Part shown: positions 1-64,000 of the stretch, one piece after another | How positions within the stretch are numbered: the stretch's first letter is position 1 | How the letters are laid out: each line of letters opens with the position of its first letter | Source: Escallonia rubra | Taxonomy: Eukaryota; Streptophyta; Magnoliopsida; Escalloniales; Escalloniaceae | Direction: 5' to 3' | Length of the DNA: 64,000 bases | NCBI GenBank assembly: GCA_033065855.1 | Contig: JAVXUO010001110.1 | Location: forward strand, 372,001-436,000 | The notes under the pieces: model-generated | Told to the model about the DNA's origin: nothing | Databases searched by the model: none | The model's input: the letters and a program-made list of their open reading frames with translations, nothing else | Made by a program: the position numbers and the translations under genes

Positions 1-505
1 TTATAGTTGATTTTCTCTTCCCGTCTGACATAAAGAGAATTTCATTGTCACCGATAGATAGTGTTGTTAATATCGAATAAATCCTCCATTCAAAATCTAA
101 TTAATTATATGCCGGTATTAACCAGGAATTGATTACCTCATGCTCACGCACCAAATACTGACCACTCGAACTGTGGGAATTATCAAAGAAAAACCTCAAC
201 AGAAAGGGGAAAAAAGAAAGAAAAAAAGAATGAAAAAAGGTTGATTAGGTAAAAAGGGAGAGAGAGGGAGGGAGCAGGTAAGGTGAGACTTCCTCGTACT
301 AGACGTTAAAACAAGTCTGAACAAGACCTGGAATTTACAGCGGGACAAAAAGACAAAAAGGTCCCTGCGACTATTTCGATCTCCCCGTCGTGTTTGTCAA
401 CTAGCTTCACGTGAACCCCCCGAGACATCCATCACATACACAAAAAATGAAAAGGCAGGGTTGGGTCGGTAACGTGTAAGAAAGTAGCAAGCTGCCAAAG
501 AGAAG
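1..505. other. 3' flank of the GPI-anchored protein gene
   Basis: AT-rich sequence with a purine-rich tract around 185-275. The part next to position 505 is presumably the 3' UTR of the minus-strand gene that ends there. I see no gene or bounded repeat in it. Confidence 0.5.
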
Positions 506-2527
506 CTAAACAAACAGAGAAAACAGAATGATTATGGGCAAAAGTGGAACCGAAGCAGCATCCCAGGCCGCCGCCGCCGAGGTCGATGAGTCGGCCTTCT
601 CGAACTGGAGGGAGTCGACGGCCAGGGGCATGTTCTCCTGGTCCGGGCTGCACCTCGACTCGTGCGGCGGGTGCGCGCTGTACATGACAGCGCGCAGCAC
701 CGCCGACACCGTCGGGATGAAGGCCGTCTTGTTTCTGGCCAGCAGCCATGTCAGCCCCATCAGCTGACAGTCTCTGTTCAGCATTTTGCTAGCCCGGTCG
801 CCGTTGCTGTCGATGTCGTCATCGTCGCTGTGCTGCTGCGTTCCGTTTTTACCCTCCACCTTTAGCTGCAATTATCAGACACCATAAAAACTGTTACCAA
901 AGTGGCAAAGAGATCGGTGACTAGGGTGGGCTTTAGAGAAGATCTAAATGTATGCAGTTTAGAAGGACAAGGCAATGATGCATGTAACAGGAGGTCACTT
1001 TCTCTATGGCGTTGGCCCCCTACATGGATAGCTCTGTTTTGTAGATCAGAGCAGAAAATGGCTAAACCAGCTTGATACCACTAGCTTTTGCATATCTAGG
1101 AGTCCATTGCTGGGTTTCATTGCGACAATGAATAGGGTGATGATGGGCAAGGATGGAGGTACCATCTTATATCACAACGCAAATTTCAAAATAATTTTGT
1201 AGTTTTTCAGTTGTTCATCAATAGGATGATACCACTAGCTTTGCATATCTAAGTTGCATGTTGAACCCTAGTATATGTTGAATGAAGAAGGAAAAAGAAG
1301 AGGAGCCATTGCTAAGTCTCCAGAATTGATAAATACAGCTAGCCTTACAAAGGCTGTTTGTATGAAAAGCACTTCATTATAGAGCAACAATATCGCCATG
1401 GTTCTAGTACCTTAATTAGCCGATATAATGGCCTCTTTTAGTTGAAGATTCACTCACTACATAAAAAGTTGTTCGATAAAAGGCCTTTTTCACATATAAA
1501 AGCTCTTTATTCTCGCTAATGCAGATAGTGGATGTATACGTGTAGCATAATTATTGTGCAATGATAATAACCTTTTTGTCATCGATGGCATCAAAAAGTT
1601 ATTAAATTCTTTCTAAATGAAACCAAATCGTATCGACTAATTTCACTGCCGCAAACAAAATTATGTATCTACAAATTTTCCAGGGAGTAATGCACTTGAA
1701 ATTTTCATTTTGGTACATCCCAAATTTTGAATTTCAGAAAAGCTTGTGACATATGTGGTGCCAGTGAAAATACTTGATAAGCTAATTTGTGTAGTCCTAT
1801 ATTGTGACAAAAAGAAGTGAAGGGACATTTGCGTCAAATCACAAACAAGAAGCAGTGAAAACTGAAAAGAGAACACACACTGACCGACCTTTTGTAAAGC
1901 TCCGAGACACTTCGTACAACCGGCGTAAGACGAATTCCGGCAATTGTGCTCCAAATTCCTCACCGCCGCAGTTGGAGTCGCGTTTCTCGCCGCCGTGAGG
2001 TTAAACGCCGCGGGGCAGCTCAGGGAGCTGATCTGGTGCAGCCGAATGCCGCAGAAGCACAGGACGGCGTCGCACGACGCGTTCGGCTGGGGAATGTGTA
2101 TGTTCCGGCTCTGCAGCGAGCTCTGCAGCGAGTTGACGCACTTCTGCGAGTCGTCCGGCATCATCGGCATGTCGGACGAGGCCGGGGCCACCGCCGGAAC
2201 CTGCAGAGCCGAGCGGGCGTGGGCGGCGAACAGCCACGCCGCCAGGACTGGACAGCACCTGCTCCGGTCGAGATTGCGGCCGCACGCGGCGTTCACGCCG
2301 CCGAAGAGCTCCGCCGAGAGGTCGAGCCGACAGGTTTGTGCCTCCGTCTGGACCGGAAATGCCGGGACCGTGTTTGGGGTGGAGTAGTCGCCCGGTTTCA
2401 AGGGTTGGGCCGGTTCGGAAAGCATACCGGCCAGAGAGGGATAAAAGAGTGAGGAGATGAAGACGGAAAACAGCAAAGCAGTGATGAGTCCTTCCATTGT
2501 GAAGACTTTCGCTGGGAAGACTCTCAT
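506..2527 (-). CDS. SPARK-domain GPI-anchored protein, At4g28100-like (2 exons)
   Basis: Two exons on the minus strand: 2527-1889 and 865-506. The donor at 1888-1887 follows ...LGALQK in phase 0; the acceptor AG is at 867-866 and exon 2 opens with LKVEGKNG. The product is about 332 aa, or 322 aa if the ATG at 2497 is used; that start places MEGLITALLFSVF directly as the signal peptide and may be the real one. The middle is a cysteine-rich SPARK-type extracellular domain with PAFPVQTEAQTCRLDLSAEL, CGRNLDRSRCCPVLAAWLFA and CFCGIRLHQISSLSCPAAFN, then NRDCQLMGLTWLLARNKTAF and SPDQENMPLAVDSLQFEK. The end is a small-residue stretch (SSTSAAAAWDAAS) and a hydrophobic tail typical of GPI attachment. 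These blocks match my memory of the Arabidopsis At4g28100 family very closely. It is probably a plasma-membrane outer-face protein of unknown biochemical role. The intron is about 1 kb. Confidence 0.93.
866..1888 (-). other. Intron of the At4g28100-like gene
   Basis: A canonical GT...AG intron of 1023 bp, AT-rich. A phrase around 'ataccactagctttgcatatcta' occurs twice (about 1075-1100 and 1228-1252), a local duplication. No mobile element with clear ends is seen. Confidence 0.8.
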
Positions 2528-2863
2528 TTTCACCGGAAGTTTTACTGTTTGGCAACTTGGTTATCAGTGAAGGTCTTTTTGTGCAAAAAGGTAGAGAGAA
2601 ATTGCTCGGAAATCGGAAAGGGGAAAGGAAAACCCACAAGCACACACCTCAGAATAACCTTTTGTAGAGTTTTCCTTTCTGCAGAGAGGAAATCTGATGA
2701 GTACTGCTTTTTTATCTTTCTCCTTTTTCTCGGGGAACGGTGTTTGATGGGTACTTTAATCTATATGGAGGAGATTCAAGAGATATTCAACGAGAGATGT
2801 TAGGATCCTTTTACTTGAAAAAGATGAAGCAATTTAGAAAGAAGAGGGAAAAAAGGGGTAAAA

Positions 2864-2865
<2 letters not shown>

Positions 2866-2896
<31 letters not shown>
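2866..2896. repeat. (CT)n microsatellite upstream of the GPI-anchored protein gene
   Basis: A pure CT run of about 31 bp, roughly 340 bp upstream of the start codon and GA-rich on the coding strand. GA/CT runs are common in plant leaders and core promoters, so it may lie in the 5' UTR or promoter. Confidence 0.9.
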
Positions 2897-2899
<3 letters not shown>

Positions 2900-3613
2900 G
2901 TGTGATGAGGGTGATGGAAGATAGAAACAAACGCAACAATGCTAAGGATCTCTCTGGATTTATGCGCTTTTAAGTTCCTGATGGAAATTTGTATTAACTT
3001 TAGAATAGGTTGTTTACATGAGATCAATTTTTACAATTAACTCACTCTATTTGTCCATTATAGTTACAAAAATGACACTCAAAGGGGTCAGTAAAATCAA
3101 TTTGAATGAATGAGAATACCATTTTTCATCTTTACAAATTCCGCTCTCTTTTTAATTTATATTCTCCACTTGTAATATAAAAAATCTAATCTTGGTGTAA
3201 ATATGTCATTACATCTTCAAATGGTAGTTTTAACTGCAAGTTTATCTACAAATAAACTAGTGTCTGAATTTTTTTTATTTTTTTGAACGAATGAATGCAC
3301 ATTGTTACACTTCGAATTGAACTTTTTTTAGTATAACTGCACTGACAGGAAATAAAAAAACTCTTGTAAAATTGAAAAAGTTCCAATGAATTGAGTTGAT
3401 CGAACTTAATAGGAGAGATCGAACTAGGTTTTCTTTATTATTAAAAAGCAGATAAGTTGCGATGAGCTAAAAATAACATAATAAATTAAGTTAAGGTCCG
3501 TGGCTATAAATGGAATACAAGGACATCCGACCACAAAAAAAATATATGCATGGCTTAGTGAGTATGTGTGTGGAGTTTTTTGCAGAAACTTTTTGTTGAA
3601 AATCTAAGCATTA
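2897..3613. other. AT-rich upstream intergenic sequence
   Basis: No open frame of note and no bounded repeat. It would be the distal promoter side of the minus-strand gene ending at 506. Confidence 0.4.
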
Positions 3614-3621
3614 GGATTTGT

Positions 3622-4694
3622 TAGACCTAGCAAAAATCTGTCCGTACCCGGTCAAAAACCCCGGGTACGGGTACATATATACACTAATCGCGAAAATATG
3701 ACCCCGTACCCGAATTGATCCGTAATTTTCGGGTCGGTTTTCGGGTTACTCGGTGTTACCTGTTTTTTGAAGTATATATAGAGAACTTTGTACCCTAAAT
3801 CGATTACCCTACATTTTCTTCTCAGTTTCACATTTCTCTGATTATCTCCCTCTCATAGTCTCACACCGTCACAACAGATCTACCGCCAGCCCATCTCACA
3901 CGAGACGTCGGCGACCAGATCGTGATTCCCGATTCCGTCAGGCGTCACCGGCGACCAGATCGTGAGTTCATGACTCACTCTGTCACTCAGCCCCCTCAAA
4001 TCTTACCGTCACTCCCCCGTCAGCTCAGCCCTTTCAGTTTCACGCAAGGCCGCCGCGTCGCCGCCCAAGATTTTGGCCGTCGTAGCAGCGTCGAGAGTAA
4101 AGACTCAAGAGTCGAGTCAGCCCCTCTCACGGTCTCATCTATTTACTCCTATCAGCCGAGTCAGCCCCCTCACGGCCTCATTCTTCAGCTCTGACGGCCT
4201 CTGAGAAGCTTACATCTGCCTGTCCACCGCCGTTGTGATGATGTAATTGTTGTTTAAAGTTTACCAATTTATATTTTGGATTGTGGGCGGGGATTGGGGA
4301 ATGGGGTTAGATGCTTGCAATTGGTCTTATGGTATAACAATTAACATGCTAATACTTTTATTTGTCATAACTTTTAATTTTTGATAAACTGAAAAGTGAA
4401 AATATTTTTACAACAACCAAAGACATGAAATGTGTTGGCAAAAATAAGCAAAACTGCAAAAGAAACAAAAAGAAAAAAAATCCATATAGAGTGTATTAAT
4501 ATATGTTTGTTAAAAAGAAAAAAGAAAAAGAAAAAAAAGACTTGCACCCGCGAGTAATACCCTAACCGCAAGAGTAGGGTACGGATCATGCAAAACCCTA
4601 TCCGAAAAAATTCAGGTATAATTTATCCGATCTATTTTTACTCGTTTTCGATCGAATTTTACCCGTACTCGATGGGTATACTCGTTTGTCTCTA
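3622..4694. mobile_element. hAT-type non-autonomous DNA transposon (1073 bp)
   Basis: The left end reads TAGACCTAGCAAAA and the inverted right end reads TAGAGACAAACGAGT. The flanks are GGATTTGT (3614-3621) and AGATTTGT (4695-4702), an 8 bp TSD with one mismatch, as expected for hAT. Inside both ends are subterminal blocks rich in GGGTACGGGTA-type and CCCGTACCC-type words. The centre (about 3830-4200) is C-rich with CCGTCA/CGTCGCC words and a chance-like 90-codon frame. There is no transposase domain, so it is a deletion derivative that depends on an autonomous partner. Confidence 0.75.
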
Positions 4695-4703
4695 AGATTT
4701 GTT

Positions 4704-5290
4704 TAACATCCAGTGCAAAGTGATTAAAAACATACGATAGCCAATAAAATATGTTTCTTCATAGCTTTACTCCAAAACGAGGGTGAAATAAAAGGAAAAA
4801 AGAGAGTAGGAAAGTTAGAAGGTGGTGGAGCCAAGAGAGAAGGAAAAGATTCGTGGGTACAGAGAGAGGGGGGGCAAGGGATGAGAGAGAGGGAGAGACG
4901 AGGAGTGAGGGTGATACTGATAGGTAAAGGCTGTCTGTCTGAGGATTTGTCAGCTTATGGTGTCCTTTTCCTTTTCATTCCCTATCACTCACTCACTGCT
5001 TCTCTCTCAACCCCCTCTACTCTGCTCTGCTAGTTGTTGATTTAGAAAGGGGGATTGGATACTCTATTGGTGTGATTGGTGTAATCGTTAGGTGTTGGTT
5101 TTTGTATGCGTGCCCCTTGGCTTCACTGACCAGCTCATTTCTACGTAAACACCTTCTTTTCACATGTTTCTGCTTACCCTAATGTGCACTATATCTTATG
5201 CACACCTTCTTTCATTTGTATGTTACACTTTCTTTTCAAATGTTCTATCTAAGGTGCCTTTTGGTAAACACCTTCTTTATTATATATACT
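4704..5290. other. Intergenic, purine-rich then AT-rich
   Basis: A GA-rich block (about 4795-4915) is followed by a C/T-rich block. From about 5130, copies of 'cgtaaacaccttctttt' recur (near 5142, 5264 and 5330), leading into the fold-back repeat. No gene seen. Confidence 0.4.
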
Positions 5291-5404
5291 TGGATAATAC
5301 TAATAATAATTAGTTCCAGCTCATTTATACGTAAACACCTTCTTTATTTTTTTGAACCCGTGTTTACCGTACCTTGCTGGAACTAATTATTATAATTATT
5401 ATCC
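5291..5404. repeat. Fold-back (hairpin) repeat
   Basis: The left arm 5291-5320 (tggataatac...agttccagc) is nearly the reverse complement of the right arm 5376-5404 (gctggaactaatt...attatcct). A second inner pair, TACGTAAACAC (5328-5338) and GTGTTTACCGTA (5361-5372), nests in the loop. It could be a MITE core; no TSD was resolved. A (TA)n run follows at about 5405-5428. Confidence 0.7.
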
Positions 5405-5429
5405 TAATATATATATATATATATATATT

Positions 5430-6104
5430 AGTCTTAAAAGTTATATTCCGAAATATATAAAATCGTTCGTCATTAACCACTTATTGTAAAACTTTTTAAT
5501 ATCCTTCATACTAATAGCGAGAAAAAAGAAGTTAAAGTCTGAGACCGGATATTTGGGTTCTTGGGTTAAAGTCGCAAAATAAACCATTGCCATTCATAAT
5601 TCTTCCTTGCAGTCATGCATGGATTTGATGCACCCTCTTTACATTTTTTCCTATCTTGTTGTTGCTTAATTTGACACCCTTAAACAATGGCAATGCCTAT
5701 ACCTTTTTTTGGTTAACGGACCATTTGTTTGAATATTGTTTTGTATAGTTTCCAAGGCTATCCATCAAGGTTTGACCTTGTACGGAGGCGTAGGCAACAT
5801 GGAGCACAGGAGGGCACGTGCCCACCTGCTGCCATCCAAAATTTTCACTTTATATGGTACCTTTCTCGGAACAAAGTTGCGAACAGGGATGACGACCAAG
5901 GCGTAATTACTGTCCACCTCCACCAGCCATGAATCGGGGGCATTTGATTTGGTCAATCTCTCTGATCATCTCATCATCCCATAATATCTCGTTGAAGATG
6001 ATGCCATGCTGCTTTTCTTTTGGACTTGTCTTCGGTTTTTGAATTGAGTATGAGTCTTCGAAAGAGCGAAGGGCAATAAGGTTCAGGCCCAGGACAAAGA
6101 AAAC
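5430..6104. other. Intergenic, no gene recognised
   Basis: AT-rich. A short GC-richer block at about 5755-5935 is open on both strands for 60-67 codons but resembles no protein I know. Confidence 0.35.
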
Positions 6105-6107
6105 TTA

Positions 6108-7442
6108 GGGTCTGTTTGACAAAACTTTCAGTTTGTAGTTTTTTTTTTTAGAAAACTGGAAAGAGGTTTGGTTTTTTTTCTGCCAGTTTAAAAAATTGGT
6201 GGGCGTTTGACAGAGTTTATTTTTTTAAAAAAAACTAAGAGCGTTTGAAAAGACAACTTTTTTTTAATATAAATTTTCACATAATGAAACATAATTATAC
6301 AAATATATTACAATGCCTTACATATAATTAAACATAATTCTACAAATATGTTACAATGTCTTACAAATAATTAAACATAATTAAACAATTGCATTACAAT
6401 AACTTTGACAATGTCTTACACATAATTAAATATAATTAAACCAATATATTACATCATGACAAACTTGTCGCGAACTTGTATTTTCATCCTTATCATTTGG
6501 TACCAGCTTGCTTTCACAGTTTATACAAGGCACAATGGCTGAACCTTGCATACAGACAGGTGTTGCCCCCTCAATATTTACTAATCAGGGAAGGGACAAG
6601 CGTGCTATGAACATGATCTCTAATTCTTCCTCTCTGGTCGGTAGCGCAGCTTATAAATTGTTCGCAAGGTAACTATAATCACATTGCTTGGTGCCTCAAT
6701 ACAGAGCCTGATCTTTCTGCCGTACATAGATGTAACAAACTAGTTGCAGCGATTTGGCTTTTGCTGCTCATGTATCATAAATTATAAGTGAACCATTTGT
6801 GTGTTAGATCTTGGAGATGAAGGTGGTGAAGAAGACACACTCGACGCAAATAAAGGAGATGGCGGCGGCGGCGCTACGAGATGGATGCGCTGCAAGGTAG
6901 AGGCGGTGACCAGTGGAGGCGATGGAGGCGGTGGGCTACGGGGTCAGTTGGTGAACGGTGCTGCCGATCGAGCAAGGTGAATTTGATGAAAGTTGTCCTA
7001 TTTTAGCTAATACCTGGCGCAAATAAAGGAGATGGCGGTGGCAGCGCTGCGAGATGGATGCGCTGCAAGAACGTGGCGGTGACTGATGGCCAGTGGAGGC
7101 GATGGAGGCGTTGGGCTGCGGAGTCACGGTGAACGGTGCGGCCAGTCGATCAAGGTGAAAGAGATGGAAAGAAACCCTAGTTTTTTTGGGTTTTATACCA
7201 GCAAACAATTGGTATGCATTTGTTGTTGCTGCCTCGGCTTGATCCCTTGACCTCATTAAATTGTTCATCAGGCCCGCGTGAAACGGATAAAAAAAGAGCA
7301 AGAGAAAGAGCTTTTTGCTCTTTTTAAAAACGGGCCCTCTTTAAAAAGAATTGGGCCCTTTTTAAAAAGGCAAACCCAGCCAAACACCCCAAACTTCTTG
7401 CTTTGGGCCTAAAAAGAGCAAAAAAAAGTGTCGAACCAGCCC
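6108..7442. mobile_element. PIF/Harbinger-like non-autonomous DNA transposon (1335 bp)
   Basis: The left terminus is GGGTCTGTTTGACA; the inverted right terminus is GGGCTGGTTCGACA. Both sides are flanked by TTA (6105-6107 and 7443-7445), the 3 bp duplication typical of this superfamily. Inside are several AT-rich repeats containing 'ttacaatg(c/t)cttac' (about 6290-6450), then two GC-rich direct repeats of about 135-140 bp (6846-6980 and 7019-7158) rich in GATGGCGGCGG and GATGGAGGCG. The right subterminal part has stacked 'tttttaaaaa' and GGGCCC words. There is no transposase domain. The GC-rich repeats look unlike the AT-rich frame and may be captured sequence. Confidence 0.75.
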
Positions 7443-7542
7443 TTAGCCTATCCAGCTTGGTGGCTTTTCAATATGATGGTTATTTGCTAGGACCATTTAT
7501 ACATATACATTTGACACTCCTTTTTGGTCATGTGGATACTGA

Positions 7543-7572
7543 AACACACACACACACACACACACACACACC
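7543..7572. repeat. (AC)n microsatellite
   Basis: About 15 AC units directly abutting the poly(A) end of the minus-strand LINE fragment. Confidence 0.9.
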
Positions 7573-8650
7573 TTTTTTTTTTGGTGCAACAAAATATATT
7601 AAAAAGCAAGGTTTAATACAAAATATAACTAAGCCCTCACATGGGCAATACCAGCAACATCCTGATCTAACAAAGGGAGCACCACTTCAGGTGGTTGTAT
7701 GGGGTATACAAAAGACTCTATTTGTTGTTTACCCATTTTAGACAGCTGGTCAGCGCAATGGTTGCATTCCCTATAAATATGCACAATACTAGAATTGGTA
7801 ATCCTAACTAAGAACCTAGCATCTTTGATGAGACTGCTGAGAGGATGCCAGATGTTTTCCTTTCCAGAGATCAGCTCAACAACAGTCTTGGAGTCTGACT
7901 CCACCGTCACATTGGTATAGCCTTGGTCCCTTACTGTCTGTATTTCTTTGATTATGCCATGTATTTCAGCTTCCAGGACATTATCCACCAGCTTGTTACC
8001 GAAGTATCCACATATCTATTCTCCTCTGTCATTGCGCAGAAGCCCACCAAATCATCCATTTCCGTTTGCCTCCGCACATCCATCTGTATTGAGTTTGAAA
8101 GTACTTGCAGCAGGCAAACACCAAATGATTATCTTAGGAATTCTGGTTATGTTCTTATCCTTATCCCTGAATGCAATTTCAATATCTTTGGCTTGGTTGA
8201 GAAAAATTTTCCAGGTCACTTCCTTAGGGATGGTAATCCCTTCTATGTTTTCTTTGTTTCTGTTTTTCCAAGTTTGCCAGAGTATGACAATGAAAACATG
8301 TGGCCAAGGTAAGTTAGAGAAGGTAGCCTTGGTTTTCATTTTCAGGTTTCTGTAGAGCCAATCTTTCAAGTTCATACTATCTTCCTCCTCTAGTTGATGT
8401 TTAGCGAATTTTTGTTCCCATAACTCTCGGGCTCTAGGGCATTTCCTTACTATGTGCTCAGTGTTTTTCATGCCAAAACCCTACCTAGCACAACTGGGGT
8501 CCGGGGTGATGTTCCTATTAGCCCGAAGGCTGTTGGAGCAAATCATATCCTGCACACACATTGTTACCCTGTCTTGCATTATCGAAACCCAAGTCTCAAC
8601 GTTCCTTTTATTGGTTCTTGGACTTCCATAAACCCTTTTGTTTTTCCTAA
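7573..8650 (-). mobile_element. 5'-truncated LINE with zinc-binding and RNase H domains
   Basis: Read on the minus strand, a cysteine/histidine motif resembling zf-RVT (GFGMKNTEHIVRKCPRARELW) is followed by a plant-LINE C-terminal RNase H (RVT_3 type): FKLNTDGCAEANGNG, then EAEIHGIIKEI, VESDSKTVVELI and ECNHCADQLSKMG, so the D-E-D-D layout is visible. All of this lies in a single frame interrupted by three stops (8481-8483, 8052-8054, 8016-8018), so it is dead but not frame-shifted. The 3' end is a short poly(A) (T run at 7573-7583 on the plus strand). The upstream limit is not sharp. The reverse transcriptase core is missing, as in a normal 5' truncation. Confidence 0.85.
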
Positions 8651-9029
8651 CAATTACTTGGAGTTTGATTCAGGTTAACTGTTCTTGGTAGCCTATGTAG
8701 ATTACAGATAAGTCTGCTTCTAAGAATATTTTTTTTCTCAATTAATGTGTTGTGCTTTGCGGTAAATGCCAAAAGATGGATTAATGAAAAGATATACGAG
8801 TTTACCCACAAAATTTCCCATACGTGTATAAGTTGCATAAGAGCCCATTTAAGTTATGCATTTTTCGCCTAGTTTGATTACCAGTTACATTTTTACAATA
8901 GCTAAGCTTTTGACAAATTTATTTTTTCAATTAGGAGGCCACCACCTAGTCCAAAATTTTGAATTCTGCCACTGCCCCTGTGCACTATAATACAGTAGCC
9001 AAAAACACCCTTCATGGCTCTCCTTTGGC

Positions 9030-9505
9030 AGTCTAACTTGGAGTAAGCACTCAACCAAGGCCAGAGGAGCAATTTAGAAATCCTAATAGACGCAGCTTGG
9101 ACCAAAACACAAAGGGCGGCAAGATTGGGATTAGTATTAAAGGAAAATCACATGCAGATTGGGTAGACAAAAGATGCAGCCAATGTAGAGCAAGCAGAAG
9201 CAATGGCATTAAGGGAATCTTTATCATGGACAAATGTGCAAGGATATTTTCAAGTGACACTCAAAATGATTTGTTTAACCGTGCGCCTTGGTAGAAAAAA
9301 CTAAGGGGTTTTTTATATTCTGTTTTATAGATATTAAGAATATTGGCAGTACTTTTTAATTTTGTAAATCAATATAGGTGCCCAGGCAGCAAGTAGCAGC
9401 AGTGCCTAAGCAAGCTAGAAATGCTCAAGCCAATGAATCTAGTTTTGTTGAATGATGAATGAACAATATGTTTGTTAAAAAAAGAAAAAAACATTAATAG
9501 AATTT
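9030..9505 (+). mobile_element. LINE fragment, RNase H domain and 3' tail
   Basis: The frame containing 9089-9250 reads LIDAAWTKTQRAARLGLVLK, then VEQAEAMALRESLSWTNVQG, the usual start and Glu-helix of a plant LINE RNase H (RVT_3). A TAG at 9164-9166 stands where Trp is common. The sequence runs on through a non-coding part to an A-rich tail (about 9474-9493). It is a second, separate LINE relic facing the opposite way from its neighbour. Confidence 0.7.
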
Positions 9506-9827
9506 GTTACAAAAAGTGAAACTCAATGTGCATGGTTTCATGATCTAGTCTTTAAATTCTCTGAGTTCAAGCTGGTCCAAATAAAGTTTTCAAAAATCAA
9601 ATATCTCAATTCTGATTAATTTTGCATATTAGTTCCACCATAGGTATAATTTCAACTTTCCGAATCCTCTTACATACTGCAGCAACAAACTAAAACATTT
9701 TCTAAGCTTAATGTAAATCCCCGCATAGATTCCTGCATAGATGCTGACCAGAGTGTCATATGTGCAATGACTGGGGCAAAATTGAACTGCATGGAGTGCT
9801 TGTGTATCAAAAGAATATAGAATTGTA

Positions 9828-10200
9828 CTCCCTCCGCCCCACATAATTTGATCAACTTTTTTTTTGTACGCAGATTAAGGATTTTAGTGATATATTATAT
9901 GTTTCTCATTCTATCTTTTAAAGAGATGAGGGGAAGAAAGTGGGTCAGGAGAGAGAAAATAGGTTAGTAAAATTTTAAATACGAAGAGAGAAATTAATGA
10001 AAGAGTATAAGAAATTGACCCAGGAGAGAGAAAATGAGTTGATTGAGAGTTAAATGTGGAGAGAGAAATAGAATTGAAAATGTGTAAAAATGGTAAATAT
10101 ATTAAAACAATTACAAAATCTTTCTTAATTTAGAAAGTGAGCAATTTTTATTGGACGATCCAAAAAAGAAATATGATCAATTTTTACAGGACCGAGAGAG
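9828..10200. mobile_element. Stowaway-like (Tc1/mariner) MITE, 373 bp
   Basis: The left end CTCCCTCCGCCCC and right end ...GGACCGAGAGAG form the well-known CTCCCTCCGTCCC-type terminal repeats, flanked by TA (9826-9827 and 10201-10202). Subterminal ATTTGATCAA / TGATCAATTTTT is also inverted. Inside it is AT-rich with GAGAGAGAAA repeats and has no coding capacity. It is the same family as 49773-50085. Confidence 0.85.
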
Positions 10201-10202
10201 TA

Positions 10203-12445
10203 AATAATTGTACAACATATTCGCGAGTGTTCTAGAGGTTGGTAGCAAGTAGGGAAACTTAGAGTCATGTAGAGATTACTCTGGAAGAATAATTGTAGCC
10301 GTGGGATCGAGTCAATATCATGTCCGACCTTATAGTCAATAACTCGAATACAAAGCTTTCTTTAACCAACTTTGTCTTGGTTTGTGCGAGTGTTGAGAGT
10401 CAAGGGGGCTTGAGAGCCAAAGGGCTTTAAAAGATTGGTCAGTTTATTGGGGGCAATAATTTATAGTCTTCTACTATTGGTGCACACACACCCCAATTTT
10501 GTAAGCGTTATTTATATATTTATAGGCTTTATTGGTTTTTTTTTCGTTTGGTCGTCGAGGCTTAATTTAATTAGTAATGTCCAGTCTAGTTTAAGTTGTT
10601 TAGTCCAATTAGTTTGGGCTTAGCCCAGGTCAAAGTCTAGATAATGTATGGGATCTAGTACTTGGTTTAGATTAGATTTGATTGTGTGTCCATAATTCAG
10701 ATTAATCACATGTGGTTTATCAAAATAGTTGGTCTTTTCCTCCTAGATTTGGTTTAAAAATTCATCAGGAAGACTTAAACGAATCTACCGGTAAGTTAAT
10801 TTGGACTTTTTAGCCTATTTTAGTATTATCTCTTAGAGGTAATAAGCATGACCAAATGATCTCCATCTGCATTTCTATTGCTCCCAGGCCTCTGGCTCTC
10901 ATACCTCTATGAAAGGGCCCCTGGTTGCCCTAAAAAGGACAATCAGCTTCAGAGAGGGCCCATCCCCCCAACCCCTGTGAAAGGCTGTTATATTTCCATA
11001 TGAGATTGATTAGCAAGAGAGAGAGAGAGAGAGAGAGAACAATTTTATCATTTGATTATGGACAATCCGGAGTCAATGTCCAGATAGTCCAGGCTAAGAG
11101 GTACAATTCTTTGTCATTCTTTTGCCTATGTTAGACCAGATAGAGTAGTTTAGTCTTTTAGATTTTCCTTCCGCGACCAGTCTAGATCTGTGATAAAATT
11201 GGAAGAATAGTCTGTAAGTTTGCCACTATAAGAAGTTGCTAAGGATTAAAATTTCGATAAGAATAGAATTTTGTTAGTATGTCTCGATTAGAATTCTAAA
11301 GCAACTATAAAAGTTGGTCAAAAGAGTTCTAAGCAGTCAACTAGAAAGAGTAAATCGAATTAGGTCTCTAAAGTAATACATACCACGACTTAGATTGCTA
11401 CCCTAGGGTTGGGTAGACCTATGATGGTATTAATCTCGATTTATCCAATCAGTTACGTAGGCCACTCGACCCAACGATGTTGAGTTCAATTCGAAACTTA
11501 GGATTAGTTTAGGTTTTGTTGTTATTCTTGCAATATTATTTTTTATGGGATATAAATCATAAAAATCATCAAAAATAAGTTAAAGACTGTTTATGGTACG
11601 ATGGGGTACTGAACACCTACCTGTCGTATAAATTAGTCCTTGAATCTGAATATTCGTTTATTGATTAGGAAGCTTTAATTGGACATCTACAGTCAAATTT
11701 AGGGTTTCCTTATTTTGCCTCGTTACTTACTAAATTAACCTTAACAGATAAGACGATGACTCGAGATAAACTTTTGATCTTTTTCGGAGGCGATTCGTCA
11801 TTTTGGGATGCAAATCTTTGCTTAAAATAAGTGCGGCGGTATTAGAATAACTGGGATAAGGCAAATCAATCAAAATCAAATAAATTAGATATAAGGATAA
11901 ACAAGAGTAGCTTTTCAAATTGTCAGGTGTTACGTATTTCTTAGCGTATCTTTTGATAAGTACCTTGTTGTAGATGATATTGTAAAATACATTTTATTTG
12001 GTTAGCACGGTTGCATTGAAATTTTTACCATAACTGCCCAAAAATGCTTCTCAAATTTCTTGTCTGGCTGCCTGTATATTGTTGGATGATTAAGTGATGT
12101 ACTTGTGGCCCGCGCCATTCATAATCAATTGATCTAGTTTTTTTTTTTTTTTTTTTGTTCAAAGGCGTCTGTTGAAACTTGTAGTCAAGTGACCTTTGTT
12201 GGAAAAATTGAAGAGCTACTTTGATGAATGATATTTTTACGAAGAAAAATGACTTGGCCCCTGTTTAGAAGCACCAATTGCGGGTGTGCAGTGCATAGCG
12301 TCACACATCTCATTTGACGCCTTCAACAAATAGATGGGTAAAAAGATCTGTAATAAAATGAGACAACGGCTTTGACAATGATTAAAGAACTCAGCCCCTA
12401 TTCCAACAACAGCCTAAAATTCTATTGACTCTAGCTATCCACAAG
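10203..12445. other. AT-rich intergenic block, no gene recognised
   Basis: About 2.2 kb. It holds a (GA)n run at about 11016-11038 and a poly(T) near 12139-12158. Frames are short. It could be old transposon sequence beyond recognition. Confidence 0.35.
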
Positions 12446-12450
12446 CTACC

Positions 12451-13065
12451 TATTTGCACCACAAAATATATTTTTTCACTAATAAGTTCACTTTTATTAA
12501 ATGCCACTAAATGACATTTACTTTTTTTTTTATTTCTGAAGAGATAATTGAAGATTCAATAAGTGAAAGAAACTAACTTCTAAAAATATGTCCCTATTGA
12601 TAAGGGATAAGTGTGGTTGGTTACTTATTAGTGGGTGATTATTTTCTAAGTGGATAGTTTATCTTTAAGTGGGTAGTTTGTCTTGTAATGATAGTTATTT
12701 TCTACAAAGCATCTAGTATATATAGTGGGTCAAAGAATCATTAATGATAACAACAATCAATCATCAACCAGATAAATCAAGACTTTTTGAAGTCTTTTTC
12801 TTTCTTTTGTTTAGAGGCTTTGCTTCCATCAATAGGAAGTTCAGTTTTCAAACTTGAAAACATTGTTGTGTAAACATTCGCAATCAATCGAAAGCTCTAT
12901 TTTTGTCGTTTATGGCCGCGCAATTGTTTTACTTTCTACTTTTCATTTTCATTTTTCATTTTCAGAGAAGTCCCCAGGCCTTAGGGGCAAAAAAGATCCC
13001 GCACTTTTAATCGATTGTGCCGCGGGCGCACAAATCGATTGTGAGTTTGCCCAGCAGCGCAAACA
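12451..13065 (+). repeat. 5' LTR of the small non-autonomous element
   Basis: It pairs with 14704-15312. It contains 'ctagtatatatagtggg' near 12714-12730 (promoter-like TATA) and the dyad at about 13009-13038. Confidence 0.88.
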
Positions 13066-13342
13066 TTGGCACGCCCAGTGGGACCTTTTTAATCTAAAAG
13101 TGGAAAATGCCAACAATATGTTTCCAAGTAATTCCTTGGAACTTCAGGCCCGATTTGATGAATTAAAGGCCAATTTCTGGATAAATTTGATGAAATGCCG
13201 TACTTCGGCGTCATTATGGCCCAGAAATTTTAAACCATTGTCATTTTCATTTTATATGAAGTCGATAGTGGATGATTTTATGAAATTTTGGTATGATCTA
13301 ATGGATTGCATGGATGCAAACCATGATTAGCCTATTCTACCA

Positions 13343-13831
13343 TTGATTTTGGTAGATACCTCCAATGAATTACATCGGTTTGAAAACAATATTAAAACCT
13401 TGATGGGAGTAGATCATCTATCTTTTTTAGAAGATGTACAAAATGAATTAAAAGAATTCTGGGCTTTAATTCATAGAGTAAGGTGGATGAGGAAGGAAGT
13501 GAAATTATTCATTTCCACACTTGCTGAAGTTGAAAAGTTACAAACCAATAGTCATTCTTTGACTATTGCAAATGAGATGATGCCAAACATGGCTGAAACA
13601 AGACAATATTTAGAAGATGAATACAACCAATTCATGGTTAGTATAAATAACATGACTATCTATCAAGAGGAGTCATTTTACAATATCCAACTTCAAGTGT
13701 TATCTCCAGATAATTCAAGTGAGTTATTCAATGACTTGCGTGAAAAATGCATATTGTGGGGAAATCATTTGAATCCATTAATACAACTGGCTAAAACTTA
13801 CACCAAAAGTAGTGTAAGTAAGTGTAAGTAA
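13343..13831 (+). CDS. Open frame in the small LTR element (162 codons), unknown protein
   Basis: An acidic, helical-looking frame with stretches such as FLEDVQNELKEFWALIHRV and ELFNDLREKCILWGNHLNPL. I recognise no Gag zinc knuckle, protease or polymerase motif. It could be a diverged Gag-like segment or sequence acquired by the element. Its codon use is AT-rich like its surroundings. It may not be expressed. Confidence 0.35.
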   Translation: MILVDTSNELHRFENNIKTLMGVDHLSFLEDVQNELKEFWALIHRVRWMRKEVKLFISTLAEVEKLQTNSHSLTIANEMMPNMAETRQYLEDEYNQFMVSINNMTIYQEESFYNIQLQVLSPDNSSELFNDLREKCILWGNHLNPLIQLAKTYTKSSVSKCK

Positions 13832-13850
13832 TTTTCGTAAAATCGATATC

Positions 13851-14363
13851 GTGCCAAAAATGACAGAAAAAGTTGAACAATCATGTTCATTCTCATATGG
13901 GATTGATATGTCAAAAGGAGATTTAATCGATATGGCTGGGGGGCAAGTTTGCAAGCCTATTATGGTTGAAAGCAAAAAAGAGCCTCTTTCATGCGGTGTG
14001 CATAGCGAGCCAACCGTGGCTATCGATTCAAACTTCCCTAATATTAGTGAGTTTGAAGTTTTTGACACCATGAAAAATGATGAAGAACATATATTTTGGG
14101 AGCCAATCAGTGTTATATTTTTTGGAGAAGGATACCCTATTTGGGTTTGTGGAGCTCACCAAGGTAGAGTATTAATTCAATGGTTATTAAGAACTGCAAC
14201 TATAGTCAAATATTATTTGTTTTATTTTTATCCATACACTTTGAAATTAAGAAATGCTCAATCGAATGGCTTATCAGTAGCCATTTTATATGCTGATTGG
14301 GTTAACGGCTTGGCCAAAAAGGGTCATGATTTGTTTAGTGGCTTGGCCAACTATGGTCATTGA
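13851..14363 (+). CDS. Open frame in the small LTR element (170 codons), unknown protein
   Basis: It begins about 20 bp after the previous frame. It contains MSKGDLIDMAGGQVCKPIMV, FFGEGYPIWVCGAHQGRVLI and a tail ending FSGLANYGH. I know no family with these words. The combination with the preceding frame inside a helper-dependent LTR element is unusual. Confidence 0.35.
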   Translation: MPKMTEKVEQSCSFSYGIDMSKGDLIDMAGGQVCKPIMVESKKEPLSCGVHSEPTVAIDSNFPNISEFEVFDTMKNDEEHIFWEPISVIFFGEGYPIWVCGAHQGRVLIQWLLRTATIVKYYLFYFYPYTLKLRNAQSNGLSVAILYADWVNGLAKKGHDLFSGLANYGH

Positions 14364-14394
14364 CACTGGAATATGGAAATTTTAAGCCAATAGA

Positions 14395-14670
14395 TGGCTT
14401 ATCGATCGTGAAATGCTATTGATCGTGAGAGGCTATCAATTGTGAAAGGCTATATATATCAATCGTGAAAGTCTATCGATAGTGAAAAAATACGTTCCCT
14501 TTGAAAAGTATGACTCTTCACAATCGATTGTGAAAAATACAAGCCTATCAATCGTGAAAGGCTATCAATCGCTATCGATCTTGAAAGGCTATCGATCGCT
14601 ATCGATCTTGAAAGTCTATCGATAGTGAGAAAATACTACCCCTTTAAAAAGACACGACTCTTCGCAATTT
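14395..14670 (+). repeat. ATCGAT/GTGAAAGGCTAT repeat array before the polypurine tract
   Basis: Short degenerate units of the form 'tatcgatcgtgaaaggc' recur about ten times. They are organised as two higher-order blocks, each closing with 'tctatcgatagtga(a/g)aaaatac' plus 'gactctt' (ending near 14525 and 14670). The same ATCGATTGTG word appears in the dyad of both LTRs. Confidence 0.8.
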
Positions 14671-14703
14671 TTAAGTATTCAATTGCTTGAGCCAGGGGGG
14701 CAA

Positions 14704-15312
14704 TGTTTGCACCACAAAATATATTTTTTCACTAATAAGTTCAATTTGATTAAATGCCACTAAATGGCATTTACTTTTTTTATTTCTGAAGAGAAAATGG
14801 AATATTCAAGAAGTGAAATAAAGCAACTTCTGAAAATGTGTCGCTAAGGGATAAGTATGGTTGGTTACTTAGTAGTGGGTGATTATTTTCTATAAGTGGG
14901 TAGTTTATCTTTAAGTGGGTAGTTTGTCTTGTAATGGTAATTATTTTCTACAAAGCCTCTAGTATATATAGTGGGTCAAAGAATCATTAATGATAACAAC
15001 AATCAATCATCAACCAAACAAATCAAGAGTTTTTGAAGTCTTTTTCTTTCTTTTGTTTAGAGGCTTTTGCTTTCATCGATAAGAAGTTCAGTTTTCAGAC
15101 TTGAAAACATTGCTGTGTAAACATTCACAATCAATCGAAAGCTCTCTCTTTGTCATTTATGGGTGCGCAGTCTTTTACATTTAATTTTCATCTGTTCGTC
15201 GAAGTTTCTCGCTTTCAGGGAAGTCTTCAGGACCGAGGGGCAAAAAAGATCCCATACTTTTAATCGATTGTGCCGCCGTCGCACAAATCGATAGTGAGTT
15301 TGCCCACAAACA
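14704..15312 (+). repeat. 3' LTR of the small non-autonomous element
   Basis: It starts TGTTTGCACCACAAAA, directly after the purine tract, and ends ...CAAACA before the TSD CTACC. It is collinear with the 5' LTR apart from small differences. Confidence 0.88.
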
Positions 15313-15317
15313 CTACC

Positions 15318-15841
15318 TCTAAAAGCAACCACAAGCAACTATTAAACTTAAACTTAGCAAACTGAAAAACTGAATCAAGGCCTAACCAAACACTAATAGT
15401 AGATCACCCTTCAACACCCTACAACCTAGACAAAGTCACCCATGACCCATACGGAGACTCTTTTTTTCCGTTTGAGTTGGCAAGCTTCCACATCTGTCTA
15501 GAAGCTAAAGTTTGACTAAAGCCTGTCCAAGACTGTGTTACCAGGATCAAGTCAAAATTTCATGTTAACACACCAAAGTAAAATAGACTATCCCCAGTTC
15601 ATGTGGCAATGTCTACCACACTAGTGAAGATAAAAATTTAGATGTTCTTTTATGCTTGTTGTTCATCCTCTCCACAAATCCCAAAAAGTAGTACGAACTC
15701 CCAATAGAACCAAGGCGATTCCAGCTAGATGTTAGAAGACTTGGAAGTTGCACGAAGGCTATAACCTACGCTAAATAGAGCCAAGCAACAATCCTCCAGC
15801 TACCCATCCAAAGTGCAAACCTGCTTCTCCACCACGGCACC
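15318..15841. other. Non-coding, possibly retroposon-derived, split by a solo LTR
   Basis: Together with 19216-20000 this reads as one older sequence interrupted by the solo LTR. C/A-rich text ends in 'cctgcttctccaccacggcacc'. It resembles in style the block at 51.3-52.5 kb. No gene. Confidence 0.3.
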
Positions 15842-15846
15842 ACCTG

Positions 15847-18800
15847 TGTGATGCCCCGAACCTAGGTTTATGAGGTTATTATTACTTAGCGACGATTGTT
15901 GTAGGTAAGACGAATTTAGACCTTCAGTTAAGATCTTGCGAGCGATATTAATTGAATCTCTAGCCATGGTCGTTATGAGTTACGTTAATTGAAATTTTTT
16001 GGGGGCTATTGTTGAAGCGATACTATTGGATCTTTAGTATCAATTGTAGTGAGAAATATAATTTGTTGCATTTAGCAAAATATTTTAATACTATTGGAAC
16101 TTTAAATAATAAAGTTATGTATAATAAAGTTATGTACAATATATAAATTTATGGAAGTAAGTGGGTTGCTTTAGAAAATTTATAATTGATGCGGTCGTTG
16201 TGATAATATGTTTTGGTCTCGCGTTAAATATTGATACATGTTAAAGAGCATAAAGCAAAAAAAAAAAAAAAAGGAAAACAAAATTGATAATGCATAAAAG
16301 AAAAAAAAAGAAAACGGGAGAAAAGAAACTGGAGAGAAAATGAAGAGAAGAATGGATAGAGAGAGAGAGAGGCGCCGGCCCTAGTAGGTCTGCACTACCG
16401 GCGTGGCTTCCGGCCACACGCAGCCGCCGGCGAGCAACTTCAGCCGCCCCATTCACCGAGGACCACCGCAACCACCGTGCCATAGCCATGGCGCCGTCGC
16501 CACCGCCAAGCCATGATGCGATCGATGTCGCCGGCAGTCCCACCGTCGCCCAATGCCTTTTTTGAATCACAGCAGCCCCTTCACTGGTGAGCAACTCCGG
16601 CCAACGTTTCCACCAAACGCACCACTCAACGCCACAGATCTGGACCACCTCTACGTTGCCGGAACCATCGTGACTACCAACTGCACGACATTCATCTCCG
16701 GTCAACTACCCTTCTTCTTCATTTTTTCGGCTACACCTCCACCGCCGTGACCCTGTGCCGTCAATCTCCATCGTCAATACGTCCAATAAATTCCAACTCC
16801 ACCGCTCAACGTCTCTCTGAGCAGCCAACGGCACTGCCCGTTACCGCCTTTCACTGAACCACCGTGCCACCCAAGCACTATTGGCCGTCAAAGGGACATT
16901 ACAGTTAAGCCACGATGACCGTCGATTGTCACCACCGTTGGGATCTGTGACCATGGCATAAAATTGGTTTTGTGGAATTGTTTGTGAAGCAGGGTTTGGT
17001 GGTGTTGTGATGGTGGTTTGGTGGGCAGGGGTGGCCTAACGGCAGTGCTTACATTGATTGTGGTTGGGTTATATGTGTGCAATGGTGGGTGTACGGTGTC
17101 TGTGTTTGGGGAGTTGTTCTGATTTTGGTGCGTTGTGGAACGGAGGTACCACGAAGGTGCTTGAGATGGCTGAAACGGTATCATGGCAGTGCTTGCATTG
17201 TTTGGAATGGGCTAAATTGTAATGGTGGTTTAATTATGGTGCTTGTGGTGGCTGGACTGGATGTAACTGTGGTGGTGTTTGCGGCGGCGGTAGCACTTAA
17301 TACTATTGGTTTGATGAGTTAGGACTAAAGAAATGGGTGGCACTCTGTATAAAATTAGGAAATGGGTTGGTGGTGTGCTTGTGTGATGGTGACTACGCAG
17401 TGATGGTTTAGCAACAATGCTTGTGGTGGCTAGAATGGATTGAGGTGAACGGTGTGCATTAATTGGGTGTTGAGCGGCTATGTGTGTATACTAGGTGTCG
17501 TGGTTTACGTATGTGTGATTTTTAATGGTGGTGCTTAGGGTGACTGTGGTAGGTTTGTGTGTGTGCGGTGGCGGGTATTTCAGTATGTGAGCCTGGACAG
17601 GTGTGATTGTTGTTGGACATGTATGGAGATATTGTGAGTACATGGTGCAAGTGTACTGTATGCTTGCGAAGATGTACCCTATGCCTGTATGTGTTTTTGG
17701 ACAGGGAGTCGCATAGGCTATGAGAATATATAAAAGGAAATTGTTAGCGTTAGCCCTAGCGAATAACTGAGTACTATTTAGCACAAAGTTACTTGGTGGT
17801 TATTAAAACGGGTGAATTAATGGATGTTCGGCAACGGCGATTAAATGCCAAGAATGACAGGGTGAACTGGGCACGATATTGGACGGGCATGTAAAGGTTG
17901 GGCAGTTGACTGCGACATTGAATTTGCTTGAAGACATGTTCAACGGGAATGTTGTGTCGTGATTGACGATGCTTTGGGATGTAGTAAAGCTGGGAACATG
18001 AAGATAAAAAGAATGGCATTGAAGGTTCTTTGAACCGGATGTTACAGCATGATCGTCGCTCCGGAGATTTTGACGTGGGGAATGTGTCAGGGACAGGTAA
18101 GTGACCCTTGATTCAACTAGTATTTTTATATGCAACATATATGTTTATCTACTGTTAAAAATATGTTGTTTATTAGTATTGACCGTTTTAAGTACGTTTA
18201 ACTGCTCTGGCTTAAATTACCAAAAAGGTTTTCGTGTTTTATTCTCGTCAAAGAAAAACCGAACCAGCATGTAAATGATGTTTTGCCTAGAAACTGAAAT
18301 GGAACTCGGATTTGAAATAATCAGTGCAAGTGAGATGTTTTGGTACTTGAAATTTTGTGAATATTGAAGAGCTTGAAAACTATCAAAATGGGCGTGAGAA
18401 TGGTTTGACATCAATTGATGAGTGATTGTGTTTACGAGGAACCAAAAGGTCTTTTTGTTTATTCGATTGCTGTGCCCCATATCCACGGGGGAAAGTTGGA
18501 TTTCGGGCCCTGGTCAACGGGGCTTGTACGTTGATGCACAGTACTGTTGCTCGTGGTTCGCTCTAGCGTCCACAAAATTTTTATCCCGGATGGAGGAGGG
18601 ATTTCGGGCCCTAGTCAGTGGGGCCTGTACACTGACCGCAGCATATCGTCTGAACTGATGTTGAGATTGAACTGATTTTCTTGAGTTTGTGCTAATGATT
18701 ATATACCTCAGTTTTGGTTCATGTACTATATTTCATTTACCGGATGATTACTTTATTATTTCAGATTCAAATGTTGCTATGATTTAAAGTGAATTATTTT

Positions 18801-19210
18801 CTGGCATGCCATGGTCCACCTGGTTGAATCATTGGTTACTTACTGAGCTTGTGGAAGCTCATCCCTTACTTATCATTTCAGGTTGAAAGTAAGGTGATGT
18901 TGAGGAGCATAAGAAGGACAATATGGCGCGGAGCTCCGGAGACTGCATAGAATAAGTCGCTAAGTTTTTAGATTGTTGGTTTAGTTTTAGTTATTGATAA
19001 ATCAGAGTTATGAGGAATTGTAGCATGAGTGTTGTATTCAAATAAAGATATGAAAATGTAATTAAGGTTTGTAGAAGTTTTAAATTCCGCTGCAGATTGT
19101 ATGTTGTTTTAGCGAGTAAGGCCTAGCAGAGCCCTTGGTTGGAGTATACTGGGTCTGCGGCCGGTCACGTGCCAAGCTCGCGGGCCTTCACGTGGGTTCG
19201 GGTCGTGACA
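15847..19210 (+). mobile_element. Solo LTR, Ty3/gypsy-type (3364 bp)
   Basis: It starts TGATGCCCCGAACC and ends GGGTCGTGACA, with a 5 bp TSD ACCTG on both sides (15842-15846 and 19211-19215). No primer site or internal domains lie between the flanks, so this is one LTR left after LTR-LTR recombination. Near the 3' end it shares 'ttactgagct...aagctcatccctt' and 'gcggagctccgga' with the solo LTR at 38450-43311. The length and these words suggest a chromovirus such as Tekay, by recollection only. A GC-rich block at about 16370-16900 and GT-rich stretches follow. Open frames inside look fortuitous. Confidence 0.85.
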
Positions 19211-19215
19211 ACCTG

Positions 19216-20690
19216 GCCACAGCCATCTGCCAAGTAACAAACATGCACTTGAACGTACGCACATGTACCATATAATCGTATAATAACAAGAATAAAAAAC
19301 ATGCACAAAGCCAAGCAATCAAAAATTTCCAATTGAGGGACCTATTCAATTTGGTGATTGCGAGAAATCCAAGGGATGGGGATATAAAAGTCTAATCGCT
19401 AGGGTAGCGGGAGCCAAATCAGGTAGGGGAGGGGGAGCCCAATTGGACAGAGAAATAATTCAACATTGAAGTATGCAAATGACATAATCAGAAATATAAA
19501 ACAAAACATTAAGCAAAGGGGGAGGGGGGTGGGGTGGGGAGATGCAGATGTACCAGTCAAGAAGGAAGGGATCTCCGATCCACCAACTATCTCAACCTAA
19601 ACAAGAGGACCATCACCAACCCCATTCCAACCACAACCCAGAACCCGTCGAAAAATCATAAACCATGGCAAATGTGATCAAATGCCCAAATCTAGAACAA
19701 TTTCAAACAACTAACCCCCGAGAAAAAGCCGCATCAGTGCAAGGGTAGAGAGCCAATCCTTTACTAATAGCCCAAAAAACTCAGATCATATGAAGATTAA
19801 GGGAATAAAGTTACATGCAGCAAGAGAAGTCAAACCTTTTAGAGATAGGTCGTGGATATGAGAGAAACCAACCAAGATTGAAGAGAGAAGGGAGTAGAGA
19901 TAAATCCTAATCAGCCTTAGATAAAGAACTGCGCACGCCACTAGTCGGCGGCTGCCCTAAGCGCTAGAGCGCACTGTACAACAAGAGATATTTAGGGCAA
20001 ACAAAAAGTAGGGCCGAACCAACTGAACTGTGGTTGAGTACTTAGTGACGGAATATACTTTCAAGGAATAAATAGCACCGAGCCATGAGCACGCTGGACG
20101 AAGAGGAAATGAACCTTGGTAACTCCATTATTAGGGTGTTGAGCAAAGCCTTACTTGACCTCCAGACTACAACCAGTCCTTTAATTACTTCATGCATGGC
20201 GTGCGCACTCTCTTTCTTTCTCTCTCTCAAGTGACAGTTTAGATGTATGTGAATCATGTATATCCTATAAGAACCGATATAAAATATTGCTAGATGTGTT
20301 GTAGAAACTTGAAAGTTAATGAATAAAATGATATCTGCTATTCAATTCCTGGTTACAACACAAAACCAGGAGACTTGTACAGAAAGATATAATAAGAAAT
20401 TGGTAATAGTACAAGTTAATGTAAATTATCAATCGTCTTTAGATGCACCGTATTACATATTAATGTTTTCCGCCCCTATAATGTCGCCTTTACTGTGAAT
20501 CCCGTAACTTGATCCAGTGATCCTCGATGCATATAGCAGTCCAAAACCACTAATTTTTTTTTCTTAACTCTTCAAATTTATGGAAGTCTTGTTCAGAAAA
20601 CACGTTAAAGTCCCAAGAATATTTTTTTTTCAAATGGTGTACCATTACTATCAGCACAAAGCGGGACTTAAATAGGTCGATTTAATCCTT
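19216..20690. other. Non-coding; C/A-rich block then AT-rich
   Basis: 19500-20010 is rich in 'accaaccc...' and on the minus strand resembles a plant LINE 5' leader (CTCTC runs, then GC-rich GCCGCC text). There is no coding domain. The remainder is AT-rich without recognised content. Confidence 0.3.
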
Positions 20691-20989
20691 TTACTGTGGA
20701 TGGGGTTGTACTTAGTTAACAATTTCAACCAAGTACAATTTTTGTGGGAAATGTACAACAAGGACGATGAGGTGGTGCAAGTGACTAGTGCATTGATAAA
20801 ACCCGAAGAATTTCATCATGATATGCCAAATCCATGCTTGTTGCTCATTGATAGGAGCAGTATTGGAGTTACACCAGGGAATTGGAGCGGTTCAGAGAGA
20901 GACGCCAAATTTATGCAACAAAGATTAAATTTCTTAAGAGCTCAGTGTCAGAATCGTCAACAGCCTCATATTCGCTCTCAGTAGAAGAC

Positions 20990-22210
20990 CGTGAGATTGT
21001 TCTTCCTTGCAAGAGGGTCATGAAATGACATTAAGGCCCAGGTAAGGTACGTGTATCCGTTATGCGATCATCAGAACCAGACTCACAGGATGGTGAGGTG
21101 GGCGACTGTGTAAGGTGTAAACCAACGTTGGCTGAGGCTTTGAGGTTGGAACTCATTTCATGACTATCAAATGAGCAATGGATGGATTATTCATGAATTG
21201 GCAAACTTGGTTGATAGTGATGGTAAAGCCAGGACAAGTAATAGTGAGGTATTGAAGAGCTCAAGCATCTTGATCATATATGGTTGGTTCAGAAGAAGGG
21301 AGAGCATTATGATGAGAAAGTTTGGTGGTAGTTGCCTTGGGGGTGGAGACATGTTTGCCAGCAGATCTAGGATATACTTGCACTGCAAAATTGATAAACC
21401 ACTTGATGAGAAATCACTTTAACACCAAGGAAGTAGTGTAAGGAACCTGGGTCATTAATTCCAAACTCCCTTGCAAGTAAGTGGTTTGGAGCAGTGATAT
21501 CATCAACGCAAGAGCTAGTGACGAGAATATATTAGATATAGACGAGGATCATGGTTTGGACCCCAACAACGGTTGAAATGAATACAGAGGTGTCACTGTA
21601 AGATGGAACAATACAAAGATGATTACCTAGCACAAAGGGCCAGTTTGAGGCCAACAGAGACTTGTGCAGTCAACAAACATGATTGGGCACAAAGGGCCTG
21701 TTTGAGGCCAACAGAGACTTGTGCAGTCAACAAACATGAATGGGCAGGGATTGGACTTCAAAACCCGGAGGTTCAGTCATCTGAATTCCTCATGAATAAA
21801 GCCGTGAAGGAAGTCATCTTCCATGTCAAGTTGGCTGACCTACGATCCACAAGATACAGTGAGCGAAAAGAAAGTGCAAATAGTGGTTACTTTACAACGG
21901 GGCTGGATGTTTGGCCGTAATCGATGCCCTTTCGTTAATGAAAACCTTTGGCGACGAGTCTTGCTTTATAGAGTTTAATCATCCCATTTGCTTTCTTTTT
22001 AGCACGATAGACCCATTTACATCCGATAAGGTACATGAAGGATTGATATCATACAAGAGATTAGTTTCCATTGCATAAAAAGCTCGGTAGGCGCGATATG
22101 GCGCCCTTCGGTGTGCTTGTTATGCGTAGAGAAACAAACAGTTTCAGAGAGAGATGGAGTTGGTGGGGGATAAGTATGAGCATCATGAAAAAGGAGAGGG
22201 CTATTTTTTT
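20990..22210 (-). mobile_element. Ty1/copia pol fossil (reverse transcriptase to RNase H)
   Basis: On the minus strand, words of a copia reverse transcriptase can be read: a KWVYRAKKKANG-like start, KLYKARLVAKGF, SQLDMEDDFLHGF and, further on, a PGSLHYFLGV-like stretch and NQVCQFMNNPS. They are in the normal order. The piece is clearly broken, with many breaks, and no LTRs were found. It is an old fossil. Confidence 0.75.
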
Positions 22211-22214
22211 GCAA

Positions 22215-23435
22215 TCAATTTACGTTGGCCTAGATTCATTCTATGAGATTGAGTAGGAGCATTTCAGGGAGCACGCTGTTGGGGTTAAGATAAGAGAGCG
22301 GAAAGATTAGGTGGAAGTGTTTGTCGAGAAGAGATGATATAGACTGAGGATTGGGAGCATTTAGACAATAACATTTACTTCGAAGGAGGTTAAATCGGAT
22401 GGTGAGCAAGAGATAAGGCGATTAAGATGTGCGAGAAGAAGTGTTGGGCAGGAGAAGAGGTGACAAAATACATAAAGGTAAGAGTGGGTGACTTAGAGGA
22501 GGAGGGTTGGATAGAGTTCAGAAGTTAAAGTGGAGACTGAGGGGATGTTGGGCAAATGTTGGTTGGACAGGAAACCCAAGGAAGAGAATTTGAATTAGAA
22601 TAGGCCAAAGGGATAATGTTGCTCCAAAACCATGTAAAACATCCGTCTCAAAATCAAATGGCAATGAGAGGAGATGCCACAAGGATTAAATGATGTGTTC
22701 TTGATCTTATCTTTCTAATATGAGAATTATATCTCAACATGTCGCTAACGTGTGGTCAAACTTCTTTCGAGTGATCCAACGTGTGGATGAATTAAATTGG
22801 ATGACGATGAATTTAATTTTAAATTGCTTGCAGAGCCTTGATCAACCGCTTTTATGCCAACTTAAATATATGAAAAGATAAATGGTTATATGTTCTTGTG
22901 ACTCTCAAACGAGTGGTCCTCCACTATGTTCATATTGATTTATAACTAGCATATCTAAGAGATTACAGGATTCCGAAAGCTAAATACACAAAAGATAAGG
23001 TTGGAATTTGTCAACTAGGGTTGTTAGTGTTTGCATGGGAGTTATGTGGGTCACAGGGCTGGTCTTGATACAGAATATGTTCATCTTGTCAGATTCAATT
23101 CATCAGGTGTACCACATCATTTTTCGCACCGTCAGAGTGAAGAATTACTCGAATACTGAGGTCAGGGGACCATTAAGAGACAATGGTGTCACTTGTACGG
23201 TGGATTTGAAAGAGAAAGCTCATCAATTCTCAATTGCAATTTCGTCACTCAAGGTCATATGCTTCTCTTTTAATTGATTACTTTTCAAAATGTAGACTTT
23301 ATATACCACATCTAGACGGTGGTAAAGATCTCTTCCTTCCTCTATGAATGACAGAGGTTTGAGTTTCACAGTAGATACAAAATATTGGCCAAAAAGAGTT
23401 TTTCTTTTTAGGAAAACAGGATTGCCCTCTATTTG
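22215..23435. other. Non-coding, probably decayed retroelement
   Basis: Upstream (minus-strand sense) of the copia pol fossil. No clear motif is readable. A promoter-less 89-codon frame at 23008-23277 has no recognised similarity. Confidence 0.3.
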
Positions 23436-23439
23436 TAAT

Positions 23440-24385
23440 TGTGTATGTAGACGCAAATTTCCTATCTAAGCTGAAGAGATGATGATTAATTGCATAAAAT
23501 TTTATTTGTCAATTTAAGATGAAGGATTACACTACTCTGTGACTTTTACAACAAATAAAAAGTAAATCCCTTTGCTTCAATCTTCGAGTTGGTCGCGATC
23601 TAAGGGCTAAAATAGCTTGATCTTGAAGAATTGATTTTGACTTCTTCAAGTCTTCATGGTTGAAAGATCCTTGAACTGGTTCTTGATCAAGGGCTTCGAG
23701 GCTTTATCCAAAACAAGGATAGCGATCCTTGAATAATAGAAGCACTGAAGCTAAAGGCGAATTCATTTTTGAATTAAGTTAACAATTAAAAGAATAACAA
23801 ATATTCATATCTTGATAGTACTCAATTGAAGAACGATATTAGATTATTGCATATCATTTTTCAAATGAAGCACGAAGTTCAACAAATTGTTGAGAAGGAA
23901 TGTACTTCACACAAAGCTTTGGCTTTATTTCCAGAGGCAATGCGTGTCCTTCTTATCTAGCACAATGTCTTTATTTATAGGCTAGCGACAGGCTTAAATT
24001 AGGAAAAAAACACGAATTGGACCTTAATTTCATAATTAAAAAGATTTTGTCCCCCTTTCTTTTGAAATGATTCTTGGTCCAAATTTGGCTTGATTCTGAC
24101 ATGCCATATAATGGAATCGTAATGATGGATCAAACTTAGTTAGTTGGACCATTAACCTTGCTCATATTGCTTAATTAAATAGGACTATTTTTTAACGTCA
24201 GTCCACTTCAACATCCTCACTTGAATCCAGTTATCTCGTAACGTTGAATGTTTGGCTAGTCAACAATATTTTGTATTATCTTCGCTCTCAATAGTTACAT
24301 ACAAGTTTACGGCATTCGGCAGAGTGCAACTGACCCTTACTGACTGGCTTGTACAACTATTTTCGGTGCCTGCCCCCTTTTGCAT
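23440..24385 (-). repeat. Dispersed repeat, copy 1 (LTR-like)
   Basis: Collinear with about 44185-45045: both share 'cactact(c/t)tgtgacttttaca'-type, 'gcttcgaggctttatcca' and 'tcctcacttgaat' words in the same order. A CTATAAATAAAG box lies on the minus strand near 23975-23985. It looks like a promoter-bearing LTR or similar in minus orientation, but exact ends and a TSD were not found. Confidence 0.55.
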
Positions 24386-24389
24386 GTAA

Positions 24390-25384
24390 TTTGTTTTTTT
24401 TGAAACCGTGTAAGGCTTGAAGTAAGCTTTTTTTTTGTTTTTCAAGGGGATTGGAATTCTTTTGTTTGAGCCTTACCCCTATGAAATTGTCGCCGACACA
24501 CTTACCCAAGGCTTGCTGCTGGTGGATCTTTACAGTTCATGCCATTATAAAGAGAACCCCAAACCCCATGCTACTATGTGTTGGCGACTCTGGCATTCCA
24601 ACCTGAACTTTGGTGAGTACAAATATCCTATAAAACCTAAGGACTTGAAGTGGTAAACATTTTCCTGTTACCACCTTATCTGCTTGCAGTTTTTTTTTTC
24701 TGTACATATCGAGATGTGTGTAGCTTGCAGCCGGTTCTGTACCCGTTGATGTGTATAGCTTGCAGCCAGTTCTCTAACCGTTGACCATGTCGCCCGGTGG
24801 CCAAGTGCGCCTACACATAGTTTGTTTTGTGAGGGTAAGTTTTTTCTTTTCAGCACCGGTGTTCAGTTGATAAATTGTGTGGCGATTGTGAATTGGTAGT
24901 TGTTCAGTCTGTGGTCACGTCGCCTCGTCCTCACCAGCCGCGCTTGATTCATCAGCATCTTCACAGTTGACTTCACCGACAGCCGCAGTCTGGATCCACA
25001 TGTGCTACCGTCACACATGCGTACACTCCCACACACACACTCACGATCACACGCACCTACACACGCACAAACAGACATATTCACCGTGGGAGGCATTTTC
25101 CTTACCTCGGTAATTACACAAATTCGAATATGAGGCATTTTCCATGCGGCCGCGATGGTGGATTGGGGGACTTACGACGACACAAAATGGTGATCGTTAG
25201 AGGAGGATACGTCTGTGGCGGTGAACTGGTGGCGATGACTACGTTTTCTCTTGCTTCCACGATTTGTGCCCCCTCACCTTCTTTTTTTTTGTCTTTTCTT
25301 TTCATGCCTTTTTCATTTTCCTTGCATATATACAGGGACAGTGTTTTACATGTGAATTAGAGTTTGCATCACCTTAGGCTCGCC
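24390..25384. other. Intergenic, no gene recognised
   Basis: It contains a 'gtgtgtagcttgcagcc' duplicate (about 24716 and 24751) and a CA-rich stretch (25020-25080). No bounded element or gene was seen. Confidence 0.35.
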
Positions 25385-26839
25385 TATCACTACAAGAAAA
25401 CATATCCGTAGCGACGAAGTTTTAGCGATGGACACAAATCCGTCGCTAAAAGTCACCTTTAGCGACGGGGCAACCCGTCACTAAAAGTCTGTTGCTAAAA
25501 GTTTTTACCGACGGATTTTTCCGTCGGTAAAAATCTTTAGCGACGGACTTTTAGCGACGGATTTTCCGTCGCTAAAAGTATTTTTTTTTGTATTTTCTCT
25601 TATTTTTCTTATTTTGGAAATGACGACTATAAATCAATCGATTCCTAATTTTTTCTTTCAGTACCCCGCCGCTTCTTTCTTTCTCCTCTCCTCTCCTGAC
25701 CCCCCATCCCTCTCTCTCTCACAAAGCAGATCGTCGGTCGCCACCCACTGCGCCGCCTCTTCTCTTCCCGGTCGCCTCCCACGGCACCTAACTCCGCTAC
25801 TGCTGCTGCCCAAACAGAGCACTCACCGCGCGCACCCAACCAACGCTCCATACCCTCACCACACATCTGTCGCCTCACTCTGTCTCCCCCTTCCCTACCA
25901 CACCAACCTCCGTACGTAACCTGCCGCCGCGCCTCTCTTCCCTTCGTCGTCCTTGCCGCTGCTGCCAAGGACAGGACGCTGCGAAGCCCACAGATCCACG
26001 AAGCCCACTCGCCGCCAAGCTTACGTCGCCTCTCTCCCTAACTCAAGTAAGTCTTTCACCTTTCTTGTTTTAGCGTAATGCACTGGACGCACAAATTAAG
26101 TTGGGTCTACCTTTTGTTGCTAAGATGTTAGATGAAAAGTTGTATTTACTAGAAAATACTATGGGCTTTTGGACGCTAGTCAGTATCTCATTGTTTAGAG
26201 TTTGTTTACTGCTCTTCAAATTGTTAATACTCGGGCACCCAAGGTGGAATATCCATTACAGATGATTCTGTTTTAAGAACTGAGGCCAAGTCAACTATAT
26301 ATATTGACTGCCCACTAGTTGCCTCCATCCTTTTCTGACAACCATCAATGCCAAATGCTTTTGTTAGAAAGAGACTAATAGGAATATAGATAGATCTTCC
26401 TACTTTTTAAATATTGAAGCTGAGATGCAAAAGAGATCAATGGGATATGAGTCAATAATAGAGGGAGAGTGAGTACAAAGTGTTGGCAATATCCAGGATG
26501 GCTCACATCGAGAAAGCTATCTCTGCAGATAAGCTTATATTGTCTCTGTTCAATGCATTTTTGTTGAAAAGTGGGGCATAAATATACCTAGTACCTACAT
26601 AAGCTTCTTAGGCAGTAGATTGGAAGAGCTTGTTGCATTGGGAGCTTCTTGTTTCCCTCATTTTGGAGCTAGCCATGGCTGATGGTTGTTTGACCACTCT
26701 TGTTTTTGAGTTTGTTGCAGCTTCTCATTCTTTCTTTTTCACAACCTCTATGAACGGATTCAAGTACGTTTTATGTTGACAATTTATTTCGTTATTTGCA
26801 TTTTGAATTGCTGTTATGTTCCTCTTTATGTGGTAACAG

Positions 26840-26997
26840 GGGCTCCCTCTACCTCCAAGACTCCTATTGAGTTTTGCAAGTACAATGGCACCACATGCTG
26901 TGGCTCTGCATAAGATGTGCTCATGCAGAAGCAATATCATGCAATGAGCATATCTGACTCTGGCTGTGCTTCTCTTCTTAAGTCAATTCTCTGTTCA
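26840..26997 (+). pseudogene. Captured exon fragment, HIPL-like (folate-receptor-type N-terminal domain)
   Basis: Bounded by an acceptor (tggtaacag) and a donor (GTAAGT at 26998), this 158 bp block translates to GAPSTSKTPIEFCKYNGTTC, a CC pair, then LMQKQYHAMSISDSGCASLL and KSILC. From memory this matches the cysteine-rich N-terminal exon of plant HIPL1/HIPL2 proteins (Hedgehog-interacting-like, GPI-anchored). One in-frame TAA lies in the middle, after ...CCGSA. It sits within the CACTA element, so it is best explained as transduplication of a host gene piece. Confidence 0.6.
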
Positions 26998-27571
26998 GTA
27001 AGTTTTCAATACAACTCCTTTTCTGTGTCTTGAATCACCACATTTTTAATTGGCATCTCAGCTTGCAACATCAGTTTTTGATTGGCCTTGTTTCTCTCTC
27101 CCACTAATTGTATGAAGGGGAGATGCAAGAAAAGGGTTTTCTATTCCACTTTCTCATGTAAAGTTACAGTGCCTTATATAATTCTTTTAAACTTTGCCAA
27201 AACAGACTTTCAAGCTACAGCAGTATTCTCATTGCCTTGGCCTGCTTTTTTTTTTTTTCTAACTGTTTCCCCCCTTTTTAACTTGCTTTCTAATTTCTTG
27301 TTTCAATTGTAACAGCGAAATATTGTTATTCAACTTTCGAGTATAGACATGTAATTTAAATAACAAGGTTGTCATTTGTTGACGCACATAATTATTTGAT
27401 AAAAATTTTCTTCTTTAGTTCATTACACCAACACTTTTTATCCCTAATTGCTTTGTGTTCTTCTTTAGTGCAATACATCTGACAGGACTTCCCAATTTTT
27501 GCATTATATCTTGCAGCTGGTGTTGACTGTTTTTGGTTGAAATTTAACAAGTATTCTTTTTTCTATTTATT

Positions 27572-27871
27572 TTGTTTAGAGTAAAACGAACTTCGACAAC
27601 AGATGTTCTTTATCAGGTTGTGATCAACATAGAGATAAAAGTAGCAGCTGTGGACAGAGAGGTTGATGGTGGCATTATTGAGGCTTTGTGTTTAAACCTA
27701 CCAGCAATACTTATGTGCTTTCTAATCCTGTCAATTGATTCTTACAAAGACTCAGAATACAAAAAGTTGGAAGATGGTATAGAAGTAGCTGTGATGTCCT
27801 CTGTCTGTGGGAGATTTTGGAGCAAAGTTCTTGATTTATATTCTTTTGGTTTGAATGAAAATTGTGATTAA
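27572..27871 (+). other. 99-codon open frame inside the CACTA element, not recognised
   Basis: It reads VAAVDREVDGGIIEALCLNL and ends DLYSFGLNENCD. It may be a second acquired piece or chance. It is preceded by a pyrimidine-rich stretch that could act as an acceptor region. Confidence 0.25.
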
Positions 27872-28520
27872 GTTTTTGGGATTTGTAGGATGTGATACCG
27901 TTATGTTTAGTGAACATTTAATTTTGGTAGTTGAATGTTTGTTGGTGGTGTATATTTCCTTTAATATTATTTGTTTTACTTGAAGTTGTTAAAAGAATGA
28001 AGCCTAATTTAAAGAATTAAATTGTTGTTGTATTGGTTGATTAGTTTTAATTGTATAAAACAGGTTTGGTTTCTAAAAAGTATATAAATCAAAAAACTTT
28101 TTTTTTAACTTTTGCAATTGAATTTTTAGCGACGAAATTCTGTTGTTAAAAGTCTTTTTGCAGAGCAGTAAACATTATTAGCGACATAAGTAATGTCACT
28201 GAAGACCTTCGTAATGGACTTTTAGCGACGAAATTTTTTGTCGCTAAATAGTTTTTAAAAGAAATTCAGAAATTAGGAAAAATTTAGAAAATATCTTTAG
28301 CGACGGAATTTTCCGTCGCTAAAAGTATTTAATTCCGTCGGTAAAAGTAATTTTTTTGCCGACGGAGTAGCAAAATCCGTCGCTAATCTTTTAGCAACGG
28401 GGTTTTCACCCACGGACTTTTAGCGACGGACAGTCCGTCGCTAAAAGTCTGCACTGACGGATTATCCACTTTTAGCGACGGAATTTTCCGTCGCTAAAAG
28501 GCTTTATTCTTGTAGTGTAT

Positions 28521-29285
28521 ATATTGCATTGTTCTCTTCATTTAATCACTTTGGCGGACCTCACTGCCTTTTCGATAATTAGGACTTCCTCTACCATTTT
28601 GCTTTTTGGTTACGGTGAAAGTGTGATGCCAAAGAAAGTAGGTTTGCAGTCAACGTAGAGGTGCCACAAGGAATGCAGTGAGAATTAGATGCTAAGTGTG
28701 CTGATGCGGGACATAGCAAGGGTGGAGCAAATGCAGAGACCAAGAGCTTTCCAGACAGAGCCTAAGGGTGCCAATGCCGCGAGAACGATGGCGCAGGGTG
28801 AATACACGACGACAGTCACAGTCGGATGCTTAAGTCTAGAGTCAAGGTCCTATATATTTCACTTTCTAGAATTCTAGAGTGAGAAAAGTGAAAATGTTGA
28901 AGTTCCATCTCAAATAAATTCTCAAGACCCCTATTTATAGAGGTTGAGATGATGATGTCATCAGCCGACACGTGGCACTCCCAGGGAGTGACACGTCACC
29001 GAGGGGTCCAAAATTGCCGGTACTCCACAGATTGTCGAATTGCATATTCACTCTGCCTGCTCCTCACACCGTCGCTCTGTTTGTCTGGAAAGACTGACTC
29101 CCACAGCGTCGGTGTGGCCAGAAAACCCCCTTGATCTAGCCACCAATCCAAGCCCTTGTAGAGTCCCACAGGCCTAGTAGCGGTGGGGAAGACCCGACGC
29201 CCAACTGCCAGGCGGAGTAGGCCCGATGCCCTTTAGAGACCTGCTCCCGTCTCGGAGTGACCCGGGGGTCATAGTCCCTAGGGGT
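28521..29285. repeat. Repeat family B, promoter-like part, copy 1
   Basis: It includes 'ctatttatagagg' (TATA-like, about 28931) and 'cacgtggcactcccagggagtgacacgt'-type text near 28970-29000. A similar layout ('tagagt(g/a)agaaaa', a TATA region, then a 'gacatggcacttcctaggagtgaca'-type block) appears at about 59278-59400. Probably a decayed LTR-type element. Confidence 0.4.
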
Positions 29286-29319
29286 GCTGATGAAGCCCCC
29301 GGTGCCAGAGCACGTAGGC

Positions 29320-29840
29320 CAGTCATGCAGTCTCTCTGGCAGAGATAGTGTTCCGGAGGAGTCACCTATTCCGTGGGCTGAGGTAGCATCCTGGAGGAGC
29401 CGTCTATCTAGCAGAATGGGAGTCTTCATACCGGAGCACTTAGAGCTCCCTGGCGGAGATAGTGTCCCGGAGGAGTCGCTTATCCCCTCGGGTGAGTCCT
29501 TGTACCGGAGCACTCGACGCGTCAAGGTAGCATCCCGGAAGAGCCATCTACCTGATGGGCCGAGGTAGCATCCCGGATAAGCCGTCTACCTTGCGAAAGG
29601 GGAGTTGAAAAGCTCCCTGGCAGAGATAGTGTCCCGAAAAAGTCGTATATCCTGGCGGGTGAATCCTTGTGCCGGAGCACTCGGAGCCCATCAAGGTAGC
29701 ATCCCAGAGGAGTCGTCTACCTGACGAGACGAGGTAGCATCCCGGAGGATCCGTCTACCTGGCGGAAGGGGAGTTGAAAAGGTCCATGGCAGAGATAGTG
29801 TCACGGAGGAGTCTTCTATCCCGCGGGATGCTGCACACTC
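29320..29840. repeat. Complex minisatellite, about 168 bp higher-order unit
   Basis: 'GAGATAGTGTCCCGGAGGAGTC' and 'AGGTAGCATCCCGGAGGAGCC'-like modules alternate. The first module begins near 29340, 29455, 29623 and 29791, giving spacings of about 115, 168 and 168 bp. It is GC-rich compared with its surroundings. Confidence 0.75.
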
Positions 29841-30084
29841 CGGAGAGTGGGTTGAAGTATGGTCCACGACCAATGCAAGGTGCGCATGGTGTGGTGATAG
29901 GATGGACCAGCGCAATGAGCATGGTAGTGTGACATAGAGCCAGGGGGTGCGACTGTATCAGTGGCGAGGCGCATGGGCGCAGTGGAATGTTAGAGTGTGG
30001 CCTACGGGAGTCGGTGACGGGGATCGCATGCTACGGTGCGCGGGCACAGGCGATGGGGGTCGCGGCCCGAGCGATGGACGATGA

Positions 30085-30305
30085 GAGTCGCTGAGATGGT
30101 ACCAGGGCGACGGGTGACGAACGTGGCGGAGTCGGCGTGCGGGGTGACGGGGGTCGCAGAGATGTCGTCTGGTCGACGGACGATGAGCGTAACGGAGATG
30201 GCACCCGGGCAATTGGCGTCGCAGAGTCGGCGCCCAGGAGATGGACGACGAGTGTCGCGGAGAAGGTACCCGGGCGATGGGTGACTGGCGTCGTGGACGA
30301 TGCAT
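30085..30305. repeat. GC-rich minisatellite, about 33-36 bp unit
   Basis: Seven or so degenerate units of the type 'gtcgcggagatggtacccg' + 'ggcgatgggtgac'. Frames are open on both strands only because of the repeat composition. Confidence 0.7.
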
Positions 30306-30334
30306 GGTCCCTTCAAGAGAAGTGAAGGTGCTAA

Positions 30335-30495
30335 GGGGTAAAGGCAAAGGCCAACCCTTGGGGGAAGGCCAAGGCCCCTTCTTGGGGGAAGGCCAAGGTC
30401 AACCCCTAGGGGAAGGCTGAGGCTGACCCCCAAGGGGAGGCCGAGGCCGAGGCCGACCCCAAGGGGAAGGCCAAGGCCAACCTCCTTGGGCAAGT
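30335..30495. repeat. Palindrome-rich minisatellite (AAGGCCAAGG type)
   Basis: Repeats of 'ggggaaggccaaggccaacc' with alternating CCAAGG/CCTTGG words, about six units. The units are self-complementary, so the array could fold. Confidence 0.75.
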
Positions 30496-30853
30496 GCCAA
30501 GGTGCACCAGCAAGCAATGTGCGACATGCGACGATCACAATGTGATAAGGCATCGTGCGAAGAATGAGTTTCTTAGTGACAAAGTAGTGTAGAAAAAGTG
30601 AAAAGTGCACGTGACTTGATCATGCATGTTTTGACCGGTTGGAGGCGTTGAATATTGACTGTTGCTTGTGCGGACGTGTTGTGCCAAATTGGGACCCTTA
30701 GTGAGTCCATGGGTGCGGCCAAGATAGGTTGGGAACAAAGTGCAGTAATGGAATATGCTTCATTCTGTTGAAAAGAATGATTGATAAGACGAAGATATTT
30801 CGCATTTCATTGCACTGAAAGCATGTTTGGCAAGACCTAAATCCAAAGTTGCC

Positions 30854-30999
30854 GTGTACTTCCTTTTGTAGTGTACTTCCTTTTGTAGGTTGTTTTAGCT
30901 TGCTCGGTTCTTTTTTCTGTAAAGCCTTTTTGGCTGCGAACTCTCTTCTCTTTGTAACCTTTATTTTATCAATGCAATTCTCTTATTACCACAAAAAAA
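30854..30999 (+). mobile_element. Short retroposon (5'-truncated LINE or SINE-like) with 15 bp TSD
   Basis: A 146 bp insert ends in 'ttattaccac' plus a poly(A) of about 10. It is flanked by direct repeats aaatccaaagttgcc at 30839-30853 and 31000-31014, the mark of target-primed reverse transcription. Its first 36 bp are a tandem duplicate of 'gtgtacttccttttgta'. The tail 'tatcaatgcaattctc' also occurs (minus strand) at the 51.3 kb retroposon. Confidence 0.8.
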
Positions 31000-31048
31000 A
31001 AATCCAAAGTTGCCATCTTTTGGAAGTCTTTTATTGACCAAAAATTTC

Positions 31049-31600
31049 ACAAGATAAAAGACGGCTCTAAGTTGATTGTAGTGAAATTATGCTCGACGGG
31101 ACTTGTAATTGGATTTGCCCTCCTTTGCGTAGTCTCTTATTTACCCGCATTTTCAAAAGTCAAAGATGGCGCTCAGTTTGATTGCATTGGAGTGTGCTCG
31201 AGAGGACATGCAATTGGACTTATCCTCATTTGTGTAGTCTCTTGTTGACCTACACTTTCACAAGATAAAGATGGCTCCAAACGAATCTCATGTTAGCTCT
31301 CAGACATTCATCATATCAAAAGTGTGCTTGATAGGACTTGCAATTGGACTTTCCATCCTTTGTATAGTTTCTTGTTGGCTTGCCCTTTCACAAGACAAAG
31401 ACTGTTTCGAGTTGTACTGCATCAAGTGTGTGCTTGACAAGACTTTCAACTAGACTTGCCCTCTTTTGCATAGTTTCTTGTTGATCTGCACTTTCATAAC
31501 ATGGAGATGGTTCCAAGTGATTGCACCAGAAGTGTGCTCAACAGGGCTTGCTCTCATTTGCATAGTCTCTTATTGACCTGCACTTCCACAAGACCAAGAC
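31049..31600. repeat. Tandem array, about 104 bp unit, five copies
   Basis: Unit starts marked by 'ttcacaagataaagatggct'-like text lie near 31049, 31153, 31257, 31387, 31491 and 31585. Four of the five spacings are 94-104 bp and one is 130 bp (with a 26 bp extra piece). Shared words include 'gtgtgcttgacagg', 'cttgcaattggact' and 'catagtctcttgttgac'. Divergence between units is considerable, so it is old. Confidence 0.75.
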
Positions 31601-31609
31601 ATAGCTCTG

Positions 31610-32133
31610 CCTTTGACCGCATTCTTTGTGCTAAGTGTGATAGGCTTAGCCTTAAGACTAAATTATAGACTTTCATCATTATGTAGTTTTTATTTTTTTA
31701 AAATTAACAGAGATTCTTTTTTAAGGGTCGCTGAACTCGGAAAAAAAAAAGTCCAAGTTGCCTACGTATCCGTAAAGGATCAAGTCAATAGATTTAGTTC
31801 AATTAGTATGCACTGATATTTTTGTGCCTTATGCAATTCTAGCTCGTACAGGCTAGGAGCATTGGTGGTGCAATTTTTGTGCAATTTAGGGTCATTCTGA
31901 GGAGCTTTGCTAGTGCAGTTTAGGCTTGTAATAAGGAGCGTTTATCATGCAGTTGAGGCTCACGCTGAGGAGCGTTGATTTTGGTCTTCACTTCAGGCTT
32001 AGAGCTTGATCAAACTAACAAAGACTTTTTAGTTGGAAATTTTCTCGAAAAGCCTACACGCTTGATCTTCGATGAGGTTGTTTTGATATGATTGGCCTTA
32101 ACTCCAGGCATAAAGCTTGATTGGATGAAGACA
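31610..32133. repeat. Decayed retroelement sequence interrupted by a solo LTR
   Basis: It contains 'aagttgcctacgtatcc...aaggatcaagtcaa', a phrase I recall from LTRs of Tat/Ogre-type gypsy elements. Degenerate 'gaggagcgttgat' repeats and 'cttgattggatgaag' units follow; the latter continue at 35646-35850, beyond the inserted solo LTR. Confidence 0.45.
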
Positions 32134-35100
32134 TGTGACACCCTCAACCCTGGTGACATCACCGGGCTGAGTTATCGATCATAATCACATTCAAAACCCT
32201 GTGCTGAATACAGAGCAACTACATCCTCATACTCATACATCATTAATAGACGCTCCAAAATGTGTCCTTACAAAAAATTTTCTTACAAACATACATCATA
32301 CTGCAACGGAAGACTTTCAGGTCTTTAAACAATATGAATGTTTACAACCTAATATACGACTGTGGTAGTAGGACTCTTAACAACCTATCTCGCAACTCAA
32401 TCTTTATCTCGCCATTCCTAGCTGGTCTTACCTCACACAACTGATCCCCTTGCTTAACTTTTCTAGCTTGTTTCTTTTTCCTTTCTAGAAGGTTCTCCTT
32501 GATCAACCTTATATTCTGCACAATACAACATAAGAAATTAGCGCAAATCGCCCAGTAAAGACAACACGAGGAGTATCGTGTACAAATGATTCAAGAGACT
32601 CAGAGGAATAATAATCATCTCAACGATATAAATGAATCAAGAGTTCCAATAAATTTTCGACTTCAGCATAATTGTCTAACGATAATTTTTCTTTCGTTAG
32701 GCTTTTTTAAGGCCCAACAGAACAGCATTACTGCCACCTCCTCATGGATTGGACTGACTGACTGACTATGCAAGTGAACCCGAAATCCAAGGTCGTAAAG
32801 ATAAACATCATTGAAATACAAATCATTAAAATTATCAACATCAAAAGAAAATCAAATGCAATGCACATGGACATGGACACGACGGACAGAACTCGACCAG
32901 ACACGACAGACTCTGCTCGAGCGACATTTATCCTCTTTAGCTAGTGATCATAATTCATAGGCCATCCTCCTCATATTAATGTCCCATTTTATGGGATGTT
33001 CATCTCAGTCTCGAATAAATAGAAGAGACATTGTCAACAAGAAGGGAACTCATCTAGAGTGCATTCCCTAACCACCTTACAACCAAGCAGCAAGACATCT
33101 TCAACGGGGCGAACTAAAGGAAAATTTATTTCACCTTACGTCCTCAACAACCCAGCTCAACAAAGAATACCGGATCAAAAGATCAACCGATGTTCAGACC
33201 TAACAACAAGAGTTCAACGTAACGTCATCAACATGGCGGACTTGGGAAAAGATTACCGCAAGACCTCAAGAACTTTCTTACATAAGAGGAATGTTGACTA
33301 CCAATAAGTGCCGACATTCCACAAACAACATCATCATCAACGACAGGGCGGACTTGGGAGAAGTTTGACATAAGTCCTCAATGGTGTTCTCAAAGAGAAG
33401 AGATATCGACTATCAATAATTGCCAACATCTCACAACAACCCCTACACAATATCACCCCCAACGTCAGGTATGCTAATTGAGTCGAATCATAGCATACTA
33501 TAACACACATCATCCTCATTAAATTCTATCAACATGGCGGACTAAGGGAATTTATTCTACCCTAAGTCCTCAGCAGCACAATTCAAATATGCGTACACCG
33601 GTCGCAATGACTACCGGTGACCAATCATAACAACAAGAATTCAACAATACGTCATCAACATGTCATGCTAATCGAAACAATGAATTAGCATATCAGAACC
33701 GCATTGTCCTTACCTCATTAGCTTATAGCCGAAGCAACTCGCAAGCTCTGACGCAACGAGCTGCATCACCTAGTCCAATAATACTATGCTCGTTAGACAT
33801 TATTCAACATATACGTACTCCTTATACTACCCCTTCCCATTAACCACTCGTAGTGTTTTATGACAGCTAGTTAACCCGATCCAATAATTGGATCCTTAAC
33901 CTAGCCTTATTGACGCATTAGCGATAACAACCTCCCCTCATTTTAGACGTATTAACACCATTCCTCACCTTCCACCATTTTGGAAGTTTAATAACGCGCG
34001 TTCCCAAAAATTTGGCGTCAACATGGCAAATTACCAAAATACCCCTTGATGGCCACTACACCACCTCAACACCCCAAATCAGCTTCAAAACAACCTTTTC
34101 AGGTGTTTTACAGTCCTTTTCGGACTAAAAAGTCCTTGGGAAATTTTACCGAGAAAATACCAAAATATCCCTATCCGAGTGACAAATTACCAAAATGCTC
34201 CTGAGGGTCCCCAGCACTAGAATAATCTCAAAAGAACTTAAAAATGTTATTTTTAGCCTCCTGAAGTCATTCTTAATCTAAAAAGTATTTTAGAAAATTT
34301 TTGCCCAAAAATCCCGAACCAGTGTTTGGACCGAGCGCTTAAAAGCCCGTTCGGCCAAAAATAGCTAACGACTTCAGAATGACCCGAAATCTTGGAAAAT
34401 GGAAATTCTCAGCATCATAGAGTCGTCATAAATTTTTTGCGCAAAACCGCGCTCGTTTGGTATTTTAAATTTCACTGTAAATTCTACATTCATCGCATTC
34501 GTTAACTCCCTTCCCGACATCGGAAAAATCCGACATTTTTCCACGATGAAGATCTCTTAAAAATAACTAGGGTCTGTTTTTTGAAATTTGGCTAAATTGG
34601 ACCCTAACTATTTTTAAAAAATCGAATTAGAACTCTTCACTTGATTTTTCATCTTTATTGACAAAAACAGTCACTATTCACATCAGCACACACACTAGTT
34701 CACCTTCACGCACACACACTCATCTTCCTCCTCCAACCTGCTGCGTACCTGGGTGCACACTCCTCACACTCACGCATGGATTTCCTTATTAATTCCATCT
34801 TAGATTGTCCAAACACATTACAATGTCCTAAACACACTTTTATACATCTAATTCACTCAACTAAACACACAATCATACCCACTACCAAACCCGAAGAGCA
34901 CATATATATACACCATGTATATATTCAGCCGAAATTAACCCATTATTCAATCCAATACCTAAACTTTCCTTTTTTGCAATTCGGGTTCAAGATCGAGGGA
35001 TTACCCTGATTGGTTTAGGTTTTCCCTTTCTTCTTCTCCTTCTTCCTTTCTTTTTCTCCTCTTTTTCCTTCTCTTTTTTTCTTCCCGCTGCTTCTTCGCT

Positions 35101-35645
35101 GTTACTGTTCATCGGTTGTTCTTCGGTTTCCATTATTTCCATTTTCTGCCCCAAACTTTCCTTTTTATATTATAATCTCATCAATCTTATCCCCCTTTTA
35201 TTTTATTACATAATGAACTTAGTCAGCTTAGTTTAACTAGGAGGTGGCCACCATTCGGCTGACTCCTCCCCAATTTGTGACACCTTTTTGCAACTTTAGC
35301 CCATCAAGTTTTCAAAATTGCATCTTGGCCCCTCGACTTTAGAAAATTATAATTTTGACCCCAAAATCACCCTAACCCCTCCTTTAGCCCCATAACACCT
35401 CATTTTTTATCGAAATGATGCTACTTAATAAAAATATGCATCCCGTTCACGAATTTTTTCAAGATTACATTTTTGCCCCCTTAATTTTCCAAAATTACAT
35501 TTTAACCCCCAAGGCCACCCTAACCCCCTATTTAGCTCCCTAACACTTAATCACCACCAACATGTTGCTACCTAATAAAAATAGCACCCATTAATTAATG
35601 AAACTCACGGTTAGATTAATTTTCGGTATTTTTTGGGGTATCACA
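32134..35645 (-). mobile_element. Solo LTR, Ty3/gypsy-type, minus orientation (3512 bp)
   Basis: On the minus strand it starts TGTGATACCCC and ends GGGTGTCACA. Flanks are AGACA (32129-32133) and AGACC (35646-35650), a 5 bp TSD with one mismatch. It shares with 38450-43311 the 'ccccaaa(a/g)t' non-coding runs and the 'aaattaccaaaataccc' repeats (33990-34200). No internal domains. Probably the same broad chromovirus-like group. Confidence 0.78.
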
Positions 35646-36240
35646 AGACCTTTGAGTTTAAGTTACAGAGATTGATCTTCCAACAAATGATTTTGTTTCA
35701 GCGTTCAGATCCCTCTTGAAGCTTGATCAGATAAAGACGAATAAAGTTTTGATTAAAAGGCTTTAGATTTTAATCTTCAACCAGATAATTTTATTTCAAC
35801 TTTTATGCGGGTCTTGAAGCTTGATCGGATGAAGATAACTTAAATTGACCTTGGAACTGCCTCTTTTGTATCCAATATGACAGCTTGACCTTTTAGATTT
35901 AGAAAAGCTTCAAATGGATGTTGAGTCTTTCAGTGATCTTTCATGTTTTGGATGCCGCCTGCACAGAGGCCTTATCCAACATGTTTTCCGGCTGATGACA
36001 AGAAGTTGAAAAGACTACAAACCCAAAGATGAGGGAAGTATTGTTTGACTCTTCTACCTCCTCGTCATCTAAACAGTTTTCCCTTTTTAAAGAAGTTCAT
36101 AATCACCTATGTGTGTGTAAAACACTCTTTCTATTTGATGGCTGATGAAACGGTTGTACTTGCAGTTTCTCAGCTTGTTACCTTGCCTCGCCTCATCTGC
36201 ACATTTGAACTAGGGGAGGTCAATAAGCTTGTTTCCGAGT
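35646..36240. repeat. Continuation of the decayed retroelement after the solo LTR
   Basis: 'cttgaagcttgatc(a/g)gat(a/g)aag' recurs near 35718 and 35811, matching units left of the insertion. The block ends in pyrimidine-rich text. No gene. Confidence 0.4.
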
Positions 36241-36779
36241 AAGAAGTCTAGCATCCCCGGGAATTCCAAATCTGAGGAAGGATTATCTTTTTGTTCCAAC
36301 TATTTTAACTTGGGCCATTGTCTTTCTCTCTCTTGAGGTTTACCCTTCTTATTATTTTCTTTCTTCTTTTTTTGTTTATTGGGAATCTTTAATGGAGTTA
36401 CAGTGATAACCATCAAATCTTCTACAATTGCTTTCGAATCCCACTCCATTCTTTCATTTCTTTATAAGGGTCACTTCCTGGTTGGTTATTTCCACCATGA
36501 GTCTCTGTGGTGATTTCTATGTTATAGCGTCGTGTTGCCAGCTCCTAAAAAGTACAAGGTTTGTTACCTTGAGCAACATAGAAAATAAAAAAAATACATG
36601 CCACGCATGAACATTTCCATAGCAGAGGCTTCCAATAGTCTTGAATTTCTTTGCAATCCAAGCTTGCGGCTCGCCTCCTGTTGGTCTAGTCCATCACAGG
36701 CTTCTCTTCTCGTTACTTAGTGTTAGTAAGCTCTAACATGCTCACGGAGCGGCGAATACTATAAAATCGATTTAAAAAC

Positions 36780-37500
36780 TCATGCTCCATTTCTTCCTAA
36801 TAATATATAAACTTTAACTCTAAGTAGTCTACCAATAGAATGCATTCCCTTTAAGAGATCGAACAAATTGTTTAACAAAGAGGTCTGCTTCGGCTCTGGC
36901 ATAATTGCAAGCCTCGATGAAATAGGCGACGTGCTGCCTTGGTTGCCCTTTCTGTCAAACTGCTGAAACTTACATGGTTGGTACCCGGTTGACATTCTTA
37001 TGTTGTCAATTTGGGCTTTTAAGTACATTAGATTGTTGCGAGAGGATCCTCCATTTTGAGCCTTGATTTTCTGTAGCATACCTTGTGGTTGCTGGACTGG
37101 CAAAGACGCGATGGAGGTGGGCTTGCTCTCTTTGTTTTCATATCCACCGGAAGTGGACGCTTTTTGATACCCTGATATAATTCTTCTTGACGCCCATTGG
37201 ACTCTTCACTAGGTTGTAACTTCAACCTATTCATCAGAGTCACAAATCTGAAAATCCTTTTCCTTTACGGTCTGAGTTAGCTTTTCAAGGGCACAAGATA
37301 TAGGAGCTAGTTGCCCCTCCATTAACATGGATCCAGTCATAAAAAATTTGCACGGTATCAATTTGGGCTCCTTGGGGAGTATATCTATTGTAAGCCAGTG
37401 CTAGAATCGGCATTTGAGGCATACTTGGATGACTGTGGAGACAATTCATGATGGCACTTTCTTCTAACACAAAATGTGGAATTTCGACACCCAAACCCTG
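36780..37500 (-). mobile_element. Ty3/gypsy gag fossil
   Basis: On the minus strand, words such as MSTGYQPCKFQQFDRKGNQG followed by a LFDLLKGM-like stretch match the conserved plant gypsy Gag core (usually GYQPPKFQQFDGKGNP ... FVRSLKG). It is broken, with several breaks. No LTR boundary was assigned. Confidence 0.65.
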
Positions 37501-38214
37501 CCTTTCTCAAAAACCAAAACAACGACTTCCTTGAATTGAACAAGTAGCTTAGTCGGTGGCTTGGAAACTGGTGCCATCATCCGATTGGGGATAGTAATTT
37601 CATCCTTCGATTCATGGGGCCGGTCGGAGTGCTGCTCAAACTGCTTCCTGTGGCGGCACTTTTCACGGTTATTGCATTAGCTTGAGCTTGTTGTATTTTC
37701 ATTGGTGCCATTGACATGTTGAAGGTTCTTTTAAAATCTTCTACAAGGAAATAAATGGAACAGAATCACCGCAAGAGGATACGTTTTTAATGACGGAAAT
37801 TTTCCTCACAAAAAGTTTTAGTGACAGAAAATTTCGTCACACGTTTCCATAGCGTAAAGTGTCGTCATTAAAAAGTTAGTGATGGAATTCAGTGACCCTG
37901 TCACGCCATCGACGACAGAATGGAAACCTTTAGTGATGAAATTTTTGTCACTAAAGGTATTTTTTATTTCAAAAAATAAAAAATTTATATAACATAATTG
38001 GTGACGGATAATTCCGTCACATAAAAGGTAAGTATTCCGTCAGTAATCCCTTTTTGCAATGGATTTGGCCGTCGCTATTAGTTTGCAAATTTTTTGATTC
38101 AATGCACATAATGACAAATCATAATCGTCGCTAAAATTTAAAAAACAAAAGAAGAATAATTTTGCATGCTCTTTTCAAATTCCCTTTTTTTTCAAATCTG
38201 TCTACAACAAATCC

Positions 38215-38345
38215 ATCAATACATCAAGCTACACAAAATTCATTACTACATCAAGCTCCACAAAATCTATTAACACATCAAACTCCACAAAATTCATTAA
38301 CACATCAAACTCCACAAATCTATAAACACATCAAATACCAAGTCA
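38215..38345. repeat. Tandem repeat, about 27 bp unit
   Basis: About four to five units of 'acacatcaaactccacaaa' type inside the left half of the CACTA element; the Gln/Thr/His-rich frame across it is a by-product. Confidence 0.75.
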
Positions 38346-39675
38346 AACACAATTCCTAAACTATCATATTATTGTAACGACAATCTTTGAACATTAAAGT
38401 AAGCCGATGTTTGAAAATATCAAAGAGAGGGGATTAGTTGGTCACTCAATGTAACAGCCCCAGAAATCTGGAGCTCCGCCGCCTCGAACTCCTGGGTCGT
38501 TAACCTATCGGATCACATCAAACTTGTCAAATCTATTCACTAACACCTACTTCAAAACATTTAATCCGATACCATCTCAAATTCTTCAAATGCAAGCTTA
38601 CAAGACTGCTTAAACTTAAACTGTTAAAGCCTAAGTTCTTTACAAACTCGAGTCCTTATGAAACACAGTGACAGTACTGACCCACGCAGGGGTCTCACTA
38701 CACTGTAGTGGCGGGCTTACCGGAACCTCACACAGACTCTAACCCATCCCCAAACCTGCTACAACTTATCATCACCTGCAGAAGGGAGCCAAACGAAGGG
38801 TGAGCTTTTGAGAGCTCAGTAAGGTCGTACAAGGACTACAAAAAGATTACATCACGATTCTCAAGAATCCAACCGACGATGATTATCAAAACACTTCGAA
38901 CGATCAAAACTCAATGAATTCCAAAACGATCAAAATTCATCATAAATAAAATACCAAAATAGACAAATACAATCACGACGGATTCCAAATCGATCAATAA
39001 AAGATCATTTCCAAAGTCATCATTTCCAGAGTATAACAAAGCTTTCTCGAGGTATTTCAAACCAATTGAGATAATCCTTTTTCAGTCATTTCCATAACAG
39101 TCATGGTACATATGGTACAGATAAAATCAAAGATCAACGTTGATCCTGGGCGGTTACAATGCCACTTAGGCAAAGTCGGTAGTGTACACATGCATGATGT
39201 ACTAGTATATAATTACTAGCCCTCTTCATCGATCAATGAACTAGCCTGCTTCCCCGTAGGAAGCAATAACAATCTAACCTTACACCACCTCCCCACAGTA
39301 CAGTTACTCAGGTCAACCTAGAAAAATCAACAATATCAATAAGCGTTAACATAAGCTCAAATCACCGAAATCAATTTGGGTTCCAATAACAATAAACATA
39401 CTAATATGAGTCGTCATTGAGAATTCCAGAAGAAAAATCACAATTAAAATAGCCAAAATGATTTCCAATCATTATCGAGTTTAGACACAACAATTCGGAA
39501 GAACGGATACAAATAATTATCAAATTTGCTCAGCATGCAATAACAGGCGAGCATCACAAGATTTCCAAACGATCGATTCGAGTTCAATATTGGGGGTTTT
39601 TTGGGCAATAACAAACTGATATCAATACATACTTCAGAGTTCGACATTAGTCATAAGTAAATCAAGGAGTACTTA

Positions 39676-40174
39676 TGTAACGACCCGGTCCACGGCCCCA
39701 CCACAGGGCATTGCCTCCCTCAAAAGGGCTAGCCAAGTAGGTACTTATGAGTTCATAGGCAGGGTCTTATAAGGCCAATCGCAAACTCTCCCACAACCGA
39801 TGTGGGATATTACAATCTCCCCACCTTATTCCTTAGCGTCCTCGCTAAGGCTCGATCACACATAGCCCAGAATCTTCATCTATAGCCAATGTGGGATATA
39901 CCCAGCTCACCCTTTGTTGCCCCAACCATTCTCTTGATGTGGGATATATCGGGGCTTGCCTTCGTTTCCCCCAACCATTGGCAACCCGACTGGACAGCCT
40001 AGCCCGAGCTTTCAAGAGTCGGCTCTGATACCATCTGTAACGACCCGGTCCACGGCCCCACCATAGGGCATTGCCTCCCTCAAAAGGGCTAGCCAAGTAG
40101 GTACTTATGGGTTCATAGGCAGGGTCTTATAAGGCCAATCGCAAACTCTCCCACAACCGATGTGGGATATTACA
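39676..40174 (-). mobile_element. TRIM (terminal-repeat retrotransposon in miniature), 499 bp
   Basis: Two 139 bp LTRs (39676-39814 and 40036-40174) begin TGTAACGACCCGG and end GATATTACA on the plus strand. They differ at only two positions by eye. The TSD ACTTA is exact (39671-39675 and 40175-40179). On the minus strand a primer site GGTATCAGAGCC, complementary to the initiator methionine tRNA, lies just after the 5' LTR (about 40022-40034), and AAGGTGGGGAGAT forms the purine tract. The internal region has no coding domain and carries two 48 bp units starting ATGTGGGATATA (39889, 39937). It looks whole and young. Confidence 0.93.
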
Positions 40175-40394
40175 ACTTATGAGTACGAGTTATCAAAATA
40201 AGGGTTCGGACAAAAGTCCTTACCCAAGGTTCAAATATAATCATTTACCTGGATCCGCAAATAAATTATCCTAACCGGAAAGTCTTTAGCTTTAACCTAA
40301 ACGGAATAATTAAATCGTTAGAATACAACCTACAATACAATAATATAACTTAATACGGACTCACACATGCTCCCAAAATGTACCTCCCTCACCG

Positions 40395-40735
40395 TGTATG
40401 TAAAATTACCAAAATACCCATAGGTGTAAAATTACCACAATGCCCTCTCGGACTTAAATCACCCAAACAGCCTTCCCGTAAGTAGAATCACCCAAATAAC
40501 CTTACTGTATATCAATTTACACAAAATACCTTTTACGTGTAAAATTACCAAAATACCCTTCGGGGTGGTAAATTACCAAAATACCCCCCATCATACCTAA
40601 ATCACCAAAATGACCTTTCCGTGAGCAAAATCACTATAATATCCTTGTCGTATGAAATTTATTAAAAAAATACCCTTTATGGGTAAATTTACTAAAATAC
40701 CCCCTCGGGGCGATAAATTACCAAAATACCATTGG
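40395..40735. repeat. Minisatellite in the solo LTR (AAATTACCAAAATACCC type)
   Basis: About ten degenerate units of roughly 30-35 bp. Shorter counterparts occur in the solo LTR at 33990-34200, so the repeat number varies between copies of the family. Confidence 0.75.
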
Positions 40736-41572
40736 GGGCTTTCGGCACCGAAAAAATCCCAAAATATCTTAAAATTCTATTTTAAGCATTCTGATGTCAT
40801 TTCTGGACTAAAAAGTATATTAAAAAAATTTCGTCCGAAAATCCTGAACTAGTGTTTAGATCGAGAGCTAAAAGGTCAGTTTCGCAAAAAATACCTATCA
40901 GCCTCAGAATGGCACAAAATTTTATAATATGAATCATATCAGTAAAATAAGGTTTTCATAAAATTTTCAGATTAAAATAACTTTATTTATTATGTCAAAT
41001 AAATCCAGAATTTCTCATAATTGATGCCCTAATTTAGCGGCCTTCACGGACACCGAAAATTTCTGAAAAATTCTAGAATGTAGGTCACATAAAAATATTT
41101 GGGGTTACAATTTTAGACTTTGCCTAATTTTGGCCCTAACTATTTATAAAAATTCATAAAAAAAACTGCCTAAAGTATTTCTGCTTTTAGCGACGATTAC
41201 ACTTACTATTTAGATTAAATCACACAGTAAAACACCTTTTTTCACACCCTCCTCGTCTCTTTCCTTCAGCCGTGACACACACACACTTCTCATATTCACA
41301 CAGTTACACATTTACACGCCTAACACCCACTTAAATACCTTCCAACCATTCCTAATACACATGATCAAACATACACACACCTCGAATGCACACTCTCAAG
41401 AATACCTACTGTGACACACATCTTCACACTATACACTCCATTCTCATCCCTCGACCATACACACAACCAAGCCTAAAATTATTTCCCTAACCCGTTAGCA
41501 TCCTATTCCATTATATGGTCCATAATTACACTTTAAATCTTCTATAATTTCACATACACCCACTGCCGCAAC

Positions 41573-42547
41573 CAGTGGCGGAACCAAGATTTTATCTCAG
41601 GGGTGCTAAAAATATATTGAAGTCGGTAAATTTTTTTATAAGTAAAATAATATATTTCCTATCCTTATATACTTAAATTTCCTATATATGCAGTTTCTAA
41701 ATTTCATAAACCCTAATTATGCCTGGAGATCGAGTGTAGACAAAACAACCATCGCAAAACAATTTCACTCTTATTTCCCCTTCTCTAGTCCCCACAGACT
41801 GATTTTTCTCTACTTCATCTTCCCTGTTGAGTCCAAAAGCCACCAAAACAAATTTAAAAGGCTTTCATCAAACACAATAGACTAAATCAATCTAGTCCCA
41901 ATCATGGACATTATTACAAAAGCAATTGGAAAAGCAATGACGAAAAAAAATTAGGAAAGCATCTCAATCAACAATCTAAAATGATTTTTGTGCTCAATTA
42001 TAAATCTGAAATGCTCAATCAAATGCTCAATCAACAATATAAAATGCTCAATTAGGAAAGCAAATGACAAATTGACAATCTGAAAATGCGTAACTAAATC
42101 TAAAAATAATGAATCTTTCACCGGTCGTCTCCTCGTCGTCGCCGGCGGAGGGTTGTTGGACGGTGGAGTCCTCGCCTTGCCGTCGATACTCGCCGGTCAG
42201 TACGAGGGTCACTGCTTCATCTAATCGGTTGATGGTTCCAGATCTAAAGAGTGAAGACAACCTCCTCGCTAGTCGATGCCTTCACTTGTTCCAGATCTGA
42301 GCGGGTCTCCACACGCTGCCGGCCGTCGCCCGTCGCGGCGTCGCCAGTGAATCCGTCTGCGGCTTGCCGGCAGCCGATCTGGCCATCTGGGACTTGGAGA
42401 GTGGGAGTGGGTGAGAAACTTGGGCGGCGTAGAGAGAAAGAGAGAGTGTCGCAGGTAGAAAGAGAGTGAGGTGAAATGGGGAATTTTTTTCCAAAAGTTG
42501 AGGGGGTACATCAGCCCCCCCCTCGTTCCAACGTAGCTCCGCCACTG
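41573..42547. mobile_element. hAT-type non-autonomous transposon (975 bp)
   Basis: The termini CAGTGGCGGAACC and (inverted) CAGTGGCGGAGC are flanked by an exact 8 bp TSD GCCGCAAC (41565-41572 and 42548-42555). The 'aggggtgc(t)aaaaata' left and 'ggggg(g)ctgatg' right subterminal regions also match the MITE at 47849-48223. The interior has a GC-rich CCGGTCGTCTCC/CGCCGG block (42118-42400) but no transposase. Confidence 0.9.
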
Positions 42548-44052
42548 GCCGCAACATACATCCAACTCACCTGAACACACTTCACTCCCACTCACTCTAC
42601 AGTTACGAAACATACACATAAATGCCATAAACAGACACTAGAATATTCACGCTAGAGTTTTTGGGTGGTTCACTTGTTGAAAACGGTTGGAATTTTCCCC
42701 TTTTCCTCATTGTTTTCTCTATGTTACCGTTGTTCTTGTTCCTGTGTTCTGTTCTTCATTTTTTCTCAATTTTTTCTCTCGGGTACTGTTTATTCATGCT
42801 TGAATTCCTTTTTTTTCTTCTTTTGTTTCTAATTAACTTAATCCATTATTCTACAATTAAATGGGGTTAGTCATCAGATCAACAAGAAGGAGGTGGCCTC
42901 TCCTTACACCCTATTTTCTGAAAAATTGACACATAAGGCTTAATTTTCAAAATTTGCAAAATAGCCCCTCAAGTGTCTAAAATTTATAAAATGACCCCGA
43001 AAGTTTCAAAAATTACGTTTTTGCCCCCAAGATTCTTCTAATATTATTAATTTAATTAATTGTCACAAAAGCATACACGGTCATTCATTTCATTATTTTT
43101 TACCACCAAAAGCATTAACTACATTTATGCCCCCAAAGTTTTCCAAAATTATAGAAATGCCCCCAAAAATTTCAAAATTACACTTTTGTCCCAAAATTAT
43201 TTTAAGCTTCATTCTCTACTACTATCCGAGCATTGCTCAAAATTATCGCCCGTTTATTTTTCAGAGCACTGATGGTTATTTTAACCGGCTCCTAAAGTTC
43301 GGGATATTACACTCAATTTCCATCCTCATCAAGCTCATACTCCTAGTTGGCATCCACACCATCATTGACATCATAATCCCCTGTATTTCTGGATGGTTGC
43401 ACAATCACATAAATCAACAGAAGGTGTATTGTATAGATCAAGATATATTAAGATGTTTCATGATATGTATTAAAATATCAAATTTATGCACCAAAGGAGA
43501 AGCCATCAATTACATAATGCAATTAGGAAAAATAAAGCTAATACATTTTATACATATGATGTACAATCATCTATACTCACCTCGATCGACTAAGAGTTGA
43601 AAAAAAACAGAAATTAGGGGCGACAGCAGTGGGGACAGCAGCCACGACAGGGAGTAGCGGCGCGGAGCTTCACGAACCCAGGTGGAGGCGACACTAGGCA
43701 TTGGGCAGTTGGATGTCGGGGGAGGGGGTTGCGGTGAGAGATCGAGAGAGAAGAAAGAGTCGACAGTTGGATATCAGCGTAGGGGGGGGGGGGGTGAGAG
43801 AATAAAAGAAAAAAAATGATGAATATTAAATTACGGTTATGTGTTTTTATAACTCTAAAACTCAAAAAAAAAAAATTAAAACATAATTAGAAAATTTGAC
43901 TTGAAAATTCCATCACTAAAACTTCTAGCGGGGGACAATTTGGTCACTAAATCCAACTTAATTTTTACAGCTTAACATTGGCTTGTTGGGTGATGGAATT
44001 TATCTGACGGAGCCAAATTTCATCACTAAAAACCTATTTTCTTGTAGTGAAT

Positions 44053-44184
44053 GGTGAAAGATATATCCTTAGATGAATATGTGGATATGGACTTTCTTGA
44101 GTGGTCAAAAAAACCTAAACAAAAAAAAAAGTATACAGCTATGATGCATCATGATATGTATAGGAATGGGGGGTCACGCTGCGC
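44053..44184 (+). other. Short open frame next to the CACTA right end
   Basis: A 71-codon frame (44051-44266) reads [20 protein letters not shown] then lysine-rich text. It overlaps the start of the dispersed repeat. No similarity recognised; probably not a gene. Confidence 0.2.
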
Positions 44185-45045
44185 GTGCAAGAAATTTGTA
44201 TGCACAAATTTCATGTATAAGCTGCGAGATGAGAAACAATTGCACAATTTTTATTTATTAGCTTAATATGAAGGTTCACACTACTTTGTGACTTTTAGAA
44301 TAAGTAGAATAGGAAAATCATTTGACTCAATCTCCAAATCGCGATACAAGAACTGGATAGGTTAATCTTGAAAGGTTGACTCTTCAAATCTCTGCAGTCG
44401 AAAAACCATCGAAAGTGGTGTTTGATCGAGTGCTTCGAGGCTTTATCCAGAATAAGTGTGACGTACCTCAACTGTAAAATCACTGAAGTTGAAGGCAAAT
44501 TTCTCTTGGATTTAAGGTCCAAAAAGAACTTAACCTTCGTGTCTTGAAATTAAAGTGCTCGATTGAAGAACTATACTAGCATAATGCGTAATGTTATTCA
44601 AATAAAGCACAAATTTCAAGAATTCTTGAGACGAAATGTTATTGGCACATAACATCAGCATAGCTTTGACTTAGTCCAGGGAAACCTTGTGTGTCCTTCC
44701 CCGTCTTTATTTATAGGCTAGGCGGAAGGTTCAATATAGAAAAATCCATGAATTGAGCCTTGATTTTGATTTCGTTGCCCTTCAATCTTGAAATGACTCC
44801 TGGTCCAAAATTAACTTGATTCATACATAAGAATATAATGGAACAGTAAATGGACCGAACCTATTTTGTTAGACCGTACAATTGGTCGTATTGTATGATT
44901 AAATCGGACCATTTTTTCAAAGTCCATTTTCAAGGTCTACTTCCACGTCCTCACTTGAATTCACTCTTCTTGCAACGCGGAGAATTTGACTATTTAACAA
45001 AAAAAACTATTATTGACTAGTACAACTAATTTCAGTGTCTATAGT
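44185..45045 (-). repeat. Dispersed repeat, copy 2 (LTR-like)
   Basis: Collinear with 23440-24385, with a CTATAAATAAAG box on the minus strand near 44710. The homology runs past the best candidate TG...CA boundaries (44269-44999), so exact ends are uncertain. Confidence 0.55.
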
Positions 45046-45049
45046 GTCA

Positions 45050-45920
45050 CGATTTGTCAGGACAAAATTCACTGTCACTCCTATCAATGTTGATGAATTA
45101 TAGTGATGAGTACCTATATGACGCTATATCTGACAATTGTGACGTTGTAGACAGAAAATATGGTATCCCTCCACAGTGACTAGTGACAACCAATAAGTAT
45201 GGAAAGATTGAAACAACACACTACATAAAATATGTCAATCAGTGACGATTTATTTGTGATCAAACAAATTATGAGAAAAATATAAGATGGTATTTGTTGA
45301 CGATTAAAAATTATTATGGTAGCCAAAAGTAAGTTCTTTGGATGATGAAAGTAGCAACCTCCAGTGCACTTTTTTAGCGACAGTTTTGTGCAATTTGTAA
45401 CCCGTTGGTTCTAGAAAAATTAATTATAGGAAGATCACCCACTAGCAGCAGTATTCTGGTGACGAGAGTCCCGAGTGACGCTTGTCGTTGTCACTAACAG
45501 ACATATTACTTATCATGTACTAGAAAGTTGTCCACAACAGTGTTCTTTGGCGACGTGACAAGCAGTTTTGAGGGTGAAAACATAGTAGTCACTAGTTATC
45601 AATTTTGTTTCCTATCAAGGAGTTTTCTTCATGATAATTTAGACGAGGGTAAGCCACATGACATTTAATAAACAAGCGTGGAAGAATCTATGTGACCTTC
45701 GTACGATAAATTAATCAGAACAAACTTTGACTCCTACCTGGATTGTCGGAATCTTCCTTCAACCACGTGTATAGTGACAATTAATAGTCGTTAAATGTTT
45801 ATAGTGACTTTTCTTCTAACACTTTCAACGACAATTTTTAACAACACTTATTTAGCGTCACTAAATAAAAGTCACTAAAAACATTTAGAGACGATTGATT
45901 GTCGCTATATAGGAGGTACG
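45050..45920. mobile_element. CACTA-like terminal-region remnant
   Basis: Many 'gtgac(g)' / 'gtcact(a)' words in both orientations, for example 'gcgtcactaaataaaagtcactaaa' near 45853 and 'acgattgattgtcgctat' near 45892. This resembles the subterminal arrays of the two bounded CACTA elements, but no clear TIR or TSD was found. Confidence 0.45.
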
Positions 45921-46084
45921 AGGAAGATTCCCCCAACCGGGATAGCAGCAAATTTTTTTCCAATCAACAAGGCTTGAATCACAGCGACTTATATAGCCTT
46001 CTCTATCTCGAAATTTCTTTTCCACTCTTTCCCGTTTGCACAGCCCAACCATCTGCCGAAATCCTCCATTAAGCTCATGGTATA

Positions 46085-46278
46085 ATGCTAAACAACGAAA
46101 GAACAGTAGTTCGAGGATTCAGAAGGAGATGGAGGAGGAGTAGGAGCAGATTCCTGGAGAACTGAATTATTAGCAGGACTAGCAGTCAGATGAGAAAGAA
46201 AAGGAAACTTCTCTGGTCGTCTGATATTTATAGTAAGGCCGTCCCTTTCATTATTTCGGCTGTTCAAGCCTGCTGTCA
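46085..46278 (-). other. Possible exon remnant, unknown protein
   Basis: On the minus strand a frame reads LNSRNNERDGLTINIRRPEK, FPFLSHLTASPANNSVLQES, then APTPPPSPSESS and NYCSFVV before a stop. A ctaaatcctgacag acceptor-like stretch precedes it. Codon usage looks protein-like and the Pro/Ser composition is not simple. No ATG exon was found. It could be a gene relic or chance; confidence is low. Confidence 0.25.
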
Positions 46279-46988
46279 GGATTTAGACTCCTGGTAGACT
46301 ACAGAGTCCAGACGCAATCAACAAGCGCTGGAATCAATCATATAAAGGTTCAGACTTTTGCTGGAATATGTAATATTTCTGACTTGTTCCATACTCAACA
46401 AAGTTTCTCCGCAGAGAATATGTATTAACTTGTAATGATGGATTTGACGACTCACTTCACGGAAGGTTTCATCTTTTTTGTCGAGTTTCATAGTTACTTT
46501 AGTAGGCAGAAGATAGATACTTAGGTAGTTAGTGAGGTATATAGATAGATGGTTGCATATCACAATATAGATACTTTTTTTATTTTTTGGTAAGAAGACA
46601 AACTTTGTATTAACATCGTTCAATTACAATCATGTTCCTATCTTCGTCCATATTAGCAAACAAGCTGGATGAAGGTGGAACAAAGCCAAAAAGGTTGTAA
46701 AAAACATTGACATGAATACAAAAACATTGTAAAATATCATGATCCTGAAACAACTACGTCTTGATGCATCACTTTTCTCTCTGTATGAGATTGGTTAAAA
46801 CTGAAGAAAGAATCACAAGATGCAGCTGTAGCTACAATCGATAGCATACGTACTGCTATTATTTACACAGACAACTATAAACACACGAACTTACAAATGA
46901 ATAGGCCAAGTCACCTGCTATATTATCTAGAAAGCGAACCGATGAAAAAGAGCAAGAAATTTCACACGACTCAGAAGTCATTATTTAT

Positions 46989-48806
46989 TTACATAAAATT
47001 GTCAAAGTCTAGACCTTCCGGAATATGAAACTTTAGAAGGTTGCTGCAGTAGCTTTCCATTTCATCCTCAGTGCTGCTGTTGTTTACTGCAGATGGCGAA
47101 TTCAAGGGTGTTGCACTTGATAGAGGCGTTGACGTAAAGGAGCCAAAGCTGAAGTTCTGGCTGTTGTTGTTCAGGGCTTGATCAGACCCACAATTGACAT
47201 AATTTTGTTCTGAAACCAAACTTTCAGTTAAAGGTGAAGGTGCAAGATTTTCTTGGAAATTTTGGGAACCCAAGTTCGTTAAAGCCCAGGGAACGTTCCC
47301 TTGCATGAGTTGTGCTTGATTGGAAAGCGGTGCGCATGAAACACTTGACTGGGTGCAATTTTGAATTTCTTGAGTGAGAGTTTGGAGCTGGCTAGATTGC
47401 ATTATTGGGGCTTGGTTTTGCAGTTCAGCGTTGCATAGTTGGTCTCCTTGGATTTTCTGTAATAATAACTCCGGACTTTCTTGATAAGATGCTAGGAAAT
47501 TGGCAAGCCTAACCACTTCTGGATTTACTAATGTTTGAAGGCCAAGGAAATTTGAAAGGCTTAACTGAGCTGAGTTGAGAATGGATGATAGGTCTAAAAG
47601 ATCCATACGAGGACTATGAGTCACCGGATCGATACCCATCTTGAGGAGCCTTTTTCTGATGTGGGTGTTCCAATAATTCTTGATTTCGTTATCAGTTCTT
47701 CCAGGCAAGCGAGCTGCAATAGCTGACCACCTTTAAACCAGGGGGAAAAAAACGTAGCGTTAGAAGGAATACTAGATACTTCAATGAAGTCACGAAAGTT
47801 TCTTCTGCAAAACCCTAATCATAACAAAATTGCTGCAACCCCAACTACCAGAGGCGGAACCAGGAATTATTTTTAGGGGGTGCAAAAATTATATCGAATT
47901 CACCAAAAAAATTTATTAGTAAAATAATATTAAATTTTTTTTAAGAACTTATTTTAAATCTCTATATAATCACTGAAATCAAACTGAAATTAAATTAACC
48001 AAACATATATTCTAAACCTTTATATAATCAATGAAATTAAACTAAAATTAACATATTAAACTTAAATTAACATATATAATCACTGAAATTAAACTAAAAT
48101 TAACATATTTATACATATGTTAATTTTAGTTTACATCAGCATATAACATCACTGGAAAAAAAAATTCTTTCAAAAGTTCAAGGGGTTTCAGCTCCCCCTT
48201 GTTACCATGTAGTTCCGCCAATGCCAACTACGCAAAGAAAACTAACAAAAAAAAAAAAAAACATTTTATTCTACAAGACTGTTAATAATCTGAAACAGTA
48301 GCTCCGCTAAAAGTAGTATCAGAGTGCATGTATTAGAATCTGTGGCAGGGTTTGAGCAAGGTTGAAATGAAGTGCAGACAATTATACAGAAAAAAAAAGT
48401 GCAAGAAGAGGAAAAATAATCTTTCTTACTTGTTCCCCAGAATACTGTGTAGTTGAATTATGGTCTCCTCTTCTTCAAATGAAAATCTCCCCCTCTTGAT
48501 ATCAGGCCTCAGATAGTTTGTCCATCGAAGGCGACAACTCTTTCCACATCTTTGAAGCCCTATACGAGCAATAAACACACCGGTTAGAACAAAACCCTGA
48601 TATAGAACTTGTAAATCTCTACAACGAAATACTTTGCAGTCGATTTAACAACGTGATGCAGTTGATCGCATACCGGCATGTTTTGGAAGGCTTCGCCAGT
48701 TTCCAGGCCCATGCATCTCTATGTGTTGCATGAGTTTGGAATCCTCTTCTTGTGTCCATGGACCTTTTTTTAGTCCATTTTTATCACAACAAGGTGTTCT
48801 TCCCAT
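46989..48806 (-). CDS. R2R3-MYB transcription factor, MYB41/74/102-like (3 exons)
   Basis: Exons 48806-48674 (133 bp), 48559-48430 (130 bp) and 47730-46989 (742 bp) encode 334 aa; 133 and 130 bp are the standard sizes for R2R3-MYB exons 1 and 2. Exon 1 starts [20 protein letters not shown]; exon 2 supplies [20 protein letters not shown] through the [16 protein letters not shown] helix; exon 3 starts [20 protein letters not shown]. The R2 and R3 tryptophans are kept (R3 lacks the first, as usual). No bHLH-binding signature is seen. After the repeats, [20 protein letters not shown] marks the MYB41/MYB74/MYB102/MYB39 group (subgroup 11), known for roles in stress response and suberin or cuticle control. 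The tail is Gln/Ser/Asn-rich with an acidic end. Nuclear by family. All introns are GT-AG; nothing is broken. Confidence 0.95.
47849..48223. mobile_element. hAT-type MITE (375 bp) in MYB intron 2
   Basis: The ends CAGAGGCGGAACC and (inverted) CATTGGCGGAACTAC are flanked by an exact 8 bp TSD CCAACTAC (47841-47848 and 48224-48231). Same family as 41573-42547, but with an AT-rich interior. It lies between the donor and acceptor of MYB intron 2 and leaves both intact. Confidence 0.9.
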
Positions 48807-48945
48807 GGTTATTCCGCAGTATTCGACGGACTGAGGAAGGGTTAGTGTACAAAGAAGGAGACAAAACAAGGTTATAACAAATCAAAGGCCAACTTTTTGC
48901 AGGAAAAAGTGAACTTGTAGGTCCAAACGAGAAGACGACCCCATA

Positions 48946-48958
48946 CAATTTATATAGA
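48946..48958 (-). promoter_or_regulatory. TATA box of the MYB gene
   Basis: On the minus strand CTATATAAATT lies about 145 bp upstream of the MYB start codon. This is a usual distance for a plant core promoter with a leader of about 100 bp. Confidence 0.6.
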
Positions 48959-48959
48959 T

Positions 48960-49770
48960 GAGAAGAAACAGAAATATGGCAAGTCAATAGGATTTGGCGC
49001 CGGCCTCATGCCACATCAATCTCTCTCTGTGTGTGTATGTGTGTTAGAACGTGTCCAAAGCATACTGAAAAGTTGAAAACCTAACCCGCAGTAAATTTTC
49101 GGGTGCATGCGGGTGACAAATGTCGACTATCCGATGTGTTTGAACCGTGCATCAATCGTGTCCCATAATATGAGACTCATTGGTGGGTAGAAGTGGTTAG
49201 ATCTCCTACCAATGACGAGGAACCTTTTCTTTCTATCATGCGTTCACTGTTACTTCCGCTTTCCTTACATCAAATTTGAAATCCATTTTCCTTTACAGAA
49301 CGTGTCAATATTCACTATTCCTTGTGCCCTTGGGATCTGTTCTTGTTCTTTTGGGCAATTAATTGTATTACAAACATCTCAAAATTGTCCCTCTAACTTA
49401 AGATCAACTTGAGTATATGTAGAAATTGATTGGACAAGATAAAATATGGTATGTAGAATTTACTGGTTAGCTAGAGAACGGGGTGATGTTTTACAAATTG
49501 AAGGAAAAACGGGAAGCTTTTTGAGACAAACAGATTTGCAAATAAAAGGCCAAGTTTGGAAATGGATAATGAGAAGATGGCTGCAATAAGTGGTCCTCAG
49601 ATTGAAATATGGCCTGCTCAAAAGACTTTTGATATATAAGCCTCTGGGGCCATGTTGATCTTAAAACCAAATTCTAGCTATTACGTACATATAAGTTCGA
49701 TATGATGCTTTCACAATTTTAGCACATTTCAATTTCCGTAAATCGGTTTAAGTTTTCTACTCGAAAATAA
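48960..49770. other. Upstream region of the MYB gene
   Basis: It holds a CT/GT-rich run (about 49020-49045), which could be a promoter microsatellite, then AT-rich sequence up to the MITE. No other gene seen. Confidence 0.5.
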
Positions 49771-49772
49771 TA

Positions 49773-50085
49773 TTCTCTTTGTCCCAAATTATTTGATCAG
49801 TTTTGACTTGCATACTTATTTAGAATATGAGTCATATTTTATAAGTTTTCTATTATATCTTAAACGGGAGAAGAAGGAGAGGAAAGTGAGCCAAGAGAGA
49901 GAAGATGAGTTGGTGAAAAATTAAATATTGAGAGAGAAATAGAATGAAGAAAGAGTATATATATATATATATATATGAAAAAAAAACACTTACAGAATCT
50001 TTTTTGAGTTGTAAAGTTATCAATTTTTTTGAAATAACTCAAAAAAAATTTATATATATAATCAGTTTTTAAAGGACGAAGAGAG
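49773..50085. mobile_element. Stowaway-like MITE, 313 bp (copy 2)
   Basis: The ends TTCTCTTTGTCCC and ...GGACGAAGAGAG are inverted and flanked by TA (49771-49772 and 50086-50087). Internal 'atttgatcag' and GAGAGAGAAA text match 9828-10200. It contains a (TA)n run near 49957-49976 and lies about 1 kb upstream of the MYB start. Confidence 0.82.
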
Positions 50086-50089
50086 TATG

Positions 50090-51270
50090 AAACATCAATG
50101 TCCTTTATAGAAAAATAGTTCTCCGTATTTTTTGTTTCATTCTTCTTGGGCATGGAGGGGGTGGGGAGAGAGGAGGGGGGGGGGGGGGGGGTGTTCAAAA
50201 GTATGCAGTTCCTTGGAGATTACTCAAGCAGATACGAAATAGTCGAGCTCGTAGACTTGGGGACTCATACTCTGAGAAACCCATTTCAAAGTCGTTAGAA
50301 TTCTGGTGATTGCTTCATCCACCCTTTATCTAATGAAGTTTTGGTCAAATATTATTATAATCATTACATTATGATCTACTGAGATTTGCTTCAAGGTCAA
50401 AGCACTCTTCCCTGCTTGCTTGCCTTACATGTCTACCTTTTCTATATCAACTATTTCAAGTTCTAGAAGGAAATCTTAATGTGTGCTACGAACATTGCTT
50501 TAACTTCAAACTTTTGAACATGCGAAGGTGTAGTTTAAACCATTACTACGATAATCAGTGAAAAGATAAACTTTAATCTCTTGTTCCCTTGTCAGGTGTC
50601 CGTAAGACATTTCAGATCTCCTCCAATAAATTACTAGGACTTATATAGTATGTATGTATACGTAAAAGATAGACGTGTGCCCAATTTAGACTGTTTGAAA
50701 ATTAAATATGATGCCACATTCATCCTCTCTGATTTTATCGCTGCCAAGCATTGTCATCACATCTTTTTTTTTTTATAGGGATGGCTTACATAATCTACCG
50801 GTTAAGGTAATAACCTGTCGCAGATCTAGGGTCTTCCGGTGGATGGCTTGCCCTATTTTCACCCCCACGTCACACAACTTGACTCGTTTAATATTTTTGC
50901 TAAGATTTGGTAGTTATAGCAATGTTGTTAATTCTTGTTGTGAGGTGTTCAATAGACCCAACAAACTTTGAATAATATGGCATGGTTTTGTTATACGAGA
51001 TAATAGCATGTGTGAATGGACTGTGGAGTGTTGCCATTACTATTTTATTCATGAATATTTCTTTATATATACTGAGTTCTTGGACAACAATTTCATAACC
51101 TGGACGCTATGCTTTAATAATGAAGTGTTAGCTAAGCAACCTCAGCATTATATTATGCATCCCTGTAAGCCTTTCTTTTTACGTAGGCAGTTTGCAATAC
51201 GTGGTCGATTTCCATGGAAGTACGTGCATGCATGGATTCATGGTGACACACACACACACACACAATATAT
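50090..51270. other. Intergenic, AT-rich
   Basis: It contains a poly(G) run (about 50176-50190), several frames without similarity, and a (CA)n(TA)n tract at 51246-51276 that borders the next retroposon-like block. No gene recognised. Confidence 0.35.
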
Positions 51271-51276
51271 ATATAT

Positions 51277-52500
51277 GATAAAGATTGAGAATTGCATTGA
51301 TAAAACGCTTTTGTAACGATTACAAGATTTTGCCAAACGGCTGATAAAGGTCACGACATTCCCGTGACTCTGAGTATACAGGACCGCAAATGTCAGAAAC
51401 TAATAAATAACCTATAGACCCAATACAAATTACAATTAAACTGAAGCATAGCATATCCTACACTTCAGTCTAACTTTAAGTAACATGCAAAGGCCTAAAG
51501 GTTATATACAACACCTAGAAAACCAATACGAAACAACGAAAATATGCAAGCACAAAAGATTACAATGAGGAAGACAACAGTAGCCATACGAAAATCAGAG
51601 GTGTACTCGACAACTAATGGGATCACAGTGCAAAGACAAGAGACAGTCGACCCTGCATGGTTTACACTATTTCACCTGCATTTCCACCCCAAACACGGCA
51701 ATCGTAAAAACTAGGCAGCAAACCAACAATCACAAAACAGGGCTAGCCAGACTATATTCTCCCCTTCCCCCAAAACCCCTAGAACAAGTTACCCGAATAC
51801 CACCCCACCCCCAACCCAAGGGCCCCAACCCCCCCACCCCACCCCCCACTCACACACACGCCCAAAACCCTAAGCCCCCCGAGGCCCTGTCCCCCCCACC
51901 CCACCCACCCCTGAGGACAACACGGTGTACCACACCAAACCCAAAATCAGAACCCAGTAACCACAGTTACAACCCCCACAGCTTTTTATTTACCCTACAC
52001 TGTTGCCGGCAAATTTCGGTCATCGCCGGTGAACTTCTGACTGCCGCCGGTGGAAATTCGGCTACCATTAGATTTGAAAGAAACTAACCCTAGCAACAAC
52101 ATCCTCACCAAACAATCATAGCACTGAGCAACATCAACCCACAGTAGCCGGCAAAATTCTGGCAGCCGCCGATGGATTCCGATCGCATCGATTTTGACCC
52201 AACCGATCTAGTAGATCAAGAAAAACACCCAGATTTATGAAGATCTAAATAAATCAGCACAGATCATGGCAAATGGACTTACCACTGCACTGCCGTCGTC
52301 CCCTCTACATATGTCACCGGCCACTAAAGAAGCCTAACCTCAGAGAACCCAAAACATGAAATGACATATGAAGCTAGGCTGGGATTTAGCCGACGCCCCA
52401 CGCGCGCCAACACATGGTGGGGCGGCCACGGTTGCTTTTCTATAGAAAGTTAGGTTAGAAAGAAGGCAGAGAGAAATTTGTTTTAGAGAGAGAAAGTCAC
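51277..52500 (-). mobile_element. Retroposon-like block (LINE-derived, internally deleted?)
   Basis: On the minus strand it opens with CTCTCTAAAACAAATTTCTC-type leader text, a GC-rich stretch with GGCCGCC, GCCGGTG and GGCGCGCGTGG, then passes to a 3' end TTTTATCAATGCAATTCTC before an AT tract. This 5'-leader-plus-3'-end look is typical of a LINE or a derivative lacking the ORFs. The 3' words match the short retroposon at 30854-30999. A pyrimidine/C-rich tract fills about 51755-51925 of the plus strand. No coding domain seen. Confidence 0.4.
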
Positions 52501-52504
52501 TATA

Positions 52505-53235
52505 TTTTTAGATTCATTGGAATAGAATGACATCTAAATATTTAGTATTGGCTAAATTTCTTGGCCCCAAGTTGCAGTGCTGATGCATTGGGAGAAGTCC
52601 AACTTTAGGCAACTTAAGAAACAAAGTTGTCATAAAAAGAGTGTGACTGGGATAAGGATTTCTACTTCATAATTCAGTTGAACGAGTTCGGACAACTTAG
52701 ATAGGAAATGTCTGAAGTGGTAGATGCATTGAGGCCCAAAATCTCTGGCTTATATACACTCGCAAGCACCATGATTAACGAAAATGAACTCACTTGGTAC
52801 CAGACTACCAGTACCACATCTACCATCACCCTGTATCGGATCAGGGGTTCTCTAAAAGGAGGGACCAAATATCGTACTCCATGAATGTAAAAGCATGATA
52901 TACATTGTTGGGTTCATTCTTTAAAAGTTTAAACTTTTAGAACAACTGGTAAGTTTATACGGTCTCAAGAGTTCTGATTTGACAAGGTCCTGATTTTGAT
53001 TATTCTCGCTTCTATAGTTGGTCTTTATTATAGTTCAATTTACACTCAATTTATTTGTGCACTTAGTAGTGGTGCATTGCAATCGAGGGCTTGCACATGA
53101 AAGAGAATGTTAGAGAGCATGATACATATTATTGGGTTTATTCTCAAATAGCTTTAGCTTTTAAAACAACTGATAACTTAATAACGGTAAAAGCCCATAT
53201 CACTATGTTTACCGGATTAAACAAATGAAATTGGT
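52505..53235. other. Intergenic with a local duplication
   Basis: 'agcatgata(t)acat(a)ttgttgggttcattct' and 'gctttta(g)aacaactg(g/a)taa' occur near 52893-52955 and again near 53118-53175, a diverged direct repeat about 225 bp apart. No gene. Confidence 0.45.
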
Positions 53236-53390
53236 CCAAAAATCAAAGTTAGATGATATCCACTTAATTGATATTTCTTTTTCTATGTAGTCACAACTGC
53301 AATTTTATATGGCCCTGTAGGTATGGGGATTCGAACTCGGGATCTCGAGACCTTTTGCCATCTCCACCACCCCTTGGGGTTCACTTAATT
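53236..53390 (-). mobile_element. tRNA-related SINE-like fragment
   Basis: On the minus strand a GGTGGTGGAGATGGC head (A-box-like) is followed after about 30 bp by GAGTTCGAATCCCC (a good Pol III B box, 53325-53338), then a non-tRNA body. It cannot fold as a full tRNA. Ends and TSD were not resolved. Confidence 0.45.
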
Positions 53391-53394
53391 GAAA

Positions 53395-54098
53395 TTTCAA
53401 GGATTTTTTAAATGTCATAGGTACTCAAACCAAATAGATGTATCATTTATTCTTGAACACAATTTTTCTTTAAAGGTAGGAGGAAATTAAAACAAAAAAA
53501 AACACAGAGATGTAAATATAATCGTTATCGTTATCTCAATTTTTCTTGATTTTGATTCAAAGTCCCTGCATCCCAGAATTATTTAAAGTAGTCAAAATAA
53601 ACTATCTTTTTTCCTTTCTGGTTGTGTCGTCCTCTCTCTCTTTCGTTTATCACTCAACCAACTCATCTCTTCCGTGCAGTGGCGCTGCTCTGTGTGGTGG
53701 TGTGTTGGGTGTCATGCCCTAGAGACGCTTGGTGTTTTCTGGTGTTGGACACGTGTCTGTGTATTAACAGAGGCAAAGGGCACGTGCCTCTGGTGGATGG
53801 TTATGCTTATCCTATTGGAAAATTTAAAGAAAAAAATTTGCTTTGTTCTTTATTTTAGTATACTTGTTTAGTTCTTCTAGTTATTTATTTATGTACTATG
53901 TTCTTTATTTTATCACTTTTAGTTATAGACTATTACTTTTAAGGTGTTTCCTATCGGATGAGAATGTCATCCGTGTGTCGCTTTTGTTTCTTTTACTGTT
54001 AGTTTACTGTGATACTCACAGGATGGGGTTGACATCCGTGTATGTGTTTGTCATTATCGTTACCTTTATAGGTAGCGTCTACTTTGACTGTTCTGTAG

Positions 54099-54144
<46 letters not shown>

Positions 54145-55187
54145 ATTCTCCAAAAAGAAAAAAAAAACTCAGCTCTTCTGGTCTCACATTAAGTTTCTAT
54201 AGTATACGGAGTACTATATATACATGTAGAAATTCTCAGACTTATAATTTTGATTTGGTTTGATATCCATCATCATCAAACTCTGCTACGTCTACCACTT
54301 TAACGTCAAGTGGATAATTTTGCAAAATTCTTGTGGCAATTAATCATCGTGTACTCATTAGAAGTTAATTGGATTTTGCGTTTAACTTTTTGAAGAACTC
54401 GCGTCATAGGGAACCTTGTTGATTGTCCTTCTGATGAGGTGGAGGAGATGACATGTCTGAATAGCTAGCCTCGTGAAACATAAGGATGCGCTGCCCTAGA
54501 GAGATAAGCGGCAATAGTAAAGACACCAGCTGAGGCTAGGAGGGAAGGGTTGGAGGTTTGAGATGTAGATGTTTTTTGAGCAAAAGGAGAAATTATGTAT
54601 AAGTGTTAAATGAACGGTGAAAGGCAAAGTTTGGGCCACTGTTATCATTTCCTCACATTTTTGCTTTGCATTAAGGCCTGGTATTTATATTCTAGTGGGT
54701 AGAGGCTCATGTGATGGGTCACATGCCCTCTCATGATAATCAATGACAGTAAAGTAGGGTCCGGTCCTTCGAATTGAATGAATATATATGAAAGAGGGAG
54801 AACGGTTGGAGCAGATCTTGTCCTCCAAAATATGAAGAATGGGCTAATTAACGATCTCCACAAAGGACAATCAAGAGACATGTGAGTCACCTGACACGCA
54901 ATATAACGGGGATAAGTTGTACACAGTTTAAAGGATGTGCCCTACATCCTTTATCTCAGCACGGTTCTCATAGGGTCTGACCATTGTGGCACTCCCTGGT
55001 CCAAACCACCTAATTACCACTTGTCCCGTTAGGTCTTGAGGATTCTCGCTACCAAGTGACAAAGGATGACCTCGTGCCTTGCCGTTACAAGGCCTCGCCC
55101 TAGATTCCTTCGCGGTGGACATGTTGATCTATTGACATTGGAGACCACCCTTACTAAACCTTAAAAGATTAAAATCTAGAAATCATC
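53395..55187. other. Intergenic with an (AT)n run
   Basis: A perfect (AT)n tract occupies 54101-54140. The open frames at 53622-53871 and 53843-54202 are low in complexity or cross the AT run. No gene or bounded element was recognised; the block at 54640-55130 is GC-richer, without similarity I know. Confidence 0.35.
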
Positions 55188-55190
55188 TTA

Positions 55191-56965
55191 CACTACAGAA
55201 AAAAGGGTCAAGACCCATGGGATTTCCCGTCGGCAAACACCCTTTTCCGTCTCTAAAGACTTTCATCGATGAAAATTCCATTACTAAAAGTCTGTTGAAA
55301 ATAAATACCGCTGTTAAAAGATTACTGACCAATTGTGGTGTCGAAAATTGCATTAGACTTTTACATTGGAACTTATTACCTTTATTGACGGACTATTCCC
55401 TCGATAAAATTTTTGGAATTTTCCTACTTTTTTTTATTATTTTTGCAAAAAAAGGAAAAGAAAAACATTCAGCAACAACAGATTTCTGTCACTAAAAGTG
55501 TCACTAAAAGTGTCACTAAATCTGGATGATTTTCAGTGACGGAATTGCGTCGCTAAACATCCATAGCAAATTTACAATTAGCGACAAAACTCTGCTCTAG
55601 AAGTCCGTTGGTTAAGTAAGAGGATTTTGAAACCAAAAAGATAACCCTAGAGGGGGGGTGAATAGGGTTTTAAGACTACTTTAAAAATTAACAAACAACA
55701 AACCTTAATCTCAATAACTCAAATAAGCAAACAACCAATCTCAACACAAATGTAAAACGATAATGCAAAGAGAGAAGGGTTTAGAGATACTTGACAAGGA
55801 GAATTAAATGGTTCGGCTTGATATACCCTCAAGACTACGTCCACCCCTTCAAGGAAGTCCCTTGAAAGGCCCTAGAATCCACTAGTATGATCTTCCTTAC
55901 GGGTCAAGATCGAACCTATTACAATCCCTTGATGCTATGCCCACATCAAGAACAAGCTTTGACAATCCCAAAGCTCCACAGCTTGACAACCCCAAGCTTT
56001 GATACAAGAACCTTTCAATGAAGAATTGTGTACAAGATTTCACTCTCAAGAAATAGATGAGTACAAGTTTAAGCACTAGAACAAGAGAGATGAGTGTATG
56101 ATGACTTTATGAAAGTGTATATCTCTCAAGTGTAAGCTCACAATAAATGCTCTCTTGAAATGGATGAGAAATCAATGAAAACCAAGAGAGATTGAACAAT
56201 TGCTTTGATCTTTGAGAATATGAAAGATAAGAGAGCTTTGAATGCAATTGATGAATCAAAACAATGCCCAAAATGAGTATTTATAGAGGTGGGAATAAAT
56301 ATGACCGTTTGGGATTAGGTAGAGCATTAAATGCGTCAAACGGTAAATGCATTCAACTGCAATGTCCCATTGCAGTCGACTGTATTCCCAAAAGTAGCTG
56401 TTGGAAATTCAAATTTTCAACTTGCGGTCGACTGTAATAGGCTATTGGAAGTATTGCAGTCGACTGCATTCCAATGCAGTCGACTGTAATACCTCACTGC
56501 CCAACTTGCAGTCGACTGCATTCCTGAAAATGCAGTTTCCTTGTTTTTAAAGCATGAAAAACTTTTATGCATGCAAGGGAAACCTATGGGCAAGTTCTAG
56601 GTATACAGTCATTGTAACGATCATCTCTCTATGACTAGTTTACAAAGAAGGAAATAAAGCGTTGTAAAAATTCAATCGACGAATTCCTTCTTTGATGCGT
56701 TCCGTTGAGAGTCTTTGACCATGTTGCTCGTCTAATAGTCCGTTTGCATGAGTATGAGATTGTTCCTTTGCTTCATCAACTCAATGCATGTTAGACAGCA
56801 TAAACATCAATGTTAGTTATCATCAAAACCAAATATAATCCTAGGTAAATAACCGTAGGGTTAACAGATTTTTAGCGATGAATTTCCGTTGCTAAAACTC
56901 CGTCACAAAAAAATTTTATTATGCTTGAACGACTCTTATTGACGGAACTCCATTGGTAAAAGTAA
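55191..56965. mobile_element. CACTA-type left end with a nested copia solo LTR
   Basis: CACTACAGAAAAAAGGG at 55191 is followed by 'ttagtgacggaa(t)' and 'cgtcgctaaa'-type subterminal motifs (55230-55620), which resume after the solo LTR (56872-56965). The right end of the element was not found in this window. Sequence right of 57000 resembles the part next to the left end of 37738-44049 ('caaatccatcaa(c/t)ac'). Confidence 0.6.
55628..56866 (-). mobile_element. Solo LTR, Ty1/copia, SIRE/Maximus-like (1239 bp)
   Basis: On the minus strand it starts TGTTAACCCTACGG and ends ...CACCCCCCCTCTAGGG then TTTTTGGTTTCA, the familiar end of SIRE-type LTRs. The TSD GATTT is exact (55623-55627 and 56867-56871). 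No internal region remains. GCAGTCGACTG palindromic words recur about six times near 56365-56520. Confidence 0.83.
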
Positions 56966-56969
56966 TAAA

Positions 56970-59240
56970 GTGCTTTCTTTTCTATTATCTTTTAGAAATT
57001 GCTTATTTGCTGTAATTCAGTTCACGCATAATTTCAATCGACAAATCCATCAACACTTAACCCAAATCAATCCATCCACAACTTCGATCAATCAATCAAT
57101 CCATCTACACCTCAAATACGAATGTATACAATGTCACGCCATCAACGTTTTCCCAACTAAGGGGAGGAATGCATAACAAATACAAAGTCATCAAAGGGGA
57201 TCGAGAAGGAAGAAGGTTGAAAATTTCAGGAGCAGCGAGGGTAACAGAAGTACGAGCTCAACATATTCAATCATCGACCAAAGTAACATCATGCTCATCG
57301 TCATCCCCTTTTTCACCATCCACTTCATCGATGGGAACTGCATTGAGATCCGATTGGGAAGCATTTCCTCCTTACATTAAAAGAATGTGCATGATACCAT
57401 AGTTAATAATTGTACACAGACATTCACCCAATTAAAAATTGACTTGCCTTTGCTCTTTGATATGTTTCAAATAAGTGTGAACATATTTGTACTTTATGAT
57501 CAGACATCAGTTTGCCATGGCTCCTACAAGGCGGGCAAACTGTACCAAGGTCAAACTCTTCCTAGAGGTTTGGTCTCTATGTGTGTGTGCAGTAGAGGAT
57601 GAGGATGATTCCATCACAGCACGTGTATGCAAGTTGGTGTTGCGTATACGCCCTTTCTTCTTGTTCACAACCTCAAATGTATTACACCATAACCTATTGC
57701 CTCTTCATCCGTAATCGAGGATCCTGATGCCTGACCGAAAAGATGTTGAGATGCCATCACTGCTGAAAACTCGGCCTATAAATTAAAACAATCGAGACAC
57801 AATGTAGAGAATTAATCAATGATCAACTAATAAGCAATGAAGACATCCAAAAATTCAAAGGCAAAATTTTATATGGAATTCGCGTGAACATTCTTTGAGG
57901 CCGCTGAAACAGGCTCTCTTACAAGATGTGCTTGATCTTTAGGGATGCTCTTCTTGTGGGTCTTGTAGTATGACAGAGCAATCACATCGTGATTCAATTT
58001 GGGCGTCTAGCCGCAGTCTCATATCTGACAACAGTGTGTAGCGCAAACCAAGCATCTCGTGTGAGTAGGATCTTGGTCGGATATGTTTTCACTCCCACTC
58101 TTACTTTTTGGCTCCCAATCTTCATCAACTATCCATTTGTCAACAGTCTGCACCCAGATGCGATCCAATGAAGGTTAAAACGTTTTCAATCCTCGATTGG
58201 TGTACCTTCTGAAAATTTGTCCTTAGCATGTTCATGTGCATCGTAAGGCCACCAATGATAGCTTTTTTCCTATATGGGCAAAGAAGCCTCTCTCCCCATA
58301 GCCTGCTACTCGACGATGAAAACTCAAAGCCCTCCTGCCATTATAGAAATAAAAAATATTAGTTAATCAACTCTATAACATATTTTACAAAACATAAACT
58401 TTTAAAATTATCACACAATAAGCTCCTGCCAGGCCGAATCTCTCTTTTTGCTATCCCATTCCCTCTAATACACATAACGCTAAAAAAACGACCATTAAAC
58501 ATAACGCCAACTTTAGTAGATGCCGCACGTTCAATGAAACTGACAACAAAAAAAATTATAAGAAGATGAATACTTACATGCCCTCAGGAGTAATAATAGT
58601 TTACTATTTCATCTCATGGTTTAGAATCACGCCACATGTGGTTCAACGACCTCGATACAAAACAAAGTATAAATCATCCAAAAATATAATGTCAAAATTA
58701 ATAAGTAAGTGCAAGATAATAATGATTATACCTGATGAAGAAGATACTGATGAAGCCTCCAGCTGGAGCTGATGGATGCTAATACTCGGTGCATCGTCAC
58801 CATCTGGACTGTTGGCCTCAGTAAATGGTGCGGATGCATCTCGAACTCAACAGTGACCGTTAGTCAATCTATGCATAACTGAAAGTAGATATTATATGAT
58901 AATATTAAGTTAGTATGTAGATTCTTTATAATTATGGAGGAACAAATAAGTTAATATGTAATAGTAATCAAGTACAAGACAATGGGAAAGGGATATGCAC
59001 TATCAAGTCAATATTTCAAGTCACATAGTACAAAATAGACATCAATCATCTCCGCTAGAAGACAAGCCAATATCTTAACCATCATCGTCAATTCCATCTT
59101 GTGGTTCATTCTCTTCATCTTGAAATTCATCATCTCCGCTAGAGGACTAGCAATGTTGCGAAGGTTAAGGCATAATGCGAATACATGGACGTTGGCCCAA
59201 AATCCAATTTCAAGGTTTAAAGTCAGGGTGATTATATGAA
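56970..59240 (-). other. Possible decayed transposon coding region
   Basis: On the minus strand, stretches such as WVQTVDKWIVDEDWEPKSKS and HDVIALSYYKTHKKSIPKDQ can be read between 57890 and 58200, and an acidic SSGDDEFQDEENEPQDGIDD near 59040-59140. They suggest a worn CACTA protein region belonging to the element that begins at 55191, but I cannot assign a domain. Interrupted by stops. Confidence 0.3.
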
Positions 59241-60350
59241 TAGTTTTATTTGTCTAGAATTACCTAAGCTCAATGATTTAGAGTAAGAAAACGAAGCGCA
59301 AAGTGTCATGCAAATGACTTCTCAAGTATTCCATTTATATACAGCTAATGATAGGCTTTCTTCTTATATATGACATGGCACTTCCTAGGAGTGACACCTT
59401 GCAAAGGTGCACCATATGCCGATGATCCAAGTACTTACTTGGTCTACCTTGTGCAGCTTCACTCTGAATACCGGAATGTCCAACATACAAAATAGCAGCA
59501 TGGTAGAGTAAGACCTCGAACTAGCCATGTCAAATACCCTTACTGATTCCCATAGGTGTTAAGATATCAAAAGAAGATGATACTGATGGAAAAGCCCATG
59601 ACCGACATGCTAGGCAGAATGATGTGATGCACTTTGAAGGCTTCCTCCTGTCTTGAAGTAGCTGGGATGTCATGATCGTAAGAGGTGCCCATGATAATTG
59701 TTGATATGGTATGACTATATTACTGCAAAGGCATCCTTAGCATCATGTAGGTAATCCTTGGTGCTTCGACTTGGCGCCATGCACCGTGTCTTATGAATTA
59801 GTACCTTGCACCAGGTGTTTTGAGGTATTCAGTAATGACGTTTCTAGATCTACTATGCTAAAAGAATTGAAGAGTCCATGTACTTGGGCACTTAAAGCTT
59901 CGCTTAGGGAGAAGCCCTATGCCAAAATACTGGGGAGAATTCACCCTTGTGTTACAGGTATTTGGACTAGTGAATTGTCCTCGTGTCAAAGCACTAAGAT
60001 TAGAGCTCTCAATATACCTACCCATGATGACGAGGAGTCCAAGTGCTAAGCACTAGAAGGGGAGCTTCCTCGGGATGTCAGACACTCTAGAGAATGGGTG
60101 GAAGCATGTTTCACAACCAAGCCAAAACGTGCATGGTCTTATGAAGGATACAATGCGTGAGCGCGATGCATAAACACAGCGTAAGACGTGGTGAAAGGAT
60201 AAGATGCATGGACATGACAGATGGGTCCAGCACAAGGCGCGATAGGAAAATGCAGTGCATGAGCATGATTTTTAGAGATGATGCATAGACATGGACAAAG
60301 GGATGTAGTGCATGGGCACGACACATAAGCACAATAGAAGAATGACATCT
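59240..60350. repeat. Repeat family B, copy 2
   Basis: It follows the layout of 28860-30000: a TATA-like zone, a 'cacttcctaggagtgacac' block, then 'gagaatgggtggaagcatg...cacaaccaa' and 'gcatgg' runs, which parallel 'gagagtgggttgaagtatg...cacgaccaa' near 29847. The 60115-60345 part is made of loose 'gatgcatggacatga' units. Confidence 0.45.
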
Positions 60351-60929
60351 GAGGTTGTCAATGCATACCTAGATTGTGATGGTGTAATTTGAGGATTATG
60401 ATTGCATGTAGAGTGTTGCAAGAGCTTAGGGGTGAAAGAAGACGAAGATAGGGAATAGAGCGGATATGACATTAGTGATGGATACCCCTACCCTCTCTAT
60501 CTGGGCCACTAGTATAGAGGTACCCCCATCTAGGGTGCCCTTAGAGTACGCCATTCCTCTTCTGAGGTACCACACTACAGTGATACCCCCTTCTTTCTCT
60601 GCCTGATTTCGTGTCGTCGCTTGCATGTTGGCCTGGGTGCCTCTCTCAATTAAGTTGACTTACTGAGTTTGAGTGGTTTGGCTTTGACTGATTGACATTT
60701 CACAACACGGCATACAAAAGTGAGCCTGATAGCATCCACATGTGCTTAGCCAGAATGAGCTAGCAATACTCATTAAATCATTCTAATAGAATTCAATCCC
60801 TTTCTTCATCGTGTTTGCTCCTTTTCGATCCGTCTCACCTCTAAGTTCGTCCAACTTCGTACGCACACTTACACTTTTTGAGTAAACCAACAATATTGGC
60901 AGCGCATCAACACCTTTGGAGGTCATCTT

Positions 60930-61220
60930 CAATCGTGCCCATGCGTCGTGTCCATCCACCACATCCCTCCATTTATGTCGTCTCCATGCATCTTGCCCAT
61001 GTAGCATATCCTTATGTCGTGCCTTTCGTGCCATTTTGCGTCGTGTACCGACACCACACCCGTTCATTGCACCTATTCCCACACCTACACATCGTGCCTG
61101 AGCACCACACCCATCTGTTGTGCCCTTTGCATCGTGTCCATGCACTGCGTCCTTAAGTCACTTCTTGTGCCACTCTAAGCATCGTGCATGACCACGCACC
61201 ACACTATTCACCACATAATG
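60930..61220. repeat. Loose tandem repeat, inverted relative to 60115-60345
   Basis: 'tgcgtcgtgtccatccaccaca' units recur at about 30-45 bp spacing. They are reverse-complement-like to the 'gcatggacatgac' units 600-900 bp to the left. The short frames on both strands (RAHASCPST-type) come from the repeat. Confidence 0.45.
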
Positions 61221-61224
61221 AATG

Positions 61225-62450
61225 CTTCACCACGAATGATATTGACTTCGTGAATATATGGAAATATGTTTGCATTCTTAAGGGTTTCCTCACCAAAATC
61301 AGCTTCATAGAAGTTGTATCTAGCTTGGAGAGCTAGAAACTCCAAAAATTCACTTGCCTTCTCTTTCTTTCAAGCCCGACATCCACCACTCTACGCCTTT
61401 CTGTATTCCCTCTTTTTCATGCACCCTTTACAAATGTCCTCTCCAATGAACTCTGCAAAAAACCTAATTATTTAATCATTTAATTCTCTTTCCTATTACA
61501 TTAAGTGGCGCAAAGTTATTACCAAAATAAGATACGGATATCGGTGGATCTAAACGAGCCTAACAATCCACCACAAAATTCCATGTTCACCAATCCATCA
61601 TCTTCATCCGCCCCCTCTCCAACATACTTAAGAAAATATTACTGCAAAAGTTGATACATGTGATTGTTTTGGTCTTTTGGTCAAGACAATTTCTTGAGTC
61701 CAATCTTGCCTTGGTATACAATGAATGAGGCCCTAACCTTGTCTATGGCTAGCTGTTGAGGTTGCGACTATCTACACCTAAGCCTTCAACCAACAAATTG
61801 ATGGAGCTCCTTTGGGTATTCACAATCGTCCTATCGTAAAACGAAATGAATGCACCAACTCATTTCAAACATTTCCATCTCATCTATCCTAAATGTTGTT
61901 AATACGTACCGATGTTTTACTGTATCCAAGTAAACAAATGAATAAACAATGCTAGACAAGCAATCTTGCTGACAAATGACATTACAAATCACATTAAATC
62001 TTCGTACAATAGTGCTTCGTTGCAAACTAAAGTTCACAAAGAACATCAAATGTAGGATTGCATGCAACTCTTGTAGTGGTTTGAGATACAATCAGAATAG
62101 TTAGTTAATAGTCATGGTTATAACTTGCAACATGATTACAAGTTTACAACTTCACTTACTTGGGAAATTCATATTCTAACCCCAATTCGGATTGGTCCAC
62201 TCTAAAGTAGTGACGTTCACTAGTTCATTCTGTTTTTTTTTTTTTTTGAAAAAAACATAATGGACTAGTTCAAAATTAGAGTTAGGATATTTCTGTTGAT
62301 GTGGTTGTAATTTTTTGCAAAGTGGACTGTTGTTTTTGGTAATGTATCAACATGAGTGTTGTTTTAGATACAAAAGACAGCAAGCAATTGTCCTTATGTA
62401 AAGAACTGTGACTTTTGGATAAGAACAAATCTAAGCATTTGATGCTAAAA
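61225..62450. other. Intergenic, no gene recognised
   Basis: AT-rich sequence with a poly(T) at about 62232-62247. No bounded repeat or gene seen. Confidence 0.35.
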
Positions 62451-62452
62451 AC

Positions 62453-62488
62453 CACACCCACACCCACACCCACCCCCACCCCCCAACC
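62453..62488. repeat. (CCCACA)n/C-rich microsatellite
   Basis: Several CCCACA units pass into a C run directly left of the Mutator-like terminus. Confidence 0.85.
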
Positions 62489-63052
62489 CCGGGTTAATTT
62501 TACGCTACACCCTGTACTTAGGGGTCAGTTGCACCCAGCACCCCAGGGTTTTAAAATTGGCACCCAACACCAAAAAATTCAAAAATCTTGACTGCCATCG
62601 CCAAATGACGGTCAAAATATATGTTGACCAAACGACTGTTAGTTTTTTAGGGGCAAAAAGGTCTTATCAACCAACCAAAGCTTACATGTCACCACAGTTA
62701 GCTTTACATGTCCCAATTGACACTCCACGTCATTTCCCTCCAACGGCTCTCTCCTCCCACATAATATGGTTCAAACGGCTACTTGGGTGTATAGAAGCTC
62801 ACGCAGATGAGACTCACGCACACCCACACACATACAGACTCAGACCGTAGCTGCCATTAGAGGGAAGAAGAACTCAAGTTTAACGAGCAAAACACGAAGG
62901 TAGGGGCAGATTACTGTATGGCTTTATAAGTAGGGTTTATTTAGAAGTAGGGTTTTTTGTGATTTGGGGATTTTAGGGATTTCGGGCTTGGCTGTGTTGA
63001 ATTGATGTAAATTGGTTTTAGGGCTTTCAATTACGAGGAACAGGGTGTGGAG

Positions 63053-63603
63053 ATGAGTTCTAGTAGCAACTCAATGACTGAAATGGGAAAATGCCATGGC
63101 TGCTACTGTGGACCTTCTTGCATAAAGTATGCTAGAACGATGGACAACCCAGGAAGAAGGTTTGTTGGATGTGGCAATTATAAGGTAATTTTATGAGTTT
63201 CATATTTCAAAATTGATTTGTGAATTTTGAAATTAATATGTTGGTGTGTTTGTAGGAAATGTCTTGTGGGTACTTTGAATGGATTGACCCAGATGTCTGT
63301 GAAAGAGGGAAGGTGTTTGGAAAGAGGATCTTAAATCAAAACTCTGAAATTAGTGGCATGATTGTTGAGAAGAATAGAGTGATTGAAGATTTGAAGAAGA
63401 AGAATGGAATTTTAGAAGCTGCAATTGAGGAATTGACTGAGAAGAATGAGACATATGCCAAAGCAATTGAAGATTTGGGGAAGAAGATTAGGTTGGCAAA
63501 AAAACAAGTATGGGAGGCCAAAAACAGTGGGAAAATCACAAAGAAGTTAGTGTTTTTATTGCTGGGATTGGGTATTGTTATGTGGTTTTGTGGTGCAAAA
63601 TGA
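63053..63603 (+). CDS. GRF-type zinc finger protein with coiled coil and C-terminal membrane segment (2 exons)
   Basis: Exons 63053-63184 and 63256-63603, joined in phase 0 across a 71 bp GT-AG intron, give 159 aa. Residues about 13-60 form a GRF zinc finger: CHGCYCGPSCIKYARTMDNP, GRRFVGCGNY, then MSCGYFEWIDP. Residues about 70-135 are a Lys/Glu-rich heptad-like coiled coil (IVEKNRVIEDLKKKNGILEA). The end KLVFLLLGLGIVMWFCGAK is a hydrophobic tail-anchor-like helix. Plants have many such small GRF proteins of unknown role (At4g04775-like, by recollection). The gene lies about 560 bp inside a Mutator-like terminus, so it may be cargo of the element. No break is seen. Confidence 0.85.
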
Positions 63604-63690
63604 GGGCATAAATGTGTTAATGTTGATGCAGATTATGTGCTGGCATTGAAAAAAATGTAATTGCAATGAAGGTTTTCATATGGTTTTCAT

Positions 63691-63818
63691 ATGTTATTGC
63701 AATGAAGGTTTTCTTGAAACAATTTGAATGTCTCAAGTGTGATCTCATTTTCGTATGTTATTGCAATGAAGGTTGATTGAAACAATTTGAATGTCTCAAG
63801 TGTGATCTCATTTCCACT
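63691..63818 (+). repeat. 64 bp tandem duplication 3' of the GRF gene
   Basis: 'atgttattgcaatgaaggtt' starts at 63691 and again at 63755, each followed by 'gaaacaatttgaatgtctca' and 'agtgtgatctcattt'. The two units are almost identical, so the duplication is recent. Further loose 'aaatggctgcataaaatg' units follow to about 63910. Confidence 0.85.
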
Positions 63819-64000
63819 GAGTTGGCAAAATGACTGCTGACATAGATACAAAATGGCTGCATAAAATGACTGCAAATACAGTCAAATGGCTACATAAAAT
63901 GCCAGCAAATACTGTTAAATGGCAAATCAAAATATGGTGGTGTAACTCTTAATCAAGCTGCACAAAAAGTGGCCATGACAATTGAATGCCTAAATAAATA

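What the first reader, a model, noticed from the sequence alone, without database searches (positions are those of the whole stretch)
12451..15312. Small LTR element with unfamiliar open frames and no polymerase
Ends, TSD (CTACC), primer site, purine tract and two LTRs are all visible, yet the 1.6 kb interior has no retroelement enzyme. It has instead two back-to-back open frames of 162 and 170 codons that match nothing I know. It is too large for a TRIM and much smaller than a typical LARD, and it may be a new non-autonomous family with its own protein(s).
Basis: partly seen in the sequence, partly recalled or inferred. Interest (0 to 1): 0.72.

Follow-up and report, generated by a model that had tools for sequence, protein, structure and literature searches.

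The report
Small plant retrotransposon with orphan gene
This is an old, broken copy of a small plant LTR retrotransposon family that lacks the usual copying enzymes, carries its own unfamiliar ~373-codon gene, and seems to borrow the machinery of larger Ty3/Tat-type elements in the same genome.

Summary
The element is real: 12451-15312, TSD CTACC, LTRs of 615 and 609 bp (K2P 0.097), primer site, purine tract. It belongs to a multi-copy family of ~2.8-3.05 kb in this 566 Mb genome. The window copy is dead. The ORF has no significant Pfam or PDB match and no Gag match.

The primer site is an exact 18-nt complement of tRNA-Arg(UCU), shared with Tat-type elements. At one locus, C957, this family's LTR abuts, at the primer site, the leader of a gag/protease-bearing, probably Tat family, as expected if two RNAs recombined in one particle. 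Best reading: a Tat-dependent, non-autonomous family with an orphan ORF. Selection on the ORF is weak: shared stops are depleted (7 of 295 variants against 37 of 541 in shifted frames), but dN/dS does not separate from shifted frames. New variant of a known kind.

The parts
12446..12450 (.). 5' copy of target-site duplication CTACC
12451..13065 (+). 5' LTR (615 bp; first bases TA instead of TG)
12717..12724 (+). TATA-like TATATATA in the LTR, probable Pol II promoter core (inference)
   Evidence: the motif TATATA[GC]T[GA]G lies 329-366 nt before a fixed point of the primer site in 8 of 18 elements looked at
13067..13084 (+). Primer site TGGCACGCCCAGTGGGAC, exact complement of tRNA-Arg(UCU) 3' end plus CCA
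13118..13330 (+).
13331..13831 (+).
13818..14363 (+).
14294..14359 (+). Two 33-nt direct repeats (79% alike)
   Evidence: family D13
14397..14640 (+). Short imperfect repeats around CTATCGATCGTGAAAG, 3' of the ORF
14694..14703 (+). Purine tract AGGGGGG followed by CAA, directly before the 3' LTR
14704..15312 (+). 3' LTR (609 bp)
15313..15317 (.). 3' copy of target-site duplication CTACC

Best explanation
The window holds a dead member of a non-autonomous LTR family (here called N) that depends on Tat-clade Ty3/gypsy elements. Working model: N RNA is transcribed from its LTR, is packaged with Gag and Pol made by a Tat-type element, primes reverse transcription with tRNA-Arg(UCU) at the shared primer site, and is integrated with a 5-bp TSD. 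N keeps its own LTRs and has, in place of gag-pol, one ~373-codon ORF directly after the primer site. Shown: structure, copies, shared primer site, similarity of the LTR end to gag-bearing elements, and one locus where an N LTR abuts a foreign, probably Tat-type, leader. Inferred: co-packaging and trans-mobilisation. Unknown: what the protein does; most likely an accessory ORF carried along, with at most weak selection.
For: Same anatomy in the copies: LTR start to LTR start about 2.1-2.5 kb where both starts were found; 13 of 28 elements measured, the window included, have an exact 5-bp TSD, with K2P 0.023-0.097. Purine tract plus LTR start: 106 places with up to 2 mismatches, control 0. Primer site with up to 1 mismatch: 215 places, control 0. 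One of these is L071, with Retrotrans_gag, RVT_1, RNase H and a second RNase H-type domain; an RT match lies 4.4-6.7 kb downstream, same strand, of the primer sites at C418 (L071), C543, C813, C814 and C1293. The last 104-127 nt of the LTR are 76-83% identical to L070/L073; L073 has stretches similar to the protease (E 6e-11) and gag (E 9e-7) of L071. C957: N-type LTR (85%, whole query), exact primer site at 246059, then a leader 91-96% identical to 33 other places, a protease match 3.21 kb downstream, the spacing also seen at 13 other primer sites, then an N ORF fragment and an N-type purine tract plus LTR start. ORF open from ATG to stop in 5 of 52 distinct copies and in L081.
Against: No intact autonomous element with the N LTR was found. 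RT was not located in the family that gave C957 its leader (one search scored 150 of 5377 candidates). Pfam does not recognise the L073 gag or protease stretch (best E 0.15); the Tat assignment of that family rests on similarity to L071. C957 was read for 350 letters only, the rest is match coordinates, and it also holds an inverted protease piece, so it is rearranged. One recombinant could also be post-insertion recombination, gene conversion or an assembly error.
Confidence: 0.7

Rival explanations
1. Simple internal-deletion derivative: N arose by deleting gag-pol from an autonomous element that had the same ORF as an extra ORF after the primer site (as some Ogre-type elements have extra ORFs), and the ORF is remnant sequence that now decays neutrally.
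For: Most Ogre/Tat/Athila elements were found to have extra ORFs, and of extra-ORF proteins overall only 21.4% had known domains (PMC6317226, passages). dN/dS does not separate from shifted frames (0.82 against 0.70 and 1.35); codon positions 1 and 3 vary about alike.
Against: No larger element with this ORF was seen; the three leaders of the L070/L073/C957 type read so far share with N little beyond the primer-site region. Shared stop codons are depleted in frame.
Confidence: 0.35
2. The ORF is a fast-evolving Gag or Gag-like helper, so that N is a TR-GAG-type element with a gag too diverged to recognise.
For: Position right after the primer site; a poor single-sequence model of the middle part is nearly all helical; a TR-GAG element with one gag ORF was seen to transpose (PMC8704663, passages).
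Against: No Retrotrans_gag or zinc-knuckle match at E 1 in any of 15 members; no profile similarity to the gag-protease ORF of L071 (hhalign probability 0.1%); weak constraint, unlike what I would expect of a needed capsid protein. The model has mean pLDDT 48.7 and cannot carry weight.
Confidence: 0.12
3. The ORF is a captured host gene fragment.
For: Orphan sequence without detected relation to gag-pol; gene capture by plant transposons is reviewed in PMC13317346 (search listing only).
Against: No host relative was noticed in the tblastn lists, but only 150 candidates were scored in each and I did not check each hit for its surroundings.
Confidence: 0.15

Closest known systems
Tat clade (Ogre/Retand) Ty3/gypsy elements of plants
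   Same: Primer site shared with the Tat-layout element L071; tRNA-Arg is among the primers of the non-chromoviruses, to which Tat belongs, and extra ORFs are common in the Ogre/Tat/Athila group (PMC6317226, passages); repeat arrays before the 3' LTR are common in Retand (PMC11963269, abstract and passages)
   Different: N has no recognised gag or pol; its LTR resembles L070/L073 only in the last 104-127 nt; its ORF has no PMD, Transposase_28 or Athila ORF-1 match at E 1
TR-GAG elements
   Same: small LTR element with one ORF, presumed to move in trans (PMC8704663, passages)
   Different: ORF has no Gag match
LARD and TRIM
   Same: non-autonomous, no pol
   Different: LARDs are larger and non-coding, TRIMs much smaller (sizes recalled); N is ~2.8-3.05 kb and has an ORF
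Retrosat2 ORF0 (rice)
   Same: an extra ORF of unassigned function, divergent between homologs (PMC3485330, abstract)
   Different: Retrosat2 also has ORF1 encoding the enzymes
Arabidopsis Tat1 and maize Zeon-1 small elements
   Same: small Tat-related elements without pol (recalled, not tested)
   Different: their ORFs are described as gag-related (recalled); no sequence comparison was made here, and the one paper search for them found nothing

Membership tests
LTR retrotransposon | two LTRs, TSD, primer site, purine tract | tested here: met
LTR retrotransposon | several copies with the same ends | tested here: met
Non-autonomous LTR element | no gag-pol in the interior | tested here: met
   Interior of ~1.6-1.8 kb is too short for pol; Pfam scans of window frames and of 15 ORF members found none. 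C957 is the exception and looks recombinant
Tat-clade dependence | same primer tRNA as Tat elements in the same genome | tested here: met
Tat-clade dependence | autonomous element with the same LTR over full length | tested here: inconclusive
   only C957; not shown intact, RT not shown
Tat clade (membership of N itself) | RT/RH/INT phylogeny and aRH domain | not testable with these tools
   N encodes none of these proteins
TR-GAG | ORF with a Gag domain | tested here: not met
TRIM | very short element, no ORF | tested here: not met
   2862 bp and a 373-codon ORF in the family; size limit recalled
LARD | long LTRs and long non-coding interior | tested here: not met
   LTR ~600 bp, interior ~1.6-1.8 kb; definition recalled
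Protein-coding gene under selection | dN/dS well below 1 and below control frames | tested here: inconclusive

The most novel reading that the evidence does not exclude
The orphan ORF is a new kind of helper protein of a parasitic retrotransposon, made by the non-autonomous family and acting with a Tat element's Gag and Pol (for example in packaging or in favouring N RNA), kept open in the lineages that multiply while the individual copies decay.
Probability: 0.15. Interest if true: 0.65.

Novelty: new variant of a known kind. Interest (0 to 1): 0.42.

Why it matters
Non-autonomous LTR families are usually non-coding or carry a recognisable gag (recalled). A family that multiplied with an orphan ORF, and left a locus joining its LTR to a probably Tat-type interior exactly at the shared primer site, gives a concrete host-parasite pair to test: who packages whom, and what a parasite's own protein adds.

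Tried and rejected
Two separate proteins: rejected, other copies have one continuous ORF. Gag by Pfam, PDB sequence search and hhalign: nothing convincing. The lowest Pfam E-value seen was 0.0021, for a 68-residue piece of the window ORF against PF02404 (stem cell factor), below that family's cut-off; the intact ORF gives 0.12 against it, so I take it as chance. The one PDB line has E 0.2. Viral contigs: 31 pattern matches, none confirmed by tblastn. Structure: two single-sequence AlphaFold2 models, mean pLDDT 33.2 and 48.7, too poor for a fold search; none was run. By eye, no PF03732 hit (150 scored of 4170) lay just downstream of a listed primer site (100 of 215 listed), and no RT hit (150 scored of 5377) lay just upstream of a listed N-type LTR start (100 of 106 listed). 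L069 and L071 as full-LTR partner: only the primer-site region matches N. L070 and L073: only the end of the LTR matches. NG86 gave 0.38-0.46 among the three closest intact copies, but values in the same table run from 0.37 to 1.75, and the codon model with control frames does not support a strong claim. A sister LTR start (TGTTTGCACCAACAAATA) was seen at several places and not followed.

Literature: searches. Seen of the papers: PMC6317226 passages, PMC10552921 passages, PMC3485330 abstract and outline, PMC11963269 abstract, outline and passages, PMC7264820 one passage, PMC8704663 passages; PMC1950507 and PMC13317346 search listing only. In what I saw there was no description of this ORF; the library holds only part of the literature and the plant was not identified, so this is no proof of novelty.

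Full report
Place and anatomy. The window is contig C1162:372001-436000 of a 566 Mb genome in 3222 contigs, a plant by its gene and element content (inference). The element is at 12451-15312: LTRs 12451-13065 and 14704-15312, TSD CTACC on both sides, primer site at 13067-13084, purine tract AGGGGGG plus CAA directly before the 3' LTR. The LTR pair differs at 54 of 598 aligned sites, K2P 0.097; at 1.3e-8 per site and year (rate recalled) that is about 3.7 million years.

Family. The 3' LTR finds 40 matches in 40 scored of 853 candidates: itself, then 84-88%. ORF fragments find 152 and 156 matches, with 150 scored of 241 and of 349 candidates. Counts are lower bounds. Where both LTR starts were found in a fetched locus they are about 2.1-2.5 kb apart. 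Of 28 elements measured, the window included, 13 have an exact 5-bp TSD and 4 more match at 4 of 5 bases; in the other 11 an end was cut or mis-set or the bases did not match. Among the 13, total length is 2.79-3.05 kb and LTR K2P 0.023-0.097, the window being the most diverged. The purine tract with the LTR start (25 nt) occurs at 106 places with up to 2 mismatches, control 0.

The ORF. It is open from ATG to stop in 5 of 52 distinct copies (L025, L028, L033, L041 with 373 codons, L046 with 368) and in L081. In the window it is broken by a premature stop at 13328-13330, a frame change near 13818 and another near the end. A frame of 373 codons did not occur in 3000 Markov sequences of the L028 interior. 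No Pfam family reached significance in 15 aligned members (best E 0.039); a 68-residue window piece gave E 0.0021 to PF02404, under that family's cut-off, while the intact ORF gives 0.12. No PDB sequence matched significantly, and hhalign against the gag-protease ORF of L071 gave 0.1% probability.

Selection. 52 copies were given and 51 aligned (L007 dropped). Diversity at codon positions 1, 2, 3 is 0.140, 0.107, 0.136; the ORF as a whole is less diverse (0.128) than the region after it (0.168). Variants shared by 4 or more copies are stops in 7 of 295 cases in frame, against 18 of 276 and 19 of 265 in the two shifted frames (Fisher p 0.005); among singletons it is 31 of 572 in frame, near the neutral expectation of 6.4%. 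Only four codons carry a stop in 4 or more of the 51 copies. Against this, the drop in N/S from singletons to shared variants is larger in one shifted frame (4.47 to 1.9) than in the true one (3.7 to 2.43); frame-breaking deletions shared by 2 or more copies are not rarer in the ORF (8 of 12) than after it (16 of 24); and a codon model on 14 open-frame sequences gives omega 0.82 in frame (2.2 log units better than omega 1 with kappa fixed at 3.5) but 0.70 and 1.35 in shifted frames; GY+F gave 0.67. NG86 among L025, L028 and L041 is 0.38-0.46, other pairs 0.37-1.75. More distant relatives mostly show position 2 slowest and 1 and 3 alike. So the frame seems to have been kept open in multiplying lineages, but a functional protein is not proven. 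More diverged elements with recognisable ORF pieces exist (L072, L082, L087).

Primer and kin. The 20-mer expected at the 3' end of the tRNA gene occurs without mismatch at four places; three were fetched, and ARAGORN calls tRNA-Arg(TCT) in 2 of 3. The primer site is thus an 18-nt complement of tRNA-Arg(UCU). It occurs at 215 places with up to 1 mismatch, 63 of them exact, control 0. L071, one of these, has Retrotrans_gag, RVT_1, RT_RNaseH and a second RNase H-type (RVT_3) domain, the order RH then aRH given for angiosperm Tat elements; tRNA-Arg is listed among the primers of non-chromoviruses (PMC6317226, passages). RT matches lie 4.4-6.7 kb downstream of five listed primer sites (C418, C543, C813, C814, C1293). 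L070 and L073 share the last 104-127 nt of the LTR with N at 76-83%, and the primer site (mutated in L073), but not the rest of the LTR. L073 stretches resemble the protease (29% over 94 residues, E 6e-11) and gag (36% over 50, E 9e-7) of L071 in single comparisons; Pfam gives at best E 0.15 for the protease and nothing for the gag.

C957. At C957:245468-246046 lies an LTR 85% identical to the window LTR over the whole query. It is followed by an exact primer site at 246059 and by a leader that is 73% identical to L070 over 349 nt, while N copies match only its first 29-46 nt (LTR end and primer site). The leader has 40 matches in 40 scored of 105 candidates: itself, 33 at 91-96% and 6 at 82-87%. 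A match to the L073 protease (71%) lies at 249288-249638, 3.21 kb from the primer site; a spacing of 3.20-3.22 kb also holds at 13 other primer sites (C28, C54, C94, C358, C504, C623, C669, C694, C1283, C1505, C1785, C2811, C3192), while some others have 2.96-5.0 kb (for example C216, C1521, C1995, C3018, C3203). Further on in C957 come an N ORF fragment at 250576-250809 (64%), an inverted protease piece at 251106-251402 and an exact N-type purine tract plus LTR start at 252857. A two-part pattern, N-type LTR motif plus this leader, is found once in the genome, at C957, control 0; the pattern is exact, so mutated copies would be missed and I do not know how many donor copies carry its second half. 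N-type LTRs at both ends, foreign interior on the 5' side joined at the shared primer site, and N sequence again on the 3' side are what template switching between two co-packaged RNAs would leave (inference from the known steps of reverse transcription). Template switching in plant LTR elements has been proposed (PMC1950507, search listing only).

Conclusion. A Tat-dependent non-autonomous family with an orphan ORF is the best-supported reading; the mobilising proteins and the ORF's role are inferred or unknown. A gag-coding non-autonomous element (TR-GAG) has been seen to transpose (PMC8704663, passages), and extra ORFs are common in the Ogre/Tat/Athila group (PMC6317226, passages). What is seen here is a variant of these known kinds.

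Noticed in passing
window 36492-37742 (- strand): Stretch 65% identical over 1345 nt to the leader and gag of the Tat-type element L071; a 141-codon frame in it has no Pfam match at E 0.01.
   Followed up: partly
window 46989-47732 (- strand): Open frame with a partial Myb DNA-binding domain at its start (E 3.6e-8), a plant MYB-type gene.
   Followed up: no
window 1661-2560 (- strand): Stop-to-stop frame of 299 codons without Pfam match at E 0.01; possibly part of a cysteine-rich extracellular protein (own reading).
   Followed up: no
window 8052-8480 (- strand): Frame that reads like the end of a LINE reverse transcriptase/RNase H region (own reading; no Pfam match at E 0.01).
   Followed up: no
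C656:16521-22782 of G000: N-type LTR starts and primer sites in a row with interiors of about 1.45-1.5 kb and no ORF hit listed: perhaps a tandem array or an ORF-less subfamily.
   Followed up: no
   Followed up: no
C1621, C1786, C1792, C1796 of G000: Sister LTR start TGTTTGCACCAACAAATA directly after the same purine tract, perhaps the LTR of a further related family.
   Followed up: no
L046, L075, L077, L079: A subfamily in which a middle segment of the ORF reads as a different stretch, in frame.
   Followed up: no
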